Of a DNA stretch of 64,000 nt, positions 1 to 64,000 are shown one piece after another. The stretch lies in the NCBI GenBank assembly GCA_021736215.1, contig JAIPGI010000004.1, forward strand, positions 1-64,000, read 5' to 3'. Below the pieces are notes generated by a model, which saw only the letters and a program-made list of their open reading frames with translations, did no database searches and was not told where the DNA came from. How positions within the stretch are numbered: position 1 is the first letter of the stretch; each line of letters opens with the position of its first letter. Origin of the DNA: Candidatus Altimarinota bacterium (GTDB lineage: Bacteria > Patescibacteriota > Gracilibacteria > UBA4473). The translations under genes were made by a program, and so were the position numbers.

Positions 1-7
1 CAACTCG

Positions 8-33
8 TCATCCCCATGAAGATGGGGATCCAA
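8..33. repeat. GTCATCCCC-type intergenic palindrome
   Basis: A short hairpin (ATCCCCAT / ATGGGGAT, loop GAAG) is preceded by GTC and followed by CCA. It has the same layout, GTCATYCC...GGRATCCA, as the repeats near 15123 and 32762, so it looks like one copy of a dispersed family. Positions 34-199 hold no gene that I can support. Confidence 0.5.
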
Positions 34-199
34 AGCTGTCCGTGTGTAATTTATCTGGACTAACTTTTTGTTAGTGTAAATATCATAGAATAGAAGTCCT
101 AGATTCCTCCTGCTTTGGCGGGAGAAATATCTTCCTTCTTTGTATTTCAAAAACACTATTTCAAAGATTCTTCGGCTTCACCTCAGAAAGACATTTCTT

Positions 200-1135
200 T
201 TAGAAGTACAACTTCGATACAGACTTATGTTCGACGACATTGCGTACTACTTCTGCGAAGAGTGGTGCCATAGAGATAGTTTTGAAATTCTTAGGAGGAT
301 TCTCGACTGGCAAACTATCGGTAAATATCGCTTCAGTCAGCCCTGATTTCACAAGATTTTCTTTGGCATTTCCCGAAAGTATCGCATGCGTTCCACAGAG
401 ATACACTCCTTTATTGGCTCCATTTTTGACTAGTGCTTCAACCGCTCCGATAACAGATCCTCCTGTGTCGACCATGTCATCCACGATAATGGGGGTTTTC
501 CCTTTCACATCTCCTATGACATGCGTCACTTCTGATTTATTATGTTCTGGTCGTTGCTTGTGGAGAATCGCAAGCCCAACACCAAGCGCATCTGCAAATT
601 TTTTCGCATCTTTGGCCCCTCCCGCATCAGGGGAAACGACGACTGTGTCTTTGAGGTTTTTAGATTGGAGGTACTTTACAAATTCCTTTTTAGGATTGAG
701 GTTATCAACGGGACAGTCAAAAAATCCCTGTATTTGATCCGAATGCAGATGCATGGTTATGACGTGATCCGCACCAGCATTCACAATCATATTCGCAAAA
801 AGTTTTGCTGAAATCCCTTCTCTGGGTGCATGAATTTTGTCCTGACGAGAGTAGGCGAAGTATGGCATAATCACATGAACACTTTTTGCAAAACTCTTTT
901 TGGCGGCATCAATCATAAGTAAAAGCTCAATCAGGTCGTCATTCATTTGTCCCGTACGACAAGTCTGAACGAGGAACACTTCCTGTCCTCGAAATGTTTC
1001 TTCATATTTGACGTACATTTCCCCGCATGCAAAACGTTTGAGTGTTATTTCTCCCAACGCTGTCCCGAGATGTTTCGCAACAGCTTGAGCAAAAACGGGA
1101 TGAGAAGAGCCGGAAAAGATTTTGAATTGATCCAT
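200..1135 (-). CDS. prs: Ribose-phosphate pyrophosphokinase (PRPP synthetase)
   Basis: It makes PRPP from ribose 5-phosphate and ATP in the cytoplasm, feeding nucleotide synthesis and salvage. The protein begins MDQFKIFSGSSHPVFAQ, which matches the family N-terminus, and runs 311 residues, the usual length. Visible motifs are the RQDK region (FAYSRQDKIHAPREGISAK), the histidine segment MHLHSDQIQGFF and the PRPP-binding loop IIVDDMVDTGGSV. The frame stays open upstream to 1252, but those extra codons (containing PLFQRGKR) are translated intergenic palindrome, so I place the start at 1135. An ATG at 1168 is a possible alternative. The gene is alone on this strand here. Confidence 0.93.
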   Translation of the reverse strand: MDQFKIFSGSSHPVFAQAVAKHLGTALGEITLKRFACGEMYVKYEETFRGQEVFLVQTCRTGQMNDDLIELLLMIDAAKKSFAKSVHVIMPYFAYSRQDKIHAPREGISAKLFANMIVNAGADHVITMHLHSDQIQGFFDCPVDNLNPKKEFVKYLQSKNLKDTVVVSPDAGGAKDAKKFADALGVGLAILHKQRPEHNKSEVTHVIGDVKGKTPIIVDDMVDTGGSVIGAVEALVKNGANKGVYLCGTHAILSGNAKENLVKSGLTEAIFTDSLPVENPPKNFKTISMAPLFAEVVRNVVEHKSVSKLYF

Positions 1136-1186
1136 CGAGGAGCATTGTGTGGCAAATTCTTTCTCCATGTCAAGAGAGATTCTCTT

Positions 1187-1205
1187 CCCCCTTTGAAAAA
1201 GGGGG
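1187..1205. repeat. CCCCCTTT-GAA-AAAGGGGG palindrome
   Basis: An 8-bp stem with a 3-nt loop, continuing into GGGACTACGGAGGGATTT. The same core followed by a G-rich tail occurs at 51832-51862 and, inside a gene, at 17848-17887. It lies just upstream of prs and creates an apparent N-terminal extension of that reading frame. Confidence 0.65.
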
Positions 1206-1241
1206 ACTACGGAGGGATTTTTATTGTGACAATTTTTGTAG

Positions 1242-1303
1242 GGGCGTATCACTGATACGCCCTTTTAAAGTTCGAACTCAGGGATACTTTGAGTTCGAAC
1301 TTT
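1242..1303. terminator. Tandem hairpins between prs and the glycosyltransferase
   Basis: Two inverted repeats follow each other. GGGCGTATCA/TGATACGCCC (1242-1262) is followed by TTTT. A 14-bp stem, AAAGTTCGAACTCA/TGAGTTCGAACTTT with a 9-nt loop (1267-1303), is followed by TTTCC on the plus strand. A third, CCCCTCCCT/AGGGAGGGG, lies at 1331-1349. The flanking genes diverge, so a terminator role is not demanded by the layout. These may simply be repeat elements. Confidence 0.35.
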
Positions 1304-1398
1304 TCCTTCTTTCTGTATTCCCGCCCCTAACCCCTCCCTAAGGGAGGGGAATTTTCATCTTTTTGCCAAATCGATCTCCACTCAGTACACTTCTGACG

Positions 1399-2199
1399 AT
1401 GTCGCAAATGCAGAAACCACTTCTTTCTATTATTACCGTGAGCTACGGAGGATCTGAAAAAATAAAAAATCTTCTCAATTCCCTTCTTTCTCATGCTCCT
1501 TCGGTAACTTGGGAATGGATTGTTGTTGACAATGCCTCTGCAAAAAATGACGGTGAGAAAACACAAAAAATTCTTTCTAATACCCCCCAAGCACACCTCG
1601 TGCAACTTCAAAAAAACCTAGGATTTGGAGGGGGAAATGATGAAGGAGTGAAATTCTCTCATGGAGAATTTTTGGCATTTATTAATCCCGATATCGAAGT
1701 GCAGGGAGGCTGTATTGATAGATTGCTGGAAGCCATTCAAAAAGATTCAACAATTGGCATTGCTTCACCGTTGCTCCAAACTAGAGAAGGGAATCTCCTC
1801 GAAAACACATGGGATTTCCCAACTCTTTGGAGCCTTCTCTCTCGAAGATTGCGAACGAATATGAACAAGGGGGTCAAACCCCTTGTTCACCAAATAAACT
1901 CCGTTGCTTGGGCTCAAGGATCTTTTTTGGTAATGAGGAAATCTTTTTTTCAAAAACTTGGCGGATTTGATTCGAGATTTTTCCTTTTTTTCGAAGATAC
2001 GGATCTTTGTCGAAGATCTTGGGAAGCAGGAAAAAAGGTTGTGCAAGTTCCCCAAGCGAGAGCTTTTCATTCTGAACATAGGTTATCAGGAAAGGATATT
2101 TGGGGATCTATTTTTCGAAAAACATTTTGGATTCATGTGATTTCCATGATGAAGTATTTTCAGAAATGGAAGGGCCAATCCAAACCAAAAATATTCTGA
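1399..2199 (+). CDS. Glycosyltransferase family 2
   Basis: Predicted to transfer a sugar from a nucleotide-sugar donor, probably to envelope polysaccharide; the acceptor is unknown. The 266-aa protein has a GT-A fold with LLSIITVSYGG at the N-terminus, IVVDNAS, KNLGFGGGNDEG and the DxD-like FINPDIEV. A later motif, FFEDTDLCRRSWEAGKKV, is typical of the rhamnosyltransferase-like (WbbL-type) branch. No membrane segment is evident. I chose the ATG at 1399 (MSQMQKPLL); 1408 is equally possible because neither has a clear ribosome site. It precedes tatD by 37 bp on the same strand. Confidence 0.85.
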   Translation: MSQMQKPLLSIITVSYGGSEKIKNLLNSLLSHAPSVTWEWIVVDNASAKNDGEKTQKILSNTPQAHLVQLQKNLGFGGGNDEGVKFSHGEFLAFINPDIEVQGGCIDRLLEAIQKDSTIGIASPLLQTREGNLLENTWDFPTLWSLLSRRLRTNMNKGVKPLVHQINSVAWAQGSFLVMRKSFFQKLGGFDSRFFLFFEDTDLCRRSWEAGKKVVQVPQARAFHSEHRLSGKDIWGSIFRKTFWIHVISMMKYFQKWKGQSKPKIF

Positions 2200-2236
2200 A
2201 AACAAGGCTGATCAACCTCGCCTTCCATAAAAAACC

Positions 2237-3130
2237 ATGCAAATTGCTGACACACACACGCATCTTTACTTCACTTCCTTTGATCGGGATCGAAATGAGG
2301 TGATAAAGCGAAATAAAAAAAGTGGGATAGATTTGGAGGTTCAGATCGGTGTCGATGAGATAACAAGTATCGCGGCTCTTGATCTCGCAAAAAAGCATGA
2401 CCATATGTACTGCACCCTCGGTGTCCATCCCTGTGATACCGAAAATTGTTTTCATCCAAATCCTCAATATCTCCCTCAAGGATTCGGAAATTACAAATTA
2501 CAAGCTCAAAACTTTGATGAACTTTTTTCACTTTTCGAAAAGTTGACAGAGCAAAATCCTCACAAGATTGTGGGATTCGGGGAGACGGGACTTGATCTCT
2601 ATCACAAAAACACCCCTGAACTCTTTCAACTTCAGAAAGATATTTTCCGTCGGCACATTTCTTTATCCCGAAAGTTCGAAAAACCGATAGTTATCCATGG
2701 AAGAAACTCGCAAAAAGAAATGCTGGAATTTTTATCCCGAGAAATAAATCCCGGGATCAAAGCATCAAAAATCCCAGGATTGGGAAAAGTAACAGGCGTG
2801 ATCCATTGCTTCAGCGAAGACACGGAATATGCCAATATCATGACACAAAAATACGGGTTTTATTTGGGCATTGGAGGCGTTGCAACCTACCCCAATGCAC
2901 GAAAAGTGCGAGAAGCGATTGTATCAACTCCTATTGAGTTTCTCGTGACCGAAACAGACGCTCCATTTCTCGTCCCTCAAGGACACAAAGAGCAGACGAA
3001 ACGAAATGAATCATCATTTTTACCAGAAGTAGTAACCCTTATTGCTGAACTCAAAAAAATATCCCAAGAAGAATGTGCGGAAATACTTTTTCAAAACGCA
3101 CGGAAATTATTTCAAATACCTCCTGGCTAG
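2237..3130 (+). CDS. tatD: TatD-family metal-dependent DNase
   Basis: A TIM-barrel metal hydrolase related to TatD/YcfH, usually a 3'-5' exonuclease or D-aminoacyl-tRNA-related hydrolase. Metal ligands can be seen in order: DTHTHL at the N-terminus, GFGETGLD, PIVIHGR, GVIHCFSED and TETDAPFL. At 297 aa it is slightly longer than the usual 260, with added sequence around residues 65-100. Its last 24 bp overlap the 3' end of the convergent pgi gene, an unusually tight convergent overlap. Confidence 0.9.
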   Translation: MQIADTHTHLYFTSFDRDRNEVIKRNKKSGIDLEVQIGVDEITSIAALDLAKKHDHMYCTLGVHPCDTENCFHPNPQYLPQGFGNYKLQAQNFDELFSLFEKLTEQNPHKIVGFGETGLDLYHKNTPELFQLQKDIFRRHISLSRKFEKPIVIHGRNSQKEMLEFLSREINPGIKASKIPGLGKVTGVIHCFSEDTEYANIMTQKYGFYLGIGGVATYPNARKVREAIVSTPIEFLVTETDAPFLVPQGHKEQTKRNESSFLPEVVTLIAELKKISQEECAEILFQNARKLFQIPPG

Positions 3131-4276
3131 TTCCTTCGCTCGTTCTACTCCTGGTTGGTTGAATGTATCAATCTCCATCAATTCTCCCAAAAATGCAGTA
3201 ACTCCCTCGAAAAAGAAAAAAAGTTGCCCCAACACTACTGATGATATTTCTGATATGGCAATCACCACGTTGGGACGGTTGAGTTCGGTCAAAGAATCTG
3301 CTGTCGCTTGCATTTCCGCATGAAGAAGTCGCAAAAAACTTTCTTCTCCTTGAAGGCTTTCTACTTTGAGAAAAATCACGAATTTATCGCGAGGTCCTTG
3401 GGCCAAAAGTTGCAATAATGAGTGTTGATCAGTAACTCCTTGTGCCATAATTGGGGTAATGCCTTTATTGTCTTTCCCTGTCGATTCCGCAATGAGTTGA
3501 GACCACCATTCGGAAAAGCTTCTCATTTGCGCCGAATAAGGCATGAAGACGTGCTGGGTTATTTGTTTTTGAAAAAACAAATACTGCAACAGTGCTAATT
3601 GGAAAGGGGTGTTCTCTTCGAAATTGGTCGATAAAAATCTCCCACACATTTCCTTGGCTCCTGCCAAAAGTGCTCGAATATCAATGCCAAGCAAACTTGC
3701 CGGAAGTAGTCCCACCACCGAAAGCACTGAAAAACGTCCTCCAACATTCTCTGGAACCGTAAATACAGGAATATTTTTAGTCTTTGCTATTTTACGAAGT
3801 GTTCCCTCCGTTCCCGTTACAAACACAAAATTCTCACAAGAAACCCGTGAAGAAAAATACTCATATTGAGTGAGTGTCTCAAGGGTATTCCCTGATTTAG
3901 AAATAACGAGAAAAAGGGCTTTTTGAATATTTATTTGAGATTCTAGATCAGCAATAACTACGGGATCAATATTGTCCAAAACATGAAATGTAGGAGCGCC
4001 TTTCTCCCTCAATATATCTCTTAGAGCCTTCGCTCCGAGGGCCGATCCCCCAATCCCCAAAAGCACGATATCGGTGTATTTCCCTCGGCAGTTTTGTGCA
4101 AATTTTTCGATATCGACAATTATTTTCTCGTCTGTTAAAACATCCACAAACCCTTGTTCCCGAGAAGAAATTGCTTGGAGATACTTGGATATTTTTGATT
4201 GATACGACTTCCATTCTTTTGGAGAAATCCCACAAGTGGTGCTGATGCGAGAAAGAGCCGAAAAATCAAGTTCCAT
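3107..4276 (-). CDS. pgi: Glucose-6-phosphate isomerase
   Basis: It interconverts glucose 6-phosphate and fructose 6-phosphate. The SIS-fold motifs are clear: LGIGGSALGAKALRD, VISKSGNTLETLTQYE, PENVGGRFSVLS, GVTDQHSLLQLL, and FNQPGVERAKELA near the C-terminus carrying the conserved lysine. At 389 aa it is shorter than the 550-aa enterobacterial enzyme, as is usual for compact bacterial forms. The 3' end overlaps tatD on the other strand. It is the only glycolytic gene in the window. Confidence 0.93.
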   Translation of the reverse strand: MELDFSALSRISTTCGISPKEWKSYQSKISKYLQAISSREQGFVDVLTDEKIIVDIEKFAQNCRGKYTDIVLLGIGGSALGAKALRDILREKGAPTFHVLDNIDPVVIADLESQINIQKALFLVISKSGNTLETLTQYEYFSSRVSCENFVFVTGTEGTLRKIAKTKNIPVFTVPENVGGRFSVLSVVGLLPASLLGIDIRALLAGAKEMCGRFLSTNFEENTPFQLALLQYLFFQKQITQHVFMPYSAQMRSFSEWWSQLIAESTGKDNKGITPIMAQGVTDQHSLLQLLAQGPRDKFVIFLKVESLQGEESFLRLLHAEMQATADSLTELNRPNVVIAISEISSVVLGQLFFFFEGVTAFLGELMEIDTFNQPGVERAKELARRYLK

Positions 4277-4312
4277 AGAGAAATTTCTAACAACTGGATT
4301 GTATCACGAATT

Positions 4313-4340
4313 GTAGGGACGTGCCATGGCACGTCCCTAC
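4313..4340. repeat. 28-bp perfect palindrome
   Basis: The half-site is GTAGGGACGTGCCA, followed by its exact complement with no loop. It begins like the GTAGGGGCG hairpin at 1239-1262, suggesting one family of GTAGGGRCG palindromes. It lies between pgi and the Cys-rich gene and could form a cruciform. Confidence 0.75.
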
Positions 4341-4357
4341 GTCATACAAAAATTCGA

Positions 4358-4588
4358 TTATTTTTCCCCACATACTCCTCCACAAGCCGATCCTTGCCCA
4401 GTGCATTGAGACTGTCCACATTGCCCCACGGAAGAGCACCCACATTGTCCTCCTCTCACGCAAGCTGACTGAACGAGGGTTTCTGTGACTTCTACGGCAT
4501 CACTTACTTGTGCGCGAGAAGTCAAAACATAGCCACCGATAGTGGCAACAAGAAGGAACATACCGAGACCGAAAAGTGTTGTTTTCAT
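4358..4588 (-). CDS. Small exported cysteine-rich protein
   Basis: A 76-aa protein of no family I recognise. Residues 5-24 form a hydrophobic export signal or anchor. The last 34 residues hold seven cysteines (43, 49, 51, 57, 62, 69, 73) among Gly, Gln and Ser, in patterns such as CGC and CGQSQC. Such a tail could bind metal or be disulfide-linked; which one is inference. It lies 27 bp downstream of the DUF305 gene on the same strand and probably shares its transcript. Confidence 0.7.
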   Translation of the reverse strand: MKTTLFGLGMFLLVATIGGYVLTSRAQVSDAVEVTETLVQSACVRGGQCGCSSVGQCGQSQCTGQGSACGGVCGEK

Positions 4589-4615
4589 AATGAAAATTGT
4601 TGTTAAAAAAATAAA

Positions 4616-5020
4616 TTATTGTTGTTGGCTTCCAGTGAACCAATTTTGCATAAAAGCGATTTCTTCTTGTTGGGCTTTTATGATGTTTTGAGCGAGTGTT
4701 TTTATTTCCTCGTTTTTGCCATATTTCAAAACTATTTGAGCCATATCAATAGCTCCTTGGTGGTGAGGTATCATTCCCGTAACAAAATCGATATCCGCAT
4801 CCCCTGAAAAAGAGATATTCATATCTTTATGCATTTTCATATTGGCTTCAAAAAATGCTTTGGAAGAAGGATCTGCTGAAGGCATATCCATATTCATCAT
4901 GGAATGATCCATGTTTTGCATATCCATGCTCGGGCAAGTCTTCACATCTTTGTCGGAAACGATAAACGTACATCCAAATAAAAGAAATGGGATAGTGAAA
5001 GCGAAAATTAGTTTTTTCAT
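4616..5020 (-). CDS. DUF305 lipoprotein, Met/His-rich
   Basis: A 134-aa protein with a lipoprotein signal (LLFGC, Cys17). Residues 30-67 are dense in Met and His (SMDMQNMDHSMMNMDM). The DUF305 signature MIPHHQGAIDMA is at 83-94. Members of this family are ferritin-like four-helix proteins, several of them tied to copper or silver tolerance; the Met/His segment fits periplasmic or surface copper binding. It is flanked by two other small exported cysteine-containing proteins on the same strand, so the three look like one metal-handling unit. The metal itself is inference. Confidence 0.85.
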   Translation of the reverse strand: MKKLIFAFTIPFLLFGCTFIVSDKDVKTCPSMDMQNMDHSMMNMDMPSADPSSKAFFEANMKMHKDMNISFSGDADIDFVTGMIPHHQGAIDMAQIVLKYGKNEEIKTLAQNIIKAQQEEIAFMQNWFTGSQQQ

Positions 5021-5091
5021 GATTCAGAGGAAATAAAAAAAATAAAAACTATCAGAATTATTCTGATAAAAATAAATATTCCCTTTATCTT

Positions 5092-5490
5092 CTAAATCAC
5101 CAACACAATTGATGCTTGCGCAATCAAGTGCGAATGCAGTATCCGTAAATCATCGGGGGGGCTTCTATAATCAATGCTCACGTATTGAACAAATTTTGTG
5201 TTCAATAATTCATCCACAGAAACGAACTGAGCTGTTACAATATCTCGAAGCAGAAAATCCAATTTCTCTTGTACGAACTGAGAACTCCAAGCTTTTTCTG
5301 ATAAGACACAAGCCTGACAATCTCCCCTGGATTCATCTTGCGAAGTGATTTTCTCTACCATTTCTTGATGGCAAGGCACTGGAACTTTGGCCTCTGCTGC
5401 CCCCACATTCATCAACCCAAAACACGCCAAAAGCATGAATTTTGTAGCAACAAAAGAGAATGCGAACAGCTTTTTCATCAACTTGATCAT
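5092..5490 (-). CDS. Secreted protein with CHQ...CxxC motif
   Basis: A 132-aa protein with a signal peptide (residues about 6-33, ending near GAAEAKV). This is followed by PVPCHQEM and DCQACVLSEKAW. The layout resembles small secreted proteins found next to copper resistance genes (DUF2946-like), but I cannot assign it to a family. It is the first gene of the minus-strand run 5490 to 4358. Both ATG codons, at 5490 and 5478, are possible starts. Confidence 0.65.
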   Translation of the reverse strand: MIKLMKKLFAFSFVATKFMLLACFGLMNVGAAEAKVPVPCHQEMVEKITSQDESRGDCQACVLSEKAWSSQFVQEKLDFLLRDIVTAQFVSVDELLNTKFVQYVSIDYRSPPDDLRILHSHLIAQASIVLVI

Positions 5491-5550
5491 AGAAAAGAAA
5501 GAAAAAATTGCAAAGTTTAAAAAACTTTTTACACTCGGTTCGTTTTTCTC

Positions 5551-5603
5551 GGGGCATTAGCTCAGTCTTCTCTTCGATCGCTCAAGCGAGACTGAGTAAT
5601 GCC
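5551..5603. repeat. Partial tRNA-Ala 5' copy folded into an inverted repeat
   Basis: The first 15 bases (GGGGCATTAGCTCAG) repeat the 5' end of the tRNA-Ala gene at 5640-5654, and the bases before each copy are also alike (TCGTTT..C). The arm GGCATTAGCTCAGTC at 5553-5567 pairs with GACTGAGTAATGCC at 5590-5603, with a smaller TCGCT/AGCGA hairpin inside. It cannot be a working tRNA. It could be a duplication scar or tRNA pseudogene. Confidence 0.6.
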
Positions 5604-5639
5604 AAGCCGTTCAACTTCGTTGTTTCAAACTCGTTTCAC

Positions 5640-5716
5640 GGGGCATTAGCTCAGATGGCTAGAGCGCATCCATGGCATGGATGAGGCCAAGGGTTCGAGT
5701 CCCTTATGCTCCACCA
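5640..5716 (+). tRNA. tRNA-Ala (GGC)
   Basis: A 77-nt cloverleaf. The acceptor GGGGCAT pairs with ATGCTCC. The anticodon stem CATCC/GGATG encloses ATGGCAT, giving anticodon GGC. The T arm is AAGGG-TTCGAGT-CCCTT, and the CCA end is encoded. Its last 7 bases are the start of the element's 21-bp direct repeat, so the gene is the chromosomal integration site and stays intact. The recombinase gene runs antisense through most of it. Confidence 0.97.
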
Positions 5717-7214
5717 TAGTTGATTTATCACTTTCTAATTCGTCGGGAAGCACGAAGAGAAGCGGTTTTTCAACGGTTCCAACTCCAACGCTTCTTTTGT
5801 AAGGCACTCCCTTTGGAAATAGCATCTTTAGAGCGAGTCGTTTTTTATTAAAATCATCGGAAAGCCACAGTAGAGAAGGGTCTTGCAGGAATGCACAAAC
5901 TTCCTCAAGAGCGGTTCCAAAATCTTCTGTAGGTTGCTTGAATTGGTTTAACTTGTCTTTCAGTAGAATTTTTTCATTCTCCAATTTCTCAACCTTGTCT
6001 TCCATCGCCTTCCTCACAATATCATTGGAGGCTTTTAGAACTGCCTCTAGCGTACGATCTTGTTCTTTTGGTAACTCCACTAGTCTAGCTTGAAGTTTCT
6101 TTGTTATAGCTTCATTTTCTTTTATTTTCTTATCCCATACATCTAGCAGTATTGCTTTTAGAAGTGTTAATGATTCTTGTTTCGGCTTCATCTTTCCTAT
6201 AGCGTTGGATAATTCTGATTCAAGAATATCTTTATCAATTCCTTTCCATCGAGCTGAACATTTTTTATTCCGACAATGGTAATAGGGATAGCTCTTATTT
6301 CTTCCTTTGGAAAAACTAGCTGTCATTGCTATTCCGCACTTATCGCAACACACAAACCCGCGAGCAGGAAAATCAAGATGTAGATCAGCTCTTTTTTGGG
6401 TCTTTATCTTCGATTTAAGGCGAGTTTGTATCTTATTGTAGGTTTCTATACTAATAAGAGCTTCGTGGTGTCCTTGAAGCAATTTTATATCCCACTTAGG
6501 GTAAGCAATATATCCTGTATAAAGTATGTGAGATAGAATTTTATCAACTGATTGCAAGGTAAGTTTTTTCGCTTTGAGAGGAACGAATCCTCTTTGATTT
6601 AGAAAGCGTACAAAATCTATTTTTGTTTCTAATATCCCATTCGCAAAACACTCTAGTCCTTCTTTGACGATACTAGCATTTGGCTCTACTGGAGAGAGAA
6701 GTTTTCCGTGCAAAGGATGTTTGATATATTCATATCCTGCGACAGGTTTAAAAACCCAATATCCGCTTTCAAGTCTTGCCCTCATCTTTTGATTTACCTG
6801 TCTTGTGTTTTGTTTTCGATCTAATTGATTCTTTCCTGCCATAATCAGTTCAATAAACTCTCCTTCAGGGCTATCATCAAAATTGTAATTCGGACATTCA
6901 AGAGTTGCCCCTCTGGAGCTTAACTCTACTCTCATTTGAATATGAACTTTTACATCTCGTGCTAACCGACTCAGATCATCAAAAATAATAACATAGTTCT
7001 CTTTGAGATTTTTATCCAAGTAGGCAACAAGGTTTCTCATAGCAGGTCGCTCAAAGAGTCCTCCCGAAATCCCTTCATCAGGAAATACTTTTACTACATC
7101 ATAACCTTTGTCTTTTGCATACTTCCGACATCTCGATTCTTGAGAGTCCAAACCATGCCCCTCCCTCACTTGTCTTTGAGAGGATACTCGGCAGTAGATG
7201 AGAGCTTTTTTCAT
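5646..7214 (-). CDS. Large serine recombinase (integrase), tail fused to antisense tRNA
   Basis: A 522-aa site-specific recombinase. The resolvase domain (1-145) has YCRVSS with the catalytic Ser at 11 and DDLSRLARD. A recombinase domain (about 165-270) follows, then a zinc ribbon (CDKCG...CRNKKC, about 288-320) and a coiled coil (about 360-425). The start is in an ATGA overlap with the 44-aa ORF. Residues 496-501 are encoded by the attachment core. The last 21 residues (from EHKGLEPLASS) are the antisense of tRNA-Ala, not native protein. Read through a closed circle, the frame would instead use the tail at 13391-13523, giving about 538 aa. Confidence 0.93.
   Translation of the reverse strand: MKKALIYCRVSSQRQVREGHGLDSQESRCRKYAKDKGYDVVKVFPDEGISGGLFERPAMRNLVAYLDKNLKENYVIIFDDLSRLARDVKVHIQMRVELSSRGATLECPNYNFDDSPEGEFIELIMAGKNQLDRKQNTRQVNQKMRARLESGYWVFKPVAGYEYIKHPLHGKLLSPVEPNASIVKEGLECFANGILETKIDFVRFLNQRGFVPLKAKKLTLQSVDKILSHILYTGYIAYPKWDIKLLQGHHEALISIETYNKIQTRLKSKIKTQKRADLHLDFPARGFVCCDKCGIAMTASFSKGRNKSYPYYHCRNKKCSARWKGIDKDILESELSNAIGKMKPKQESLTLLKAILLDVWDKKIKENEAITKKLQARLVELPKEQDRTLEAVLKASNDIVRKAMEDKVEKLENEKILLKDKLNQFKQPTEDFGTALEEVCAFLQDPSLLWLSDDFNKKRLALKMLFPKGVPYKRSVGVGTVEKPLLFVLPDELESDKSTMVEHKGLEPLASSMPWMRSSHLS
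5710..5730. other. Left attachment site (attL core)
   Basis: The left copy of the 21-bp direct repeat. Bases 1-7 (TCCACCA) are the tRNA-Ala 3' terminus, and the rest encodes residues around DKSTMV of the recombinase on the minus strand. Identity ends at C5731 versus A13524 on the right and at C5709 versus G13502 on the left. Confidence 0.88.
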
Positions 7215-7345
7215 GATAGGGAAGGGAAATATTGGTCAGCTATTTCTTGAGATAATTGATAGAGTCCGTTTCGGATTTCTTCAATTTCTTGATCGGTAAG
7301 TTCTGTGGTTCCGAGTATTTTTCTACATTCTTCTATGGTTAACAT
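7211..7345 (-). CDS. 44-aa small protein coupled to the recombinase
   Basis: The reading frame begins MLTIEECRKILG and ends YFPSLS. Its stop overlaps the recombinase start as ATGA (7211-7214), a layout that favours translational coupling. The sequence is acidic and helical (TDQEIEEIRNGLYQLSQEIA). Small ORFs with a similar EECRKILG...EIEEIRxxLYxLxxxI pattern accompany serine recombinases in other genomes as far as I recall. The function is unknown; a recombination directionality factor or simple coupling leader are possibilities. The 72 bp between it and the regulator hold no other gene. Confidence 0.7.
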   Translation of the reverse strand: MLTIEECRKILGTTELTDQEIEEIRNGLYQLSQEIADQYFPSLS

Positions 7346-7417
7346 TAGAGAGTACAGTATCCCTCATGGCAGGATCGCTACCACTTGGAAGGAAGTTTGA
7401 AAGCTGGGATCGCCAAC

Positions 7418-8203
7418 TCATTTTATTTTTTGGTCACGTTTAATAGACGTAATTTTTCCATCACTGTTTGTGCTTATAGTGATCTTTTGATTCTTTTTCC
7501 CCTGAATAAGGTCTATAAGAGATTTTTTTTTCGGATCGTAATTTAAATAATCTGTTTGTTTTAAGTCCTTAATATCAAATTCTTCACCATCTACTGAAAA
7601 TTCAATCGTTTTTCCATCTTCAACTTCTAAAATAGATTTAAAGAGTTTATCGTAATTAGAATCTCGTTTCTTATATTGAACTTTTGCAATATTTAAAATT
7701 CTCCGAAGACTAATAACAAAAAGTCCTGCGTGCTCACAATAAAAATCGTCAGGATCTAAACTGCCTTCAAGTATAGCATCCGCCAACTCAAAATCCGTTG
7801 CAGAATGTAACCCACTTTCTATATTTTTATCTATTACCAAGAAGATATTGACTCCTTGAATCAAAACATTAAGTAATCTCCAATTCAAAATTGTATCGGG
7901 AACCCCCTTGTATAAACATGAAGAAGTTTTACCAGTATTGGTAATAGATTCTTTTACCTTTTTTATCTTATCCAAAGAGAAGCCAAACTCTCGTAATTCT
8001 TTATAGATCAAAATTTCAATAAGTTCTGTAAATGAAAATTTGTGCCATTTGCCATCACTATTTTGGAAATGATCTATAAGTCCTTCTTGGCTCCAACTAC
8101 TAATGGTTCTGTATGTTAAGCCAGTATCCTTTATGGAAAAGCTTTTTTCTACAAAAAGAGGTTCTAATTCCCTTAGGGCGCGATTATATTCTTTCTGATC
8201 CAT
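7418..8203 (-). CDS. MerR-type transcription regulator of the element
   Basis: A 261-aa protein. Residues 20-85 fit a MerR winged helix: FSIKDTGLTYRTISSWSQEGLI, then KWHKFSFTELIEILIYKELREFGFSLDKIKKVKE, the usual helix-turn-helix, wing and coiled-coil linker. The C-terminal 170 residues are not a metal-binding MerR tail and I do not recognise them. It lies directly upstream of the 44-aa ORF and recombinase on the same strand, so control of excision or integration is the natural inference. Its own promoter has the long spacer used by MerR proteins. Confidence 0.72.
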   Translation of the reverse strand: MDQKEYNRALRELEPLFVEKSFSIKDTGLTYRTISSWSQEGLIDHFQNSDGKWHKFSFTELIEILIYKELREFGFSLDKIKKVKESITNTGKTSSCLYKGVPDTILNWRLLNVLIQGVNIFLVIDKNIESGLHSATDFELADAILEGSLDPDDFYCEHAGLFVISLRRILNIAKVQYKKRDSNYDKLFKSILEVEDGKTIEFSVDGEEFDIKDLKQTDYLNYDPKKKSLIDLIQGKKNQKITISTNSDGKITSIKRDQKIK

Positions 8204-8227
8204 TGGAAATATACATAAGAGTATATT

Positions 8228-8258
8228 TTCATACTACTCCGAAAAAGTGTACTGTCAA
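8228..8258 (-). promoter_or_regulatory. Promoter with 19-bp spacer before the MerR-like gene
   Basis: On the minus strand TTGACA (8258-8253) is followed 19 bp later by TATGAA (8233-8228), 25 bp before the ATG at 8203. An AGTAT/ATACT dyad overlaps the -10. MerR-family activators work on such overlong spacers, so autoregulation is plausible. Confidence 0.5.
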
Positions 8259-8270
8259 GTATAGTTTAGA

Positions 8271-10646
8271 TCATTGAAACAAACTCTCAAATTGTTTCCA
8301 ATCCTTGCTATCATTTACTGATTGCTTCTCTTTGAAAGAGTATGTTGAACTGTCATTGTAATACCAAACTCCCGCTTCTTGTACGGCTATACCACCAATA
8401 AACTTTTTACCAAACACTTTAAGTTTTGATTGTAATGCTTTGGCTTTGTCTGCAGTTTCAATACTTGTTGCGGTGTCACCTTTTTTAGTATCAAAAATGC
8501 CTATACGACCATCATGGAAATAAATAATCCAGTCAGGGTGGAAAGTATCATCCTCGTTTGTATCGGAGTGTGTATATTTAATGCCTAAATATTTTTTTCC
8601 CTGATTCCCATTCTTAAACCACCAATCAATCTTCCCTTTTTTCTTTTCCAAATATTCAACAAAAGCAATTTCATTTTTGCGTCCGTTGTAATCTTCGGAG
8701 AGATAAAATTCATCTAATACACATAGTTTTTGAGGTACAAGTTTGTAGTCTTCGGGATATTGATACTCCCCTTGTATGGTAAACGTGTACGCCTCCTTCT
8801 CTTCCTCTTTTTTTTTCTTTTCAGTAAGTAAGCTGTCGGAGATTGGCTTATAAATACGAAGGGCTTTTGTTATTGCTGGACGAAATTTGCTTTCAGTACC
8901 CTTGCGAATATCTTTAATAAACACCTTGTACCAATAAATATGGTCATCAGGTAAAACTGTTCTAAACCAAACACGAAGTGCTTGTTTGAGTATCGACCAA
9001 GAACGAGAAATGTTTGAATATTTAGCTTGTTTATCTTCTTGTTCTTTTAAAAGTTGATAGCAAAGATAATTAAAAGTTTTTTCAATATCGCTTACCGACA
9101 TCCCGAGCGAAATATCACATCCGTTTTTTCTAAAGTCGAAAGCTAGATTGTCGTAATCCTCAAAACGAGCATTTGCAACAACCTCATTAACCAAATTTTC
9201 GCTTAAATCTAAACCCATTTCTTTTAATTTTTTCTCAGCCTTCCCAAGGATGTCATTGTTAGTAATACCAAAATATTTATTAAATTCTGTTCTGAATATT
9301 TCTTGAAATTTTGAAGACACACGAATATCACCGTAATCTAAACGAGAAACATAATCCGAAGGCAATTCTATATTTTTTATACCTTTCTTTCGGTAAGCAA
9401 ACTTTATTAATGGTTTATTTTTTGGGTTCTGATCTGGTATTTCTACTTCCTTACGTTTGTAATTTGTATATAAATAACCCAGCCAAAGATTCGGATTATT
9501 TTTGTAATCTTCTTTAACCTGCGGGTCAGGCATTCTTAAAATACGTCCCACTGTTTGAGTATAAAAAGTATTTGATTGTATTTCTCTAAACATTACAAGT
9601 ACTGAAGCACGAGGACAATCCCATCCCGTACCTGCCGCCTGTTTAAAAAGAAGAAAATCGTGTTCATCATCATTATCTTCCAAGCCATCAGGACGCGGGT
9701 GTTTATCAAACCACTTCGCAATCCTGTGTTCAGGTACTTTATTCCTAAGAAGATACTCTGTTACGATTTCTTCTTTTCTCTGTTCGCCCTTTTCTACGAG
9801 TTTATTATCATCATTCGGTAGTTGTATAAGCATTAAAGGATTTATATCTTTCCCAAGTGCCTTAAGTTCTGCTTTGAGCTCCTCTCTTTTCTTCATTCCA
9901 ATCTCAAGGAGGGTTTTATCAAGGTCTTTTCCAATCATGCCTTTAAAATCTTCTTCAGTTTGAGTAACAATAGCTTCTTTGATTAGCCCCTGTTCAACTA
10001 CTTCTTCTCGTGGAACCTCACAAAAGCTACCAAGACGACGAGCTTCTAGTTCATCTTTTTCGTTAGGGGTTGCAGTAATATGAAGAATTATTTTAGGATT
10101 GATTTTATCAATAATATCTTTCGCAAGTTTTGTGTCTTTATTTTTGTGGGCTTCGTCAATTATTAGAATGATCTGTCGATCATCTGCTTGAGTCTGTTCA
10201 ATTACATCTTCAAAGTATTTCCCTTGCTCTTTTTGCCATTCTTCATCTTCGGGACGGCGGAGTAATTTCGTATCTGCATTTTTAGCAATAACTTTTTGCC
10301 AATTCAAAAATAAAATATCATTTTGATAAAGCTTCCCTTGATTTATATCTGCAACGGTTAAGGTTTTGTTTTCAAGCATATTTTCAAAATATTCAAGAAA
10401 TTTATTCTTGCTTTGCATTGCTAAATCATCACTAAACGTAATCCAAATAAATGCTTTATCCTCCTTCCATTGAGGCAAATGGTTGAGCCCACGAATAAAA
10501 AGTGATGCCATAAAGGTTTTCCCGCTTCCCGTTGGCGACTTAAATACAATGGGTAATTGCCTACCTTCCTGTTTCCATACAGAGACAAATACATCAGTTA
10601 GGTTTGCCACCGCATTTTTTTGAAACCTTAATGGATTAATGTTCAT
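8271..10646 (-). CDS. res: Type III restriction enzyme, Res subunit
   Basis: A 791-aa SF2 helicase-nuclease. It shows Walker A SPTGSGKTF (37-45), DEAH (164-167), HITATPNE as motif III, and QAAGTGWDCPRA and TQTVGRILRMPDP as motifs V and VI. A PD-(D/E)xK nuclease lies near the C-terminus (P704-D705, D719-T-K721 in IFDTKK). It would cleave unmodified DNA in complex with Mod, driven by ATP. The length is somewhat short for Res (usually 870-990). It starts 3 bp after the mod stop, so the two are co-translated. No frameshift is seen; the gene looks intact. Confidence 0.93.
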   Translation of the reverse strand: MNINPLRFQKNAVANLTDVFVSVWKQEGRQLPIVFKSPTGSGKTFMASLFIRGLNHLPQWKEDKAFIWITFSDDLAMQSKNKFLEYFENMLENKTLTVADINQGKLYQNDILFLNWQKVIAKNADTKLLRRPEDEEWQKEQGKYFEDVIEQTQADDRQIILIIDEAHKNKDTKLAKDIIDKINPKIILHITATPNEKDELEARRLGSFCEVPREEVVEQGLIKEAIVTQTEEDFKGMIGKDLDKTLLEIGMKKREELKAELKALGKDINPLMLIQLPNDDNKLVEKGEQRKEEIVTEYLLRNKVPEHRIAKWFDKHPRPDGLEDNDDEHDFLLFKQAAGTGWDCPRASVLVMFREIQSNTFYTQTVGRILRMPDPQVKEDYKNNPNLWLGYLYTNYKRKEVEIPDQNPKNKPLIKFAYRKKGIKNIELPSDYVSRLDYGDIRVSSKFQEIFRTEFNKYFGITNNDILGKAEKKLKEMGLDLSENLVNEVVANARFEDYDNLAFDFRKNGCDISLGMSVSDIEKTFNYLCYQLLKEQEDKQAKYSNISRSWSILKQALRVWFRTVLPDDHIYWYKVFIKDIRKGTESKFRPAITKALRIYKPISDSLLTEKKKKEEEKEAYTFTIQGEYQYPEDYKLVPQKLCVLDEFYLSEDYNGRKNEIAFVEYLEKKKGKIDWWFKNGNQGKKYLGIKYTHSDTNEDDTFHPDWIIYFHDGRIGIFDTKKGDTATSIETADKAKALQSKLKVFGKKFIGGIAVQEAGVWYYNDSSTYSFKEKQSVNDSKDWKQFESLFQ

Positions 10647-10649
10647 AGA

Positions 10650-12425
10650 TTAAATGATGTTGTATATCTGTTTATATATCTCAAGAATTGGTTGTGGTAT
10701 TGTTTTGAGACTTATATTTTTATTATCTTCAAAATCAAGAATTTCTATCTTTTCTTCCCAGCTAAACATATATACTGTTACTGGTTTCTTGAGTGACAAA
10801 ATCTCATTTACGAATTCATCAATCCGATCTTGTTCTTCTCTAAAATAGATTGCTGTCATTCTGTCTCTGTTTTCAAATACTTGCCAGTAATCATTCTTTT
10901 TAACTTGGTCTAAAGTGTTTTCGGCTATTGCAAGCATTTCGCCTGCATGATGAGCAAGTTGAATTTTATCTTTATCATCTGCATCTAAAATATTGTGTTT
11001 ACCGACGAACGCTGTTTTGTAGTACTTAACATTTTCTTTTGATCCTTGTTTATTTTTATAACCATTTATTGCGTTTTTCACTCTTGGTAAGCAAGTGTTA
11101 TCCATTATTTTATCCTCATTGTTGGTAACAAGAACAACCTTATGATTTTGTCGAAGATCCATTACTGCCTCTAACGTAGAACCTGATCCAGCAAAAAAAT
11201 CAATGATTGTATTTTGCTTATTAGGTTTTATTCCCAGTTTAAGTAAGTATTTGAGAAATTCTAAAGGTTTTTTCCCACTTCTAAAATCAACATCTCCCTC
11301 GTGTCTACAGTTACCGAAAGCGTCAGCGAAATTAACAAAATTTATAACGGGAAGTGTTTTTTTCTTTCCGTCGCTGTTTTTGAAAATTTCCTGAGGAACC
11401 CCTTGATAATACTTACCTTTGGATGCGGTTGCTTTTTTGGGACCTGTAAAATATCTGTAATCATAAATATCATCACCTATGCCATGTACTTTATACAAAG
11501 TACCTAGTCCATCATCTTTTTGTCTTGGAATAAGATAATCTCTAAAAAATCTCCCCGACGAGTTACCATCTAAAACTTTCCCCGTAGCCCATATTTCTTT
11601 TAAGGCACTTTTCTCAGGCTCGACCTCAATTATTTCGTATTGATCTTTGTTGAATACTTCGACCTTCTTTCCACCAAGATTTATTATTATTGGTTTCCCT
11701 TTTTCTTTTATTTTGTAAATAAATTTTTCAAAACTATAATCGACTTCTTCTCTATTAAGTTTAGCCAACTGGCTTTTCCCATAGACATAAACGGTTTCGA
11801 TAAGCTTCTGAACATCCATATCCTCAACCAGCGTTTTCCCTGCATAGCGAACTTGAACATATAAGGGTAAAAGAAAGTTGGATTGTCCAAAAATTTCATC
11901 ACACAAAAACCTTAATTGTGAACTCTCATTATCATCAATGCTAATGAAAATTAAGCCATCATCCGCTAATATATCTCGGGCTAATTCGAGGCGTTTTTTC
12001 ATGAAAGAAAGCCAATAACTGTGTCTAAATGGATGATCTTTAGGAACTTCTGTGCCATCAGGATATTTATCTAAGAGACGCTTGTCTTTGTAACGAAAAC
12101 CATCTTGCCCAGTGTTATAGGGCGGATCAATATAAATAACATCAACTTTCCCTTTATGTGTATAGTTTAAACAAGTTAGTGCATGATAATTATCGCCTTC
12201 AATTAAAATATGAGTAGGCTTGTTTTTATCGCCCAATATTGCTTTTTTAGGAACTTCTTCAAGAATCGGTAGTTTATTTTCAACATCATCTTCAAATGCT
12301 TCGGGAACATCAAGCCAGACCAAACCATAGCGTTGAGTTTTAACCGCTTTTTTCCATTTCTCAATTTCTTTTTCAAGTTTGAGAATATGATTATCTCTTT
12401 GTTGTAGTGATTTTTTATCAGGCAT
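10650..12425 (-). CDS. mod: Type III DNA methyltransferase, Mod subunit
   Basis: A 591-aa beta-class N6-adenine methyltransferase: DPPYNTG (motif IV) at 100-106 comes before FFAGSGST (motif I) at 410-417, with the target-recognition region between them. The N-terminal 30 residues form a basic coiled coil. It supplies both modification and DNA recognition for Res. I chose ATG 12425 (MPDKKSLQQRD); a GTG at 12452 in the same frame is possible. No simple-sequence repeat that would suggest phase variation is present in the gene. Confidence 0.92.
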   Translation of the reverse strand: MPDKKSLQQRDNHILKLEKEIEKWKKAVKTQRYGLVWLDVPEAFEDDVENKLPILEEVPKKAILGDKNKPTHILIEGDNYHALTCLNYTHKGKVDVIYIDPPYNTGQDGFRYKDKRLLDKYPDGTEVPKDHPFRHSYWLSFMKKRLELARDILADDGLIFISIDDNESSQLRFLCDEIFGQSNFLLPLYVQVRYAGKTLVEDMDVQKLIETVYVYGKSQLAKLNREEVDYSFEKFIYKIKEKGKPIIINLGGKKVEVFNKDQYEIIEVEPEKSALKEIWATGKVLDGNSSGRFFRDYLIPRQKDDGLGTLYKVHGIGDDIYDYRYFTGPKKATASKGKYYQGVPQEIFKNSDGKKKTLPVINFVNFADAFGNCRHEGDVDFRSGKKPLEFLKYLLKLGIKPNKQNTIIDFFAGSGSTLEAVMDLRQNHKVVLVTNNEDKIMDNTCLPRVKNAINGYKNKQGSKENVKYYKTAFVGKHNILDADDKDKIQLAHHAGEMLAIAENTLDQVKKNDYWQVFENRDRMTAIYFREEQDRIDEFVNEILSLKKPVTVYMFSWEEKIEILDFEDNKNISLKTIPQPILEIYKQIYNII

Positions 12426-12504
12426 AACTATTTTGTAATTTTGAATTTGCACTCAACATGACAAAATTGTAATCACTTTCGTTTGAATATTCCATAAAAA
12501 CATT

Positions 12505-13059
12505 CTAAAGCTTATTCACCCAACACCCCAAAGCTCTATCTAATTTGTTCTGATAATAAAGCCATCTCCTATACCGCCTTGTTTCCTTCCCTTTGTAATA
12601 CTTTCTAATCGTTTCTAATTCATCTTGCAATTCGTAGTAGGTAATTATTTTCCCAAATCTTTTCTTACGTCCCCCTATGTTTTGACTTGTGTATGCAAGA
12701 TGAAGACATTTCCTACAGCCGAGTTCTCTTCCATTGCGTAAATAAAGCTTTTTTACGCGTTTACCGCAATAAGAACAATGAAGCCAATACCTTACTCCTC
12801 CATAATTACAGGATGAATTTGAAAGCAATACATGATAATCATATCCTTTCTTTTCTCCGCTCCAATAATCTGTTTGGGTATATTGCAACCTTAAATAGGT
12901 ATTCTCAGCATCCACCTCGGCTCTCACTGATCCCCATTCTTCTCCGTTTGAATACCATGTTAGAAGTCCTGCATAATAATTTTTTTCTAAATATCCCAAC
13001 TTTTTTAATTTAGAAGTATCAATCCATTTGCACCCTTCTACTGTTAGTCCTCCTCTCAT
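12505..13059 (-). CDS. Zinc-ribbon protein of mobile elements
   Basis: A 184-aa protein with a treble-clef/zinc-ribbon centre: HCSYCGKRVKKLYL and LGCRKCLHLAYTSQ, four Cys in two CxxC pairs. A basic C-terminus (RKYYKGKETRRYRRW) follows. I have seen this CxxC...CRxCxxLxYxSQ type as an unnamed protein on many bacterial mobile elements; its role is not known to me. The start overlaps the previous ORF as ATGA. It is followed by 79 bp before mod. Confidence 0.75.
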   Translation of the reverse strand: MRGGLTVEGCKWIDTSKLKKLGYLEKNYYAGLLTWYSNGEEWGSVRAEVDAENTYLRLQYTQTDYWSGEKKGYDYHVLLSNSSCNYGGVRYWLHCSYCGKRVKKLYLRNGRELGCRKCLHLAYTSQNIGGRKKRFGKIITYYELQDELETIRKYYKGKETRRYRRWLYYQNKLDRALGCWVNKL

Positions 13060-13394
13060 CTTAAAATTGATTTAAAAACCAAAAAATCAAAACTTGTCAT
13101 CGGATAAGTAACGAGGCTAAAAGCCTCTCGCACAAAATCCAAAGTATTACCTACACTGCGTTTTAGGCAGACACTTTGTTCGTTTGTGCGTACTTGTCCT
13201 TCATTATTTGGTTGAATAAAAATCCATAGGGTAAGCATGGACATATTATTGAATTTATTTTGTTTCCCCCTTTCTCCTGAAGAGCCGAAATCATTAGAGA
13301 AACTCTGATTTTTTATTTCCTTAAAATCCATGATTTTCCATGGTTTTTTCCCTCCAGTTCTATTCCCCTTTGGTGTCTTATTCATAGGATTCAT
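13056..13394 (-). CDS. Hypothetical protein, first ORF after the right attachment site
   Basis: A 112-aa protein (MNPMNKTPKGNRTGGKK...), basic at the start, with no family I recognise. Its stop overlaps the next gene as ATGA. Its own ATG (13394-13392) overlaps the TGA that ends the displaced recombinase tail, so in the circular form it would be coupled to the recombinase. A TTG at 13400 is an unlikely alternative start. This double coupling is the best evidence that it is real. Confidence 0.6.
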   Translation of the reverse strand: MNPMNKTPKGNRTGGKKPWKIMDFKEIKNQSFSNDFGSSGERGKQNKFNNMSMLTLWIFIQPNNEGQVRTNEQSVCLKRSVGNTLDFVREAFSLVTYPMTSFDFLVFKSILR

Positions 13395-13523
13395 AGGCAA
13401 TTACTTATAGAAGTACATGGAGCCTCTATCTTGGCATATCTTAGCCATTCACCCCACCGCAAAACAGTTTCTAGTATTTGATTCCAACTCTGATACACTT
13501 TGTCCACCATAGTTGATTTATCA
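13391..13523 (-). pseudogene. Displaced 3' end of the recombinase gene
   Basis: From the attR core the minus strand reads DKSTMV (shared with attL) and then 37 further codons beginning DKVYQSWNQILETVL and ending SISNCL, before TGA at 13391-13393. It has no start of its own. It is in frame with the recombinase across the joined attachment core, so it is the native C-terminus of the circular form, cut off by integration. Confidence 0.8.
13503..13523. other. Right attachment site (attR core)
   Basis: The right copy of the 21-bp direct repeat. To its left is element DNA (ending ...CACTTTG) and to its right the chromosome (AAAGCGAAC...). No tRNA precedes it, as expected for the far end of a tRNA-integrated element. 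Positions 13524-13660 show no gene. Confidence 0.88.
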
Positions 13524-13660
13524 AAAGCGAACTTTGAATAACCCAGTCATGAAAACTAAACAAGAGCTCCTAACTACAAACCACTCACGCCCATCCTGAC
13601 CATATTTATATTAACAACTTTATAATCAATATTTAAAGTGGATATTTAGAGAATACGCCA

Positions 13661-14107
13661 TTATTTCCCCGACTCAAGAACTACTTCATCAATAATTTTT
13701 TTCATCGTTGCCATAACCCTTTTAGACATCGGAACAATATCCACACTTGGAAACATCATCCCGATCATCCAAGACTTCATTTGCATAAATCGCAAAGTAG
13801 TTTCGCCGTTTTCAAAAGCTATAATAATGCTTTTTGGCATCATTATCCCCATATCATAACTCATTTCTGTAATAACCTTATGCGCTTTTTTTGCATTACA
13901 GAGTTGAACAATTCGATATTCAAAATCGAGCGGAATGTCTAGATTAGCTTTTATAAAAGTATTTTTTAGATCATGAACAGCAACAACAGAAAAATCATTA
14001 TTACTAATCGCTTTGGAGAGAGTCTGAAAAACCTTTTCGAAAGGTGTGTTTATAGAAACTTTATAAACAATATTTCCGAGAAGAAGATGTGAGAATATTT
14101 TTTTCAT
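13661..14107 (-). CDS. DUF302-domain protein
   Basis: A 148-aa protein. The DUF302 pattern is visible: FSVVAVHDLKNTF, then FEYRIVQLCNAKKAHKVI, MPKSIIIAFENGETTLRFM and a Met-rich WMIGMMFP. Family members occur near metal and oxidative-stress genes; the biochemical role is unknown. The N-terminal MKKIFSHLLLGNIVYKV is only weakly hydrophobic. If the mobile element is removed, this gene lies about 140 bp from tRNA-Ala and near the DUF305 group, so it may belong to the same locus. Confidence 0.8.
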   Translation of the reverse strand: MKKIFSHLLLGNIVYKVSINTPFEKVFQTLSKAISNNDFSVVAVHDLKNTFIKANLDIPLDFEYRIVQLCNAKKAHKVITEMSYDMGIMMPKSIIIAFENGETTLRFMQMKSWMIGMMFPSVDIVPMSKRVMATMKKIIDEVVLESGK

Positions 14108-14552
14108 ATTTTTTTATTTATAATTTTTATAGCACATCAACCAACTACCGCTTGCCCTAATTTTTTTTGAGCAAAGGATGGAATCCTTTAAAGTGTGCTT
14201 TGAGATGTCCCTATTTTTTTGCTGGTAATCAGCGTAAGAACTCAATCTCCGCACAGTCATAGAACCTTATCCAGTTGGTCCCAGTTTATTATTTGGCATA
14301 ATATTATAAAACTGATAACAAATACATTATGAATATATATTCGTAATAAAAAAAATCAATAGTTTTTTTACAAAAAATACAATCTTTATGAAAACATAAA
14401 GATTGCAGAGAAGATTTAATTAAACGAAAACCTTACACATTTACCTAACAGATTGTATATCAATTTTTTCAAAATTGTTTTTTCCATTGCTCATTGTTCA
14501 CTTGTCCCGCCGAAGTTTTGACGAAGGAGGATTGTTCATTGATAATTGAAGC
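14108..14552. other. Gene-free 445 bp between DUF302 and ruvA
   Basis: No coding frame can be supported here. It holds an AAAGGAT/ATCCTTT hairpin near 14176-14192 and an 11-bp stem CAATCTTTATG/CATAAAGATTG with a 4-nt loop (14380-14405). The latter is followed on the minus strand by TATTTTTTG, a terminator-like layout without an obvious upstream gene. Near 14486-14552 come degenerate ATTGCTCATTGTTCA-type repeats. The rest is AT-rich sequence. Confidence 0.5.
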
Positions 14553-15119
14553 ATGATTGGACTTCTTCACGGACAAATTACGGAAATCGGAGCCAAGGAG
14601 ATTCTTATTCTCACTTCTGGAGGAGTAGGATACCGAGTTATGCCAGCAGGAAGCTTGCTGGCGAAGTGCAAAAAAAACGCCACCATCACCGCTGAAATAC
14701 TCACCATTGTCCGTGAAAACGAAATCTCCCTCTATGGATTCGGTGATCGGTCGGAAAGACTTCTTTTTGAAAAACTTATTGGAGTATCTGGTATAGGCCC
14801 AAAAACAGCTCTTCAAATGGTTTCTATACCTGCCGATCAATTCATGATGGCCTGTGAAAACGGAGATGTAAGCTTCTTAACACGCATCCCAGGGCTCGGG
14901 AAAAAGACCGCCGAACGACTCATTATCGAACTCCGAGGGAAACTCGACCTTTCAAACGAAAGCAGCACTCTTCCTCAAAACAAGAGCTTCACCGAAGCCT
15001 CTGACGCACTCGAAAACCTCGGATACGACAAACATACCATTCGCAAAATTCTTGCTGACGCTCCTGCCAATGCCTCTGCAGAAGATTTGGTAAAACGATT
15101 CCTCTCTTCAAACGCCTAA
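14553..15119 (+). CDS. ruvA: Holliday junction DNA helicase subunit RuvA
   Basis: It binds four-way junctions and loads RuvB for branch migration. The 188-aa protein has the N-terminal OB fold (MIGLLHGQITEIG, GVGYRV). Two helix-hairpin-helix motifs follow: LIGVSGIGPKTALQM and LTRIPGLGKKTAERLIIELRGKL. A RuvB-binding domain III ends it (EALxNLGY-like: DALENLGYDKHTIRKIL). Length is normal. ruvB and ruvC are not in the window. Confidence 0.95.
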   Translation: MIGLLHGQITEIGAKEILILTSGGVGYRVMPAGSLLAKCKKNATITAEILTIVRENEISLYGFGDRSERLLFEKLIGVSGIGPKTALQMVSIPADQFMMACENGDVSFLTRIPGLGKKTAERLIIELRGKLDLSNESSTLPQNKSFTEASDALENLGYDKHTIRKILADAPANASAEDLVKRFLSSNA

Positions 15120-15122
15120 CTC

Positions 15123-15236
15123 TGCTGTCATCCCGCATTTATTGCGGGATCCAGCGTCCAGAAGTTATGAATTACTGAAGCATGGCGTGCTCAGTAACTA
15201 AAAACTAGATCCCGGGACAAGCCCGGGATGACAACA
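15123..15236. repeat. Composite GTCATCCCG inverted-repeat element
   Basis: The element opens with TGTCATCCCG and closes with CGGGATGACA, so its ends are inverted repeats. Each end carries its own hairpin: CCCGCA/TGCGGG near 15129-15148 and ATCCCGGG/CCCGGGAT near 15210-15231. It fills the ruvA-yidD gap. It is the most complete copy of the GTCATYCC family in the window and looks like a MITE-like non-coding repeat. Confidence 0.7.
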
Positions 15237-15243
15237 AAATATA

Positions 15244-15510
15244 ATGAAAAAAATCCTTTTATTTCCCGACACGCTTCTCGCTCAAATCATCATTGGGCTG
15301 ATTAAAATCTACCAACGCACTATTTCTCCCGATCATTCCGAAATAGGGCGAGGAGACACTCTGCGCACCTGCAAATTCTATCCAACCTGCTCCGAATACG
15401 CTGTACAGACTTTGAAAAAACAAGGTTTTATTTGGGGATTTTGGAAAATTCTCTGGCGTTTACTTCGATGTAATCCATGGAACAAGGGTGGGGTAGACAT
15501 GCCCAAGTAA
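15244..15510 (+). CDS. yidD: Membrane protein insertion efficiency factor YidD
   Basis: An 88-aa protein with the family core CKFYPTCSEYAVQTLKKQG and the C-terminal RCNPWNKGGVD. An N-terminal amphipathic/hydrophobic stretch is also present. YidD aids YidC-dependent membrane insertion. Usually it sits with rpmH-rnpA-yidC; here it is isolated between ruvA and rseP. Confidence 0.93.
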   Translation: MKKILLFPDTLLAQIIIGLIKIYQRTISPDHSEIGRGDTLRTCKFYPTCSEYAVQTLKKQGFIWGFWKILWRLLRCNPWNKGGVDMPK

Positions 15511-15543
15511 ATGGACAATTATTTGGAAATGGACCATTGAAAA

Positions 15544-15572
15544 TTGGAAATTCCAAAAGAACTCCCTACAAT
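15544..15572 (+). promoter_or_regulatory. Predicted promoter of rseP
   Basis: TTGGAA, a 17-bp spacer and TACAAT, 48 bp before the rseP ATG. The same TACAAT -10 is seen before rplY, the M23 gene and the 787-aa gene. Confidence 0.45.
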
Positions 15573-15620
15573 TCGCACGAATAAAAAATATTAATCATTC
15601 TTCATTCGTCATTCTCTATT

Positions 15621-16511
15621 ATGATCATTCTCTCTATTCTCGCCTTCCTTGTTATTTTCTCTGTCCTCATTCTTGTTCATGAATTTGGACATTTTTATGT
15701 GGCTCGAAAATCTGGCGTCAAGGTCGAAGAATTCGGTCTCGGAATGGGAAAATGTCTCTGGAAAAAGAAAGTTGGGGAAGTGGATTACACACTCAATGCG
15801 GTTCCCTTCGGAGGATTTGTCCGAATGCTCGGAGAAGAAGAGGAATCTGGTGATCCACGAAGCTTCAACAAAGCCAAACTCTGGAAACGTATGGCAATCA
15901 CCTTGGCAGGAATTTGTATGAATTTCATGCTGACGATTATTTCGTTTACTATCCTTTTTACTATTGGGACGAACCCTATTCTTATTACCGAACAAGACGT
16001 GACCAAGGCTCAAGAACAAGGGCTTCTCGTTCTCGGCGACACTCTCGATGAAAATGGAAAACGAGATGTTCTCGAAATCCATCCTATCCAAAAGCCATTT
16101 CCTCAAAGTTTTGTTTTTGCCATCACAGAAAGTTGGAGAATCTCAAAAGCTATCATACAAAAAGCAGGAGAAATTCCTGTGAAACTTATTACTGAACGAA
16201 AATTTCCAGAAGGCATCGCTGGTCCCATCGGAATTGCTGAAATTACACACAAAGTTGTTCCACTGGGATTTTTTGCCGTTCTCAAACTCATGGCACTTCT
16301 CTCGCTTTCTTTGGGAGTCATGAATCTTCTTCCTATCCCCGCGTTGGATGGAGGACGATTTCTTTTTCAAATTATAGAATTAGTAACCTTCCGTCGCCCT
16401 CCAGAAAAATGGGAAAATGCCATTCACTTAACGGGTTATTTTCTTCTTATGGGACTATTGGTTCTCATTACTTGGAATGATATTTGGCGACTGATAGTAT
16501 CCCCTAGTTGA
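15621..16511 (+). CDS. rseP: RseP/site-2-protease family zinc metalloprotease lacking PDZ
   Basis: An intramembrane protease. HEFGH (residues 20-24) in the first membrane helix and NLLPIPALDGGRF near 232-245 supply the zinc ligands. The family motif FGGFVRMLGE is at about 60-69. Bacterial RseP proteins usually carry one or two PDZ domains between the second and third helices (350-450 aa). This one is only 296 aa, and the region between is about 60 residues without a GxG PDZ loop. Substrates are unknown; no anti-sigma factor is adjacent. Its TGA lies inside the -35 box of the next promoter. Confidence 0.88.
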   Translation: MIILSILAFLVIFSVLILVHEFGHFYVARKSGVKVEEFGLGMGKCLWKKKVGEVDYTLNAVPFGGFVRMLGEEEESGDPRSFNKAKLWKRMAITLAGICMNFMLTIISFTILFTIGTNPILITEQDVTKAQEQGLLVLGDTLDENGKRDVLEIHPIQKPFPQSFVFAITESWRISKAIIQKAGEIPVKLITERKFPEGIAGPIGIAEITHKVVPLGFFAVLKLMALLSLSLGVMNLLPIPALDGGRFLFQIIELVTFRRPPEKWENAIHLTGYFLLMGLLVLITWNDIWRLIVSPS

Positions 16512-16535
16512 CAACTTTTCATTTCTTCCTACAAT
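16508..16535 (+). promoter_or_regulatory. Predicted promoter of rplY
   Basis: A perfect TTGACA, a 16-bp spacer and TACAAT, 28 bp before the rplY start. The -35 overlaps the rseP stop codon. Confidence 0.65.
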
Positions 16536-16562
16536 CGCGCGGCATAGAAAATTCGTTATCCC

Positions 16563-17231
16563 ATGATGGTAGAAACCTTTTCGTTATCAGCTCAAAAAAG
16601 AGATTCTCATAAGCATTCCGCTCGGAGTGCACGAGTCGCAAAACGTGTCCCTGGAATCGTCTATGGGAAAGGTGTTGAGGCCATCTCTATTTCCATAGAG
16701 AATTCCGATATCCTCCGTGCCTACCGAAAAGCTGGACAATCGACTTTAATTGAACTTGATATTGATGGGAAAAAAGTAAAAGTTCTTATTCACCATGTAG
16801 ACCTCAATCCCGTAAAAAATACTATTCAACATGTCGATTTTTATGCAGTAAACCTCAAAGAAAAGACAGTGGTAAATGTTCCTTTTCATTTTATTGGGGA
16901 ATCTGATGCAATAAAAAATAAGAATGGAATTCTTATGCGTGAACATGACGAAATAGAAATTCGATGTTTCCCGACAGAAATCCCTGCTCACATCGATGTG
17001 GATATTTCCAAAATGGTAGAACTTCACGATCACATTACCCTTGCTGATTTGAATTTAGACTCAAAAAAACACGAAGTCATGAACTTCCATCTCGATTCAG
17101 TTATTTGTTCTATCGCCGCTCCTCGACAACAAGAAGAGGAGGAAACTCCAACTCCTGAAACAGAAGTAATCGGCGAAAAGAAAGACGAAGATTCGGAAGA
17201 AGGTAGCGAAAAAGACGAAAAAGCGGAATAA
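16563..17231 (+). CDS. rplY: 50S ribosomal protein L25 (Ctc form)
   Basis: It binds 5S rRNA in the large subunit. The 222-aa protein has the L25 domain (VPGIVYGKG, HHVDLNPVKNTIQHVDFYAV). A C-terminal TL5/Ctc beta domain (VNVPFHFIGESDAIK...LMREHDEIEIRC, HIDVDISKM) follows, then a highly acidic tail (EEEETPTPETE...EKDEKAE). The tail is usual for the long form. ATG 16563 is followed by a second Met at 16566. The next gene starts 10 bp after the stop. Confidence 0.94.
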   Translation: MMVETFSLSAQKRDSHKHSARSARVAKRVPGIVYGKGVEAISISIENSDILRAYRKAGQSTLIELDIDGKKVKVLIHHVDLNPVKNTIQHVDFYAVNLKEKTVVNVPFHFIGESDAIKNKNGILMREHDEIEIRCFPTEIPAHIDVDISKMVELHDHITLADLNLDSKKHEVMNFHLDSVICSIAAPRQQEEEETPTPETEVIGEKKDEDSEEGSEKDEKAE

Positions 17232-17241
17232 TCCGCTACGG

Positions 17242-18069
17242 ATGAAATTTTGCTCTAATGGAAAGTTTTTCACATCAAGCCACCAAGCGGGGGTGAATTG
17301 TTCCGTTGACGAAACTCAATTCGCAAAGTCTGTATTTGAGACCCTACGCACCTATCAAGGAAGTGTTATTTTTGCAAAAGAAGAACATCTTGATCGTCTT
17401 TGGAAGTCCGCTGAACTCCTCTCCATCGCGCTCCCTCCATTAAAGAAAAGCCCGAAAGAAACAAAACAATTTATTTCTGATTCTCTTGATGTATGCGTAA
17501 AGCATAATCATCTCGAAAAATCTGATTTACGCATCAAAGTCTTGGTAAGAAGTACACATTTTTGGATTACCACTGAAAAGTTAGTCCCTCTTTCTAAAGA
17601 GGAGTATGAAAAAGGCGTTGTCGTTGTTGATAAAACATTCGATCGTCCTTTTGCCTATGCGAAATATACAACTCCCGTGTACAAAAAAGTCATCGAATCT
17701 CAAGGTGATGCATTTGAAACGATATTCTTTGATACAGCTGGTTTTTTGAGAGAAGGGAATATTTCGAATGTTTTTGCTGTATTCGGAGATACAGTCATAA
17801 CCCCTGAACGAAACATTCTCCACGGGGTTACGCGGGAAAAAGTACTTTCCCTCCCTCTTTGGCAAAGGGGGAATGAGGGGGATTTACAGGTAGAAACCCG
17901 AGAAATCCATCGAGACGAACTTCTCACCGCTGATGAAATATTTCTGACCAATACCACCAAAGAAATTATTCCCGTACGAGAATGGAGGAATTGGCGAGGA
18001 ACGTCTTTTGAAGTAGCAAAAAAATTACGAAAGGAATTTCATCGTCAATTTATCATCTCCAAAAAATAA
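17242..18069 (+). CDS. Class IV aminotransferase (BCAT / ADC-lyase fold)
   Basis: A PLP enzyme of fold type IV: branched-chain or D-amino-acid aminotransferase, or 4-amino-4-deoxychorismate lyase. Seen are the catalytic-Lys region FAYAKYTTPVYKKV, DAFETIFFDTAGFLREGNISNVFAV and a C-terminal TADEIFLTNTTKEIIPV. Substrate cannot be told from these. A translated palindromic repeat (LPLWQRGNEGDLQVE, from about 17848) interrupts the region after the PLP-phosphate-binding GVTRE motif, in frame and without breaking the gene. It is the second gene of the rplY transcript. Confidence 0.85.
   Translation: MKFCSNGKFFTSSHQAGVNCSVDETQFAKSVFETLRTYQGSVIFAKEEHLDRLWKSAELLSIALPPLKKSPKETKQFISDSLDVCVKHNHLEKSDLRIKVLVRSTHFWITTEKLVPLSKEEYEKGVVVVDKTFDRPFAYAKYTTPVYKKVIESQGDAFETIFFDTAGFLREGNISNVFAVFGDTVITPERNILHGVTREKVLSLPLWQRGNEGDLQVETREIHRDELLTADEIFLTNTTKEIIPVREWRNWRGTSFEVAKKLRKEFHRQFIISKK
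17848..17887. repeat. Palindromic repeat inside the aminotransferase gene
   Basis: CCCTCCCTCTTTGGCAAAGG followed by GGGAATGAGGGGGATTT has the same design as the intergenic copies at 1187-1225 and 51832-51862: C-rich arm, short loop, G-rich arm and G-rich tail. Here it is read as protein (PLWQRGNEGDL). Confidence 0.65.
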
Positions 18070-18114
18070 TATTCTGTTCATATCAAATATTGTAAGCATA
18101 TAAAATAAACACTT

Positions 18115-18173
18115 AATACGAGATACGAAATACTGGATACTAGATACTAGATGCCTGATACTCAATACTCTTC
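18115..18173. repeat. Degenerate GATACTAGATACT tandem tract
   Basis: Units such as GAGATACGA, GGATACTA, GATACTA and GATGCCT recur between the aminotransferase and the fusion gene (convergent 3' ends). It is low-complexity intergenic sequence with no coding role. Confidence 0.55.
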
Positions 18174-19973
18174 TCAGCTTTCCATCAATTTCTCAATCTC
18201 TGCCTTACTCACTCGTCGAGGCATAGCCCTCTTGCGAGCTTTGATTTTTCCTCGCATTTTATAGTACCTCCACCATTCACTCAAAAGTTCTGTTTCAAAC
18301 ACCAAAATATACAAAAATACTTTCAAGTTATACCAAAATGTCGCTCCACGAACCTTACTTGAATATTCATCAGAAAAATTCTTTTCGAGCAAAATTTGAT
18401 GGTTGAGATAGGAAAGTCTGTTTACAAATGTTGATTTGCGAGAACGATTTCGAACGATATCAAGAGCTCTCCGTCCAATGGCTGGAATAGTGCGATCATG
18501 ATAGGCAACGGCATGAGGAGTATAGTGACATTTCCAACCAGCCCATTGAAATCGATAGGCCAAATCTATGTCTTCTTTGTACATAAACATAGACTCGTCA
18601 AAGTACTCTTTCTCCCCGTTTTCATTGAGAAAAGCAACATCCTCTAAGGCTTTTCGCCGATAGAGTACTGCGGCCCCAGAAACACCAAAAATTTCTCGAG
18701 GATGATCATACTGTCCATAATCAACATCTCCTTGTCCCATGTCCTCAAATCGATGTGATTTCAAAATACGGATACCCGCCGAATCAATAAAGTTTGTTTT
18801 TCCCAGTTCTCGCGCTCCCTTGAGGCTTTTTTGATACGCTTCAAAATCCCAGCGTTTTACTTTTCCTCCAGACGAACCAAAAATCGGCTTTTGTTCAATC
18901 GATTTTACCAGTTCAGAAACAAAATTAGGTTCAAAAATCATATCAATATTCACGCAAGCATAAAAATCGCACTCACTTTGTCTCAATATTTCATTATGAC
19001 TTTTCGCAAAACCAAGATTTTCTTGAGATTCTATGAATTTAATGTCGGGGAATTTCTCTTCCAGTGCGTCAATTGTGTGATCTTCTGAATCATTATCCAA
19101 AACAACGATCTCCATATTTTCATAATCCTGAGCAAGCAAAGAATTAAGACAAGGCTCTAAATAATCCTCGGAATTGTGGGTAATAACACCAACGGTTATC
19201 CGTGCCATATGATGGGAAAATTTCGTTTTGGCTAAATCTGGACGGCGAGCGCGAACTCTTTCTGGATCAAATGCCTCCTGAGCCAAAATACCAGCTTCCA
19301 GTAACGACTCGTGCGTTCCTGCATCAATCCACATACCGCTAATTTCAGCGGCCTGAAGCATGTTTTTATGAAGGTAAATTTTATTAACATCCGTAATTTC
19401 TAATTCTCCCCGTTTCGAGGGCTCAAGCGTACGAATAAAATCAAATACTTGATTGTCATAGAGATAAAATCCACTCTGAGCCAAATTTGATTTCGGCAAA
19501 GCTGGTTTTTCTTCAATAGATTTCACATTCCCATCCTCATCAATATCCACCACTCCAAATCGAGCAGCATCTTCAACTCTTTTTACAAATATTTTTGCTC
19601 CATGATCAAAATAATAAACATCTTCAGAAAAGTCGTCTTCGAAAATATTGTCAGACAAAACAACTGCAATCGAATCCCCTGCTGCAAAATCTTCCGCCAA
19701 ACTCAAGGCCTGAGCAATTCCCCCAGAACCATCTTGTATGCGGTAGGTAAAACTTACTCCCAAGTCGGATCCCGATCCCAAAAGAGCCATGAAATCTCCA
19801 GCATGCTCCGCTCCAGTAACAATAAGAATATCTCGTATCCCCGAACGCTTCAGCGTATCAATAGGATAATAGATCATAGGTTTATTAAAAATTGGCAAAA
19901 GATGCTTATTCGTCACTTTCGTGCTCGGAAAAAGCCTTGATCCCGTTCCCCCAGCCAAAATTATGCCTTTCAT
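18174..19973 (-). CDS. Sugar nucleotidyltransferase-glycosyltransferase fusion
   Basis: A 599-aa two-domain protein. Residues 1-245 are a short RmlA-like glucose-1-phosphate nucleotidyltransferase (GGTGSRLFPSTKVTNKHLLPI at the start, then LSDNIFEDD, EEKP and WIDAGTH). Residues from 258 on are a family 2 glycosyltransferase (ITVGVITHNSEDYLE, VVLDNDSED, NIDMIFEPN, FMYKEDIDLAYRFQWAG) with a C-terminal amphipathic helix region and basic end (KMRGKIKARKRAMPRR). One protein would thus activate a sugar and transfer one. A Met at the junction (HHMARITVG) marks where two genes were probably joined. No frameshift is needed to read it whole. Confidence 0.88.
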   Translation of the reverse strand: MKGIILAGGTGSRLFPSTKVTNKHLLPIFNKPMIYYPIDTLKRSGIRDILIVTGAEHAGDFMALLGSGSDLGVSFTYRIQDGSGGIAQALSLAEDFAAGDSIAVVLSDNIFEDDFSEDVYYFDHGAKIFVKRVEDAARFGVVDIDEDGNVKSIEEKPALPKSNLAQSGFYLYDNQVFDFIRTLEPSKRGELEITDVNKIYLHKNMLQAAEISGMWIDAGTHESLLEAGILAQEAFDPERVRARRPDLAKTKFSHHMARITVGVITHNSEDYLEPCLNSLLAQDYENMEIVVLDNDSEDHTIDALEEKFPDIKFIESQENLGFAKSHNEILRQSECDFYACVNIDMIFEPNFVSELVKSIEQKPIFGSSGGKVKRWDFEAYQKSLKGARELGKTNFIDSAGIRILKSHRFEDMGQGDVDYGQYDHPREIFGVSGAAVLYRRKALEDVAFLNENGEKEYFDESMFMYKEDIDLAYRFQWAGWKCHYTPHAVAYHDRTIPAIGRRALDIVRNRSRKSTFVNRLSYLNHQILLEKNFSDEYSSKVRGATFWYNLKVFLYILVFETELLSEWWRYYKMRGKIKARKRAMPRRVSKAEIEKLMES

Positions 19974-20050
19974 TGCGGTGGTATTGTGCCAAATTTTGAC
20001 AAAAAGAAAAGTCTTTTTTTAAAATATACTTCTAAAAAGAATGGAAATAC

Positions 20051-20079
20051 TTGGATTTTAGGCTTAGATATGGTACAAT
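20051..20079 (+). promoter_or_regulatory. Predicted promoter of the 787-aa gene
   Basis: TTGGAT, a 17-bp spacer and TACAAT. AAGGAG follows at 20080-20085, but 17 bp before the ATG, which is too far for a normal ribosome site. Confidence 0.45.
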
Positions 20080-20102
20080 AAGGAGAACAGATTGATCATA
20101 AT

Positions 20103-22466
20103 ATGAAAAAATTTATTGAATATTTTTTAGCCTCAGGAATAGCCTTTATGGTCTTTGCAACCATGCTGATTGCTGAAAACACACAATTTCAAGCACTCAG
20201 CAGGGTTCAAAACCCTTTTGAAAGTGCCGAAAAACTAGATCAAATAGTTGAAATCGAAAACAATCAAGGAGCAAAAGAAATATTCACTCCTTCTGCAGAA
20301 ATGTTCATATTGGAGCCAGGCTCTCGTATTGATTTCTCCGAAAAAAAACGGGCAATTATGCATGGAAAAGTTTTTGCAAGTTTTTATCTAATTAATGATG
20401 AAGATTATAGAAGAGCAGAAAATGCTCTTCGGGGAAGCGAAATATTTAAAATACAAGACTTTTCTCCAGCAGTGGGACAAATACAGATTGGTCCAATTTT
20501 AGTAAAAGCCCCTGGATCGACACTATTTATAGTAAGAGACGAGGATGCACAACGATCACAATTATATGTTTTTGGACACTCTGTGGAATTGTTTTTTGAT
20601 GGAATACAACATCCATTTATTATCCCCTCCGGTATGAGTGTGGACATTCGAGAGAATCTCATTACCGAAAAAACAGCCTCGCTTTTTCATTCCAAATTAA
20701 AAAAAGAGTTTAGAATGAAACCATTTTCCCTCTCTCTTACTCCTTCTTTAGAAAATATAACCGACGAAGAGAAAATGGCGCAAGGTCTTCGAGTAACGAA
20801 AATATGGGAAGATAAAATTAGAAATTTCGCACTTAATGCTCCAGAAAGTTGGCGCATTCAACACAAGGACTCATGGGGAACCAACATGTTACAAAACGTG
20901 ACCCAATTCCAAGATAAATTTGCATGGGGACTTTCTCAAAAAACAAAAGACAAAAGAAAATTCGAAGAATTATTGCGTCCATTTGTGAAAGCTCATTTCT
21001 TTATAAAAGATAGAAAAAAACTTCTTGCGGAGAGAGCTATTCAAGAATTTGAAAAATCTTTAGATAGTTTTATCTGGAAGGACATTTTGAATCGAGATGA
21101 GGAAATTCGAAGTCAGTGGGACATATTCCTTCGTGCCCATACAGCATGGATCCGCACGGTTTTCCCAGGAGATATGGAGGAGGTATTCAGTGACTTTTGG
21201 CTTGATTATTTTTCAAAGGATTCATTCAAAAAAATAGAAAAATCATTTTCTAATGCTGAACTCCTTTTTTCAAATCATTCCTATCGAAAAGCAAATGAAG
21301 AATTTGTGAAGCTGAGAGAACTTCTCGACACATTTGATATTGAAGAAATAAATCGTTTTGAAATAACAAAAATTCGACGACTTCTCGTAGAAATAATCCG
21401 GAATGAACCATTTTTCCAAACGGAAGACATGTTTGATTTTTATCGACTTCTTATTACTAAGGAAATTCTCCTTCATGAAGCTGATCCAGATTTTCAAGAT
21501 GAAATTAAACTAGAATCAGCACAAGATATACTGTCCTTTTTAAATAATTTTCTAGAAGATCGATCAAAAATAAATATCTCCCGTATTTTATTGAAAGGAT
21601 ATGAATCCCTACATATTGATGAAGTTGTCATAAGACTTGGTCGCGAGGTATTCACACCAGAAGAAAACGAGTTAATCGAATTCATTGCCCTTATTGGAAA
21701 TGCGGGAATGACCCAAGAAGAGTTGGATGCTATTAAAAACGCAAAGACTTATCAGGATGAATTGGATGCCCGTATTCAGGAACTACAAAATCAACGAAAA
21801 CAGAATATCCCGAATGAAACTACTGGAGAAGACACCCTCCATACCGTAGCAGGAATACAAAACGCAAAACAATTGAAAAGTTTTCTTGAAGAAAGCGGTA
21901 TTCAGACAAGTAGTATGATATTTAAAACGATTCGGGAAGAAAAACGAACTGAATTCTCGTCTGGAAGATGGAAGGGGTTAGCAGTATCTGGTGATTTTCA
22001 GTACTCAACACAGTTTTTTGGAACGTTTCAGGTGGGATTAATAAAAAATGAAAATCTTCATTCTCGATTTTTAGTAGGATTTTTAAAACAAATTGAAAAA
22101 GACAAGGAAACGGTTGAAACACCAGAAAATCAAGAAATTTTTGTTTCACAAACTACCCCTCGTTCTATTTTAGAAAGAAAGTTGGTACAAGAATCATTGG
22201 AATTGGAGGGGTTCATTGTTTCTCTTGATGATATCAAGATCATTGATCCAGAAATGAAAATCATGTCCGTACAAAAAGCAGCAATTAATAAAAAATACAA
22301 TGTTACGTTTATGTTTTTGAGGGAATCTCAAATTCTTTCCGAGGTAACTGTGACATTGGGAAAGAGTAAAATCGATTTCCGATCAGAGACATTTCCTGTT
22401 CAGGGAGCAGCATCAATACTCATTTCAAAAATAGAAAATCTGAATCGGGACGAAGAACAAAATTGA
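20103..22466 (+). CDS. Membrane-anchored 787-aa protein with FecR-like segment
   Basis: I do not recognise the whole protein. Residues 7-25 form one membrane anchor, with the rest outside. Residues about 55-195 read like a FecR-type beta domain: GSRIDFSEKKRAIMHGKVF, LVKAPGSTLFIV, LYVFGHSVELFF and FIIPSGMSVDI. This is followed by about 400 residues of charged helix and a mixed C-terminal domain (630-787). It is followed closely by the LysM-M23 peptidase, which has its own promoter, so a cell-wall role is possible but only inferred. Confidence 0.75.
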   Translation: MKKFIEYFLASGIAFMVFATMLIAENTQFQALSRVQNPFESAEKLDQIVEIENNQGAKEIFTPSAEMFILEPGSRIDFSEKKRAIMHGKVFASFYLINDEDYRRAENALRGSEIFKIQDFSPAVGQIQIGPILVKAPGSTLFIVRDEDAQRSQLYVFGHSVELFFDGIQHPFIIPSGMSVDIRENLITEKTASLFHSKLKKEFRMKPFSLSLTPSLENITDEEKMAQGLRVTKIWEDKIRNFALNAPESWRIQHKDSWGTNMLQNVTQFQDKFAWGLSQKTKDKRKFEELLRPFVKAHFFIKDRKKLLAERAIQEFEKSLDSFIWKDILNRDEEIRSQWDIFLRAHTAWIRTVFPGDMEEVFSDFWLDYFSKDSFKKIEKSFSNAELLFSNHSYRKANEEFVKLRELLDTFDIEEINRFEITKIRRLLVEIIRNEPFFQTEDMFDFYRLLITKEILLHEADPDFQDEIKLESAQDILSFLNNFLEDRSKINISRILLKGYESLHIDEVVIRLGREVFTPEENELIEFIALIGNAGMTQEELDAIKNAKTYQDELDARIQELQNQRKQNIPNETTGEDTLHTVAGIQNAKQLKSFLEESGIQTSSMIFKTIREEKRTEFSSGRWKGLAVSGDFQYSTQFFGTFQVGLIKNENLHSRFLVGFLKQIEKDKETVETPENQEIFVSQTTPRSILERKLVQESLELEGFIVSLDDIKIIDPEMKIMSVQKAAINKKYNVTFMFLRESQILSEVTVTLGKSKIDFRSETFPVQGAASILISKIENLNRDEEQN

Positions 22467-22490
22467 CGGAGTAGGAAATCTTTTTACAAT
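22463..22490 (+). promoter_or_regulatory. Predicted promoter of the LysM-M23 gene
   Basis: TTGACG, a 16-bp spacer and TACAAT, 17 bp before the ATG. The TGA of the preceding gene is inside the -35 box, the same arrangement as at rseP-rplY. Confidence 0.6.
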
Positions 22491-22506
22491 CTCTCGGTAA
22501 AAACGT

Positions 22507-23568
22507 ATGGCAAAATTTTTCTGGGAACCTCTCTCTCAATTTATACACCGGGCACTCCACTCTCCGTTTGGATTTCAGCTTATAACTCTTGGGATTTTTG
22601 TTTTCTTTCTTACAAGTTTCCGACCTCCTTACTTTTGGGGACAAGAGGAATATTTTGGAGAAGAATATTTTGGAGAAAAATCTATTTTATTCCCTATTTC
22701 AGAAGTAGGATTTCTCGACAATTTCGCAGGAGTACGAACCGCAGGGTTGAGGGAAGTATCTGTCGAAGATGAACAAGGCAATTTAGTCGTAAAAATACAA
22801 CCAAAAAAACGTGATACGGCCGTAACATACATCGCAAAATCAGGTGATAATCCATACAAAATTGCTCATAAATTTGGTATCACTCCATCAACACTTCTTT
22901 GGGCGAATGATTTAACTGCCAAAGAAACACTACAAGTCGGACGAAAACTCAGGATCCCCCCCCTTGATGGAGTTTACTACACCGTACAACAAAATGATAC
23001 GCTTGGTGATATAGCCAGTACACATAACATTGAACTATCAAAAATTTATGCTTATAACAAAATAACAAAGGACACTGCGTTATCAGTAGGCAAAGATATT
23101 TTTCTTCCTGATGCTAAAAAGATTTTTATTGCACGCCAACCATCTTCTGGTGTCGTCGAAAGTGGTGGCGCTGCCCCTGAAGCCGCAATTGAATCTATTG
23201 GCTTCGCTCTGCATCGTCCTACCAAAGGAGTTCTCACCCAAGGATACCATAAGGGACACTATGCCCTTGATATTGCTAATAAGCTTGATACTCCAATATA
23301 CGCTGCTGCTGCAGGAAAGGTGATCAAGTCCGAGGATGGATGGAATTATGGTTATGGGAATCATATTATTATCGATCATGGAAATGGTATAGAAACGCTC
23401 TATGCTCATCTCAATGAACGGAAAATAGAAGTAGGAGAAGAAATTAAAACTGGGCAACTTATTGGGCTTATGGGAAATAGTGGACGCGTATTCGGGCCAA
23501 CAGGAATTCATCTCCATTTCGAACTTCATGTCCGCGGAAGAAAGGTGAACCCTGCCAATTATTTCTAA
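22507..23568 (+). CDS. LysM and M23-peptidase domain protein
   Basis: A 353-aa cell-wall hydrolase or its scaffold. One N-terminal membrane helix lies at about 22-40. Two LysM repeats follow (YIAKSGDNPYKIAHKFGI...ANDLT and YTVQQNDTLGDIASTHNI...YNKI), then an M23 domain with zinc ligands H and D in GHYALDIA and HLHFEL near the end. It should bind peptidoglycan and cut peptide cross-links outside the membrane. The QEEYFGEEYFGEK stretch after the helix is a short internal repeat. The catalytic residues look complete. Confidence 0.92.
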   Translation: MAKFFWEPLSQFIHRALHSPFGFQLITLGIFVFFLTSFRPPYFWGQEEYFGEEYFGEKSILFPISEVGFLDNFAGVRTAGLREVSVEDEQGNLVVKIQPKKRDTAVTYIAKSGDNPYKIAHKFGITPSTLLWANDLTAKETLQVGRKLRIPPLDGVYYTVQQNDTLGDIASTHNIELSKIYAYNKITKDTALSVGKDIFLPDAKKIFIARQPSSGVVESGGAAPEAAIESIGFALHRPTKGVLTQGYHKGHYALDIANKLDTPIYAAAAGKVIKSEDGWNYGYGNHIIIDHGNGIETLYAHLNERKIEVGEEIKTGQLIGLMGNSGRVFGPTGIHLHFELHVRGRKVNPANYF

Positions 23569-23607
23569 AGGGATGAAATCCTCATGAAATCTTTGTTTGG
23601 CAGATGA

Positions 23608-25149
23608 ATGAAGGATCTTCAAAATATGCTAGTGATCAATTTTGAAGAATACTTCTCGTTTAAAAATATTTCTCGTTCCGAATTATTACGCCTTTTTTTT
23701 TGTGTTATTCTTTTGGGATTATGGAGTGCCCAATTTGTGAACGAAATTAGATACGTACTTCTTGGATTAATTACCTGCATTGGACTTCTTATTCTCTGGA
23801 GAAAAATAATATTGTTACTGGGAACTTTCTTTTGTATAACCATAATGTATGCCAATTGGAAAACGTATTCTCCTCCACTCGAAAAATCTTTCGAGGGAAG
23901 CGAAAAAACTCAACAAGAAATAAACGGAATCGTGGTGAGTTTCTTAGAGCGAAAAGAAAAAGACGTTCGTGTTTTTGTTAATATTTCAAAAGATGAAAAA
24001 ATACTTCTCATTGCTCCCCCATCAATCAATCTTCACTATGGGGATCATATTCATGCCATTGGTCAATTTGAAAAAATAAGAAATTTCAATGGTTTTGACT
24101 ATGCGAAATATCTACGACAATGGGAAGTGACTCGAATTTTTCATTCCCCAAGAAATCTAGAAGTAATAGATTCTCAAGTCGGTGGATGGTGGTGGTTACG
24201 ATATGCCGAAAACACGAGAAATAAGCTCTCTTCCAACATAAATAAATCTATCCCACTCCCACATTCTGATATTGCCTTGGGGATTCTTTTGGGAGTCAAA
24301 AAAGAACTCCCCAAAATGGTTCAACAGGACTTCAGACAATCAGGTCTACAACACCTACTCGTTGTCTCTGGTTTTAATGTGAGCGTTGTTATGATCTGTC
24401 TTATGCTTCTTTTACGTCGATTTGGACGAAGAATTGTCTTTGTAGGAAGTGTGTTAGGAATTTTATTTTTTGTTGGCATGACGGGAGGAGATCCTCCAGT
24501 AATAAGAGCCGCAATTATGGGAACATTCGTTGGTTTGGCAACCAATCTCGGTCGATTTTCAGATGTACGGAATGTTCTTCTATTTTCCTTTGTACTTATG
24601 GGAATTTTCTCTCCACTGATACTTCAAGAAAATATAAGCTTTTTTTTGAGTGCCAGCGCAACCGTTGGTATCGTTTTAGGAACTCCTGTTATAGAAAAAT
24701 TTATAAGATGGATACCAAACATGGGAAATATCCGATCGATTCTTTCGGTGACCCTTGCTGCTCAAATAGCTGTGTTCCCAGTAATCGGATTCTATTTTGG
24801 GGAATTTCCCGTTATTGGAATTTTATCAAATCTCCTCGCCGAACCACTTGTCCCGATGGGTATGTTTTTTTCTTTTATTACTTCTGTATTTGGATTTCTC
24901 CCTGAAAACATTGTACACATCATAGGAATTCCAGCTTTTATTATTCTTGAATCACTTTTGTCAATTGCTCATCTCTTAGGGAAAATTCCAGCAATACCAA
25001 TTTCAAAAGAAGTTTCTCGAATCGGATTTTTTGTTATTGTTATATTCTTTCTATGGGGATTTTTTTCGAGAAATTTTTCAAAAAAATATATCGAATCATC
25101 ATCTGTGCTTGATTTTTCTGGTCAAACAAGAAAGAATCCTCTCACATGA
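23608..25149 (+). CDS. comEC: ComEC/Rec2 DNA-uptake channel, short form
   Basis: The inner-membrane channel for transforming DNA. The 513-aa protein has N-terminal membrane helices, a DUF4131/OB region (NGIVVSFLERKEKDVRVFV, IHAIGQFEKIRNFNGFDYAKYLR). The competence domain follows: LGILLGVKKELP, FRQSGLQHLLVVSGFNVSV and GGDPPVIRAAIMG. The C-terminal metallo-beta-lactamase domain of full-length ComEC (700-800 aa) is absent. It overlaps the next gene as ATGA. ComEA and ComF are not in the window. Confidence 0.9.
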   Translation: MKDLQNMLVINFEEYFSFKNISRSELLRLFFCVILLGLWSAQFVNEIRYVLLGLITCIGLLILWRKIILLLGTFFCITIMYANWKTYSPPLEKSFEGSEKTQQEINGIVVSFLERKEKDVRVFVNISKDEKILLIAPPSINLHYGDHIHAIGQFEKIRNFNGFDYAKYLRQWEVTRIFHSPRNLEVIDSQVGGWWWLRYAENTRNKLSSNINKSIPLPHSDIALGILLGVKKELPKMVQQDFRQSGLQHLLVVSGFNVSVVMICLMLLLRRFGRRIVFVGSVLGILFFVGMTGGDPPVIRAAIMGTFVGLATNLGRFSDVRNVLLFSFVLMGIFSPLILQENISFFLSASATVGIVLGTPVIEKFIRWIPNMGNIRSILSVTLAAQIAVFPVIGFYFGEFPVIGILSNLLAEPLVPMGMFFSFITSVFGFLPENIVHIIGIPAFIILESLLSIAHLLGKIPAIPISKEVSRIGFFVIVIFFLWGFFSRNFSKKYIESSSVLDFSGQTRKNPLT

Positions 25150-26303
25150 AAGGAAAAACATTCTTCCTCGATCAAGGAGAAACTCTCGGCGGAGCCGAAC
25201 GATTTTTATTGGATTTCTTTAATATTTTAAGTCCTACGGAAATAAGAAGACTTGATCCGATGATTATCGGAGGAAAGATAAAATCGTATCAAGAAGCTCT
25301 TCCTGAACGCATTCCTGTCCATTCCTTTCCTTTCCCCTCAGTAAAAGGAGGATTGTTCCGAAAAATCGGAGCCATTGGGAACTTAGTGATGTCAGCAAAA
25401 AAGCTAAAATCACTTGCTATAAAAGAAAATGCAAGCGTGTTTTTTTCAAATACTCCTAGAGCACATTTTGTGATGTTTTTGGCACGAAAATTATTCTTTC
25501 TCAAAGGAAAATGGATTGTTATGATTCACGATTTCACTGTCCCCGCATTTCTAATAAAACGCATTGCCAAAAAAGCAGATATAATGATTGCAAATGGTAT
25601 GCCCGCACGAGCATTTTTGAGAAAACATATGCGCGTCCAAGATTTTCATAAAATAAAAATTATAGAGAATGGTGTTGATTTTTCCTGTATTCCTTCTCCT
25701 ACCCCCCCGAAGGAAATTAAGAGAATACTCATGCTCGGTCGAATAGATCCTCGTAAGGGGCAACTTTTTGCAGCAGAGGCTGCCGACTTAGTTATGGAAC
25801 GAAATCCTGACATTACCTTTTCTTTTGTTGGAAACTCTTTTGATGGAGATGAACGCACTGTTTACTACGAAAAAAAACTCAAACAATTTGTTCGTGAAAG
25901 GAAGCTTACGAATGTTGTATTTGTGGGCGAAGTAGAAAATCCTTTCGAAAGCATTGCCCAGTCAGACTGTTTATTGGCACTTTCCACCGAACCCGAAACT
26001 TTTGGTCGTATCGTGATTGAAGCACTTGCTTTGGGGAAATTAGTACTTGCTTTCGATGAGATAGGCCCGAGAGAAATACTGAAGGGGTTTGAAACCTTTA
26101 TTGATAAAAGTGAGGATACTCGCCACGGAGTGTCTCTACTTGTGGAAAAACAAAATGCCATGAGTTTGGCCGAAAAAATTGGTTATTTTTCTGATCATCC
26201 CGAAGAGGCGAGGATTTTTACCTCTATCGCTCGTTCATTTGTCGAAAAAAACTTCAACCTCGAAGAAACGAAGAAACGATTATTCCATACAATTTTGGAA
26301 TAA
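25146..26303 (+). CDS. Glycosyltransferase family 4 (GT-B)
   Basis: A 385-aa protein with the GT-B C-terminal signature LMLGRIDPRKGQ, FVGEVENPFESIAQSDCLLALSTEPETFGRIVIEALALG (E-x7-E). Its N-terminal domain holds LDQGETLGGAER, the usual sugar-acceptor side. It probably builds surface polysaccharide. It is translationally coupled to comEC by ATGA, although the functions are unrelated. It ends 1 bp before the convergent small gene. Confidence 0.87.
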   Translation: MKGKTFFLDQGETLGGAERFLLDFFNILSPTEIRRLDPMIIGGKIKSYQEALPERIPVHSFPFPSVKGGLFRKIGAIGNLVMSAKKLKSLAIKENASVFFSNTPRAHFVMFLARKLFFLKGKWIVMIHDFTVPAFLIKRIAKKADIMIANGMPARAFLRKHMRVQDFHKIKIIENGVDFSCIPSPTPPKEIKRILMLGRIDPRKGQLFAAEAADLVMERNPDITFSFVGNSFDGDERTVYYEKKLKQFVRERKLTNVVFVGEVENPFESIAQSDCLLALSTEPETFGRIVIEALALGKLVLAFDEIGPREILKGFETFIDKSEDTRHGVSLLVEKQNAMSLAEKIGYFSDHPEEARIFTSIARSFVEKNFNLEETKKRLFHTILE

Positions 26304-26304
26304 A

Positions 26305-26667
26305 TTAACGAAATAACTCTTCTCCAGGAAAAGTATCATTTCTTAAGTTCCAAAATCCATTTTTTTCCATTTCTGATTCCAACTGTGCCAAGAAATTTTT
26401 TGCATCCTCAAGTGGAGCATTCGGAATATTTATATCGGAATTCTGAGAAATACTATCAAGTTTTTCTAGAACTTTATTAGCATTTTCGCTACGAGAAAGA
26501 TAGTCGTCCAAATTTTGTTTTTGTTTTTCTAGTAAATCAGGCTGTACATCGCGCTTCTCTACGCTTAAACGCAAACCATTTAATTCTTCACTTGTTTCGT
26601 TTTTCACTTTCTCAGAAGATTTTTTTATATCTTCTGTTTCAGCTGATTTCCAATTTTCAAGTTTCAT
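26305..26667 (-). CDS. Hypothetical coiled-coil protein
   Basis: A 120-aa charged, helical protein (KSSEKVKNETSEELNGLRLSVEKRD...LLEKQKQNLDDYLSRSENANKVLEKLDSI) with no signal or known domain. It converges on the GT4 gene with a 1-bp gap. Function unknown. Confidence 0.6.
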   Translation of the reverse strand: MKLENWKSAETEDIKKSSEKVKNETSEELNGLRLSVEKRDVQPDLLEKQKQNLDDYLSRSENANKVLEKLDSISQNSDINIPNAPLEDAKNFLAQLESEMEKNGFWNLRNDTFPGEELFR

Positions 26668-26703
26668 CTAAAATAGATATTTCTCCTTATTATACCAAAA
26701 GTA

Positions 26704-26732
26704 TTGACAAAAAGCAATAAAATCGCTAGGCT
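26704..26732 (+). promoter_or_regulatory. Possible uvrA promoter with GC-rich leader
   Basis: A perfect TTGACA, 17-bp spacer, but a poor -10 (TAGGCT). It is followed by a GC-rich block CTCCGCCCGTCGCGGCGTGC and, after CCGCG, TCTTTTTTG (to 26764), which could fold as an attenuator or terminator in the leader. No LexA-type operator is evident. Confidence 0.3.
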
Positions 26733-26819
26733 CCGCCCGTCGCGGCGTGCCCGCGTCTTTTTTGTGTTTATTCTGAATTTTTCTAAGCACGAAAAATCAC
26801 TTTTATTAAAAACTATTCT

Positions 26820-29693
26820 ATGACTAAAGACATCGTTGTTCGTGGGGCTCGTATGCACAATCTCAAGAATATTGATGTAACTATTCCTCGAGACAAATTG
26901 ACAGTTATCACAGGGGTTTCTGGATCGGGGAAATCATCTCTTGCTTTTGACACCATCTATGCCGAAGGACAACGTCGATATGTGGAGAGCCTTTCTACTT
27001 ACGCACGACAATTTTTACAACTACAAGAAAAAGCAGAGGTGGATTCTATTGACGGGCTTTCCCCCGCAATTTCTATTGATCAAAAATCAGCCCCTAGAAA
27101 TCCTCGTTCGACTGTTGGAACCGTTACAGAAATGTATGACTACCTCAGACTTTTATTTGCTAAAATTGGTGTCCCTATAAACCCAGAAAGTGGTCGAAGG
27201 TTACAAAAACAAACTCCCGGACAAATACTCGAAACATTCAATTCATGGGAAGATGGAGAGAAATTCATGATCCTTTCTCCATTAGTTCGAGGGAAAAAGG
27301 GAGAACATAAAAATATTATTTCAAAAATACAAAAGGCCGGTTTTGTGAGGATGAGAGTTGATGGACATATAACAACTATTAATGAAGATATCGATCTTGA
27401 TCCAAACCAAAAACATGATATTGAAATCGTTATTGATCGCCTCACAAAGACAAATTATTCAAAAAAATATGTTCAACTAAAAAGTCGAGAAAAGATTGAA
27501 GAAAAAAATGATGATCGTCTTCGGGTATTGGATTCTGTCGAAACCGCTCTCAAATTTGGAGAGGGCATCATGATTGTTCATCGCTTGAGTGATGAACAAG
27601 ATTTTTTATTCTCCGAACATCTTTCTGACCCAGAAACGGGGTTCTCCTTTCCTCCGATTGAACCAAGAATTTTTTCCTTTAATTCTCCGCATGGTGCCTG
27701 TGAATCATGCCACGGACTGGGATATCGTCTAGAACTCGACAGAGAGACTTCCATTAATCTCAATCTTTCTATTCGAGAAGGGGGTATTTTGCCTTGGGCT
27801 TCACTCGGAACAAATGCTCAAAATTGGTATTTTTCGCTTTTATCTGCCATCGGTGAAAAATATGGATTTTCCATTGACGCTCCTATGAAAAAAATAAAAG
27901 AGGAAGTGTTGCAAAAAATTCTATATGGATTTGGAGAAGAGGATTTTGTTGTCGCTCTTCGTGGACCTTTTCGGGGAAGAACTACGAAAGCAAAATTTGA
28001 AGGACTCGTTACTCAAACAGAAAAGCGATATAACGAATCTGATTCTGATTTTGTACGAAAAAAGCTTGGTGAATTTATGGGAGAAAAAACCTGTGCAGAG
28101 TGTTCAGGAACACGATTAAATATTTATGGTCGCAATGTATTTATCGATAATAAAAATATTTCTGATATTACAGGAATGTCTGTGCCCGAAGTCAAAGCAT
28201 GGATTACTTCCATCTCCATTACAAAAGAAACCGAAAATATTATCAAACCCATACAAAAAGAATTAATTGATCGATTGGGATTCTTAGAAAATGTTGGACT
28301 TGGGTACCTAAATCTTTCACGTGCCGCAAATACGCTTTCTGGGGGAGAAGCCCAACGAATCAGGCTCGCTACACAAATTGGATCACAATTACAAGGGGTG
28401 TTGTATGTTCTTGATGAACCTTCCATCGGTCTTCACCAAAGGGATAATGATCGACTTATCAGTACGCTCAAGCACCTTCGAGACATTGGAAATACGGTTA
28501 TTGTTGTAGAACACGACGAAGACACGATGCGATCGGCAGATTACATCGTCGAGATCGGTCCAATGTCCGGTATGCACGGAGGATCTCTTGTTTATTCGGG
28601 AACTTTGGAAAAGATGAAAAATATAAAATCAGAAACTGCTGATTTTCTATTTGGAAGACAAACTATTGTGATTCCCAAAGTCAGAAGGCGAGCAGTTGGA
28701 GAGCTTTGGATAAAAGGAGCTCGAGAAAATAACTTGAGAGATTTGGATGTTCGTATTCCTTTGGGGATGCTCGTGGGAGTCACGGGAGTATCGGGTTCTG
28801 GGAAATCATCACTTATCAATCGAATATTGGTTCCAACACTTGCTCGAGAGCTCAATCGAGCCAAAAAACCAGCAGGAAAATTTGACGAATTGATTGGGAT
28901 TGACCAGTTAGATAAGCTTATTTCTATTGATCAAACTCCTATTGGACGAACTCCTCGATCAAATCCTGCAACCTACACTGGTGTTTTTACAGATATTCGC
29001 GAAGTATTTGCGTCTACTCCAGAAGCACGAGTCCGCGGTTACAATAGCGGTCGCTTTAGTTTTAATGTCAAAGGAGGACGATGTGAAGCCTGTTCGGGAG
29101 ACGGAATTAAAAAAATAGAAATGCACTTCCTTCCCGATGTTTATGTTCCATGCGAAGTCTGTGCAGGAAAACGTTATAACGATGAAACTTTAGAAATTAC
29201 GTACCGTGGAAAATCAGTATTCGATGTTTTGGACATGACGGTAGAGGAAGCTGTCGGATTCTTTGAAAATTTCCCACATATCCAGGAAAAACTACAAGCT
29301 ATCGAAGAAGTGGGCTTGGGATATATTCATCTCGGACAGAGTGCAACAACTCTTTCTGGAGGAGAGGCTCAGCGCGTAAAACTCGCAACAGAATTAATGA
29401 AAAAAGCGACTGGAAAAACTATTTATGTACTAGACGAACCGACGACGGGTCTCCACTTCAGTGATGTCAAAAAATTACTGAATGTTCTTCAGAAACTTGT
29501 TGATAAGGGAAATTCCGTGATTGTTATTGAACATAATCTCGATGTTATAAAATCCTGTGACTATCTTATTGATTTGGGTCCAGAAGGCGGAAATGCTGGT
29601 GGGAAAATTATGGCCATTGGAACCCCTGAAGAAGTAGCGAAAAATAAAAAAAGCTACACTGGGCAGTTCCTGAAAACAATGTTGGAAGCTTAA
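26820..29693 (+). CDS. uvrA: Excinuclease ABC subunit A
   Basis: The damage-recognition ATPase of nucleotide excision repair. The 957-aa protein has two ABC modules: Walker [15 protein letters not shown] near the N-terminus and [14 protein letters not shown] in the second half. Both halves carry LSGGEAQR signatures and VLDEP Walker B. Zinc motifs are [24 protein letters not shown] and CEVCAGKR. The length is normal. Its TAA shares the palindrome TTAA with the stop of the convergent gene at 29690. uvrB is in the window at 47 kb; uvrC is not. Confidence 0.97.
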
Positions 29694-30109
29694 GCAGCGA
29701 GAGTATCGATAAAAACTGGAGTTTCTTCAATTTGATGATGAACTTCCAGTATTTCTTGCACCTTATTATTTACGCTATCACAGATTTTATATATTTCTTG
29801 TATAGCCCTATCCGTGTCCTGTTCCGAACGAAACGAGGGAACTTCTATCAAAATACATATTAAGGCTCTTACAGCCATTTGATATTCCCGAATTCGTTCC
29901 CCTGTAATACCACCCGCCTTTTCTAATTCATCAGAAGTTTGGCAATGATATCCATTGATATCCAAAAAATCATTAATAATCCATGATTCAAAGTGATTCA
30001 AAGCCTTAACAAGTTTTCCATTCAATTTAATGTCCCAATACTGTTTTGGAAAATGTTTTTGAATCGTTACTTCAAGCGGCTCTTCAAATCGAATTGAAAC
30101 ATCCTCCAT
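29690..30109 (-). CDS. Hypothetical protein, convergent with uvrA
   Basis: A 139-aa soluble protein beginning MEDVSIRFEEPLEVTI. It has no signal and no family I recognise (FESWIINDFLDINGYHCQTSDELEKAGGI...VHHQIEETPVFID). I prefer the ATG at 30109 over the TTG at 30130 because a perfect palindrome lies between them. Its stop overlaps that of uvrA. Confidence 0.62.
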   Translation of the reverse strand: MEDVSIRFEEPLEVTIQKHFPKQYWDIKLNGKLVKALNHFESWIINDFLDINGYHCQTSDELEKAGGITGERIREYQMAVRALICILIEVPSFRSEQDTDRAIQEIYKICDSVNNKVQEILEVHHQIEETPVFIDTLAA

Positions 30110-30111
30110 AT

Positions 30112-30128
30112 GTATAAAACTTTTATAC
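30112..30128. promoter_or_regulatory. 17-bp palindrome before the hypothetical gene
   Basis: GTATAAAA, a central C, TTTTATAC, ending 3 bp before the preferred start. It is operator-like in position and symmetry. No regulator is known for it. Confidence 0.4.
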
Positions 30129-30178
30129 AAAGTATTCTAGGGGGTATTGGGGCTTAACACAAATTTAATAGGGGAGCG

Positions 30179-31381
30179 CTAACTTAATCCAGATAAAATA
30201 GCCCCAGCGATGATGGGAACAAAGACATTGTCATCGATATAAAATTTCCAGAATCGAAATGGAATAGTTTCACTCATTATTGCAAAACTTGATGCCAAAA
30301 ATGCAGGTATGATGGGAACAAAAAACTGCGCCGCAAAAGTCCCAACAACAATTCCCACGGCAACTCCCCCGCAGTTTTTTCTTCGATTCCAAGGGAAACA
30401 TAAGTAACTAGGAACCCGACTCATAAATAAATGATTCAATGAATCACCCACTGCTAAAATAAGGATGGCCGCATACGCAATTTTTACGGGAAATATAAGA
30501 AACGTCAAAAATACCCCCAAAAGAAAGTAAAATGCTCCCTTCCCTGGAAATCCTGCATCACGAGGGCGGTCAAAAAGTTGTAAAATTTTGTAAACAACAG
30601 GAAGTTTTTGTTTTACTGACAGATAGGAAATAATAAGCCCCAATACGAGTAAAGTTGCAATCCAGCGCAGTCTGAAAAATCCAGCCCAATGCGCAAAAAC
30701 ACATAAAAATCCAGCAATAAAATGAAAACTTTGTCGACGGAATTCAAGTTCCTGCCACATCAGAGTGATCATTTTTTTAGTACTGGGATGAGAAAAATAC
30801 GAACCAATAATCCCTCCCAAAAAAATTCCTCCTGCGATATCGGAAGGATAGTGAACATTTTCATAGATTCTCGCTACCCCAATGCCAAGTGAAAAAATTA
30901 ACCACATCCATCCTATGGATTTGGAAATTCTAAAAAAAGGAATAAGTAACGCGAAAGAAATCGCCGCATGAGCGGAAGGAAATGAAAGCGATGGAGCCGA
31001 GACCAAAGGCATTAAATCCGTTCCCATATAGGGCCTTGGAACGCCAAAAAATGCCTTTAGAATGAATGTCATAATCCCCGTGGTCACTATCGCAAAAAAT
31101 GCAGGGAGGAGTTTTGTTTGGTTTTCAGGATTCGTCCACAATCTATATCCCGTTACCAAAATAAAAAGAATCAAAATTCCCCAAATGAATTTTTCCGTGA
31201 GAAAGATGATCAGATAGTCAATTTCTGGTGACCGAACATGGGTCGCAAAGAAATGAAACGTCCAGTTATCCGTGTATTTTCCTACTCCATAAAGAAAAAG
31301 TCCAAACCCAACCCAGAACCAAAGCTCTCTTTTGAGAGGGGAGAAATTGATTTCGGAAAGCTTTTGTGGCAGGATTTTCAC
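30179..31381 (-). CDS. PAP2 phosphatase fused to a polyprenol (dolichol-type) kinase
   Basis: A 400-aa polytopic membrane protein with two enzymes. Residues about 1-205 are a PAP2 lipid phosphatase with all three motifs: KAFFGVPRP, PSAHAA and RIYENVHYPSDIAGG. Residues about 210-400 match CTP-dependent dolichol/phytol kinases (EFRRQSFHFIAG, DAGFPGKGAFYF, LAVGDSLNHLF, ETIPFRFWKFYIDDNVFVP). One protein could therefore remove phosphate from undecaprenyl diphosphate and phosphorylate free polyprenol, keeping the lipid carrier for wall and glycan synthesis supplied. The pairing is seen; the joint role is inference. It is divergent from tyrS, 20 bp away. Confidence 0.85.
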   Translation of the reverse strand: MKILPQKLSEINFSPLKRELWFWVGFGLFLYGVGKYTDNWTFHFFATHVRSPEIDYLIIFLTEKFIWGILILFILVTGYRLWTNPENQTKLLPAFFAIVTTGIMTFILKAFFGVPRPYMGTDLMPLVSAPSLSFPSAHAAISFALLIPFFRISKSIGWMWLIFSLGIGVARIYENVHYPSDIAGGIFLGGIIGSYFSHPSTKKMITLMWQELEFRRQSFHFIAGFLCVFAHWAGFFRLRWIATLLVLGLIISYLSVKQKLPVVYKILQLFDRPRDAGFPGKGAFYFLLGVFLTFLIFPVKIAYAAILILAVGDSLNHLFMSRVPSYLCFPWNRRKNCGGVAVGIVVGTFAAQFFVPIIPAFLASSFAIMSETIPFRFWKFYIDDNVFVPIIAGAILSGLS

Positions 31382-31401
31382 GATATAATTCTATGTGAAA
31401 A

Positions 31402-32751
31402 ATGAATAAAAAAGAAATCATTGAAAATATACTGACTCGTGGGGTCGCTCAAATTGTAGACAAAGAGGTACTTCGCAAAAAACTAGAAAAGAATCCTAAA
31501 AAAGTAATTATTAAATATGGAGTTGATCCAACTAGACCCGATTTGCATTTAGGGCACGCTGTTTGTTTAAGGAAGTTGCGACAATTTCAGCAGTTAGGAT
31601 GTAAAGTAATTTTTTTGGTAGGAGACTTAACTGCCCAAATAGGAGACCCTAGTGGAAAGTCAAAGGTTCGACCAGAAACTCAACAAGAAGCAATTAACAA
31701 AAATATGAAAACTTATTTAGAACAAGTAGGGCGATTATTAATTATAAACGACAAAGAAGTGTTTTCTTGGATTACAAATTCTGATTGGTTTCTTTCCCCA
31801 ACCGATGTTCAAGCTAATGAACCTGGAGATCTCGTCATTAACGGTGTGGTTATTAAGGATGTTCCTCCAACTGATTTTATTGCTAAAGCGGTAATATGGA
31901 GGAATACTCGTATGCAGAAAGAAAGAATCTCAAACACGTCTTTTGTTAATTTCCTTGCCACGCTTAGACACATTACACATTCCCAACTCATTGAACGGGA
32001 TATGTTTAAAAAAAGAATAAAAAACGAAGAAGCTCTTTTTATGCACGAGATGATCTACCCCGTAATTCAAGGTCTAGATTCTCAACATATCGCAAATATT
32101 TACGGATCTTGTGATTTAGAACTTGGAGGGACAGATCAACACTTTAATATGCTAATGGGAAGAGATGTAATGGTCATACAGAAAACTGCTCCACAAGCGG
32201 TATTATCTGTTCCTATTATTGAAGGATTGGATGGGAAAGAAAAAATGAGTAAGTCTCTCGATAATTATATCGGGGTTACCGAATCCCCCAATGAAATGTT
32301 CGGGAAAATTATGTCTATTCCTGACAATCTTATGTTGAAATATTTTGAGCTTTTGACCGATGAAGACCTGAAGGAAGTACAAAAATTGATTAAATCCGAT
32401 CCTCGAAATGCCAAGGTTCATCTCGCCAAACACATCGTCACTTGGCTTCATAGTGCTAAAGATGCTGACATGGCAGAACAGGATTTTATTACCAAATTTG
32501 TAAAAAAAGAAACGCCCGATGAAATGCCTGAATTCGAAGTCGGAAAAAAAGAAATTGGAATTCTCGATCTGATAGTTGATATAACAAAATTTGCTCCTTC
32601 GAAATCTGAAGCTCGACGACTTGTTGAGCAAGGCGGAGTCTCCTTCGGTGGAGAAATTCTTAAAGATCCAAATGCTTTGATCCAAATAAAGGATGGAAAA
32701 GTGCTCAAGGTCGGAAAACGAAAGTTTGCAAAAATTCGACGCAAAAAATAG
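31402..32751 (+). CDS. tyrS: Tyrosyl-tRNA synthetase with an insertion
   Basis: It charges tRNA-Tyr. The class I signature is HLGHAV, with KMSKS in GKEKMSKSLDNYIG and an S4 RNA-binding domain at the C-terminus (SEARRLVEQGGVSFGGE). The sequence follows the Thermus/TyrZ branch. Compared with that branch there are about 45 extra residues after the NSDWF position (SPTDVQANEPGDLVINGVVI and onward), just before HSQLIERDMFKKR, explaining the 449-aa length. Confidence 0.94.
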   Translation: MNKKEIIENILTRGVAQIVDKEVLRKKLEKNPKKVIIKYGVDPTRPDLHLGHAVCLRKLRQFQQLGCKVIFLVGDLTAQIGDPSGKSKVRPETQQEAINKNMKTYLEQVGRLLIINDKEVFSWITNSDWFLSPTDVQANEPGDLVINGVVIKDVPPTDFIAKAVIWRNTRMQKERISNTSFVNFLATLRHITHSQLIERDMFKKRIKNEEALFMHEMIYPVIQGLDSQHIANIYGSCDLELGGTDQHFNMLMGRDVMVIQKTAPQAVLSVPIIEGLDGKEKMSKSLDNYIGVTESPNEMFGKIMSIPDNLMLKYFELLTDEDLKEVQKLIKSDPRNAKVHLAKHIVTWLHSAKDADMAEQDFITKFVKKETPDEMPEFEVGKKEIGILDLIVDITKFAPSKSEARRLVEQGGVSFGGEILKDPNALIQIKDGKVLKVGKRKFAKIRRKK

Positions 32752-32758
32752 CCTTCTT

Positions 32759-32984
32759 TTTTGTCATTCCAAACTTGATTTGGAATCCATACGACACTCA
32801 TGAAAGAGGAAATAGATTCTCGGATCAAGCCCGAGGATGACAATGCTTTTTTCTCTTTGTCATTGCGAGAAGTCTGCCTTAGGCGGACGACGCGGCAATC
32901 TCATATTGAATAACAAACAAAGAAGGAGATTGCTTCATTTAATATTGATGAAATACTCGCAAGATTCTGGACAAGCCAGAATGA
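32759..32984. repeat. Cluster of dispersed repeats after tyrS
   Basis: Three known-looking units lie head to tail. TGTCATTCCAAACTTGATTT/GGAATCC with a closing GGATCAAGCCCGAGGATGAC (to 32842) is a GTCATYCC-family copy. TGTCATTGCGAGAAGTCTGC, GGCGGACGACGCGGCAATCTC, ending GGAGATTGCTTC (32859-32937), follows. A CAAGATTCTGG/CCAGAATGAC end lies near 32960. No gene is present. Confidence 0.65.
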
Positions 32985-33176
32985 CTATCGGTATTTATAA
33001 CTTTTATAAGTAGTAGAAGGATGAGAATTATAATAGGATTTGGAAACAAAGCGTCCACTACTCGCGCTTTTATAATATCCTCCACTCCGTCGAGCTTCTA
33101 CAATCGTAATTGTAGAAATTCCCATTAAAAAAACTAATACGCTGCCTGCAATGAATTTTTTAAGCATGGCAAACAT
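32985..33176 (-). CDS. Small exported protein with SGRFVSKxYxxxHPxTT motif
   Basis: A 63-aa protein. A signal or anchor helix (residues 5-27) ends near VEARR. The mature part is KSASSGRFVSKSYYNSHPSTTYKSYKYR. A motif of this shape (SGRFV-K-x-A-x-x-HPxTT) recurs in many small bacterial proteins of unknown role; here it is attached to an export signal. The basic, Tyr/Ser-rich tail may bind surface polymer, but this is a guess. Confidence 0.65.
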   Translation of the reverse strand: MFAMLKKFIAGSVLVFLMGISTITIVEARRSGGYYKSASSGRFVSKSYYNSHPSTTYKSYKYR

Positions 33177-33255
33177 AGGTTAAGAATGATAAAAATATAA
33201 ACTTCTTTTTTAAAAAAAGAAGGAATTTTTAAAAAGTAATTTTAACTAAATTTAA

Positions 33256-33331
33256 TGGTCGGGGTGACTGGACTCGAACCAGCGACCACACGACCCCCAG
33301 CCGTGTACTCTACCAACTGAGCTACACCCCG
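33256..33331 (-). tRNA. tRNA-Pro (GGG)
   Basis: A 76-nt cloverleaf on the minus strand. The acceptor is CGGGGTG/CACCCCG. The anticodon loop CTGGGGG in stem CACGG/TCGTG gives anticodon GGG. The T arm is GCTGG-TTCGAGT-CCAGT and CCA is encoded. Confidence 0.96.
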
Positions 33332-33401
33332 TTTTTGAATGTTTTTTCAAGAACAAAACTACTGGCCTGCTAGCCGAAGTCCGCCTTCAGTGGACGAAGG
33401 C

Positions 33402-33476
33402 TGGTGGTCTCGCCAAGAATCGAACTTGGATTACTGGTTCCGCAAACCAGTGTTCTATCCGTTGAACTACGAGACC
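33402..33476 (-). tRNA. tRNA-Arg (GCG)
   Basis: A 75-nt cloverleaf on the minus strand. The acceptor is GGTCTCG/CGAGACC. The anticodon stem CTGGT/ACCAG encloses TTGCGGA, anticodon GCG. The T arm is CCAAG-TTCGATT-CTTGG and CCA is encoded. A 70-bp spacer with an imperfect hairpin (AGCCGAAGTCC...GGACGAAGGCT) separates it from tRNA-Pro, which lies downstream of it. Confidence 0.94.
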
Positions 33477-33522
33477 TCCCGAAAGAGCTCGTCGATTGTA
33501 ATTTCAGAAGACCTTTTGTCAA

Positions 33523-34125
33523 TTATCGCTCCTCAAACAAATCCTCTTCCCCGAAGCGCACCTTGGGACGAGAAGGGTCTTCTGTGCGATACCCAATAGG
33601 GAGCATAACGACCGACTTCATGTGAGAAGGAAGTTTAAGAATTTTATCGACTTCTTCTGCACTGAACCCCTCCATGGGACAGGAATCTATCTCGAGTTCC
33701 GCACATGACGCCATGGCAAATCCAAGAGCAATGTAGGTTTGTCGAGATGCCCAATCGATATTCATTTTTGAGGAAGATCCGAGCATCATTTTTTTATATC
33801 CTTCAAGGAGCCATTTCCTTTTTTCATCTCCCTCACTTGCTACCTCTACATACTGATCAATTCGATGCAAAGAGTCCGTCCTCGCACAAAATATCAAAAG
33901 ATGTGAACACGTAGTAATCTGTGGCTGATCCCATGCATGGGGACGAATTCTTTCTTTTATTTTTTGATCAGTAACTTCAATCACGTGATAGGGTTGAAGA
34001 CCAAACGATGTCGGAGTCAGGCGAATGGAATCGAGAATCTTTTGCAAACTCTCTGCCGAAACCTTCTTCGTTGGATTAAATTCTTTGGCGGCATAGCGCC
34101 ACTGGAGACGAGAAAGGAAACTCAT
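33523..34125 (-). CDS. Nitroreductase-family flavoprotein
   Basis: A 200-aa FMN-dependent oxidoreductase of the NfsB/YdgI type. Seen are RYAAKEFNPTKKV with the FMN-phosphate Arg/Lys region, LTPTSFGLQPYHVIEV, a central AALGFAMASCAEL-like helix (YIALGFAMASCAELEIDSCPMEGF) and VVMLPIGYRTEDP. Substrates cannot be predicted. It lies 35 bp downstream of htpX on the same strand. Confidence 0.9.
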   Translation of the reverse strand: MSFLSRLQWRYAAKEFNPTKKVSAESLQKILDSIRLTPTSFGLQPYHVIEVTDQKIKERIRPHAWDQPQITTCSHLLIFCARTDSLHRIDQYVEVASEGDEKRKWLLEGYKKMMLGSSSKMNIDWASRQTYIALGFAMASCAELEIDSCPMEGFSAEEVDKILKLPSHMKSVVMLPIGYRTEDPSRPKVRFGEEDLFEER

Positions 34126-34160
34126 AGTTTTTCAAAGGCGACATTCCAAAATGTCGCTCA

Positions 34161-35054
34161 TTAGGAAATATGTACCTTTTGCAAGGCTTCAATCCGCTCA
34201 TCAAGAGAAGGATGTGTTGAGAAAATTTTTCCAATTTTGCTTGGTTTATCGGCAATTTTCATGGTCGCAAGCGACTTTTGGCGAGTATCAATTTTTGAGG
34301 TCAATTGTTGTAATCGCTTGAGTCCTGCAATCATTTTGGATTTCCCAACAAACTCCGCTCCCCCTCTGTCCGCTGCAAACTCTCGACGACGAGAATAAGC
34401 AAAAAGAATAATCGAAGCCAATATCCCAAAGACGATTTCAAAAGCGATAGAAGTGATCCAGTAGGCCATTCCGCCTACTTCTTCTTTATCACTCAGAAGT
34501 CTCTGTAAGGCAAATGCCGCAACACGAGCAAAGAAGATAACAAATGTATTAAGCACTCCTTGTAAAAGCGTCATTGTGACCATATCGCCATTGGCGATAT
34601 GCGCCATTTCATGAGCGAGCACTCCCTCTAGCTCTCCTTCATCTAATTCTCGAAGTAAACCTTCTGAAACGGCTACCAAAGAGTGATTTCGCGACCATCC
34701 CGTTGCAAAAGCATTTACTTCTGCCGACGGATACACTCCAACTTCTGGGTCATTCATACCAAGTTGATGGGCTATGCGAGAGATTGTTTCGATAATTTTG
34801 GATTCCGCGTGATTTGTCGGATGATTAATGAGGCGAACTTTCATCGTCCACTTCGCCACAGATTTAGAAAGAAAAAGAGAGATAAAGCTTCCCGCAAATC
34901 CGATAATCACTGCAAAGATCAAGAGGGACTGTAAATTGAGTCCATAGGGGGTCAGATAGGGCTGTACGCCAAATACAGACATAATAATCCCCAAGATAAC
35001 AATAATCGCCAAATTAATGAGCAAGAAGAGCACAATTCGTTTGATAAATCGCAT
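34161..35054 (-). CDS. htpX: HtpX-family membrane zinc metalloprotease
   Basis: A quality-control protease of membrane proteins. The 297-aa protein has two N-terminal membrane helices, VLAHEMAHIANGDMVTM (HExxH), two more helices and the third ligand region RRREFAADRGGAEFVG. The C-terminal FSTHPSLDERI is typical. I chose ATG 35054 (MRFIKRIVLF); the frame opens earlier, at 35099, without a credible start. Confidence 0.94.
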   Translation of the reverse strand: MRFIKRIVLFLLINLAIIVILGIIMSVFGVQPYLTPYGLNLQSLLIFAVIIGFAGSFISLFLSKSVAKWTMKVRLINHPTNHAESKIIETISRIAHQLGMNDPEVGVYPSAEVNAFATGWSRNHSLVAVSEGLLRELDEGELEGVLAHEMAHIANGDMVTMTLLQGVLNTFVIFFARVAAFALQRLLSDKEEVGGMAYWITSIAFEIVFGILASIILFAYSRRREFAADRGGAEFVGKSKMIAGLKRLQQLTSKIDTRQKSLATMKIADKPSKIGKIFSTHPSLDERIEALQKVHIS

Positions 35055-35139
35055 TTTTACAAGAGTTATAATCACACTCTCACCATTGCAAATTTGCAAG
35101 AAAAATCAAGTAAGACACGTAATCCTGTTTACATAAAAA

Positions 35140-35162
35140 AAGGCGCCTAAAGAAAGCGCCTT
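35140..35162 (-). terminator. Rho-independent terminator containing a stop codon
   Basis: On the minus strand AAGGCGC-TTTCTTTAG-GCGCCTT is followed by TTTTTAT. The TAG in the loop is the stop codon of the membrane protein gene, so the last codons form the 5' arm of the stem. Confidence 0.85.
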
Positions 35163-35569
35163 ACAATGGAAGAAATAGTTACATCTTTAATCAGGGAGAG
35201 TATATCCATGAAACCAGATATTCCGTCAGATACAGCAGGAATAACTGTAAAGCCCAAGAGGGTTAAGCCTATGATTCCGCAGGCAATCTGCAGTCCCAAT
35301 GGATTTCCCCAAATGGCTCCCGTGATAAAGAGGATTTCCATAAATATACTGAAGAGGGTTGGTATAGTGTTTCCCGATCCCGTATTTTGCTCTTTTGGAG
35401 GCCAAAATATAAGAACGAAAATCACCAAGAAAAAACCGAAACTCACAACTGAACAAATCTGTATGAACAAACTCTCTGTGGCCATAAAAAAACACACACT
35501 TATCCCCACACAGATTAAAGAAGTTATCCAACGGACAGCTTCTGTTCTTAGGTTATTGCTGATATTCAT
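35147..35569 (-). CDS. Hypothetical four-helix membrane protein
   Basis: A 140-aa protein with four hydrophobic segments (about 14-32, 37-56, 70-88, 92-112), a loop KEQNTGSGN after the second and a basic end (SSIVRRFL). No family is recognised. The opposite strand carries an equally long open frame (35166-35588). This strand is preferred because of the membrane-helix pattern and the terminator at its stop. Confidence 0.68.
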   Translation of the reverse strand: MNISNNLRTEAVRWITSLICVGISVCFFMATESLFIQICSVVSFGFFLVIFVLIFWPPKEQNTGSGNTIPTLFSIFMEILFITGAIWGNPLGLQIACGIIGLTLLGFTVIPAVSDGISGFMDILSLIKDVTISSIVRRFL

Positions 35570-35678
35570 AATAACTCCGCTTTTTTAAAGAACCACTTCT
35601 TCCAATTTACGGAAAAAGGCAGTTCATTGATGAATGAATTAACACTTTTATCTCGTAAATCGCCGCTTGTATAGCGGA

Positions 35679-36650
35679 TTATTGACGATTTGTCAAAAGG
35701 ATTTCATCGAATATTTCTTCAAGTCCTGCGAGAGTTTCTACTCGTATGAGTTTCCCTCGAAATTGTGATGCACTCGGAATTCCGCGAACAAAATGGGCAA
35801 AGTGTTTTCGCATTTCCATCATCGCCCACCTTTCTCCTTTCATTTCCGAAGCCAGTAACGCATGTCGATGAAAAAACTGCACTTGTTCCTGTATCGTAGG
35901 TTTGGGAAGAATGGGTTCTCCTGCAAAAGCCGCTCGACACTGGGCAAAAATCCAAGGGTTTCGCAAAGCTGCTCGTCCAATCATAATACCATCGAGATTT
36001 TTGAGTCGTTGTACGGCAATCGCACTACTGGTCACATCCCCATTTCCAATAACGGGAATCGAAACATGTTCTTTTACTTCATAAATTTTGTCCCATTGAG
36101 CAGAACCCGTAAAGCGTTGTTTCGTCGTTCGTCCATGGATCGCAAGTGAAGAAATCCCCGCTGATTCAAAATTTTTAGCAGCCTGGATGAGGTCCTTGTC
36201 ATCATAAAAACCAAGTCTCATTTTGACCGATATCGGCAAATGCGTTGATTGAACCATCTTTTCAATAAGACGCGCTGTCGTGCAAGGATCTTTGAGCAAA
36301 GCCGATCCATGTCCCGATCCGATAACTTTGGGAGAAGGACATCCCAAATTGATATCTACCCCATCCGCTCCCATGTCTTCGACTACTTTTACCGCATCCA
36401 AAAAAGCATCTTCATCCTTTCCAAACAGTTGCACACAATAGAAATTTTTTTCTTCTGGTGCGAATTCTGCTAAACGCATCGTTTTTTCGTTTTTTCGTCT
36501 CAAAGCTTCTGCTGAAATGAGCTCTGAAATAAGCACGACACTTGGCTCTATTTCCTTTACGAGTCGACGAAATGGACTTTCCGTATATCCCGCCATGGGA
36601 GCGAGCACGAGAATTGGACGAGAAAGTTTTGACCAAAAGTTGCGTTTCAT
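35679..36650 (-). CDS. dus: tRNA-dihydrouridine synthase
   Basis: It reduces uridines in the tRNA D-loop using FMN. The 323-aa TIM barrel shows LAPMAGYTESPFRRL, YCVQLFGKDEDAF, the signature DINLGCPSPKV, LPISVKMRLG, AIHGRTTKQRFTGSAQW and IGNGDVTS...GIMIGRAAL. The catalytic Cys is in NLGCPSPK followed by GSGHGSALL. It is closest to DusB-type enzymes. Divergent from the gene at 36697. Confidence 0.94.
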   Translation of the reverse strand: MKRNFWSKLSRPILVLAPMAGYTESPFRRLVKEIEPSVVLISELISAEALRRKNEKTMRLAEFAPEEKNFYCVQLFGKDEDAFLDAVKVVEDMGADGVDINLGCPSPKVIGSGHGSALLKDPCTTARLIEKMVQSTHLPISVKMRLGFYDDKDLIQAAKNFESAGISSLAIHGRTTKQRFTGSAQWDKIYEVKEHVSIPVIGNGDVTSSAIAVQRLKNLDGIMIGRAALRNPWIFAQCRAAFAGEPILPKPTIQEQVQFFHRHALLASEMKGERWAMMEMRKHFAHFVRGIPSASQFRGKLIRVETLAGLEEIFDEILLTNRQ

Positions 36651-36696
36651 CGCGCCAGGTTATACCATAAAGATAGTCAATATTCACTTATTTCTC

Positions 36697-37017
36697 ATGG
36701 CAGAAAAAAATACCGCCCCAGCAAAGCCTACTTCTTCTCCTACAGACCAAGTCAAAGACATGGGAAAGAATGCTTTTGAAAGCGTTGAAAAAGGGGTCAA
36801 AGACCTCGAAACGAAAATCGTACATCTCCCAATTGATCGACGCATGATTGTTTTTGTCGGAGTTGTCATTCTTTTGGCCGCCTTTTTGGGAAGTTTCGGA
36901 ACAGTTCTTCTCGCTCTTATCGCAGTAGGGATGATTTATGTCGGATTTTCTGGAAACAATTTCCTGACTCATTTCGTACAAGATGCTCCAGAAAAGGATA
37001 AAAAGGCTAAAAAATGA
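36697..37017 (+). CDS. Small two-helix membrane protein
   Basis: A 106-aa protein. A charged cytoplasmic start (MAEKNTAPAKPTSSPTDQVKD) is followed by an amphipathic stretch, two hydrophobic segments (about 50-85) and a Lys-rich end (EKDKKAKK). No family is recognised. Its stop overlaps the HD-domain gene as ATGA, suggesting one operon. Confidence 0.7.
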   Translation: MAEKNTAPAKPTSSPTDQVKDMGKNAFESVEKGVKDLETKIVHLPIDRRMIVFVGVVILLAAFLGSFGTVLLALIAVGMIYVGFSGNNFLTHFVQDAPEKDKKAKK

Positions 37018-37592
37018 AATTGCCCATCACTCGCGAACAAGCCTGGAAACTCGTTCAGAAGCACAACTCTCATGTGGCCGATCTCAGCCATTATTTAGAA
37101 AGTGAGGCTGTTATGCGTGGAGTTGCTCGTCATTTAGGGGAGGACGAGGAATACTACGGCATGCTCGGCCTTCTTCATGACATTGATTGGGGAATCACAA
37201 AAGACAACGACGCAACACATCTCACCAAAGCTCCTGATATATTAAGAGAATCTGGGTTTGATGATGCTTTCATCCAAGCAGTCGTCTCTCATGGATATGG
37301 ATTTGATTGTGCTGGACTCAAGGACTGTGTCCGAAATGAATCCATTCAACACGCCCTCGCCGCGAGCGAAACCGTAACGGGATTAATTTATGCTTATGCG
37401 CTCATGCGTGGTGGTATTACTGGCATGGAAGTAAAAGGACTGAAAAAAAGGTTTAAATCCCCAGCATTTGCCGCTAAAGTAAATCGTGATGTTATTGCTG
37501 AATGTGAAAAATTAGGGATTCCTTTGGACGATTTTCTACAAATCGCCATTGATTCCATTGAAAAGATTAAGGACCAAATTGGGTTGAAATAA
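37014..37592 (+). CDS. HD-domain phosphohydrolase
   Basis: A 192-aa protein of the HDIG branch. The metal ligands are visible: H in HNSHVADLSHYLE, HD in LLHDIDWG, and later VVSHGYGFD plus D/E residues. A nucleotide or tRNA-end phosphohydrolase role is possible; the substrate is unknown. It is coupled to the preceding membrane protein by ATGA, and 29 bp before the RelA-like gene on the same strand. Confidence 0.85.
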   Translation: MKLPITREQAWKLVQKHNSHVADLSHYLESEAVMRGVARHLGEDEEYYGMLGLLHDIDWGITKDNDATHLTKAPDILRESGFDDAFIQAVVSHGYGFDCAGLKDCVRNESIQHALAASETVTGLIYAYALMRGGITGMEVKGLKKRFKSPAFAAKVNRDVIAECEKLGIPLDDFLQIAIDSIEKIKDQIGLK

Positions 37593-37621
37593 AAATTTTT
37601 TTGTATAAACAAAAAATTAAG

Positions 37622-38590
37622 ATGTCTAAAGTATCTCCTTTAGAAGGTATTTCGCTCCCCAAACTCATTCTCCAAGTGAAACAGGTTTTCAAGGGAGAAA
37701 GCTGTTCCCTGAAAGAATTTAATCAAAAAAAAGAATGGTTTCTAAAGCTTGGGAAAATCATCCTCTCTTCCGAAGTATGGCGAGCTTATTTTTTACCGAG
37801 CAATATCCATATCCTTAAAAAAAACGAATATCGCATTAAGGAATACATGAGCGATGATATTTACAACATAAAAGAAAGTGTCCTCAATATTTTAGGAGAT
37901 ACAAAAGAATTAAAGAGAATTAGTGATATCACAGATCCTCTGCATGAAATTAGTCAAACCGTCACATTGCTTTTATTAGAAGTTATATTTTTGTTACAAA
38001 ACTCGAAAAATATATCCAAAAAAAATATTTATTTATTGACACTCATTGCTGACAATTTCGGACTTTGGAAAATCCGTTATATATTAGAAGATGAGGCCTT
38101 CCGAATAAAAAACAAGGATCAATACGATATCACCGCACTGTTACTACAAAAACAAACAGAAATTTATCAAAAATTGTTTACGGATATTATAGGAATTATT
38201 AGGTATCAATTTCAAAAAAGTGGATTAAATGATTTTAAAATCGTATATCGAAAAAAGAATGTTTACGGCGTATATAAAAAAATGAAATTAAAGGGACAAA
38301 ATATAAATCATGTTACCGATTTTTTTGCTTTTCGAATTATTGTAAAAACAATTTCTGAGTGCTATCAAGTATTGGAAATACTCCATCATCTATGGCCCCA
38401 TTATCCCAAAAAGTTGAAGGATTATATTGAACAACCAAAGTCGAATCAATATCAAAGTATTCACACAACTTTACAATGTCTTCAAAAAAACACCGTAGAA
38501 TTCCAAATAAGAACCGAGAGTATGGACTCCATAGCAAAATTCGGCCCTGCAAGTCACTCTCTTTATAAGGCACGAGAAGGGCATATCTAG
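37622..38590 (+). CDS. Truncated RelA/SpoT-like (p)ppGpp synthetase
   Basis: A 322-aa protein. The second half matches the RelA/SpoT synthetase domain: KIVYRKKNVYGVYKKM, VTDFFAFRIIV, LHHLWPHYPKKLKDYIEQPK, SNQYQSIHTTL and EFQIRTESM, with the catalytic Asp, Tyr and Glu positions present. The first half has the place and helices of the hydrolase domain (NFGLWKIRYILEDEAFRI) but no HD pair, so hydrolysis is unlikely. TGS and ACT domains are missing; the protein ends just after the synthetase core. I start at ATG 37622, not the TTG at 37601. The 3' end overlaps the TrmB-like gene by 4 bp. Confidence 0.83.
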   Translation: MSKVSPLEGISLPKLILQVKQVFKGESCSLKEFNQKKEWFLKLGKIILSSEVWRAYFLPSNIHILKKNEYRIKEYMSDDIYNIKESVLNILGDTKELKRISDITDPLHEISQTVTLLLLEVIFLLQNSKNISKKNIYLLTLIADNFGLWKIRYILEDEAFRIKNKDQYDITALLLQKQTEIYQKLFTDIIGIIRYQFQKSGLNDFKIVYRKKNVYGVYKKMKLKGQNINHVTDFFAFRIIVKTISECYQVLEILHHLWPHYPKKLKDYIEQPKSNQYQSIHTTLQCLQKNTVEFQIRTESMDSIAKFGPASHSLYKAREGHI

Positions 38591-39375
38591 TTTTTCTGTT
38601 TCAATGTTTTTTTGAGAGACAAATTTTCTTCGTATATTTCTGCTGTTTTCCAACAAAGATCAAAAACTTCGCGCATACTATCGGCGATAACTCTGCTTCT
38701 TACTATAATCGCCATACTTTCTTTAATAGAAAAATAAGAAACTTTATCGTCATAAATATTAAGTTCGATATGAAATTTCATTAATTTATGAGAAAGAAGT
38801 CTACTTTTCCTAAATTCTTCTTTATCTTTTTTTTGCCGTGCACGACCCTTGGTAGAATCCGCAAAAAGCGCTTTTATAAATATTCCCGCCGCTTTCCTTC
38901 GTTGATAATAATTGGGAACATATTTAGGGAAAAAAGATTCTGTATCTTCAATGGAAACAATGGCTAAAATATCCGTCTTGGAAGTAAGAGTATCTTCATA
39001 TGCCGCAACAATTCCCTCTTTTCCTTCATAAAAAGAAATCTCCGGTTGAGTCACCTCTGGATTAATGTAATCATTGAATTGGGGAAGTATTTTTTTAAAC
39101 GTTTTAATACTTTCCCCTAGCTCGAATTTATTATTTTCTAGAATTTTTAAGATAACATTAGGACTTTCTGGAGTAAAAAAATCTTTCCCTCTTACAAACT
39201 TACTGACAAATCCTCGATCCAAAAGATTAGCGAGAGCAATCGCCGCATCGTAACGGGATAGGCCCGTTTCTTTGGCAATCACTTGAACTTCCTGGGTTCC
39301 AAGCTTTAAACACGACAAATACGCTTTTGCTTCATTACTATCTAAGCCGATTTCTTGAAGTACTTTTTTCAGCAT
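38587..39375 (-). CDS. TrmB-like winged-helix regulator
   Basis: A 262-aa protein. Residues 1-75 are a TrmB-type winged helix (LQEIGLDSNEAKAYLSCLKLGTQEVQVIAKETGLSRY...LLDRGFVSKF). Then comes a linker helix and a phospholipase-D-like/TrmB effector fold (EISFYEGKEGIVAAYEDTLTSKTDILAIVSIED, RRKAAGIFIKALFADS). Such proteins are common in archaea and CPR bacteria. It follows the 1126-aa gene by 63 bp on the same strand and may regulate it. Start at 39375 (MLKKVLQ). Confidence 0.8.
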   Translation of the reverse strand: MLKKVLQEIGLDSNEAKAYLSCLKLGTQEVQVIAKETGLSRYDAAIALANLLDRGFVSKFVRGKDFFTPESPNVILKILENNKFELGESIKTFKKILPQFNDYINPEVTQPEISFYEGKEGIVAAYEDTLTSKTDILAIVSIEDTESFFPKYVPNYYQRRKAAGIFIKALFADSTKGRARQKKDKEEFRKSRLLSHKLMKFHIELNIYDDKVSYFSIKESMAIIVRSRVIADSMREVFDLCWKTAEIYEENLSLKKTLKQKN

Positions 39376-39438
39376 GAAAAAGTCGTTAGAACACACTGGC
39401 TATACTCTCAATAAACTCTTTCGTCAAGCTACAACGAA

Positions 39439-42400
39439 CTAATCTGAATACCAATCCATCGGGTCATAATCATGATTCAGTATTATATATTTCCAAATAT
39501 GTTCCATCTTTTCTGGGTCTTGTAATTTTTGATTCAAGATTTCTCCATGAAGAGTTAGTATCTTCTCAAAAATGGCATCAATGTCTTTGGTCTCTGTTAA
39601 ATAATCAAAGGAAATTCGAACCATTTTTTTCCGAGCAGTGTTGCCCGTTATCGGATGTATCAAAGGACCGAGACAGGGTTTCACTTCAAAATCATCCTTT
39701 TTTAATCTATTCGAAAGTCTCTCACTACTGATATTGGGGAAATAGAGCACAACCATACCTCCCTTAATTGACCCTTCTAGCAAAGGGTTAAATATTTTAC
39801 AGGAAAATAATTCTTCTGGTCGTATATTTTTTTCTTGGTAATCTTTCGAAGCCATGTATTCCTTCACTAATTGAGTGTTTTGTTTTACAAATTCACTGGA
39901 ATAATTTTGGAATTTCTTAAGCGTATAAGTTGTCAAAAATTTCATTTTTTCACTTATTTTTTCATGAAGTGTCTTTTTTTTGTTTTCTCCCAAATTACCT
40001 TCTAGGCAAAAAGGATCCGATTTCCCTGCTAGCCTTAGTAATCCTAATGCAAAGGCTACGCTTTCTTCTAAAGGAATAGTCGAAGAATTTTCTTGTGAAA
40101 TAAATGAATGTCCCATTCTAAACAATTTCTCTTCTAAAGGCTTTGACAAGGCGATGAATCCAGCTTGTTTTGTCCCCATTGCTTTGTTCCCACTCAATAA
40201 ATAAATATCTGGATTGAGAGCATTCAATTGCTCCATTCTCGTTCTTGCAATAGCTTGCGAACCATCAATCATTAATGGAATATTGGGATACTTTTCTTTC
40301 AGTGCATTTCGAAGTGCAACAAGCGAAGAGATTTTTCCATTTTTTTTTGTTTTGTTTGACAATGGGACATTCCCAAAGCGAGTAAGCGAGCTTAAAACAA
40401 TAATTTTTGTATTTTTATTAACCCGAGAACAAATCCTTTCAAATATTTCTTCTCCTGTAGCCGCTCGCATATCTCCATTTGCCTCGCTTGTATGCAAATC
40501 AAAAAATTTCACTCCTTCGCTATTTTTACTTAACGGAACGTTAATAATACTCTGATATTCCTCTTTTGAAAAAACAGCGTTATCATTCGGTCCGAAATCT
40601 ATACACTGAGAAAAAAATCTTTCAAAGGCCGTTGTCGCAGTACTATCAATATAAAAAGTATGTGTTGGCCGCCCTCTATCATATGCCTGAAAACATTTTG
40701 ACATCGTTTCTTTACAAAAATTTAACGTTTTTTCGTAGAAACTCTTGTCTTCAAGTGACGTTTTTTTTATCGCTTTAATCAGTCTCTTTGCCGTTTTTAA
40801 AAGATATTCCCTCGGAATACCTTTTTCTGCATTATTTAAATTGTTTCCGAGCGAGTCATCATATCCCATTTCAAGCATATCTCTTCCTAATAACGGAAAC
40901 AATGGTTCGTTCCCTTTTCTGAATTTATGTTGGAAAGCATCAAACTGAATCCCTTGAGCGATAATATCATCATCAAAACTCTCAAGTGACAACTCCTCTA
41001 AAAGAGATCTCAAAGAATATTTATTTTTCTCCTTTAAAATCTTCAATGGAATGTCCATATCCAAATCGAAATTTTCTTTCCCAACTTTTCTATAAAACAA
41101 CTTCTCTAGTGAAAGAATAAGCAGATTCTTTTCGTTTTCTGAGAGAATGTTTATATTTTTTCGAACGTAATCAATAAATTCAATGGCCTGTTTCTGAACA
41201 TTGACATTCCGAGCTATCGTTTTGGGATGGAGTAACCTCAAAAAGATATGCATTTTACTTAATGCCAAGTGTTCAGGATTTAATGGGACATTATATTCAT
41301 CGATTTCTTTTGAATTATGAGTGTTGGGAATATTTATACCATATCCCTGCAAGCCTGTTCCCAAATAGTTAACTAATTTTTCGAAAACCTCAACGACTTC
41401 ATTATCCGAAATATCATCATCATATGAAAGTTGGGATTCCTTTAATTCTTGGAATGCGTTTTTAATTCCCTTTCTCATGTTTTTGATAATTTTTATCTGT
41501 TTATCTTCATGAACATTAGTTATTAATGATTTTTTATAATCAAAGAGTATTTTTGATAAATCTTCGTACTGCCGAATGTCTTTATAGAGGCTTAGTTCTT
41601 TTAAAGATTGGACAAGATCTGCTCTTGGAATTTCGGGGGCAATTAATTCAGTAAGAGAGTTTTTATCAAACGGAGTATCCTGAAGAAAATCTTCCGAAAA
41701 TGGAAACCAAGGAAATTTTTCTGGATTTTTCTTAACAATTTTAACAAGTACCTCAAAAAGGTTCACGAGCGCTTCTCCTCGCTCATGTGTTATCAAAAGT
41801 TCTTTTGAGTTAAGAACCCTGTGGAACATATTATGACTTCTTGTTTCTATATCTTTCTGACAATTATCAATTGGAAAATCTCGAATTAATTCTTGAGATA
41901 TGTCTGCATAATTTACAAAGAATTTTAAGAGATGGCTTGGGAAATATGGTTTTCCATTCTGATCTTTTTGGTCAAGATGCCCATAATTACCAATTTGGAT
42001 GTTAATCATTCTTTCTACTTTACCAAAATAAAAATCCAAAGAATGTAATAATAAAATCACAATAAGTCGATATTCCGCGCCAAAATTTTCAATTACTTTC
42101 GTTTCAAGTTCACATATGTTACGAAACATACTACGAAATCGCTCCTCTTCTCTTTTTTTCTCTTTATCGCTTGTATCGGAATATTCTTCAGTTAGTACTG
42201 TCACAAGGAGCTTCTCCAACGGATCCGAAAAAACATCTACATTTCCTTGTATTCCCTGTGGCGGTTCGGAAAGTATGTTTTCAATTAAAAATTTATCTCC
42301 ACCCATTTTAAAACCCTCCAAACTTTGAATTGCTGAAACCCCTTTCTGATATAAATATCTAGGAAAGTTTTCTTTCTTTGCGAAAATTTCTCCATTTTTT

Positions 42401-42819
42401 TCGAAAAACTCTGGATAAAATTTCAGGAAAAGAGAAAAAATTTGCGGATTTGTCAAAACCTCTTGAAACAACTCTTGTTGCTCTATTGATTCTAAAGCCA
42501 ACACATCTTGAACATTTTTCGAAATTATATTTTTAAGAAAATTTATAAATTTTTTAGATTCATTGTTTTCTTTTTGTTGAAAATCTGGTGAGTGGGTTTC
42601 AATACCTAAATCCTGATCATGAAAATCAGGTAGATCATCTTTGTTCCTGAGAACCAATATATTCAAAATTTCTTCGATTTTACTCGTGTTGACATGAAGA
42701 ATATTGTTTTTTTCTAATTCTATAGGAAGTTTTCTCCCGCCATCTGGAAAATCATAGAAATCAGAGCCTTGAGTTCCCTCAAAAGCATCATCCAAAGGTA
42801 TCGGATCAGAATCTCCCAT
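39439..42819 (-). CDS. 1126-aa protein with C-terminal class V PLP-transferase domain
   Basis: From about residue 690 the protein reads as a fold-type I class V aminotransferase/cysteine desulfurase: HTFYIDSTATTAFERF, FDLHTSEANGDMRAATG, KIIVLSSLTRFGNVPL, PLMIDGSQAIARTRMEQL and YLLSGNKAMGTKQAGF, with the Schiff-base Lys near 879. The first 690 residues are helical, charged, membrane-free and unlike anything I know. There is no SufS-type Cys loop that I can point to, so desulfurase activity is not established. Start taken at ATG 42819 (MGDSDPIPLDD). TrmB-like gene follows. Confidence 0.8.
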   Translation of the reverse strand: MGDSDPIPLDDAFEGTQGSDFYDFPDGGRKLPIELEKNNILHVNTSKIEEILNILVLRNKDDLPDFHDQDLGIETHSPDFQQKENNESKKFINFLKNIISKNVQDVLALESIEQQELFQEVLTNPQIFSLFLKFYPEFFEKNGEIFAKKENFPRYLYQKGVSAIQSLEGFKMGGDKFLIENILSEPPQGIQGNVDVFSDPLEKLLVTVLTEEYSDTSDKEKKREEERFRSMFRNICELETKVIENFGAEYRLIVILLLHSLDFYFGKVERMINIQIGNYGHLDQKDQNGKPYFPSHLLKFFVNYADISQELIRDFPIDNCQKDIETRSHNMFHRVLNSKELLITHERGEALVNLFEVLVKIVKKNPEKFPWFPFSEDFLQDTPFDKNSLTELIAPEIPRADLVQSLKELSLYKDIRQYEDLSKILFDYKKSLITNVHEDKQIKIIKNMRKGIKNAFQELKESQLSYDDDISDNEVVEVFEKLVNYLGTGLQGYGINIPNTHNSKEIDEYNVPLNPEHLALSKMHIFLRLLHPKTIARNVNVQKQAIEFIDYVRKNINILSENEKNLLILSLEKLFYRKVGKENFDLDMDIPLKILKEKNKYSLRSLLEELSLESFDDDIIAQGIQFDAFQHKFRKGNEPLFPLLGRDMLEMGYDDSLGNNLNNAEKGIPREYLLKTAKRLIKAIKKTSLEDKSFYEKTLNFCKETMSKCFQAYDRGRPTHTFYIDSTATTAFERFFSQCIDFGPNDNAVFSKEEYQSIINVPLSKNSEGVKFFDLHTSEANGDMRAATGEEIFERICSRVNKNTKIIVLSSLTRFGNVPLSNKTKKNGKISSLVALRNALKEKYPNIPLMIDGSQAIARTRMEQLNALNPDIYLLSGNKAMGTKQAGFIALSKPLEEKLFRMGHSFISQENSSTIPLEESVAFALGLLRLAGKSDPFCLEGNLGENKKKTLHEKISEKMKFLTTYTLKKFQNYSSEFVKQNTQLVKEYMASKDYQEKNIRPEELFSCKIFNPLLEGSIKGGMVVLYFPNISSERLSNRLKKDDFEVKPCLGPLIHPITGNTARKKMVRISFDYLTETKDIDAIFEKILTLHGEILNQKLQDPEKMEHIWKYIILNHDYDPMDWYSD

Positions 42820-42938
42820 TTCGCACCCCGCTTTTATCAAAAAATAATAATTTTGTCAACAGTAAAGACACGGAAGAATCCCTTTCCTTTAATGAGGATT
42901 TAATGATTTACAAGCCTTTTACAAATACGTTTTTTAAC

Positions 42939-43015
42939 TGGTGCCAGGAGGGAGATTTGAACTCCCGACCTCCGGGTTATGAATCCGACGCTCTTACCGA
43001 CTGAGCTACCCTGGC
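42939..43015 (-). tRNA. tRNA-Met (CAT)
   Basis: A 77-nt cloverleaf on the minus strand. The acceptor is GCCAGGG/TCCTGGC. The anticodon loop TTCATAA gives CAT, in a TCGGA/CCCGG stem with one A-C mismatch at its base. The T arm is GGGAG-TTCAAAT-CTCCC and CCA is encoded. It could be elongator Met or a lysidine-modified Ile2; initiator features are not evident. The 205 bp to the next gene show nothing else. Confidence 0.92.
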
Positions 43016-43220
43016 TTCTATCGTTAATGATTTTACTTACTCTACCTCTATAAGTCGAGATTTCACTTGTTTTATCTTCGCCTAAAATCCTGATAAAATG
43101 TTCTATTTTTTGAGAATCCTATAAAAAAAGCCAAGCGATTCTATGATTCCCAAGCCTTTCGTCAAATAAATCTTTGCTTCTTTCCGTTTTTCCGTAGAAT
43201 GAAAAAAATATCTATTTATC

Positions 43221-43703
43221 ATGAGTTTTTGGAAAAAAATATTCGGTTTCAAAGAATCTTCTTGTTGCGGGTGTTGCTGTTCTTCTCCTGAAAACAAAAA
43301 CAATCCCCTCAATTTTACAAAGGAAGACCTTTTGATACTCAAAAATATTGATAAACGCATTGTTATCGGAAAAGTCCTTGAAGTCGTTTCTCATCCCGAC
43401 CCAGAAATTACCAAGGTTCGTGTTACCAAAACCGATATTGGAAATGGAAAAATAGAACAAATCCTCTGTGGAGGCACAAATGTTTGTGCTGGCATTATCG
43501 TGGCTGTTGCAACCGTAGGAGCCAAATTATCGGAAGATTTTGAAATCGGTATTCGATCCATTCGAGGGATTGAAAGCCGGGGCATGATTTGTGCACGAAG
43601 CGAACTTAATCTATCTCCTGCAGGTGAACAAAAAGGAGAAATTTGGATTCTCCCTGAAAACTTAGAAGCGAAACTAGGAACCCCCCTTCGGAACATATTA
43701 TAA
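43221..43703 (+). CDS. tRNA-binding OB-fold protein (PheT N-domain-like)
   Basis: A 160-aa protein. A short Cys cluster, SSCCGCCCSS, lies at residues 13-22. Residues 45-155 form a tRNA-binding OB domain (IVIGKVLEVVSHPDPEITKVRVTKTDIG, QILCGGTNVCAGIIVAVATVGAKL, GIESRGMICARSELNLSP), as in PheT, CsaA and Trbp111. It would bind structured tRNA. Its location just before pheT, whose N-terminus carries the same domain, suggests relatedness. It overlaps the convergent gene by 6 bp. Confidence 0.85.
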   Translation: MSFWKKIFGFKESSCCGCCCSSPENKNNPLNFTKEDLLILKNIDKRIVIGKVLEVVSHPDPEITKVRVTKTDIGNGKIEQILCGGTNVCAGIIVAVATVGAKLSEDFEIGIRSIRGIESRGMICARSELNLSPAGEQKGEIWILPENLEAKLGTPLRNIL

Positions 43704-44225
43704 AGTACCGCTCAGAAGAATCTCGAGCTCTTTTTGATTTGAAGGGATCTTAAAAGAATCAAGTGCATACATATCAAGGGAAAAGCTCGATTGTCCGCCG
43801 TTATGTCCCAAAGTAACTGTTACTGTCGTTGGATCTTTTTCATTTCTATTGACGGTTATGATAGAAAATCCTTTTTCCCCAGCGGCAATATTCCAACGAT
43901 TCTCAAAAGCACGGATTGATTCTTTTTTCAAATTTTCTGAATCAGGAAGTTCGCATTCCGAATTTTTCAATAGAATAGAAAAAACACGAGAAGAAATATC
44001 TTTTTTAGCAGTAAGCTTTTTTTCTAAAAAACCCTCTTCCTGAGAATTATCTATTTCAACAAACTTCAACAGGAGCGTTATTAAGTCTTGCTCATCCTCG
44101 CAAGAAAGCTTCAATCCATTTTTGACAGCATTACTAACTATTTTCACCATATGAAAAACAAAGGGAGAGGTCTCCTCTGGAAAGTTTTCCATGGGGAATT
44201 TGGGCTGATGTTCCAACTTATCCAT
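43698..44225 (-). CDS. Hypothetical protein between the OB protein and pheT
   Basis: A 175-aa soluble protein (MDKLEHQPKFPMENFPEETS...). It is helical in the first half, with a beta-rich end (GFSIITVNRNEKDPTTVTVTLGHNGGQSSFSLDMY). No family recognised. Divergent from pheT. Confidence 0.6.
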   Translation of the reverse strand: MDKLEHQPKFPMENFPEETSPFVFHMVKIVSNAVKNGLKLSCEDEQDLITLLLKFVEIDNSQEEGFLEKKLTAKKDISSRVFSILLKNSECELPDSENLKKESIRAFENRWNIAAGEKGFSIITVNRNEKDPTTVTVTLGHNGGQSSFSLDMYALDSFKIPSNQKELEILLSGTL

Positions 44226-44326
44226 AGGAATATAGAAATTTATATTTATTTATATAAATTAACTAGCCCTAATTGTCAAATCGCTCGCCAAAAAACAAAA
44301 AATTGTTATTCTTTCCGTGAAAAATA

Positions 44327-46714
44327 ATGAAAGTATCTTTGAATTGGCTTCGTGAATTCGTTGACTTCGGAAAATTAGATGCCGAAACGATTGGCAATTC
44401 TATCACCATACATACGGCAGAATTAGAAGAAGTGATTTCCCTCAAAAATTATTTTGAAAATGTTGTGACGGGAAAACTCCTTTCCCACAAACATCATCCA
44501 AGTTCTGAAAAATTATCTGTAGCACAGTTTGACTGTGGAGCTTTGGGAAAAAAGCAGATTGTTTTTGGACAGGTTCATGAGGTTCGTGAAGGAGAGATTT
44601 TACCAATTGCCATTGATGGAGCCAAACTCAAATCTGGACTGGAAATCAAAAACACGGAAATCCGAGGCACAAGGTCCGAAGGGATGATTGCTGACAATCG
44701 AGAACTCGGCATGAAAAATGAGGGATTATTGAGGCTTCCTGCTTCTACGAAACTCGGGATTTGTCTTCCAAAATTCTGTGAAGAATTTGGTGATAGTCTT
44801 TTTGATATCGATAACAAATCCCTCACTCACCGTCCAGATCTCTGGGGACACGAAGGGATAGCCCGCGAACTTGCCGCCATTTTTGGGAAAAAACTACTTC
44901 TCAAAAATCCAAAAGTAAAACTTCCTTCCAAAGGAACTTCTGTTCGGGTAAAAATTGAAACGAATACTTGTCGTCGATTTTGTGGATTGCGTATTTCTAG
45001 AGTCCATGTCCACCCATCAGCAATAACGACACAAATTCGTCTTGAAAATCTTGATATTCGAGCCATTTCCAATCTCGTCGATGTAACGAATCTTGTACTT
45101 TTGGAGCTCGGACAACCCATGCATATATTTGATGCTAAACATGTCAAAGGCAGTATTATTGTTCGTCAAGCGCGACAAGGGGAATCCCTTGTAGCATTGG
45201 ATGGAGTAAAATATCAGCTCACCCCGGCAGACACGGTTGTTGCCGACGAAGAAAAAGTACTCTCTATCGCAGGCATTATGGGCGGAGAGTTTTCTGGGGT
45301 AACCGAAAACACGACGGAGGTTATTTTGGAATGTGCAAACTGGGATCCCGTAGCTATTCGTCGCACCTCTACTCGGCTCGGACTTCGTTCTGACAGTTCC
45401 ATTCGCTATGAAAAATCACTTGATCCCGCTCTCTGCGAGAGAGCCCTTTTGCATGCTGTTGAATACATTCTCTCTTCTTGCCCTCAAGCAGAAATCATAG
45501 GTCCCCTGACCGATGAATATCCTATAAAATCCAAACCCATAACCATCGATTTGAATCCTCAATATGTACGGATGCATTCGGGCATCCCTGTTACGAACCA
45601 AGAAATACAAAACAAACTCCAATCAGTCGGGTTCGGAGTAAAACCCAATAAAAACCTATTCCGAGTGGAAGTCCCCAGTTGGCGTGCTACGAAAGATATT
45701 TCTATTCCCGAAGATTTAATTGAAGAAGTCGTTCGTTTGTATGGGTTTGAAAACATCCTCCCTGTCCTTCCAACACTTCCCATCAATCCTCCTCGTTCAA
45801 ATGCTCTACGAAGATTTGAATGGCGTATTCGTGATTTCTTTGCAGCACGAGGGTTTATGGAGGTCTATAATTATTCATTCGTAAACGAAAAAGATGCTCA
45901 ATTCACAGGAAATACGAACTACGTTTGCGTTCAGAACCCCCTCTCCTCTGAACACGAAAAACTTCGCCAGACACTGATTTCTAATATGATTGGAAACATT
46001 GAATCTGAGCTCAGAACGCATAAAAAACTTCAATTATTGGAAATCGGGAAAATATACCGCCCCCTCACAAATGAAATTCTTCCCCAAGAGACCCTTCATT
46101 TTAATCTTCTCCTCGGTGAGATAGATGGCTGTGAAAACAATCTTTTCTTTGAACTCAAATCACACCTTCTAGCATTTCTTACTTCTTGGTACGCCAATGC
46201 GGAATTCCGAGTTCCTCAAGATATCCCCCAATATTGTCATCCTGCAAAATGTGCCGAAATCATTATTTCTGATGAACCTATTGGAATTATAGCCACCCTC
46301 CATCCACAAAATCTTCCAGTCAAAAATGCCAACATCGTTTTTGTGGAAATCAATGTGGAAGCACTTCTCTCTCTTTCACAAAAAAGTGAGATTCAATATC
46401 AAAAATTGTCACCATTTCCTACAGTATCAAGAGATATATCAATCGTACTCGATGAAAAAGTCTTTATGCAGGATGTAGAGAAATTCATGTATGAGGCTTC
46501 TGCATTATTGAAATCCGTAGAACTCTTTGATGAATTCCAAGATGATCGAAAAATCGGAAAAACTCTCAAAAATCTTGCTTTTCACCTTAAATTTCAATCA
46601 CAGGAAAAAACTCTTGATGAACAAACCATTGAGAAAAACTTCCAAGCAATAGTAGACATTTTACAGAGAAAATGTGGAGCAAAACTCCGCGTATTATTTG
46701 ACACGGAACACTGA
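44327..46714 (+). CDS. pheT: Phenylalanyl-tRNA synthetase beta chain
   Basis: The beta chain of the alpha2-beta2 enzyme that charges tRNA-Phe. The 795-aa protein has the domains in order: N-terminal tRNA-binding OB (VVTGKLLSHKHHPSSEKLSVAQFDCG, GTRSEGMIADNRELG), B3/B4 editing region (SLTHRPDLWGHEGIARELAAIF, ISNLVDVTNLVLLELGQPMHIFD), B5, the class II-like core (RRFEWRIRDFFAARGFMEVYNYSF) and FDX-ACB (SPFPTVSRDISIVLDE). Normally pheS lies just upstream; here it does not. Confidence 0.95.
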   Translation: MKVSLNWLREFVDFGKLDAETIGNSITIHTAELEEVISLKNYFENVVTGKLLSHKHHPSSEKLSVAQFDCGALGKKQIVFGQVHEVREGEILPIAIDGAKLKSGLEIKNTEIRGTRSEGMIADNRELGMKNEGLLRLPASTKLGICLPKFCEEFGDSLFDIDNKSLTHRPDLWGHEGIARELAAIFGKKLLLKNPKVKLPSKGTSVRVKIETNTCRRFCGLRISRVHVHPSAITTQIRLENLDIRAISNLVDVTNLVLLELGQPMHIFDAKHVKGSIIVRQARQGESLVALDGVKYQLTPADTVVADEEKVLSIAGIMGGEFSGVTENTTEVILECANWDPVAIRRTSTRLGLRSDSSIRYEKSLDPALCERALLHAVEYILSSCPQAEIIGPLTDEYPIKSKPITIDLNPQYVRMHSGIPVTNQEIQNKLQSVGFGVKPNKNLFRVEVPSWRATKDISIPEDLIEEVVRLYGFENILPVLPTLPINPPRSNALRRFEWRIRDFFAARGFMEVYNYSFVNEKDAQFTGNTNYVCVQNPLSSEHEKLRQTLISNMIGNIESELRTHKKLQLLEIGKIYRPLTNEILPQETLHFNLLLGEIDGCENNLFFELKSHLLAFLTSWYANAEFRVPQDIPQYCHPAKCAEIIISDEPIGIIATLHPQNLPVKNANIVFVEINVEALLSLSQKSEIQYQKLSPFPTVSRDISIVLDEKVFMQDVEKFMYEASALLKSVELFDEFQDDRKIGKTLKNLAFHLKFQSQEKTLDEQTIEKNFQAIVDILQRKCGAKLRVLFDTEH

Positions 46715-46727
46715 AAGGTGGTATAAT
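46698..46727 (+). promoter_or_regulatory. Consensus promoter at the end of pheT
   Basis: TTGACA, an 18-bp spacer and a perfect TATAAT. It overlaps the last codons of pheT and lies 21 bp before the YtxH-like gene. It is the best sigma-70-type match I found in the window and may also serve uvrB. Confidence 0.75.
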
Positions 46728-46748
46728 ATAAAGAATAATTCAAATTTC

Positions 46749-46937
46749 ATGGAAGAAGAAAAAAAGAAATCGGGCGGGCTCCTTACTGGACTTATCGTCG
46801 GCGGGGCTGTGGGATCGGTGTTGTCTTTTCTTTTTACCTCGGATGAACGACGTAAAAGCACCCAAAAAATATCAAAAAAAATTCTAGAAAAAGGGAAATC
46901 TATTGCCGAAGAATTTATCGATAAATACAAAAATTAG
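46749..46937 (+). CDS. YtxH-like small membrane protein
   Basis: A 62-aa protein with a charged start (MEEEKKKSGG). One glycine-rich hydrophobic helix follows (LLTGLIVGGAVGSVLSFLFT), then DERRKSTQKISKKILEKGKSIAEEFIDK, the layout of YtxH/gas-vesicle-GvpP-type proteins. It is possibly stress related in other bacteria. It sits directly under a consensus promoter. The 132 bp to uvrB contain an AAAAATCGATTTTT palindrome near 47030. Confidence 0.75.
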   Translation: MEEEKKKSGGLLTGLIVGGAVGSVLSFLFTSDERRKSTQKISKKILEKGKSIAEEFIDKYKN

Positions 46938-47069
46938 TTCTTGAATTTTGCGTGTGGAAAAACTCTCTCTCGTAACTAGTTCTTTCATTTATGGTGCAAA
47001 AGAATCCCCCGAGAAAAGTTCTTCTTGATAAAAATCGATTTTTGCGGCAGTATCAGTTGCAATTAAATT

Positions 47070-49043
47070 ATGGATAAGCCAAATTTTCGTCTTGTTTCCA
47101 GTTTTTCGCCAACAGGAGACCAACCTCTGGCCATTGAGAAACTTCTTCGTGGCCTCAAAAACGGACTTCGTCATCAAACACTTCTTGGTGCAACCGGCAC
47201 AGGAAAGACATTTACCATGGCTAATATTATCCAACAGGTACAACGTCCGACACTTATTTTGGCACACAATAAAACTCTAGCTGCACAACTTTGTGCCGAA
47301 TTCCAACAGTTTTTTCCTGATAACGCCGTGAGTTATTTCGTAAGTTATTACGATTATTACCAACCAGAAGCATATCTTCCAAAAACAGATACTTTCATAG
47401 AAAAAGAGGCCACTATTAACGAAGAAATTGAAAAATTTAGACATGCCGCAACCATCAACCTTCTCACCCGCCGAGATGTTATTGTTATATCATCTGTTTC
47501 CTGTATTTATGGATTGGGAGACGTAAGCACGTACGAAGCTCTTTCGATAAAAATAGAGAAAGGGAAGGATTATCCCCGACAACAGTTTTTGCGAAATCTT
47601 GTTGATATACAATATCAGCGGACCAGCACCGATCTTCTAAGAGGGAGTTTCGAAGTATTGGGAGATGTTATTACTATTTTCCCTCCCAATTTTGACACAG
47701 CATACCAACTTGAATTTTGGGGAGACAATCTTGATAAGATAACCGAAGTTGATGCTTTTACGGGAGAATATATCCGAGATCATTCTGAAATTATTATTTT
47801 CCCAGCAAAGCATCAAGTTACAACTCCTGATCGAATCGAAAAAGCAGTCATAGAAATAGAAAAAGACCTAGAGATAAGACTTACCGAACTCAAAAAAATG
47901 GGGAAAGATCTCGAAGCACACCGACTCAGACAACGAACAACCTATGATATCGAAATGCTCCGAGAAATGGGGTACGTCAATGGTATAGAGAACTACACTC
48001 GCTACCTCACAGATCAACAACCCGGAGATCCCCCGTCAACTCTCTTGGATTATTTCCCAAAGGATTTTTTATGTTTCGTTGATGAATCTCATATTTCCAT
48101 TCCCCAAATTGGAGGAATGTTTAATGGAAATCTTAGTCGAAAAGAAACCCTTGTTGAGCATGGATTTCGTTTGCCATCGGCAATGGATAATCGTCCACTC
48201 CGGTTCCAAGAGTTTGAGTCACGCGTAAATCAAGCAGTGTATGTTTCCGCCACTCCTGGAAAATACGAATACGAACACTGTGATCGCAAGGACATTGTCG
48301 AACAAATAATCCGTCCAACCGGACTCGTTGATCCCAGCATAGAAATCCGATCTACAAAACATCAAATCGATGATTTATTGAATGAAATTAAAAAAACGAC
48401 GACAAAAGGAGATCGTGTTCTCGTAACAACGGTTACCAAGAAGTCCGCCGAGGATCTCTCTGAATATTTGATAGAAGCGGGGGTGAAAGCCAAATATTTA
48501 CATTCTGAAATTGAAACACTGGAACGAATCGAAATTCTTACGGAATTACGTACTGGAAAGATAGAAGTAGTTGTGGGAATCAATCTTTTGAGGGAAGGCC
48601 TTGATCTTCCAGAAGTTTCTTTAATTTGTATTTTGGATGCAGATAAAGAAGGATTTTTAAGAAGCCGAGATGCACTACTTCAAGTCGTCGGACGAGCGGC
48701 AAGGAATTCTGAAGGACATGTTATTATGTACGCAGACAGAAAAACGAATGCTATGCGTGATGCCATTGGAGAAACCGACCGTAGACGAGCCATCCAGGTG
48801 GCTTACAACACCAAACATGGCATTACCCCAACAACGATTAAAAAAGCCATTGTGGACATTTCTCGCGATCTTGCTGGAGGACCAAAACGAAATTTCCAAA
48901 AACTTCAAAAAAGAGAACAAATCGAACACATGGTTGTGGAGTTGGAAACCGAAATGGATTTGGCAGTCAAAAACCTCGATTTCGAACGAGCCGCTGTACT
49001 ACGGGATGAAATCGTAGAACTCGAAGGAAAGATGAAGAAGTAA
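47070..49043 (+). CDS. uvrB: Excinuclease ABC subunit B
   Basis: The helicase-like subunit that UvrA loads on damaged DNA. The 657-aa protein has Walker A LLGATGTGKTFTMANI, the beta-hairpin region SYYDYYQPEAYLP, the DESH box (CFVDESHISIPQIGGM), GINLLREGLDLPEVSLI and VVGRAARNSEGHVIMYAD. The C-terminal UVR motif reads VVELETEMDLAVKNLDFERAAVLRDEI. The length is normal. It ends 4 bp before the convergent lipoprotein gene. Confidence 0.97.
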   Translation: MDKPNFRLVSSFSPTGDQPLAIEKLLRGLKNGLRHQTLLGATGTGKTFTMANIIQQVQRPTLILAHNKTLAAQLCAEFQQFFPDNAVSYFVSYYDYYQPEAYLPKTDTFIEKEATINEEIEKFRHAATINLLTRRDVIVISSVSCIYGLGDVSTYEALSIKIEKGKDYPRQQFLRNLVDIQYQRTSTDLLRGSFEVLGDVITIFPPNFDTAYQLEFWGDNLDKITEVDAFTGEYIRDHSEIIIFPAKHQVTTPDRIEKAVIEIEKDLEIRLTELKKMGKDLEAHRLRQRTTYDIEMLREMGYVNGIENYTRYLTDQQPGDPPSTLLDYFPKDFLCFVDESHISIPQIGGMFNGNLSRKETLVEHGFRLPSAMDNRPLRFQEFESRVNQAVYVSATPGKYEYEHCDRKDIVEQIIRPTGLVDPSIEIRSTKHQIDDLLNEIKKTTTKGDRVLVTTVTKKSAEDLSEYLIEAGVKAKYLHSEIETLERIEILTELRTGKIEVVVGINLLREGLDLPEVSLICILDADKEGFLRSRDALLQVVGRAARNSEGHVIMYADRKTNAMRDAIGETDRRRAIQVAYNTKHGITPTTIKKAIVDISRDLAGGPKRNFQKLQKREQIEHMVVELETEMDLAVKNLDFERAAVLRDEIVELEGKMKK

Positions 49044-49047
49044 CTTC

Positions 49048-49875
49048 TTATTCTGTAACATCTTCTTCCATTGGAACTGATGTTTCTGTTGTATTTTGTT
49101 CTGCGTTTTGAGCTTGTGCTTCGCGAGCTTTTCTGAATTCCTCGAGCTCAATATAACATACTTGAGGTCCAGCCGCATAAGGCGCAACTTGATAGGGATC
49201 GAATGTAAATTCCAAAGCTTCATCTCCAACATAAGTAAACGTAGCAAAGTTCTGAACATTTGGAGCGAGTCCATCGGCAATCATGGCTTTGTCGGAAAAT
49301 TCCCCTAAATCTTGCGTAATCTGCACCGAACAAAAATTGGATGCCATATTTAAAAATCCAGGTAAAGCTTCTTCCATAAGTCCTATTTCAATTATTTTAT
49401 CGATTGGCAAAGCATAGTTCACCGATCGGCTATACTGCATTCCATGTGCCCCTCCTGTGTATGTAGCAAAATCAAATCTCACGCTTATCATATTGGGCGT
49501 GTAAGCCGTAATTTCGTACACATTGGCGAGATGATATTGCCCATAGGCCGCAGAAGATTCATCTAGAAAAAATTCTTGCTCTACAAACCCATTAAATTCC
49601 GTATCAATGAGTGTCGCAATAGCTGTATTGAGAACATTATATTTTTCGTCTTTCCACTGTGGATACGTCAAAGAAACCCAGTAGGCATCTGTTTTATCGG
49701 AAACCTTTTCTTCGGTTACTCCATCGGGCAAAGTCTCCTCTGAAACATTTCCTTCAGGCATTTCTACTTGTTGCATATCTTCATTTGATGCAGAAGAGAG
49801 CTTGTTCGTAGGATTGGAAACAGAACACCCTACCAAAAGGAGACCAAAGCCGAAAGCTAGAACGAATTTTCTCAT
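49048..49875 (-). CDS. DUF3298 (RsiV-like) lipoprotein
   Basis: A 275-aa surface lipoprotein with lipobox LLVGC (Cys17 from MRKFVLAFG). A PdaC/DUF4163-like part (VSLTYPQWKDEKYNVLNTAI) is followed by DUF3298 with TYTGGAHGM and FTFDPYQVAPYAAGP. RsiV of Bacillus uses this fold to bind lysozyme, but no sigma factor lies nearby. The C-terminal tail is Gln/Asn/Glu-rich. The start is set at 49875 to give a clean lipoprotein signal. Confidence 0.87.
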   Translation of the reverse strand: MRKFVLAFGFGLLLVGCSVSNPTNKLSSASNEDMQQVEMPEGNVSEETLPDGVTEEKVSDKTDAYWVSLTYPQWKDEKYNVLNTAIATLIDTEFNGFVEQEFFLDESSAAYGQYHLANVYEITAYTPNMISVRFDFATYTGGAHGMQYSRSVNYALPIDKIIEIGLMEEALPGFLNMASNFCSVQITQDLGEFSDKAMIADGLAPNVQNFATFTYVGDEALEFTFDPYQVAPYAAGPQVCYIELEEFRKAREAQAQNAEQNTTETSVPMEEDVTE

Positions 49876-49991
49876 CACGAAAATGAGACCATTTTTCTGA
49901 GAAAAAAGCAATGGAAATTCGATCCTTTTGTATAAAAAAGAATACTTGAGGATGATGAGTTTTTTATCGGAATAATTTTCTTTCTTCTTTC

Positions 49992-51749
49992 TTAATTCTT
50001 AATTATTTCAATATTCTGCTCCTTTAGTTCTTTTTCAGGCATAGCAGCAGGAGCCCCAAGCATAAGGTCTTGTGCAGATTGATTTTTGGGGAAGGCGATA
50101 ACCTCACGAATGTTGGGTTCATCGGCAAACATCATTACCACTCGATCCAGTCCCATCGCACAGCCTCCATGCGGAGGACATCCGTATTGAAATGCATGCA
50201 AAATATGTCCAAATCGTCGCTGAGTTTCTTCTTCCGTCAATCCCAAAACTTCAAACATTGTATGTTGCAATTCTGGGTCATGAATACGAATTGATCCTCC
50301 TCCGAGTTCTACTCCGTTCAAAACAACATCATACGCATATGATCGGACTTTGAGGGGATCTGATTTGAGATATTTCACATCCTCCAAATGAGGGCTTGTG
50401 AAGGGATGATGAGATGCCTGAATAGAACCATCATCTTTGCGTTCAAAAAGCGGAAAATCGTAGACCCACAGATAGGAAAATTCTTTATTGTCCTTGAGTC
50501 CAAACTTGTCTCCCAAACTTGAACGAACCGCTCCCAAGGGCTCCACGGCTTTGATAAATTCCCCTGCTCCAAAGAAGATCAAATCTCCCGAAGCAGCTTT
50601 TGTTTTTTTGAGGAGTGCATCAATGAATTCTTTGTTGGCATTTTTTGCAACAGGCCCAGAGTCTTCTCCCACACGCATCCATGCCAAGCCCCCTGCTCCA
50701 TGCTGTCGGGCAAGGTCCGTCAAATCGTCGATGTCTTTGCGAGAAAGTTCTCCCAATTTTTTGGAAACGGGAAGGGCTGTAACATATTCCGCTTTTTCAA
50801 AAATCCCAAATCCACATTCCTTACAAATATCGGTAATATCGGTAAAAGCCATTCCAAATCTTAAGTCCGGTTTATCGGATCCATACCGTTCCATTACTTG
50901 TCTCCAAGTAAGGCGAAGGAATGTCCCATCCTTGAGATATTTTTTCCAATTTTTTTCTGGCACACACTGATTCGTTAATTCATAAAACATCCCCTCGACA
51001 GTGTCCATCACATCATTCTGTTCCACAAAACTCATTTCCAAATCTAATTGTGTAAATTCTGGTTGCCTATCTCCCCGTTGATCCTCATCACGAAAACATC
51101 GTGCAATCTGGAAGTATCTATCCGTTCCTCCCACCATGAGCAATTGTTTGAGCTGCTGGGGAGATTGAGGAAGGACATAAAATTTTCCTGGATGAAGCCG
51201 AGAAGGAACGAGGTATTCTCGCGATCCTTCGGGCGTTCCCTTGACCATGATGGGAGTTTCCACTTCGAGAAAATTCTGTTTATCGAAATAATCCCTCATC
51301 ACGAGGCAAATTTTGTGACGGAGTGCGAGATTTCGTTGCATCCGTTCTCGGCGCAAATCAATGTAACGATATTCAAGACGCAAATCTTCGTTTTTAATTT
51401 CTTTGTCCAATTCAAAAGGCGGGGTTTTTGCTTTGTTGAGAATTTTGAGTTCGCGCACCTCAACTTCGATATCTCCTGTCTGGAGGTTTGGATTATGAAG
51501 ACCCTCTCCTCGATCACGCACCTTCCCTGAAACTTGAATCACCCATTCTGGACGAATTTGTTCAGCAACCCTATGAGATTCTGCCGATAGTCGTGGATCA
51601 AAAATAACCTGTGTCAGACCATACCTATCTCTCAAATCAACAAAAATAAGTCCTCCATGATCTCGTCTATTTCCCACCCAACCACAAAGAGTTACTTGCT
51701 TGCCAACTGACCTTGCACGGAGCTCGCCACAGGTATGAGTTCGAAACAT
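49992..51749 (-). CDS. aspS: Aspartyl-tRNA synthetase, bacterial type
   Basis: A class II synthetase of 585 aa. It has the N-terminal OB anticodon domain (GWVGNRRDHGGLIFVDLRDR), class II core motifs (YRYIDLRRERM, FRDEDQRGDRQPEFTQLDLEM, GCPPHGGCAMGLDRVVMMFA) and the bacterial GAD insertion (about 290-410). His31 and Gly83 are the residues reported for nondiscriminating AspRS (Leu and Lys in discriminating ones), so it may also charge tRNA-Asn. An AsnRS gene lies just upstream. Confidence 0.95.
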   Translation of the reverse strand: MFRTHTCGELRARSVGKQVTLCGWVGNRRDHGGLIFVDLRDRYGLTQVIFDPRLSAESHRVAEQIRPEWVIQVSGKVRDRGEGLHNPNLQTGDIEVEVRELKILNKAKTPPFELDKEIKNEDLRLEYRYIDLRRERMQRNLALRHKICLVMRDYFDKQNFLEVETPIMVKGTPEGSREYLVPSRLHPGKFYVLPQSPQQLKQLLMVGGTDRYFQIARCFRDEDQRGDRQPEFTQLDLEMSFVEQNDVMDTVEGMFYELTNQCVPEKNWKKYLKDGTFLRLTWRQVMERYGSDKPDLRFGMAFTDITDICKECGFGIFEKAEYVTALPVSKKLGELSRKDIDDLTDLARQHGAGGLAWMRVGEDSGPVAKNANKEFIDALLKKTKAASGDLIFFGAGEFIKAVEPLGAVRSSLGDKFGLKDNKEFSYLWVYDFPLFERKDDGSIQASHHPFTSPHLEDVKYLKSDPLKVRSYAYDVVLNGVELGGGSIRIHDPELQHTMFEVLGLTEEETQRRFGHILHAFQYGCPPHGGCAMGLDRVVMMFADEPNIREVIAFPKNQSAQDLMLGAPAAMPEKELKEQNIEIIKN

Positions 51750-52036
51750 CTTTGGAATGATTAATGAAGAATGAACAATGAGTAATGCGTTGAAGATTCT
51801 GCGGAAATGCGCGGGAAAGTCAAACTGGTTTCCCCCTTGAAAAGGGGGACTTAAGGGGGTTTAAACCCTCCCAACCTCCCTTTTCAAGGGAGGAGTTTTT
51901 CATTGTTTTTTCCATAAAAAACAAGTATCCAAAAAAGTCATGAGCGAGCTTTGGGTATCTTGATGGGTCCCAAAGCGAGCGAATACTTCTTTCGGAGGGG
52001 GGCATGTGGGGGGAGGCGAAGCCGCCAGCCCACAAA
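51750..52036. repeat. Repeat-filled gap between aspS and asnS
   Basis: No gene is present in these 287 bp. They hold AATGAAGAATGAACAATGAG (near 51768), a CCCCCTT-GAA-AAGGGGG palindrome with its G-rich tail (51832-51862), and an inverted second copy CCTCCCTT-TTC-AAGGGAGG (51875-51893). A GC-rich unit, GAGCGAGCTTTGGGTATCTT and onward to GGCGAAGCCGCC (51940-52025), ends the gap. All look like dispersed non-coding repeats. Confidence 0.65.
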
Positions 52037-53425
52037 TTAAAATTCCGCATTCTTCGGCGTCCGCGGAAACGGAATCACGTCACGGATATTTCCCATGCCC
52101 GAAATGTATTGAATCAATCGTTCAAACCCGAGCCCAAATCCTGCATGTTTGACCCCGCCATACTTGCGAAGTTCGAGATACCATGAGTAATCTTCTCGAT
52201 TAAGCCCCATCTCTTTGATTCGTGTGTTCAAAACATCCATTCTTTCTTCCCTTTGCGCTCCACCAATAATTTCTCCGACCCCCGGAACCAATAAGTCCAT
52301 AGCAGCAACAGTCTTCCCATCTTCATTTAATCTCATGTAAAACGCCTTGATATCCTTGGGATACCCCGTGACAAAAACCGGTTTTCCAAAATGTTTACAG
52401 ATGTATTGCTCGTGCTCACTCTGCAAATCAATGCCCCACTTTACTGGAAATTCGAATTTCTCACCTGACGCTTCCAAAATTTCAACGCCTTGGGTGTAGG
52501 TGATGCGTTCAAACTTGGAACGAACAATATTTTTGAGTCGCTCCAAAAGTCCCTCATCGATAAATTTATTGAAAAATTCCATCTCTTCGGGAAGATTCTC
52601 GAGCGCATGGCTGATAACATATTTCATCATGTCCTCCGCCAAATCCATGTTGTCATTCACATCCGCAAAAGCGATTTCAGGTTCCATCATCCAGAATTCT
52701 GCCGCATGACGAGAAGTATTAGAATTCTCAGCTCGGAAGGTTGGTCCAAAGGTGTAAATTTTCTGAAAAGCGAGCGCATAGGCTTCTCCCTGCAATTGCC
52801 CACTCACGGTGAGTCCAGCTTTTTTTCCAAAGAAATCTTCATGGAAATCTACTTCACCTTCTTTGGTTTTGGGAATGTTGTGCAAATCGAGTGTCGTCAC
52901 CTGAAACATTTCTCCCGCCCCCTCACAGTCACTCGTCGAAATAATCGGCGTATGAACATGGACAAATCCTCGTTCATTAAAAAATTTGTGAATCGCAAAA
53001 GCGAGTTCTGATCGAAGTCGGAAAACTGCTTGAAATGTATTACTTCGTGGTCGGAGATGCGCGATTGTACGAAGATATTCAAATGTATGACGTTTTTTTT
53101 GCAATGGGAAATCCGGATCAGATGCCGCCTCAACGGAAATCTTCGTGGCTTTGATTTCAAAATCCTGCCCTTCCCCCAAGGATTTCACTACCGTTCCCTT
53201 AACCCGCACCGCTGTACCGATAGGTAATTTCTCTATTTCCGAAAAGTTTGCTAAACCCGATTCAAAAACCACCTGCACGGGTTTGAAAAAAGTTCCATCG
53301 TGCAATTGCAAAAAACCCAAGGCATTGGAAGATCGGATAGTCCGCACCCAACCCTGCACAACATAATTCTTATCAAGGTGCGATGAAATATTTCGGAAGA
53401 GTGATTTGATTGTTATTTTTTCCAT
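52037..53425 (-). CDS. asnS: Asparaginyl-tRNA synthetase
   Basis: A class IIb synthetase of 462 aa. The OB domain ([24 protein letters not shown]) and the class II core ([72 protein letters not shown]) are the AsnRS type. Start at ATG 53425 ([12 protein letters not shown]). It lies between aspS and murC on the same strand. Confidence 0.96.
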
Positions 53426-53446
53426 GAGAAGAAAATTAACATTATT

Positions 53447-53537
53447 TGTCATTATGAGCCCGCCTACCTAAAGCGAACACGGCAATCTTTTTTGTCTTTT
53501 GGAAATAGAAAGAGATTTGCTTGTCATATCGCTTCCA
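53447..53537. repeat. Degenerate TGTCATTGCGAG-type repeat
   Basis: TGTCATTATGAGCCCGCCTA, CACGGCAATCTTTTTT and AGAGATTTGCTTGTCATATC follow the same order as the better copy at 32859-32937. It fills the gap between murC and asnS. Confidence 0.55.
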
Positions 53538-53580
53538 CAAGGGGACAACACGAAGTATTCTGCTTTTTTGAAGAAGAAAG

Positions 53581-54840
53581 TCAAAGCTTCTCTAGAAATT
53601 TTTTCGCAAATCCGCTAATTTTCCCCGCTCCCATAAAAATCAAAACATCTCCCCTATGGAGTGATTCCAAGAATTCGTACACTTCATCAGAATGCTCAAT
53701 CTTTCTCGAATGAGGAATTTTTTGGATAATATGGTTTATAGAAATAGCCGCTTTATCCTCATCCGTATCACGAGCCTCGTAGATAGGGAATAAAGCCACC
53801 TGATCCGCCAAAGAAAGCGAAGTTATAAACTCATCAAAAAATTGTCTTGTTCTCACAAATTGGTGCGGTTCATAGATAAGACCGATTCTACTTTGTGGAA
53901 ATTTCGCACGAAAGGCGGTAATAACGGCTTTAATCTCTGTCGGATGATGACCATAGTCATCATAGATTTTCACTCCCCCCACTTCTCCTAAAAGTTCTTG
54001 CCTTCTCCCTGCTCCCGTAAACTTTGAGAGTCCTTCTTGGAATTTTCGTACATCAAGCTTGAGAAGTTTTGCTGCCTCCAATGCTAATAATCCATTTCTT
54101 TTGTTGTGTTCGCCAAATACTCCAAGTTGAAATTTAAGAGAATGAGAACTTTGCACAGGAATTTTTACTCCTGAAAAATTTTTCAATACTTTTTGTGCCC
54201 CTTCATCATCCGCGTGAAAAATCACATACTTTGCCCCTGCACAAAACTCTCGAAAAGCTTCAAAATAACTCTCCTTCGTCGGATAAGAATCAGGATGGTC
54301 CCATTCTACCTGGGTCAAAACAACAACTTCAGGACGTAAAAATCGAAAATTTCGCCTATACTCACAAGCTTCAACCAGCATCCATTCATTTGTACCACGA
54401 TGAAAATTGGAACCATTGAACTCCCTCAAGGTCGACCCAATAAATATTGAAGCATCAAACCGTGCTGTTTGAAAGCCCGATGCAAGCATTCCAGTGATGG
54501 TTGTTTTCCCATGACTTCCAGCAACAGCAATCGTTTTAAACGTACGAGAAATCTCCCCCAAGAATTCGAAATACGATTTCTGTGTGATTTTATATTTTCC
54601 AGCCGCACTCCGTTCTGGATTGGCTGAATGAATAGCTTCCGAGTATACGAGTAAATCAATATCTGGAGTAATATTCTCTTCTTTTTGAGGAATAAAAATT
54701 GGTATATTAAGAATCCGAAGGCTTGGAAAAATTTCCGTTTCAGAAATATCAGAACCAGAAACTTTGTCTCCTCGCAAATGACAAAACTGAGCGAGCGCTG
54801 AAATTCCAATCCCTCCAATTCCGACAAAATGAATTCTCAT
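53581..54840 (-). CDS. murC: UDP-N-acetylmuramate-L-alanine ligase
   Basis: It adds L-Ala to UDP-MurNAc in peptidoglycan synthesis. The 419-aa protein has the Mur ligase layout: MRIHFVGIGGIGISALA, AVAGSHGKTTITGML (P-loop), LVEACEYRRNFRFL, VEWDHPDSY, FGEHNKRNGLLA and IYDDYGHHPTEIKAV. The last is the MurC signature, though the related Mpl ligase shares it, so Mpl is a second choice. It is the only Mur ligase in the window, and follows the GT-C gene by 9 bp. Confidence 0.88.
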   Translation of the reverse strand: MRIHFVGIGGIGISALAQFCHLRGDKVSGSDISETEIFPSLRILNIPIFIPQKEENITPDIDLLVYSEAIHSANPERSAAGKYKITQKSYFEFLGEISRTFKTIAVAGSHGKTTITGMLASGFQTARFDASIFIGSTLREFNGSNFHRGTNEWMLVEACEYRRNFRFLRPEVVVLTQVEWDHPDSYPTKESYFEAFREFCAGAKYVIFHADDEGAQKVLKNFSGVKIPVQSSHSLKFQLGVFGEHNKRNGLLALEAAKLLKLDVRKFQEGLSKFTGAGRRQELLGEVGGVKIYDDYGHHPTEIKAVITAFRAKFPQSRIGLIYEPHQFVRTRQFFDEFITSLSLADQVALFPIYEARDTDEDKAAISINHIIQKIPHSRKIEHSDEVYEFLESLHRGDVLIFMGAGKISGFAKKFLEKL

Positions 54841-54849
54841 TCATATACA

Positions 54850-57036
54850 TTATAAGTATTTTTCTGAATTTTCCACTTGTTTACTCTTTAACTCATAATC
54901 TACATCAGTCGGAATTTCGAACAAAATCAACCGATTTCCTTCGTATATTTTTTGCAAATTGGTGTCTGCAAAATGTCTAAATGCCAAAACTTTTTCATGA
55001 AGACTTCCTTTGGAATTGAGTTCAATAGCAATCGTGGCTTGATCAAAAAGAACATATCTGAACCCATCTTTTCGAAGTTTCAAAAAATTATCCACTCCCA
55101 AAGACGTAAACACATCCAACTGCGCATCATCAAAAATTCGTTTATCAGCATCTTTTACCCAGAAACGAGTCATTGTCCCAATGCGAAAAATCCTTGCTTC
55201 CAAATCTTGATTGAGAATATCTGTAACTATTATTTCTTCTTCGAAAAATTTTCTTAAAAGCCGATCTGCTGTCTCAGAATCCGGAGAAGATGCCCATACA
55301 ACAGAAGCGTCCAAAGAGGGTTTAAATGTATTTTCAATCCTGTTCCAGAAGCCAAATAAAAGAGAAAATGCAAGTATATTGCAATAAATAATACGTGTAA
55401 TTTTCCCAACAGGGAACGTCTGTTCTCGAAGGAAAATAAATCCTGATAAAAGAAGAAAGAGTATCATCCAGGGGAATCCATACCAAGCAATACCCTCTCC
55501 CCAGAACAACCAAAATCCAAAGAAAGTAATTCCAAATCCAAATAATTCTCTATGCTGCCATGAAATTTTGTTCCAATTAAGGATGATGAAAAAAAATAAA
55601 AAAGGGATCACCGCCCCCCACCAAAAGCCAATGTCTGTATATTGTTTTTTAGTATCAGGAATGGCTGTGGAACGGAAAATATGAGACAAGGATCCTCCCC
55701 CTTGTGAAAAATTATTATATCGCCCAACTTCTTCTCGAAAACTGCTCGGCGAGACGGGTGTATCTAAAACAATGACAGGGGCTTTTGAGGGTGTTTTTAG
55801 GATTTGTAAAAAAGAAGCATTCTGCATTCCTGATGAAAAGAAATTCATTCCCCCCCAAACAAGAAGGGGAAGCACAAGGAGTATCTCTGAAGAAAGCTTT
55901 TCTTTCCACGAAGTTTTTTGAATGATTGTTAAAATGAAAAATATTGGGAAGAACCAAATAGCTGTAAGTTTCGCCAAAGCAGATATGCCAAAGAAAAATC
56001 CTGAAATGATTTTTTTTTCATCAATCCATGTACCAAGACCCAGTAATACAAATTCTAGAAAAAATAAATCAACTTTTAGATCTCGCGATAACTGAAATTG
56101 CACTGCGGGAAGAAGAAAAAAAACAGTTGCCAAAATCATGCTCCATGTGTACGACAAAGAGAGTTTTTGTCCAAGCCAAACTACTGTTCCCCAAACAATC
56201 ATTCCCCAAATAACGAGTAAAAATGGAACAACGGAAATTCCAAGAATCTGCGCAGGAAAAGCGAGGAATACTTCCCCCAATGGAGGAAGTATTCCCGATC
56301 TTAACATTCCCTCTTCTGCAAGAACCTTTATCGTTAGAAAATATTCATTCATAGAGTCCCACCCCAAAGAAAAAGGAAGGAATGATTGTGTCTCATTCAA
56401 AATCGTTATGAGTGCAATAATCCCAATGAAAAATATTTCTATGTTCGAAAACCGTATCGACTGTGAACACGTTTGTCGGATAAAAAATAAAAATTTCTTC
56501 CAAAAACAAATCGGTCCAACAAGAATAAAGGGAATCCATATGGGTGCAAAAAAGAATCCCATCAACGCAAACCCCAGCCCCAAAAGAGAAAGGAAAGTAA
56601 CGCCTATCCCAAATTGAACAATCTTTTCTTGAGAGGGGGTTATGAGTTGTCCCCAAAAAAATGAAAAAAACAAAATTCCCCCTACAATAAGAATATTGAT
56701 AAGTATCGTACGAAAAATATAAAAAAACTGTCCCCAGTCAGCAATAGAATGGAATTGTTTCCCCCAATAACACATTCCCACAGAGAATAGGAGCCAAAAA
56801 ATGAGCGCTATAGAGACAAATGAGATTGATTGTTTTTTCAACCAAAGCGCCCCAGTAACCAATGTTCCCATCCCAAAAAGAAAGGGGAAAGCCCGAATTG
56901 CGTTTTCTCGAAGATAGGTCCCTGGTAAAAACCCCCATATATAGGTCGGATGCGACGAAATAAAAATCCATAATAAAAACACGCTCCACCCTAGAAAAAG
57001 TGTGGGGATACCGTACTTTCGAAGCATATGTATCAT
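54850..57036 (-). CDS. Polytopic membrane protein, GT-C glycosyltransferase-like
   Basis: A 728-aa protein with about a dozen hydrophobic helices in its first 570 residues and a soluble C-terminal 150-residue domain (DRLLRKFFEEEIIVTDILNQDLEARIF...). The layout and segments such as SLGWDSMNEYFLTIKVLAEEG and LSRDLKVDLFFLEFVLLGLG resemble GT-C/PMT-type lipid-linked sugar transferases. No motif is decisive. Start at ATG 57036, overlapping the VanW stop as ATGA; the frame opens further upstream without support. Function is tentative. Confidence 0.7.
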   Translation of the reverse strand: MIHMLRKYGIPTLFLGWSVFLLWIFISSHPTYIWGFLPGTYLRENAIRAFPFLFGMGTLVTGALWLKKQSISFVSIALIFWLLFSVGMCYWGKQFHSIADWGQFFYIFRTILINILIVGGILFFSFFWGQLITPSQEKIVQFGIGVTFLSLLGLGFALMGFFFAPIWIPFILVGPICFWKKFLFFIRQTCSQSIRFSNIEIFFIGIIALITILNETQSFLPFSLGWDSMNEYFLTIKVLAEEGMLRSGILPPLGEVFLAFPAQILGISVVPFLLVIWGMIVWGTVVWLGQKLSLSYTWSMILATVFFLLPAVQFQLSRDLKVDLFFLEFVLLGLGTWIDEKKIISGFFFGISALAKLTAIWFFPIFFILTIIQKTSWKEKLSSEILLVLPLLVWGGMNFFSSGMQNASFLQILKTPSKAPVIVLDTPVSPSSFREEVGRYNNFSQGGGSLSHIFRSTAIPDTKKQYTDIGFWWGAVIPFLFFFIILNWNKISWQHRELFGFGITFFGFWLFWGEGIAWYGFPWMILFLLLSGFIFLREQTFPVGKITRIIYCNILAFSLLFGFWNRIENTFKPSLDASVVWASSPDSETADRLLRKFFEEEIIVTDILNQDLEARIFRIGTMTRFWVKDADKRIFDDAQLDVFTSLGVDNFLKLRKDGFRYVLFDQATIAIELNSKGSLHEKVLAFRHFADTNLQKIYEGNRLILFEIPTDVDYELKSKQVENSEKYL

Positions 57037-58268
57037 GGTTGGAGAGAAACTTTTTTGGTTCCTACCCTTTGTTTTGCTGCCCAAGGACGATAATCCGAAA
57101 TAAAAGCCTGACTCTCTACAGCTCCTTCTTTTTCTACCCTTCGAATCCATTCAGCACGAAATCCATCATGTCCTTGTGAGATTTCTTGTCTTGCTCCAAC
57201 GGGCAAATCTTCAGTTTCATATACTATGGCTTCGGGAGCTTCTTCATAATTGGAAATAAATGGACCTTCGAGAGATATGTGTCGTTTATCGTTTGTTCCA
57301 TAAAATACGAAAAAAAGATTCTCTCCTTCCGTGAATGTTTGGATCAGAATATTTCCTGGAGTATCGTTTTGGAATCGGAAATCTAAGGCCCCCAAATAAA
57401 TTGCCGCGTCTAGTCCGAAAGGTTTGTAATAAGGTACAGCATACGAATGATTCCGTCGTTGTGTGATCGGTAATCCTCCAGAAAAAGCTGCCCTAAACGC
57501 AGTTGTAGAAACTTGGCAAAGTCCTCCGCCAAGTTCCTTTTCCGTTTTTTCTCCCTTGATAACTAATTCCCTTACAAATCCTGCTTCTTCATCAACAGAA
57601 TCCAATATTTTATTAAAAGAAAAAACGCTTCCCTTGGGAACGATAACTCCATTGAATTTCTGAGAACCTGCAAAAATATTCTGACGTCGAGCTTCAGAGG
57701 ATCCAGCGAAATTAGACTCCCCTACAGCAATGATTTCCTGAATTCCTTGCTCTTGGAGCTTTGGATCAACAATAACATCTGAAAATATTTTTTTTGCAGG
57801 GACTCTTACATAAATTTTCCCTTCCAAAAGAGCCTTATTGATGAGTTGTACCAACTTCTCTTCTTGAATCTCGAATCCATCATGAGGCTTCCCTTCGAGT
57901 AGAATATTCCCCTTGTCATCAAATCGTATTTCTACGGTTTTCCTTTCCTCCTTGTCGCGAATAATAGAAGCTGATCGAAAAAAGTCATGAAGTTTCTCTG
58001 GGGAAATAGTTGTCTGAAATTCTGTTTGCACATCGAGCATTTCGTTAAATCCAATTAAATCCCCCCTTAGATCAACTGGAATTCGCACATTTCCCATACG
58101 AATGAAGTGCGTGGGAGTTTGTTGAAGCAATTCTGGCTGTGCCGTAAAATTCAGGGTCAATGACCGATCGTCAAAAATCAGTATGATATTAGCGGGAATA
58201 TTTTGAGCTTTTACTAGTCCCGTCAGAAACATTATTAAAAGCCCCCCCCAGATAACAAATTTTTTCAT
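57033..58268 (-). CDS. VanW-family exported protein
   Basis: A 411-aa protein with a signal peptide (MKKFVIWGGLLIMFLTGLVKA). A peptidoglycan-binding-4-like region lies at about 70-180. The VanW domain follows: FNGVIVPKGSVFSFN, KELGGGLCQVSTTAFRAAF and RRNHSYAVPYY, then DAAIYLGALDFRFQNDTPGNILIQ. VanW proteins are widespread in Gram-positive and CPR bacteria and linked to the cell wall; the activity is unknown. It is coupled to the GT-C-like gene downstream. Start at 58268. Confidence 0.9.
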   Translation of the reverse strand: MKKFVIWGGLLIMFLTGLVKAQNIPANIILIFDDRSLTLNFTAQPELLQQTPTHFIRMGNVRIPVDLRGDLIGFNEMLDVQTEFQTTISPEKLHDFFRSASIIRDKEERKTVEIRFDDKGNILLEGKPHDGFEIQEEKLVQLINKALLEGKIYVRVPAKKIFSDVIVDPKLQEQGIQEIIAVGESNFAGSSEARRQNIFAGSQKFNGVIVPKGSVFSFNKILDSVDEEAGFVRELVIKGEKTEKELGGGLCQVSTTAFRAAFSGGLPITQRRNHSYAVPYYKPFGLDAAIYLGALDFRFQNDTPGNILIQTFTEGENLFFVFYGTNDKRHISLEGPFISNYEEAPEAIVYETEDLPVGARQEISQGHDGFRAEWIRRVEKEGAVESQAFISDYRPWAAKQRVGTKKVSLQP

Positions 58269-58342
58269 CGACAAAAATTTACAAAAAACAAGAGACAAAG
58301 CAAGCATTTTTCCGCTTTATTGCGAGAAAACAGAAACTTTTT

Positions 58343-59710
58343 TTATTCCTGCGCTTCTCCCGATTCTTCAGTTGAGATAGGATGTTCTTCTTCGGGAGTC
58401 GCTTCTTTTTCTGCTTCAGAAGAGAGCCTTTCTTTCATTTCATCCGTTCCAATAAGCTTCAATGCTCGCTCCATTACTGGATCGTTATTACTATCAAAGT
58501 CATCTTCCGAACGTTCTATAACCTCATCTGGATCAATTCCCTTCTCTTGGATAGATCGTCCTGATGGCGTAAGCCATTCAGCAATAGTAACCTTGAGACT
58601 TGATCCATCAGAAAGTGGAATCACATTCTGAACAGACCCTTTTCCAAAAGTTTTCTGCCCCAAAAGCACCCCTCGCTTATGATCTTGAATAGCTCCAGAA
58701 AATATTTCGGATGCCGAAGCAGAACCTTGGTTTACTAAAACAATCAACGGAACATCCAAAAAGGTTCCATCACGACTACTTATGATATCCCCACTATCTC
58801 CAAATTTTCGCCCTTTAGTACGGACAACCACTTGTTGATCCAAAAACTCTGATGCAATCTTTACGCATGCGTCAAGAAGCCCCCCCCCATTGTTTCGAAG
58901 ATCCAAAATCATTCCACGAGGTTTCTGGAGCACTATTTCGGCCATGGCTCCTTGGAATTCGCGTACTAATTCCGTACCGAACTGGGATACCGTTAATACA
59001 GCGATATCTCCTTCCATTTTCCATTCCAAACTTTTTACAACAATATTATCTCGAACGATAGTAATATCGAGAGGATTTTTCTCGCCCTCTCTCAAAATTG
59101 TCAATACTACTTTTTCTCCTTTGGGTCCACGGATACGCGTTACCGCCTCCTCGATGCTCAATCCATGGGTTTGTTCTCCATCAATTTTAAAGATAGCATC
59201 TCCCGATTTCAATCCAGCCAATTCTGCTGGCGCTCCTTTGATAGGAGAAATAATTACCAATTGTCCTTTTTTCATACCAATTTCTGCTCCAACACCTTCA
59301 AACTCCCCAGAAATCGACTCTTCAAATTTCTTAGTTTCTTCTGGTGTCATAAAAACTGTATAAGGATCCTCTAGCGAATTTACGAGTCCCTGAGCGGCTC
59401 CATAGATTTGTTTTTGTACCTTAAATCTATCCTGATGAAGGAAATTTTCTTCCAATAAATTCCATGTTTCCCAAAAAATAGAAAGATCCACATCTTTGGC
59501 TTTATTGTTTCGCTTAATAAGCTTAATTTGTGGTTTCAGTTCATCTAATAATTGTTCCTTCACTGAAGTTGGTGTTTCTATATTCACCGTAATCGGATTT
59601 TCTTTGTGATTATCTGTTGTTTTCTGACTCAAACTCCACCCCAAGAGAAATCCTAATATTGGTAATATGAGGAATAGGATAAGTCTAATATTTCTTTCGT
59701 AATGTGGCAT
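58343..59710 (-). CDS. ctpA: S41 C-terminal processing peptidase
   Basis: A 455-aa membrane-anchored serine protease. One N-terminal helix (LILFLILPILGFLLGWSL) leads to a PDZ domain (GVGAEIGMKKGQLVIISPIKGAPAELAGLKSGDAI). The S41 core follows, with NQGSASASEIFSGAIQDHKRGVLLGQKTFGKGSVQ holding the catalytic Ser and Lys. A Glu/Ser-rich tail ends it. It processes or degrades exported proteins. Start at ATG 59710. Confidence 0.94.
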   Translation of the reverse strand: MPHYERNIRLILFLILPILGFLLGWSLSQKTTDNHKENPITVNIETPTSVKEQLLDELKPQIKLIKRNNKAKDVDLSIFWETWNLLEENFLHQDRFKVQKQIYGAAQGLVNSLEDPYTVFMTPEETKKFEESISGEFEGVGAEIGMKKGQLVIISPIKGAPAELAGLKSGDAIFKIDGEQTHGLSIEEAVTRIRGPKGEKVVLTILREGEKNPLDITIVRDNIVVKSLEWKMEGDIAVLTVSQFGTELVREFQGAMAEIVLQKPRGMILDLRNNGGGLLDACVKIASEFLDQQVVVRTKGRKFGDSGDIISSRDGTFLDVPLIVLVNQGSASASEIFSGAIQDHKRGVLLGQKTFGKGSVQNVIPLSDGSSLKVTIAEWLTPSGRSIQEKGIDPDEVIERSEDDFDSNNDPVMERALKLIGTDEMKERLSSEAEKEATPEEEHPISTEESGEAQE

Positions 59711-59856
59711 GGGGAACAATTAATAAAAAACAATGAGCAAATTTTCAATGTCTAAAAGATTGTAGAAAGTTTTCCAAATTTTGCAATTGACATGACCTGT
59801 TTTCAATTTGCAATTGCCACTTCACTCATGCTTTATCTCCTTGATTTTTATATTTT

Positions 59857-60771
59857 TTAACTCTTTAAAATAGGTAATATTTTTTCAAATTCTTGAATAT
59901 ATTCATCAAAACTTCTGACAAAATTCTTTTGGAGTTCCTGTTTTCGTTTTTGAAATAAAGCATCTTCTTCAAGGGAACGAAGAACTTTTAGTACGTTTTG
60001 TGATCGTTTAGATTTGAGATACGCGACAATATCTTTTTGCCACTGAGGCGAAATCAAGGTTAGAGCTGTTCTGAGAATATTATAATCCACTTGTTCCCAA
60101 GAAATTTCAAAATTTCTTTTGCGTTCCCACGAATGCCCAATAGCTGAACAAGGAGACGTAATTAAATCATAACCCAGTCGCCAAAGACGTAATGAATACT
60201 CTGTATCTTCGCGACCCCATTTTTGGAGCCCCTCGTCAAAACCCCCTGTTACAACAAACACCTCTCGACGCATCGCAAAACAAGCTCCAGAAATAGCCGG
60301 GACGAGGAGTGGTTTTGTTTTGTCACTGGGAGTAATCCATGTTGGTTCCAATGCTAAATCCTTAATCGTATAAATATATGCGATTGCTTTTACATCTTCC
60401 AAATGGGGAATAGAAAGACTCGAAGCCCCAATTTTTTTATTTTGAAGTTGTTGAGAAAGCTCATGAAGCCAATCCTCTTGCATAGGTTTCATATGAGCAT
60501 CAAGAAATACTATCAAATCCCCCTTCGCCTCCCGTCCTCCAATATTTCGAGCTTGCGCGGCACCAACAGACTTTGTGAGTTCTATAAGACGAGCATTGGG
60601 TAAATTTTCTTTTTTCAAAAAATCGGCTGAAGAATCCGTGCTTCCATCAGAAACAACCACAATTTCAAAGTCTGGATAGTCCGTATTTTCCAAAACTCCG
60701 AGAACCGTATCTCGGAGCCAGTGCCCCTCGTTACACGAAGGAATAATAATAGAAAATTGTGAAGGATTCAT
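59857..60771 (-). CDS. Glycosyltransferase family 2
   Basis: A 304-aa GT-A protein: FSIIIPSCNEGHWLRDTVLGVL, IVVVSDGSTDSSADFL, GAAQARNIGGREAKGDLIVFLDAHM (DxH in place of DxD) and GGFDEGLQKWGREDTEYSLRLWRLG. This last GREDTEYSLR motif is typical of GalNAc-T/chondroitin-polymerase-type GT2. The acceptor is unknown. It begins 12 bp after the 1057-aa gene ends, same strand. Confidence 0.88.
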   Translation of the reverse strand: MNPSQFSIIIPSCNEGHWLRDTVLGVLENTDYPDFEIVVVSDGSTDSSADFLKKENLPNARLIELTKSVGAAQARNIGGREAKGDLIVFLDAHMKPMQEDWLHELSQQLQNKKIGASSLSIPHLEDVKAIAYIYTIKDLALEPTWITPSDKTKPLLVPAISGACFAMRREVFVVTGGFDEGLQKWGREDTEYSLRLWRLGYDLITSPCSAIGHSWERKRNFEISWEQVDYNILRTALTLISPQWQKDIVAYLKSKRSQNVLKVLRSLEEDALFQKRKQELQKNFVRSFDEYIQEFEKILPILKS

Positions 60772-60783
60772 TACTTATTATTT

Positions 60784-63700
60784 TTATTTTTCGTTCCTTT
60801 TAACCTCGATTTTCCCATTTTTTATTTCCAAAGAAGTCGATTCATCACGAATGATAAGTTCTTTGTCATCATCGCTCCATTGTTTTTCTTCGACAAAGAG
60901 AAGTTTCCCATCTTTGGATAGATATTTGGCAGTATGTTCTTTTCCATTATGAGTAAAAGTAACTTCCAAAAGGTTCGCCTCAAATGGATCTTGCCCATAA
61001 AAACGAATTTTTGCCTTTTCAATTTTCTTTATACTTTTTACTTCGTTTCCTTTTTGTAGAACTTCTTTCACGTTTTTAGGTGTTCCAAAGTCTTTTTCTT
61101 TCCCATCCCAAATTCGATTTTCAATTTGACTCCATGTCATACCACCAAAAATTCCAGGAATAGATGTTTTGAGTTTGTCAGCAGTCCAGCCACCAATTTT
61201 TTCAGTTGCTTCGCGAGAAACGGTCTCGATCCATTTTGTCGTCACATCTTCATAAACAGGAGTGATGAATTTTCCCGGATCAATCCCCAATCGTCCCAAA
61301 ACTTCTCGAGCGGCATCAGGACTAAGTCCTGCAAGATATTGATCTAGAGTACCATCCATGTATTTTTGAATTTCATCCTGTGTCCACTTTGATGGGTCAT
61401 CGTTAAATTTTGTGATGAATTCTTTGTTTGGATTAAATGTTTCCCCTGTTTGAACTGTTTCTGTTTTGGTGCGTTCTTGTTTTTCTGTAACTGATTTTGT
61501 TTGCATCTTGTCTGTTCGAGCTACTTCAAATGACCATCCGATTGGCATACCAGTTGATTCGTCGGTATAAGGAATAACTATATAATCTTCCGGAGCCATT
61601 TCACACACCTTGAGAGTGTGCGGACTTTCTTTTTTATATTCGTCTTCTCGAACCCTCTGCATCCAATCAGGAACTTGAACGACCTCTGGTTTTCTTCGCT
61701 CAAGAGCTGGGAGAACCACATTTTCAAGATAGTTCACTGATTCATAAGTTGAATTGTTTCCCGATTGCCATTCCGTAGCCTGATTAATATTTCCGATAAT
61801 TTGAACAAGTTTTACTTTGTCTCCATCTTGTAAAGCTTTATTCAGGGCTTCAACATTTGATCGAATTCGTCCCAAAACATAAGAGAGATGCGCATCTCCA
61901 TCTAGTTCTAACTCTTCAAGAGAAAATCCAGACCCCAATTCCATAACTGGATCCAATGCTTCGTAAATACGAGTTACTACATTGAGATATTTATCCACGG
62001 AAGGTTTCAAATTGGTATAAATCCCTTTTTCAACTTTCGCTTTTTCTCCTTCAGTTGTGAGAGTCTCTTGTTTGGCTTTTCGGGTTCCTGCTTCTCTCTC
62101 AACCTGTGTATTCAGTCGATCCAATAAATCCGCCGACTGAGTGAAAACCACTCCCCCTTCTCGAGGAAGAGAGAGTTTTGCCGCATTGAATAATTGTGCT
62201 CGAAGTTGCAATGCAATCGTATATTTTTTATTTTCTTGATCCAGTTCGCGCATACGATCGTCATATTCTTCCGGGTCGCCTTTCTTTAACTCTGTCATTT
62301 CCTTAATAAATTCATTTTTAAATTGCAGTTTCCCATCGCGAATTTCTAAGTAATCACTTCCTTCTTCATACTCTAAAATCCACTCATTGATCTCCTCATA
62401 AGCCTCTTCTGGAGTGTCAGCACGATCTCCCATTCCCAAAAATTCTCCGATTCTTTGAACGACTTTTGAAACTAAATCCTGAGCATCAACTTGCCCTTCA
62501 ACCGCATCAAAAAGCCTATCACCTACTTCTTTTCTATATTTTTCATAGGTCAATCGTCGTCTCTCTATTGCCTGACGAACCGGGTCAGTGATATTGATTT
62601 TTTCGTCATTTTCGGCAACATCATCAGTATTATTACGAACAGTTTCTTTGCTAGAATACGCCGTTTGATAAAGATTTTCTGCATACGCTGCATTAGAACT
62701 CGCTTTTTTGAGATAGGCATCAATAACTGCTGCATCTTCTGGAGAAAGTTGTTCCGTTGGTTTTCTCTTTATCTCATGATCAAGTGCCTGGAAAAGTCGG
62801 AATTCATAAAATTCTTGTTTTTGTAAACTCACAGCCGTCAAGAGGAGATTTTCTCCGTTGCCCTTTGCTTCGTCCAATCTGTCTTGAAATTTCTTATGAA
62901 GGCGAGCATGTTCTGCCACCAAATCCATCTTGCGAACAGAAACCATTTCAAGTTTTGTTTTAGCTCCGATGGTCGATCTGAAAAATTCCACAAAGACAAC
63001 CGCAACTCCTACTGGATTTCCTGCCGCCAAGGTAGCAACCGCACTTGCCGCCAAACTAGCCATAAAGGATTGTTTCATGGTTTCCCATGTGAAGGATGCC
63101 AATCTTTCTCCGAAATTTCGGAATTCATCGTCGCTGATAGGCGCTCCCATCTGGGCCTCTATAGCTGCTCGATATTTTTCTGAGAGCACCCCGTTATTGG
63201 CGATAGCATCTGCATGCATTTCCTGCAAAGATTGTTCTTGCTTTTGAATTTCCTCCCCCGTAAAGGTTTCGAGTAATTTTTCTTGGTCTTCTGCATCAAG
63301 GGATAAATATTTCTTATATCGGGCCAAATATTCCTCAGAAGCAATGCTTTCAGAATTTCTATCACCCAAAATCACGTTTACGAGTCCTTTTTTCCGAGAG
63401 ATCTTTCCCAAAGGCGTATCCATAAGAAAATAATTGTAGATAGCATCTGCCATTTCAGATCGCTTTATACCCCTTTCTTCCCATTCACTGGCATTATCTA
63501 ACCAGTTCTTGAACTGTTCCGGAGTAATATCCTTAAGTGAAATCTTTTTATCAATTTCACAATCCTCACAAACTACAGGTATTTCTTCTGGAACAACTTC
63601 AGGGGGTGGTGTTTGTTCTACAACTTCTTCTTTCTCGGTCACATTCAGCACAACGAGATTGCCTTCGCACCCATTTTGCATTTGAGCAAGGATTTTCCCA

Positions 63701-63957
63701 TCTTCGGCGAAAATGGCATTTTTGAGAACAAATTTTTCTAAAAATCGAATATCAATTTCTGCCATAGCAACGCCCGTCAGAATTTCACAATTTTTAATGT
63801 CATACGTCTTTCCTCCAAGTGTTATTTTCCCTTTTTCAATGTGCACTCCCTGCTCGCCCTTTTCCATTTTTTCTGCTAATTCTTTTCGTTTATTTCCACG
63901 AAATTGTTCTCGAATCGTTTCGCCTAAAAGATTTTCTTTTTTACCATAATTAATCAT
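60784..63957 (-). CDS. Large hypothetical protein (at least 1057 aa), 5' end uncertain
   Basis: I do not recognise it. There is no signal peptide. It has a Pro/Glu linker (EQTPPPEVVPEEIPVVCEDCEI) at about 115-137 with a CxxC pair. One hydrophobic stretch lies near 300-330 (FMASLAASAVATLAAGNPVG). Long charged helices follow, then a mixed C-terminal part and a beta-rich end (KIRFYGQDPFEANLLEVTFTHNGKEHTAKYL). The frame upstream of the ATG at 63957 stays open to the window edge, so the true start may lie outside. The GT2 gene follows by 12 bp. Confidence 0.72.
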   Translation of the reverse strand: MINYGKKENLLGETIREQFRGNKRKELAEKMEKGEQGVHIEKGKITLGGKTYDIKNCEILTGVAMAEIDIRFLEKFVLKNAIFAEDGKILAQMQNGCEGNLVVLNVTEKEEVVEQTPPPEVVPEEIPVVCEDCEIDKKISLKDITPEQFKNWLDNASEWEERGIKRSEMADAIYNYFLMDTPLGKISRKKGLVNVILGDRNSESIASEEYLARYKKYLSLDAEDQEKLLETFTGEEIQKQEQSLQEMHADAIANNGVLSEKYRAAIEAQMGAPISDDEFRNFGERLASFTWETMKQSFMASLAASAVATLAAGNPVGVAVVFVEFFRSTIGAKTKLEMVSVRKMDLVAEHARLHKKFQDRLDEAKGNGENLLLTAVSLQKQEFYEFRLFQALDHEIKRKPTEQLSPEDAAVIDAYLKKASSNAAYAENLYQTAYSSKETVRNNTDDVAENDEKINITDPVRQAIERRRLTYEKYRKEVGDRLFDAVEGQVDAQDLVSKVVQRIGEFLGMGDRADTPEEAYEEINEWILEYEEGSDYLEIRDGKLQFKNEFIKEMTELKKGDPEEYDDRMRELDQENKKYTIALQLRAQLFNAAKLSLPREGGVVFTQSADLLDRLNTQVEREAGTRKAKQETLTTEGEKAKVEKGIYTNLKPSVDKYLNVVTRIYEALDPVMELGSGFSLEELELDGDAHLSYVLGRIRSNVEALNKALQDGDKVKLVQIIGNINQATEWQSGNNSTYESVNYLENVVLPALERRKPEVVQVPDWMQRVREDEYKKESPHTLKVCEMAPEDYIVIPYTDESTGMPIGWSFEVARTDKMQTKSVTEKQERTKTETVQTGETFNPNKEFITKFNDDPSKWTQDEIQKYMDGTLDQYLAGLSPDAAREVLGRLGIDPGKFITPVYEDVTTKWIETVSREATEKIGGWTADKLKTSIPGIFGGMTWSQIENRIWDGKEKDFGTPKNVKEVLQKGNEVKSIKKIEKAKIRFYGQDPFEANLLEVTFTHNGKEHTAKYLSKDGKLLFVEEKQWSDDDKELIIRDESTSLEIKNGKIEVKRNEK

Positions 63958-64000
63958 TCGTGATGCTTGGCGAAGGGAATTATTTGCTGATTTGTCCTTT

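Follow-up and report, generated by a model that had tools for sequence, protein, structure and literature searches.

A large serine recombinase gene that appears to span its own attachment site and to exchange its C-terminal tail upon integration into a tRNA gene

The 64,000-nucleotide stretch of a Candidatus Altimarinota genome analyzed here (the window; the genome that contains it comprises 1.01 Mb in 17 contigs) carries an element of about 7.8 kb inserted at a tRNA-Ala gene, and the recombinase gene of this element runs across the attachment site. This raises the question of which C-terminus belongs to the recombinase, and of what integration does to it. The integration target, tRNA-Ala (GGC), was located by ARAGORN at 5640-5716 on the plus strand. 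The core sequence, TCCACCATAGTTGATTTATCA, is a 21-bp repeat with exact copies at 5710-5730 (attL, the tRNA end of the element) and 13503-13523 (attR, the distal end). The cargo is a type III restriction-modification system on the minus strand (8271-12452), consisting of res (8271-10646) and mod (10650-12452), identified by ResIII and N6_N4_Mtase. At the far end, the minus strand also encodes a cysteine-rich protein of 184 aa (12505-13059) with no family match. The core reaches 14 bp past the 3' end of the tRNA, and the core pairs in Alphaproteobacteria share 6-9 bp (n=7). In a genome of the same genus (G012), tRNA-Ala is present without the element, with flanks that are not syntenic with the site in the window.

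In the integrated state, the recombinase is encoded on the minus strand at 5646-7214 as a frame of 522 aa, with Resolvase, Recombinase and zinc ribbon domains (PF00239, PF07508 and PF13408, all above cutoffs). Its C-terminus reads DKSTMV followed by EHKGLEPLASSMPWMRSSHLS, and the last 21 codons are antisense to tRNA-Ala. When the two cores were joined in silico as in a circle, the frame instead became 538 aa long and continued from DKSTMV into DKVYQSWNQILETVLRWGEWLRYAKIEAPCTSISNCL, a tail of 37 codons that stops at TGA 13391-13393. This detached tail with its stop occupies 13391-13504 of the minus strand and has 31 homologs, located at other distal ends or in free forms. The original prediction had given the cores, both frames and this stop, and all of its coordinates proved exact. 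As the core repeat is exact, every crossover within it yields the same join and the frame cannot slip. All recognized recombinase domains remain together after integration; only the C-terminal tail is lost.

Relatives of the recombinase occur both in genomes and in IMG/VR. They were found in 17 of 353 genomes of the class (the genome under study included) and in 19 of 380 genomes of the phylum. A first scan of genome contigs with the single sequence gave no match, and an alignment-based search of the genome collection then gave 515 loci, of which the best 80 were kept. These best 80 of 515 come from Patescibacteria and from many Alpha- and Gammaproteobacteria. The best named match was in a Candidatus Gracilibacteria MAG, followed by Peregrinibacteria, other Patescibacteria and Proteobacteria. 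Close relatives were not found among phage and plasmid records (best about 28%), nor was there a second recombinase match in the same genome at E <= 0.001. The recombinase is also shared by relatives with many in-frame TGA codons (L012-L017), which encode glycine under code 25.

Homologs that end at or before the core would have spoken against a gene that runs through its attachment site. Among the relatives with a tRNA or tmRNA gene at their 3' end, however, the recombinase frame crosses the 3' end of that gene in antisense in every case (82/82), and none stops before it. The family's own stop codon thus lies outside the integrated gene. The RNA genes concerned include tmRNA and tRNA-Ala, -Arg, -Met, -Leu, -Thr, -Val, -Ser and -Tyr.

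Joined forms occur naturally. In the IMG/VR contig L328, a linear fragment, recombinase and tail form a single ORF of 533 aa that aligns across the core to the protein joined in silico (query residues 1-523 of 538). A more distant IMG/VR contig, L329, likewise a linear fragment, encodes recombinase and tail as one ORF of 517 aa. No tRNA was detected in the DNA fetched around either gene. An integrated relative that is 72% identical to L328 (L123) shares its sequence through LV[DE][IL]SG, which lies a few residues beyond the core, and from there runs into antisense tRNA-Ala; L222, 64% identical to L329, also ends in tRNA-Ala. No joined copy is present in the assembly of the genome under study (1.01 Mb, 17 contigs). 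For three integrated virus contigs (L119, L123 and L222), the first 9 kb of each record contained no distal tail, perhaps because the tails had been trimmed off.

A second comparison was provided by Stappia elements in tRNA-Ala and tRNA-Met. Their recombinase DNA is 96.7% identical up to the core and then 45-47% identical in attL, while identity is 95-96% across their distal tails and 29-31% across the DNA that precedes these. These breaks in identity place both ends of the element at TGGTGG without reliance on the core repeat.

In total, 32 tails were collected from distal ends or free forms in Patescibacteria, Alphaproteobacteria and a virus, and they are homologous (N.L...[IL]..W...L). Read from the distal TGGTGG in the recombinase register, the tail in the window is VDKVYQSWNQILETVLRWGEWL, and those of G008, G178 and G172 are VEVVENNWNTLVETIIEWGEIL, VDMIRQSWNQLQDAIFEWHGIL and VDSVRRSWNQLPQMIIELYEQL; short distal tails are seen in G117 (LVEFLRKNLNTFENL) and G122 (LVEFIEQHLNNILIK). 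When 341 class genomes were scanned with the att DNA pattern alone, 15 matches in 9 genomes were obtained, all of which open into tails, and the reversed control pattern gave no match in the same 341 genomes. IMG/VR pattern matches that lacked a preceding recombinase were set aside as chance or undecided. The Patescibacteria pattern recognized no alphaproteobacterial tail because the motif there is SN, not WN. In Alphaproteobacteria the distal sites, 13-41 kb away, were located by comparing element with element; their tails follow V[DG]xxGExSNxLFxxLxxWExxL, with N, L, the hydrophobic residue, W and L spaced as in Patescibacteria.

The 82 integrated homologs, the 32 tails and the two joined ORFs agree that the recombinase gene spans attP and that its C-terminus is replaced by an antisense-tRNA peptide, as first proposed. 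The likewise predicted non-random nature of the open frame past the core is borne out by the homology of the tail to those at the distal ends of related elements. On this comparative evidence, integration almost certainly exchanges the recombinase tail.

Whether the tail matters as protein is a separate question, since the region past the core might have been kept only as DNA, as the attP half-site, with an incidental open frame and an irrelevant tail product. The half-site does overlap with codons 1-10, where DNA conservation is strong and includes a fixed motif that gives W/S-N. Beyond it, however, codons 12-23 are conserved with a coding periodicity that is absent from the other frames. The recombinase register is open for at least 20 codons in 32/32 tails, compared with 10 and 7 in the other two registers. 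Identity per codon position past the half-site is 0.37/0.50/0.30 (codons 12-22, 25 tails), and the mean BLOSUM score there is +0.73 in frame versus -0.43 and -0.97 in the other frames. The in-frame score was reached by 0 of 500 column shuffles, a count that is not a formal probability because the tails share descent. Position 16 is hydrophobic in all 32 tails, W stands at position 19 in 21 and L at position 23 in 23. Some early tails were chosen by a motif that includes position 12; the 11 tails chosen by DNA alone display the same coding pattern as the full set. As joined recombinase-tail ORFs also exist, conservation as DNA only is a very unlikely explanation, and the coding pattern argues strongly that the tail functions as protein.

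The protein might alternatively act in trans, if the tail were translated alone in the integrated state from an NTG codon at the core. Such a codon is present in 31 of the 32 tails and is mostly a possible start (first residue L in 17, M in 10 and V in 4), but it is imposed by the TGGTGG core. What precedes it, moreover, is host DNA, in which no conserved ribosome-binding site is evident, and we consider a separate micropeptide most improbable.

One and the same stretch of DNA provides the right half-site of attP and encodes the C-terminal tail. The crossover region, TGGTGG, is the reverse complement of the tRNA CCACCA and lies inside the recombinase ORF. On the minus strand, the attP right half-site lies within the tail (13480-13509, TGGTGGA...TGGAATC), with a T-loop-like motif at +23, and the right half-site derived from attB comprises the tRNA 3' end and T-arm (5692-5716, TGGTGGA...TCGAACC), with the motif at +18. 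Wherever the motif T[CGT][GA]AA[CT] was found among the sites examined, its distance from TGG is 18 bp in the site next to the tRNA and 23 bp in the one belonging to the element; it is missing in one tail and in two relatives with an end that is not tRNA-like. In the right half, which the analysis covered, the zinc-domain motif is thus 5 bp farther from the center in attP than in attB. Large serine integrases are known to have this motif 5 bp nearer the center in attB than in attP (PMC3783163), and the shift has also been given as 4-5 bp (PMC12412911). As the distances of 18 and 23 bp match the known 5-bp shift, the tRNA T-arm is most likely the attB half-site and the start of the tail coding sequence the attP half-site. 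In this tRNA- and tmRNA-targeting family of large serine integrases, attP most probably lies within the 3' part of the integrase coding sequence.

The restored stop had also been predicted to be coupled to the next gene of the element, as TGA 13391-13393 overlaps an ATG at 13392-13394 (ATGA). This part of the prediction did not hold. The 112-aa ORF that starts there has no relative in 341 class genomes and no match in Pfam or NCBIfam, and stop-start overlaps are not a conserved or general feature of the tails. The overlap is therefore no evidence of a coupled gene, and coupling seems hardly credible.

Upon integration, the tail DNA remains at the element's far end, and antisense tRNA or tmRNA sequence takes its place. 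In the mechanism that we propose, a circle (a newly arrived or excised element) would express the integrase in full length, ending in a flexible linker and a C-terminal helix, and this form would carry out attP x attB integration. Integration would immediately substitute a tail-less integrase that is weaker or altered in direction, and the reaction would be self-limiting. Excision would then depend either on the tail-less integrase assisted by a directionality factor or on full-length integrase supplied by a tandem copy or an incoming relative. A candidate for such a factor, or for a regulator, is the product of a 44-aa ORF whose stop overlaps the recombinase start (7211-7345, minus strand). 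A related small ORF (LTxEECRKxLG...LSDxEIE) lies upstream of more than 30 recombinase homologs (tblastn).

How much the exchange does is less certain than the exchange itself. The tail may be needed or useful and its loss have no regulatory role, with the position of attP inside the gene keeping a compact integrase-attP cassette together. The recombinase body does retain every known domain after integration, and compactness has been argued for other integrases (PMC8371274). That 82/82 relatives cross the RNA gene, and that conservation reaches from Patescibacteria to Alphaproteobacteria, points to retention of the arrangement itself, although a tail used for integration alone would fit these observations equally; we regard a neutral loss as somewhat unlikely. 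At the other extreme, the tail could block attL x attR, so that excision falls to the integrated, tail-less form. The directionality of serine integrases is set by the trajectory of the coiled coil, and an integrase-bound directionality factor reverses it (PMC12412911); a tethered helix could mimic that factor. In an AlphaFold2 model of L328, long helices at 368-395 and 399-425 form a coiled coil after the zinc domain, followed by a disordered linker (497-510) and a tail helix (512-532). As this helix was of low confidence and undocked, no mechanism was drawn from the model. Docking is not predicted, and the conserved 44-aa partner may be the usual directionality factor, which makes so strong a switch distinctly unlikely, although the tail as a tethered peptide is plausible from the model. 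Between these readings, we lean toward some regulatory effect of the tail swap. The more sweeping generalization is put forward tentatively and may well prove too broad: that in widespread bacterial serine integrases one stretch of DNA is both attP half-site and regulatory C-terminal helix, that the T-arm is read as the attB half-site, and that integration removes the helix and converts an integrating into a non-integrating or excising form without a separate factor.

The closest description that we found is that of DsiB from the ssrA-specific islands of Dehalococcoides, a serine recombinase of about 540 residues at attL of tmRNA (McMurdie et al. 2011, PMC3146451). According to the passages on these islands, the 3' end of dsiB always overlaps attL, its reading frame does not terminate within the island, and the authors speculated that full function of DsiB might require the circle or a neighboring tandem island. 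Both systems have a serine recombinase gene at attL whose 3' end overlaps that site. In contrast to the present family, the same passages mention neither a conserved tail at the distal end nor a natural joined form, and neither half-site geometry nor tRNA targets; DsiB is treated there as a homolog of CcrB that acts together with DsiA, a small recombinase (PMC3146451). The element in the window has a single recombinase by ORF list and Pfam, with no DsiA-type partner. It resides in tRNA-Ala rather than ssrA, many of its relatives reside in tmRNA, and it is set beside DsiB by description.

In the archaeal suicidal (SSV-type) tyrosine integrases of SSV1, pTN3 and pT26-2, attP likewise lies in the integrase coding sequence and integration breaks the gene; a complete integrase from elsewhere has been proposed for excision, and the arrangement was called exclusive to archaea (PMC8371274). 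Those tyrosine recombinases are divided into an N-terminal and a C-terminal part, which severs the catalytic domain, whereas the bacterial serine recombinase here loses its tail alone. Mycobacteriophage BPs also has attP in a coding gene whose product is altered at the C-terminus by integration, but there the gene encodes the repressor, which loses a degradation tag (PMC4557955), and here it encodes the integrase. Large serine integrases such as A118/LI and SPbeta (4kis, 9dxh) are solved relatives by sequence profile and share the domains and the 5-bp motif shift; unlike them, the present family has its crossover within the coding sequence, and in its target tRNA and tmRNA genes it uses the T-arm and the 3' end. 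The main text of a large 2022 survey of LSRs does not mention tRNA (PMC10083194). Within the open-licence literature, the precedents are thus dsiB, as speculation only, and the archaeal suicidal tyrosine integrases; an earlier report elsewhere is possible.

The directionality of serine integrases has long been studied and is of practical use in genome engineering, and a family that alters its own enzyme by integrating offers a direct test of the same enzyme with and without the tail. Cultured hosts (Stappia, Thioclava) make the swap testable. The principle of an integrase that disrupts its own gene would be extended from archaeal tyrosine to bacterial serine enzymes, and the T-arm as half-site suggests a route by which one integrase lineage could spread among many tRNA and tmRNA genes. 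As the C-termini annotated in integrated copies of this family do not belong to the element, recombinases cloned from such copies would lack the tail.

Two further features were seen. A hairpin at 5553-5603 on the plus strand, just upstream of tRNA-Ala (-24.3 kcal/mol, z -4.0), starts with GGGGCATTAGCTCAG, the same as the 5' end of the tRNA. Tails also occur in tandem: G174 has three in a stretch of about 600 bp, and G219 and G185 have two each, separated by 337 bp and 1191 bp, respectively. The tails L238 (G174), L236/L237 (G233), L234/L235 (G220) and L239 (G230) showed no recombinase nearby, and some tails therefore persist as remnants. Repeated integration may have left the tandem and orphan tails as scars, or they may be non-autonomous elements.
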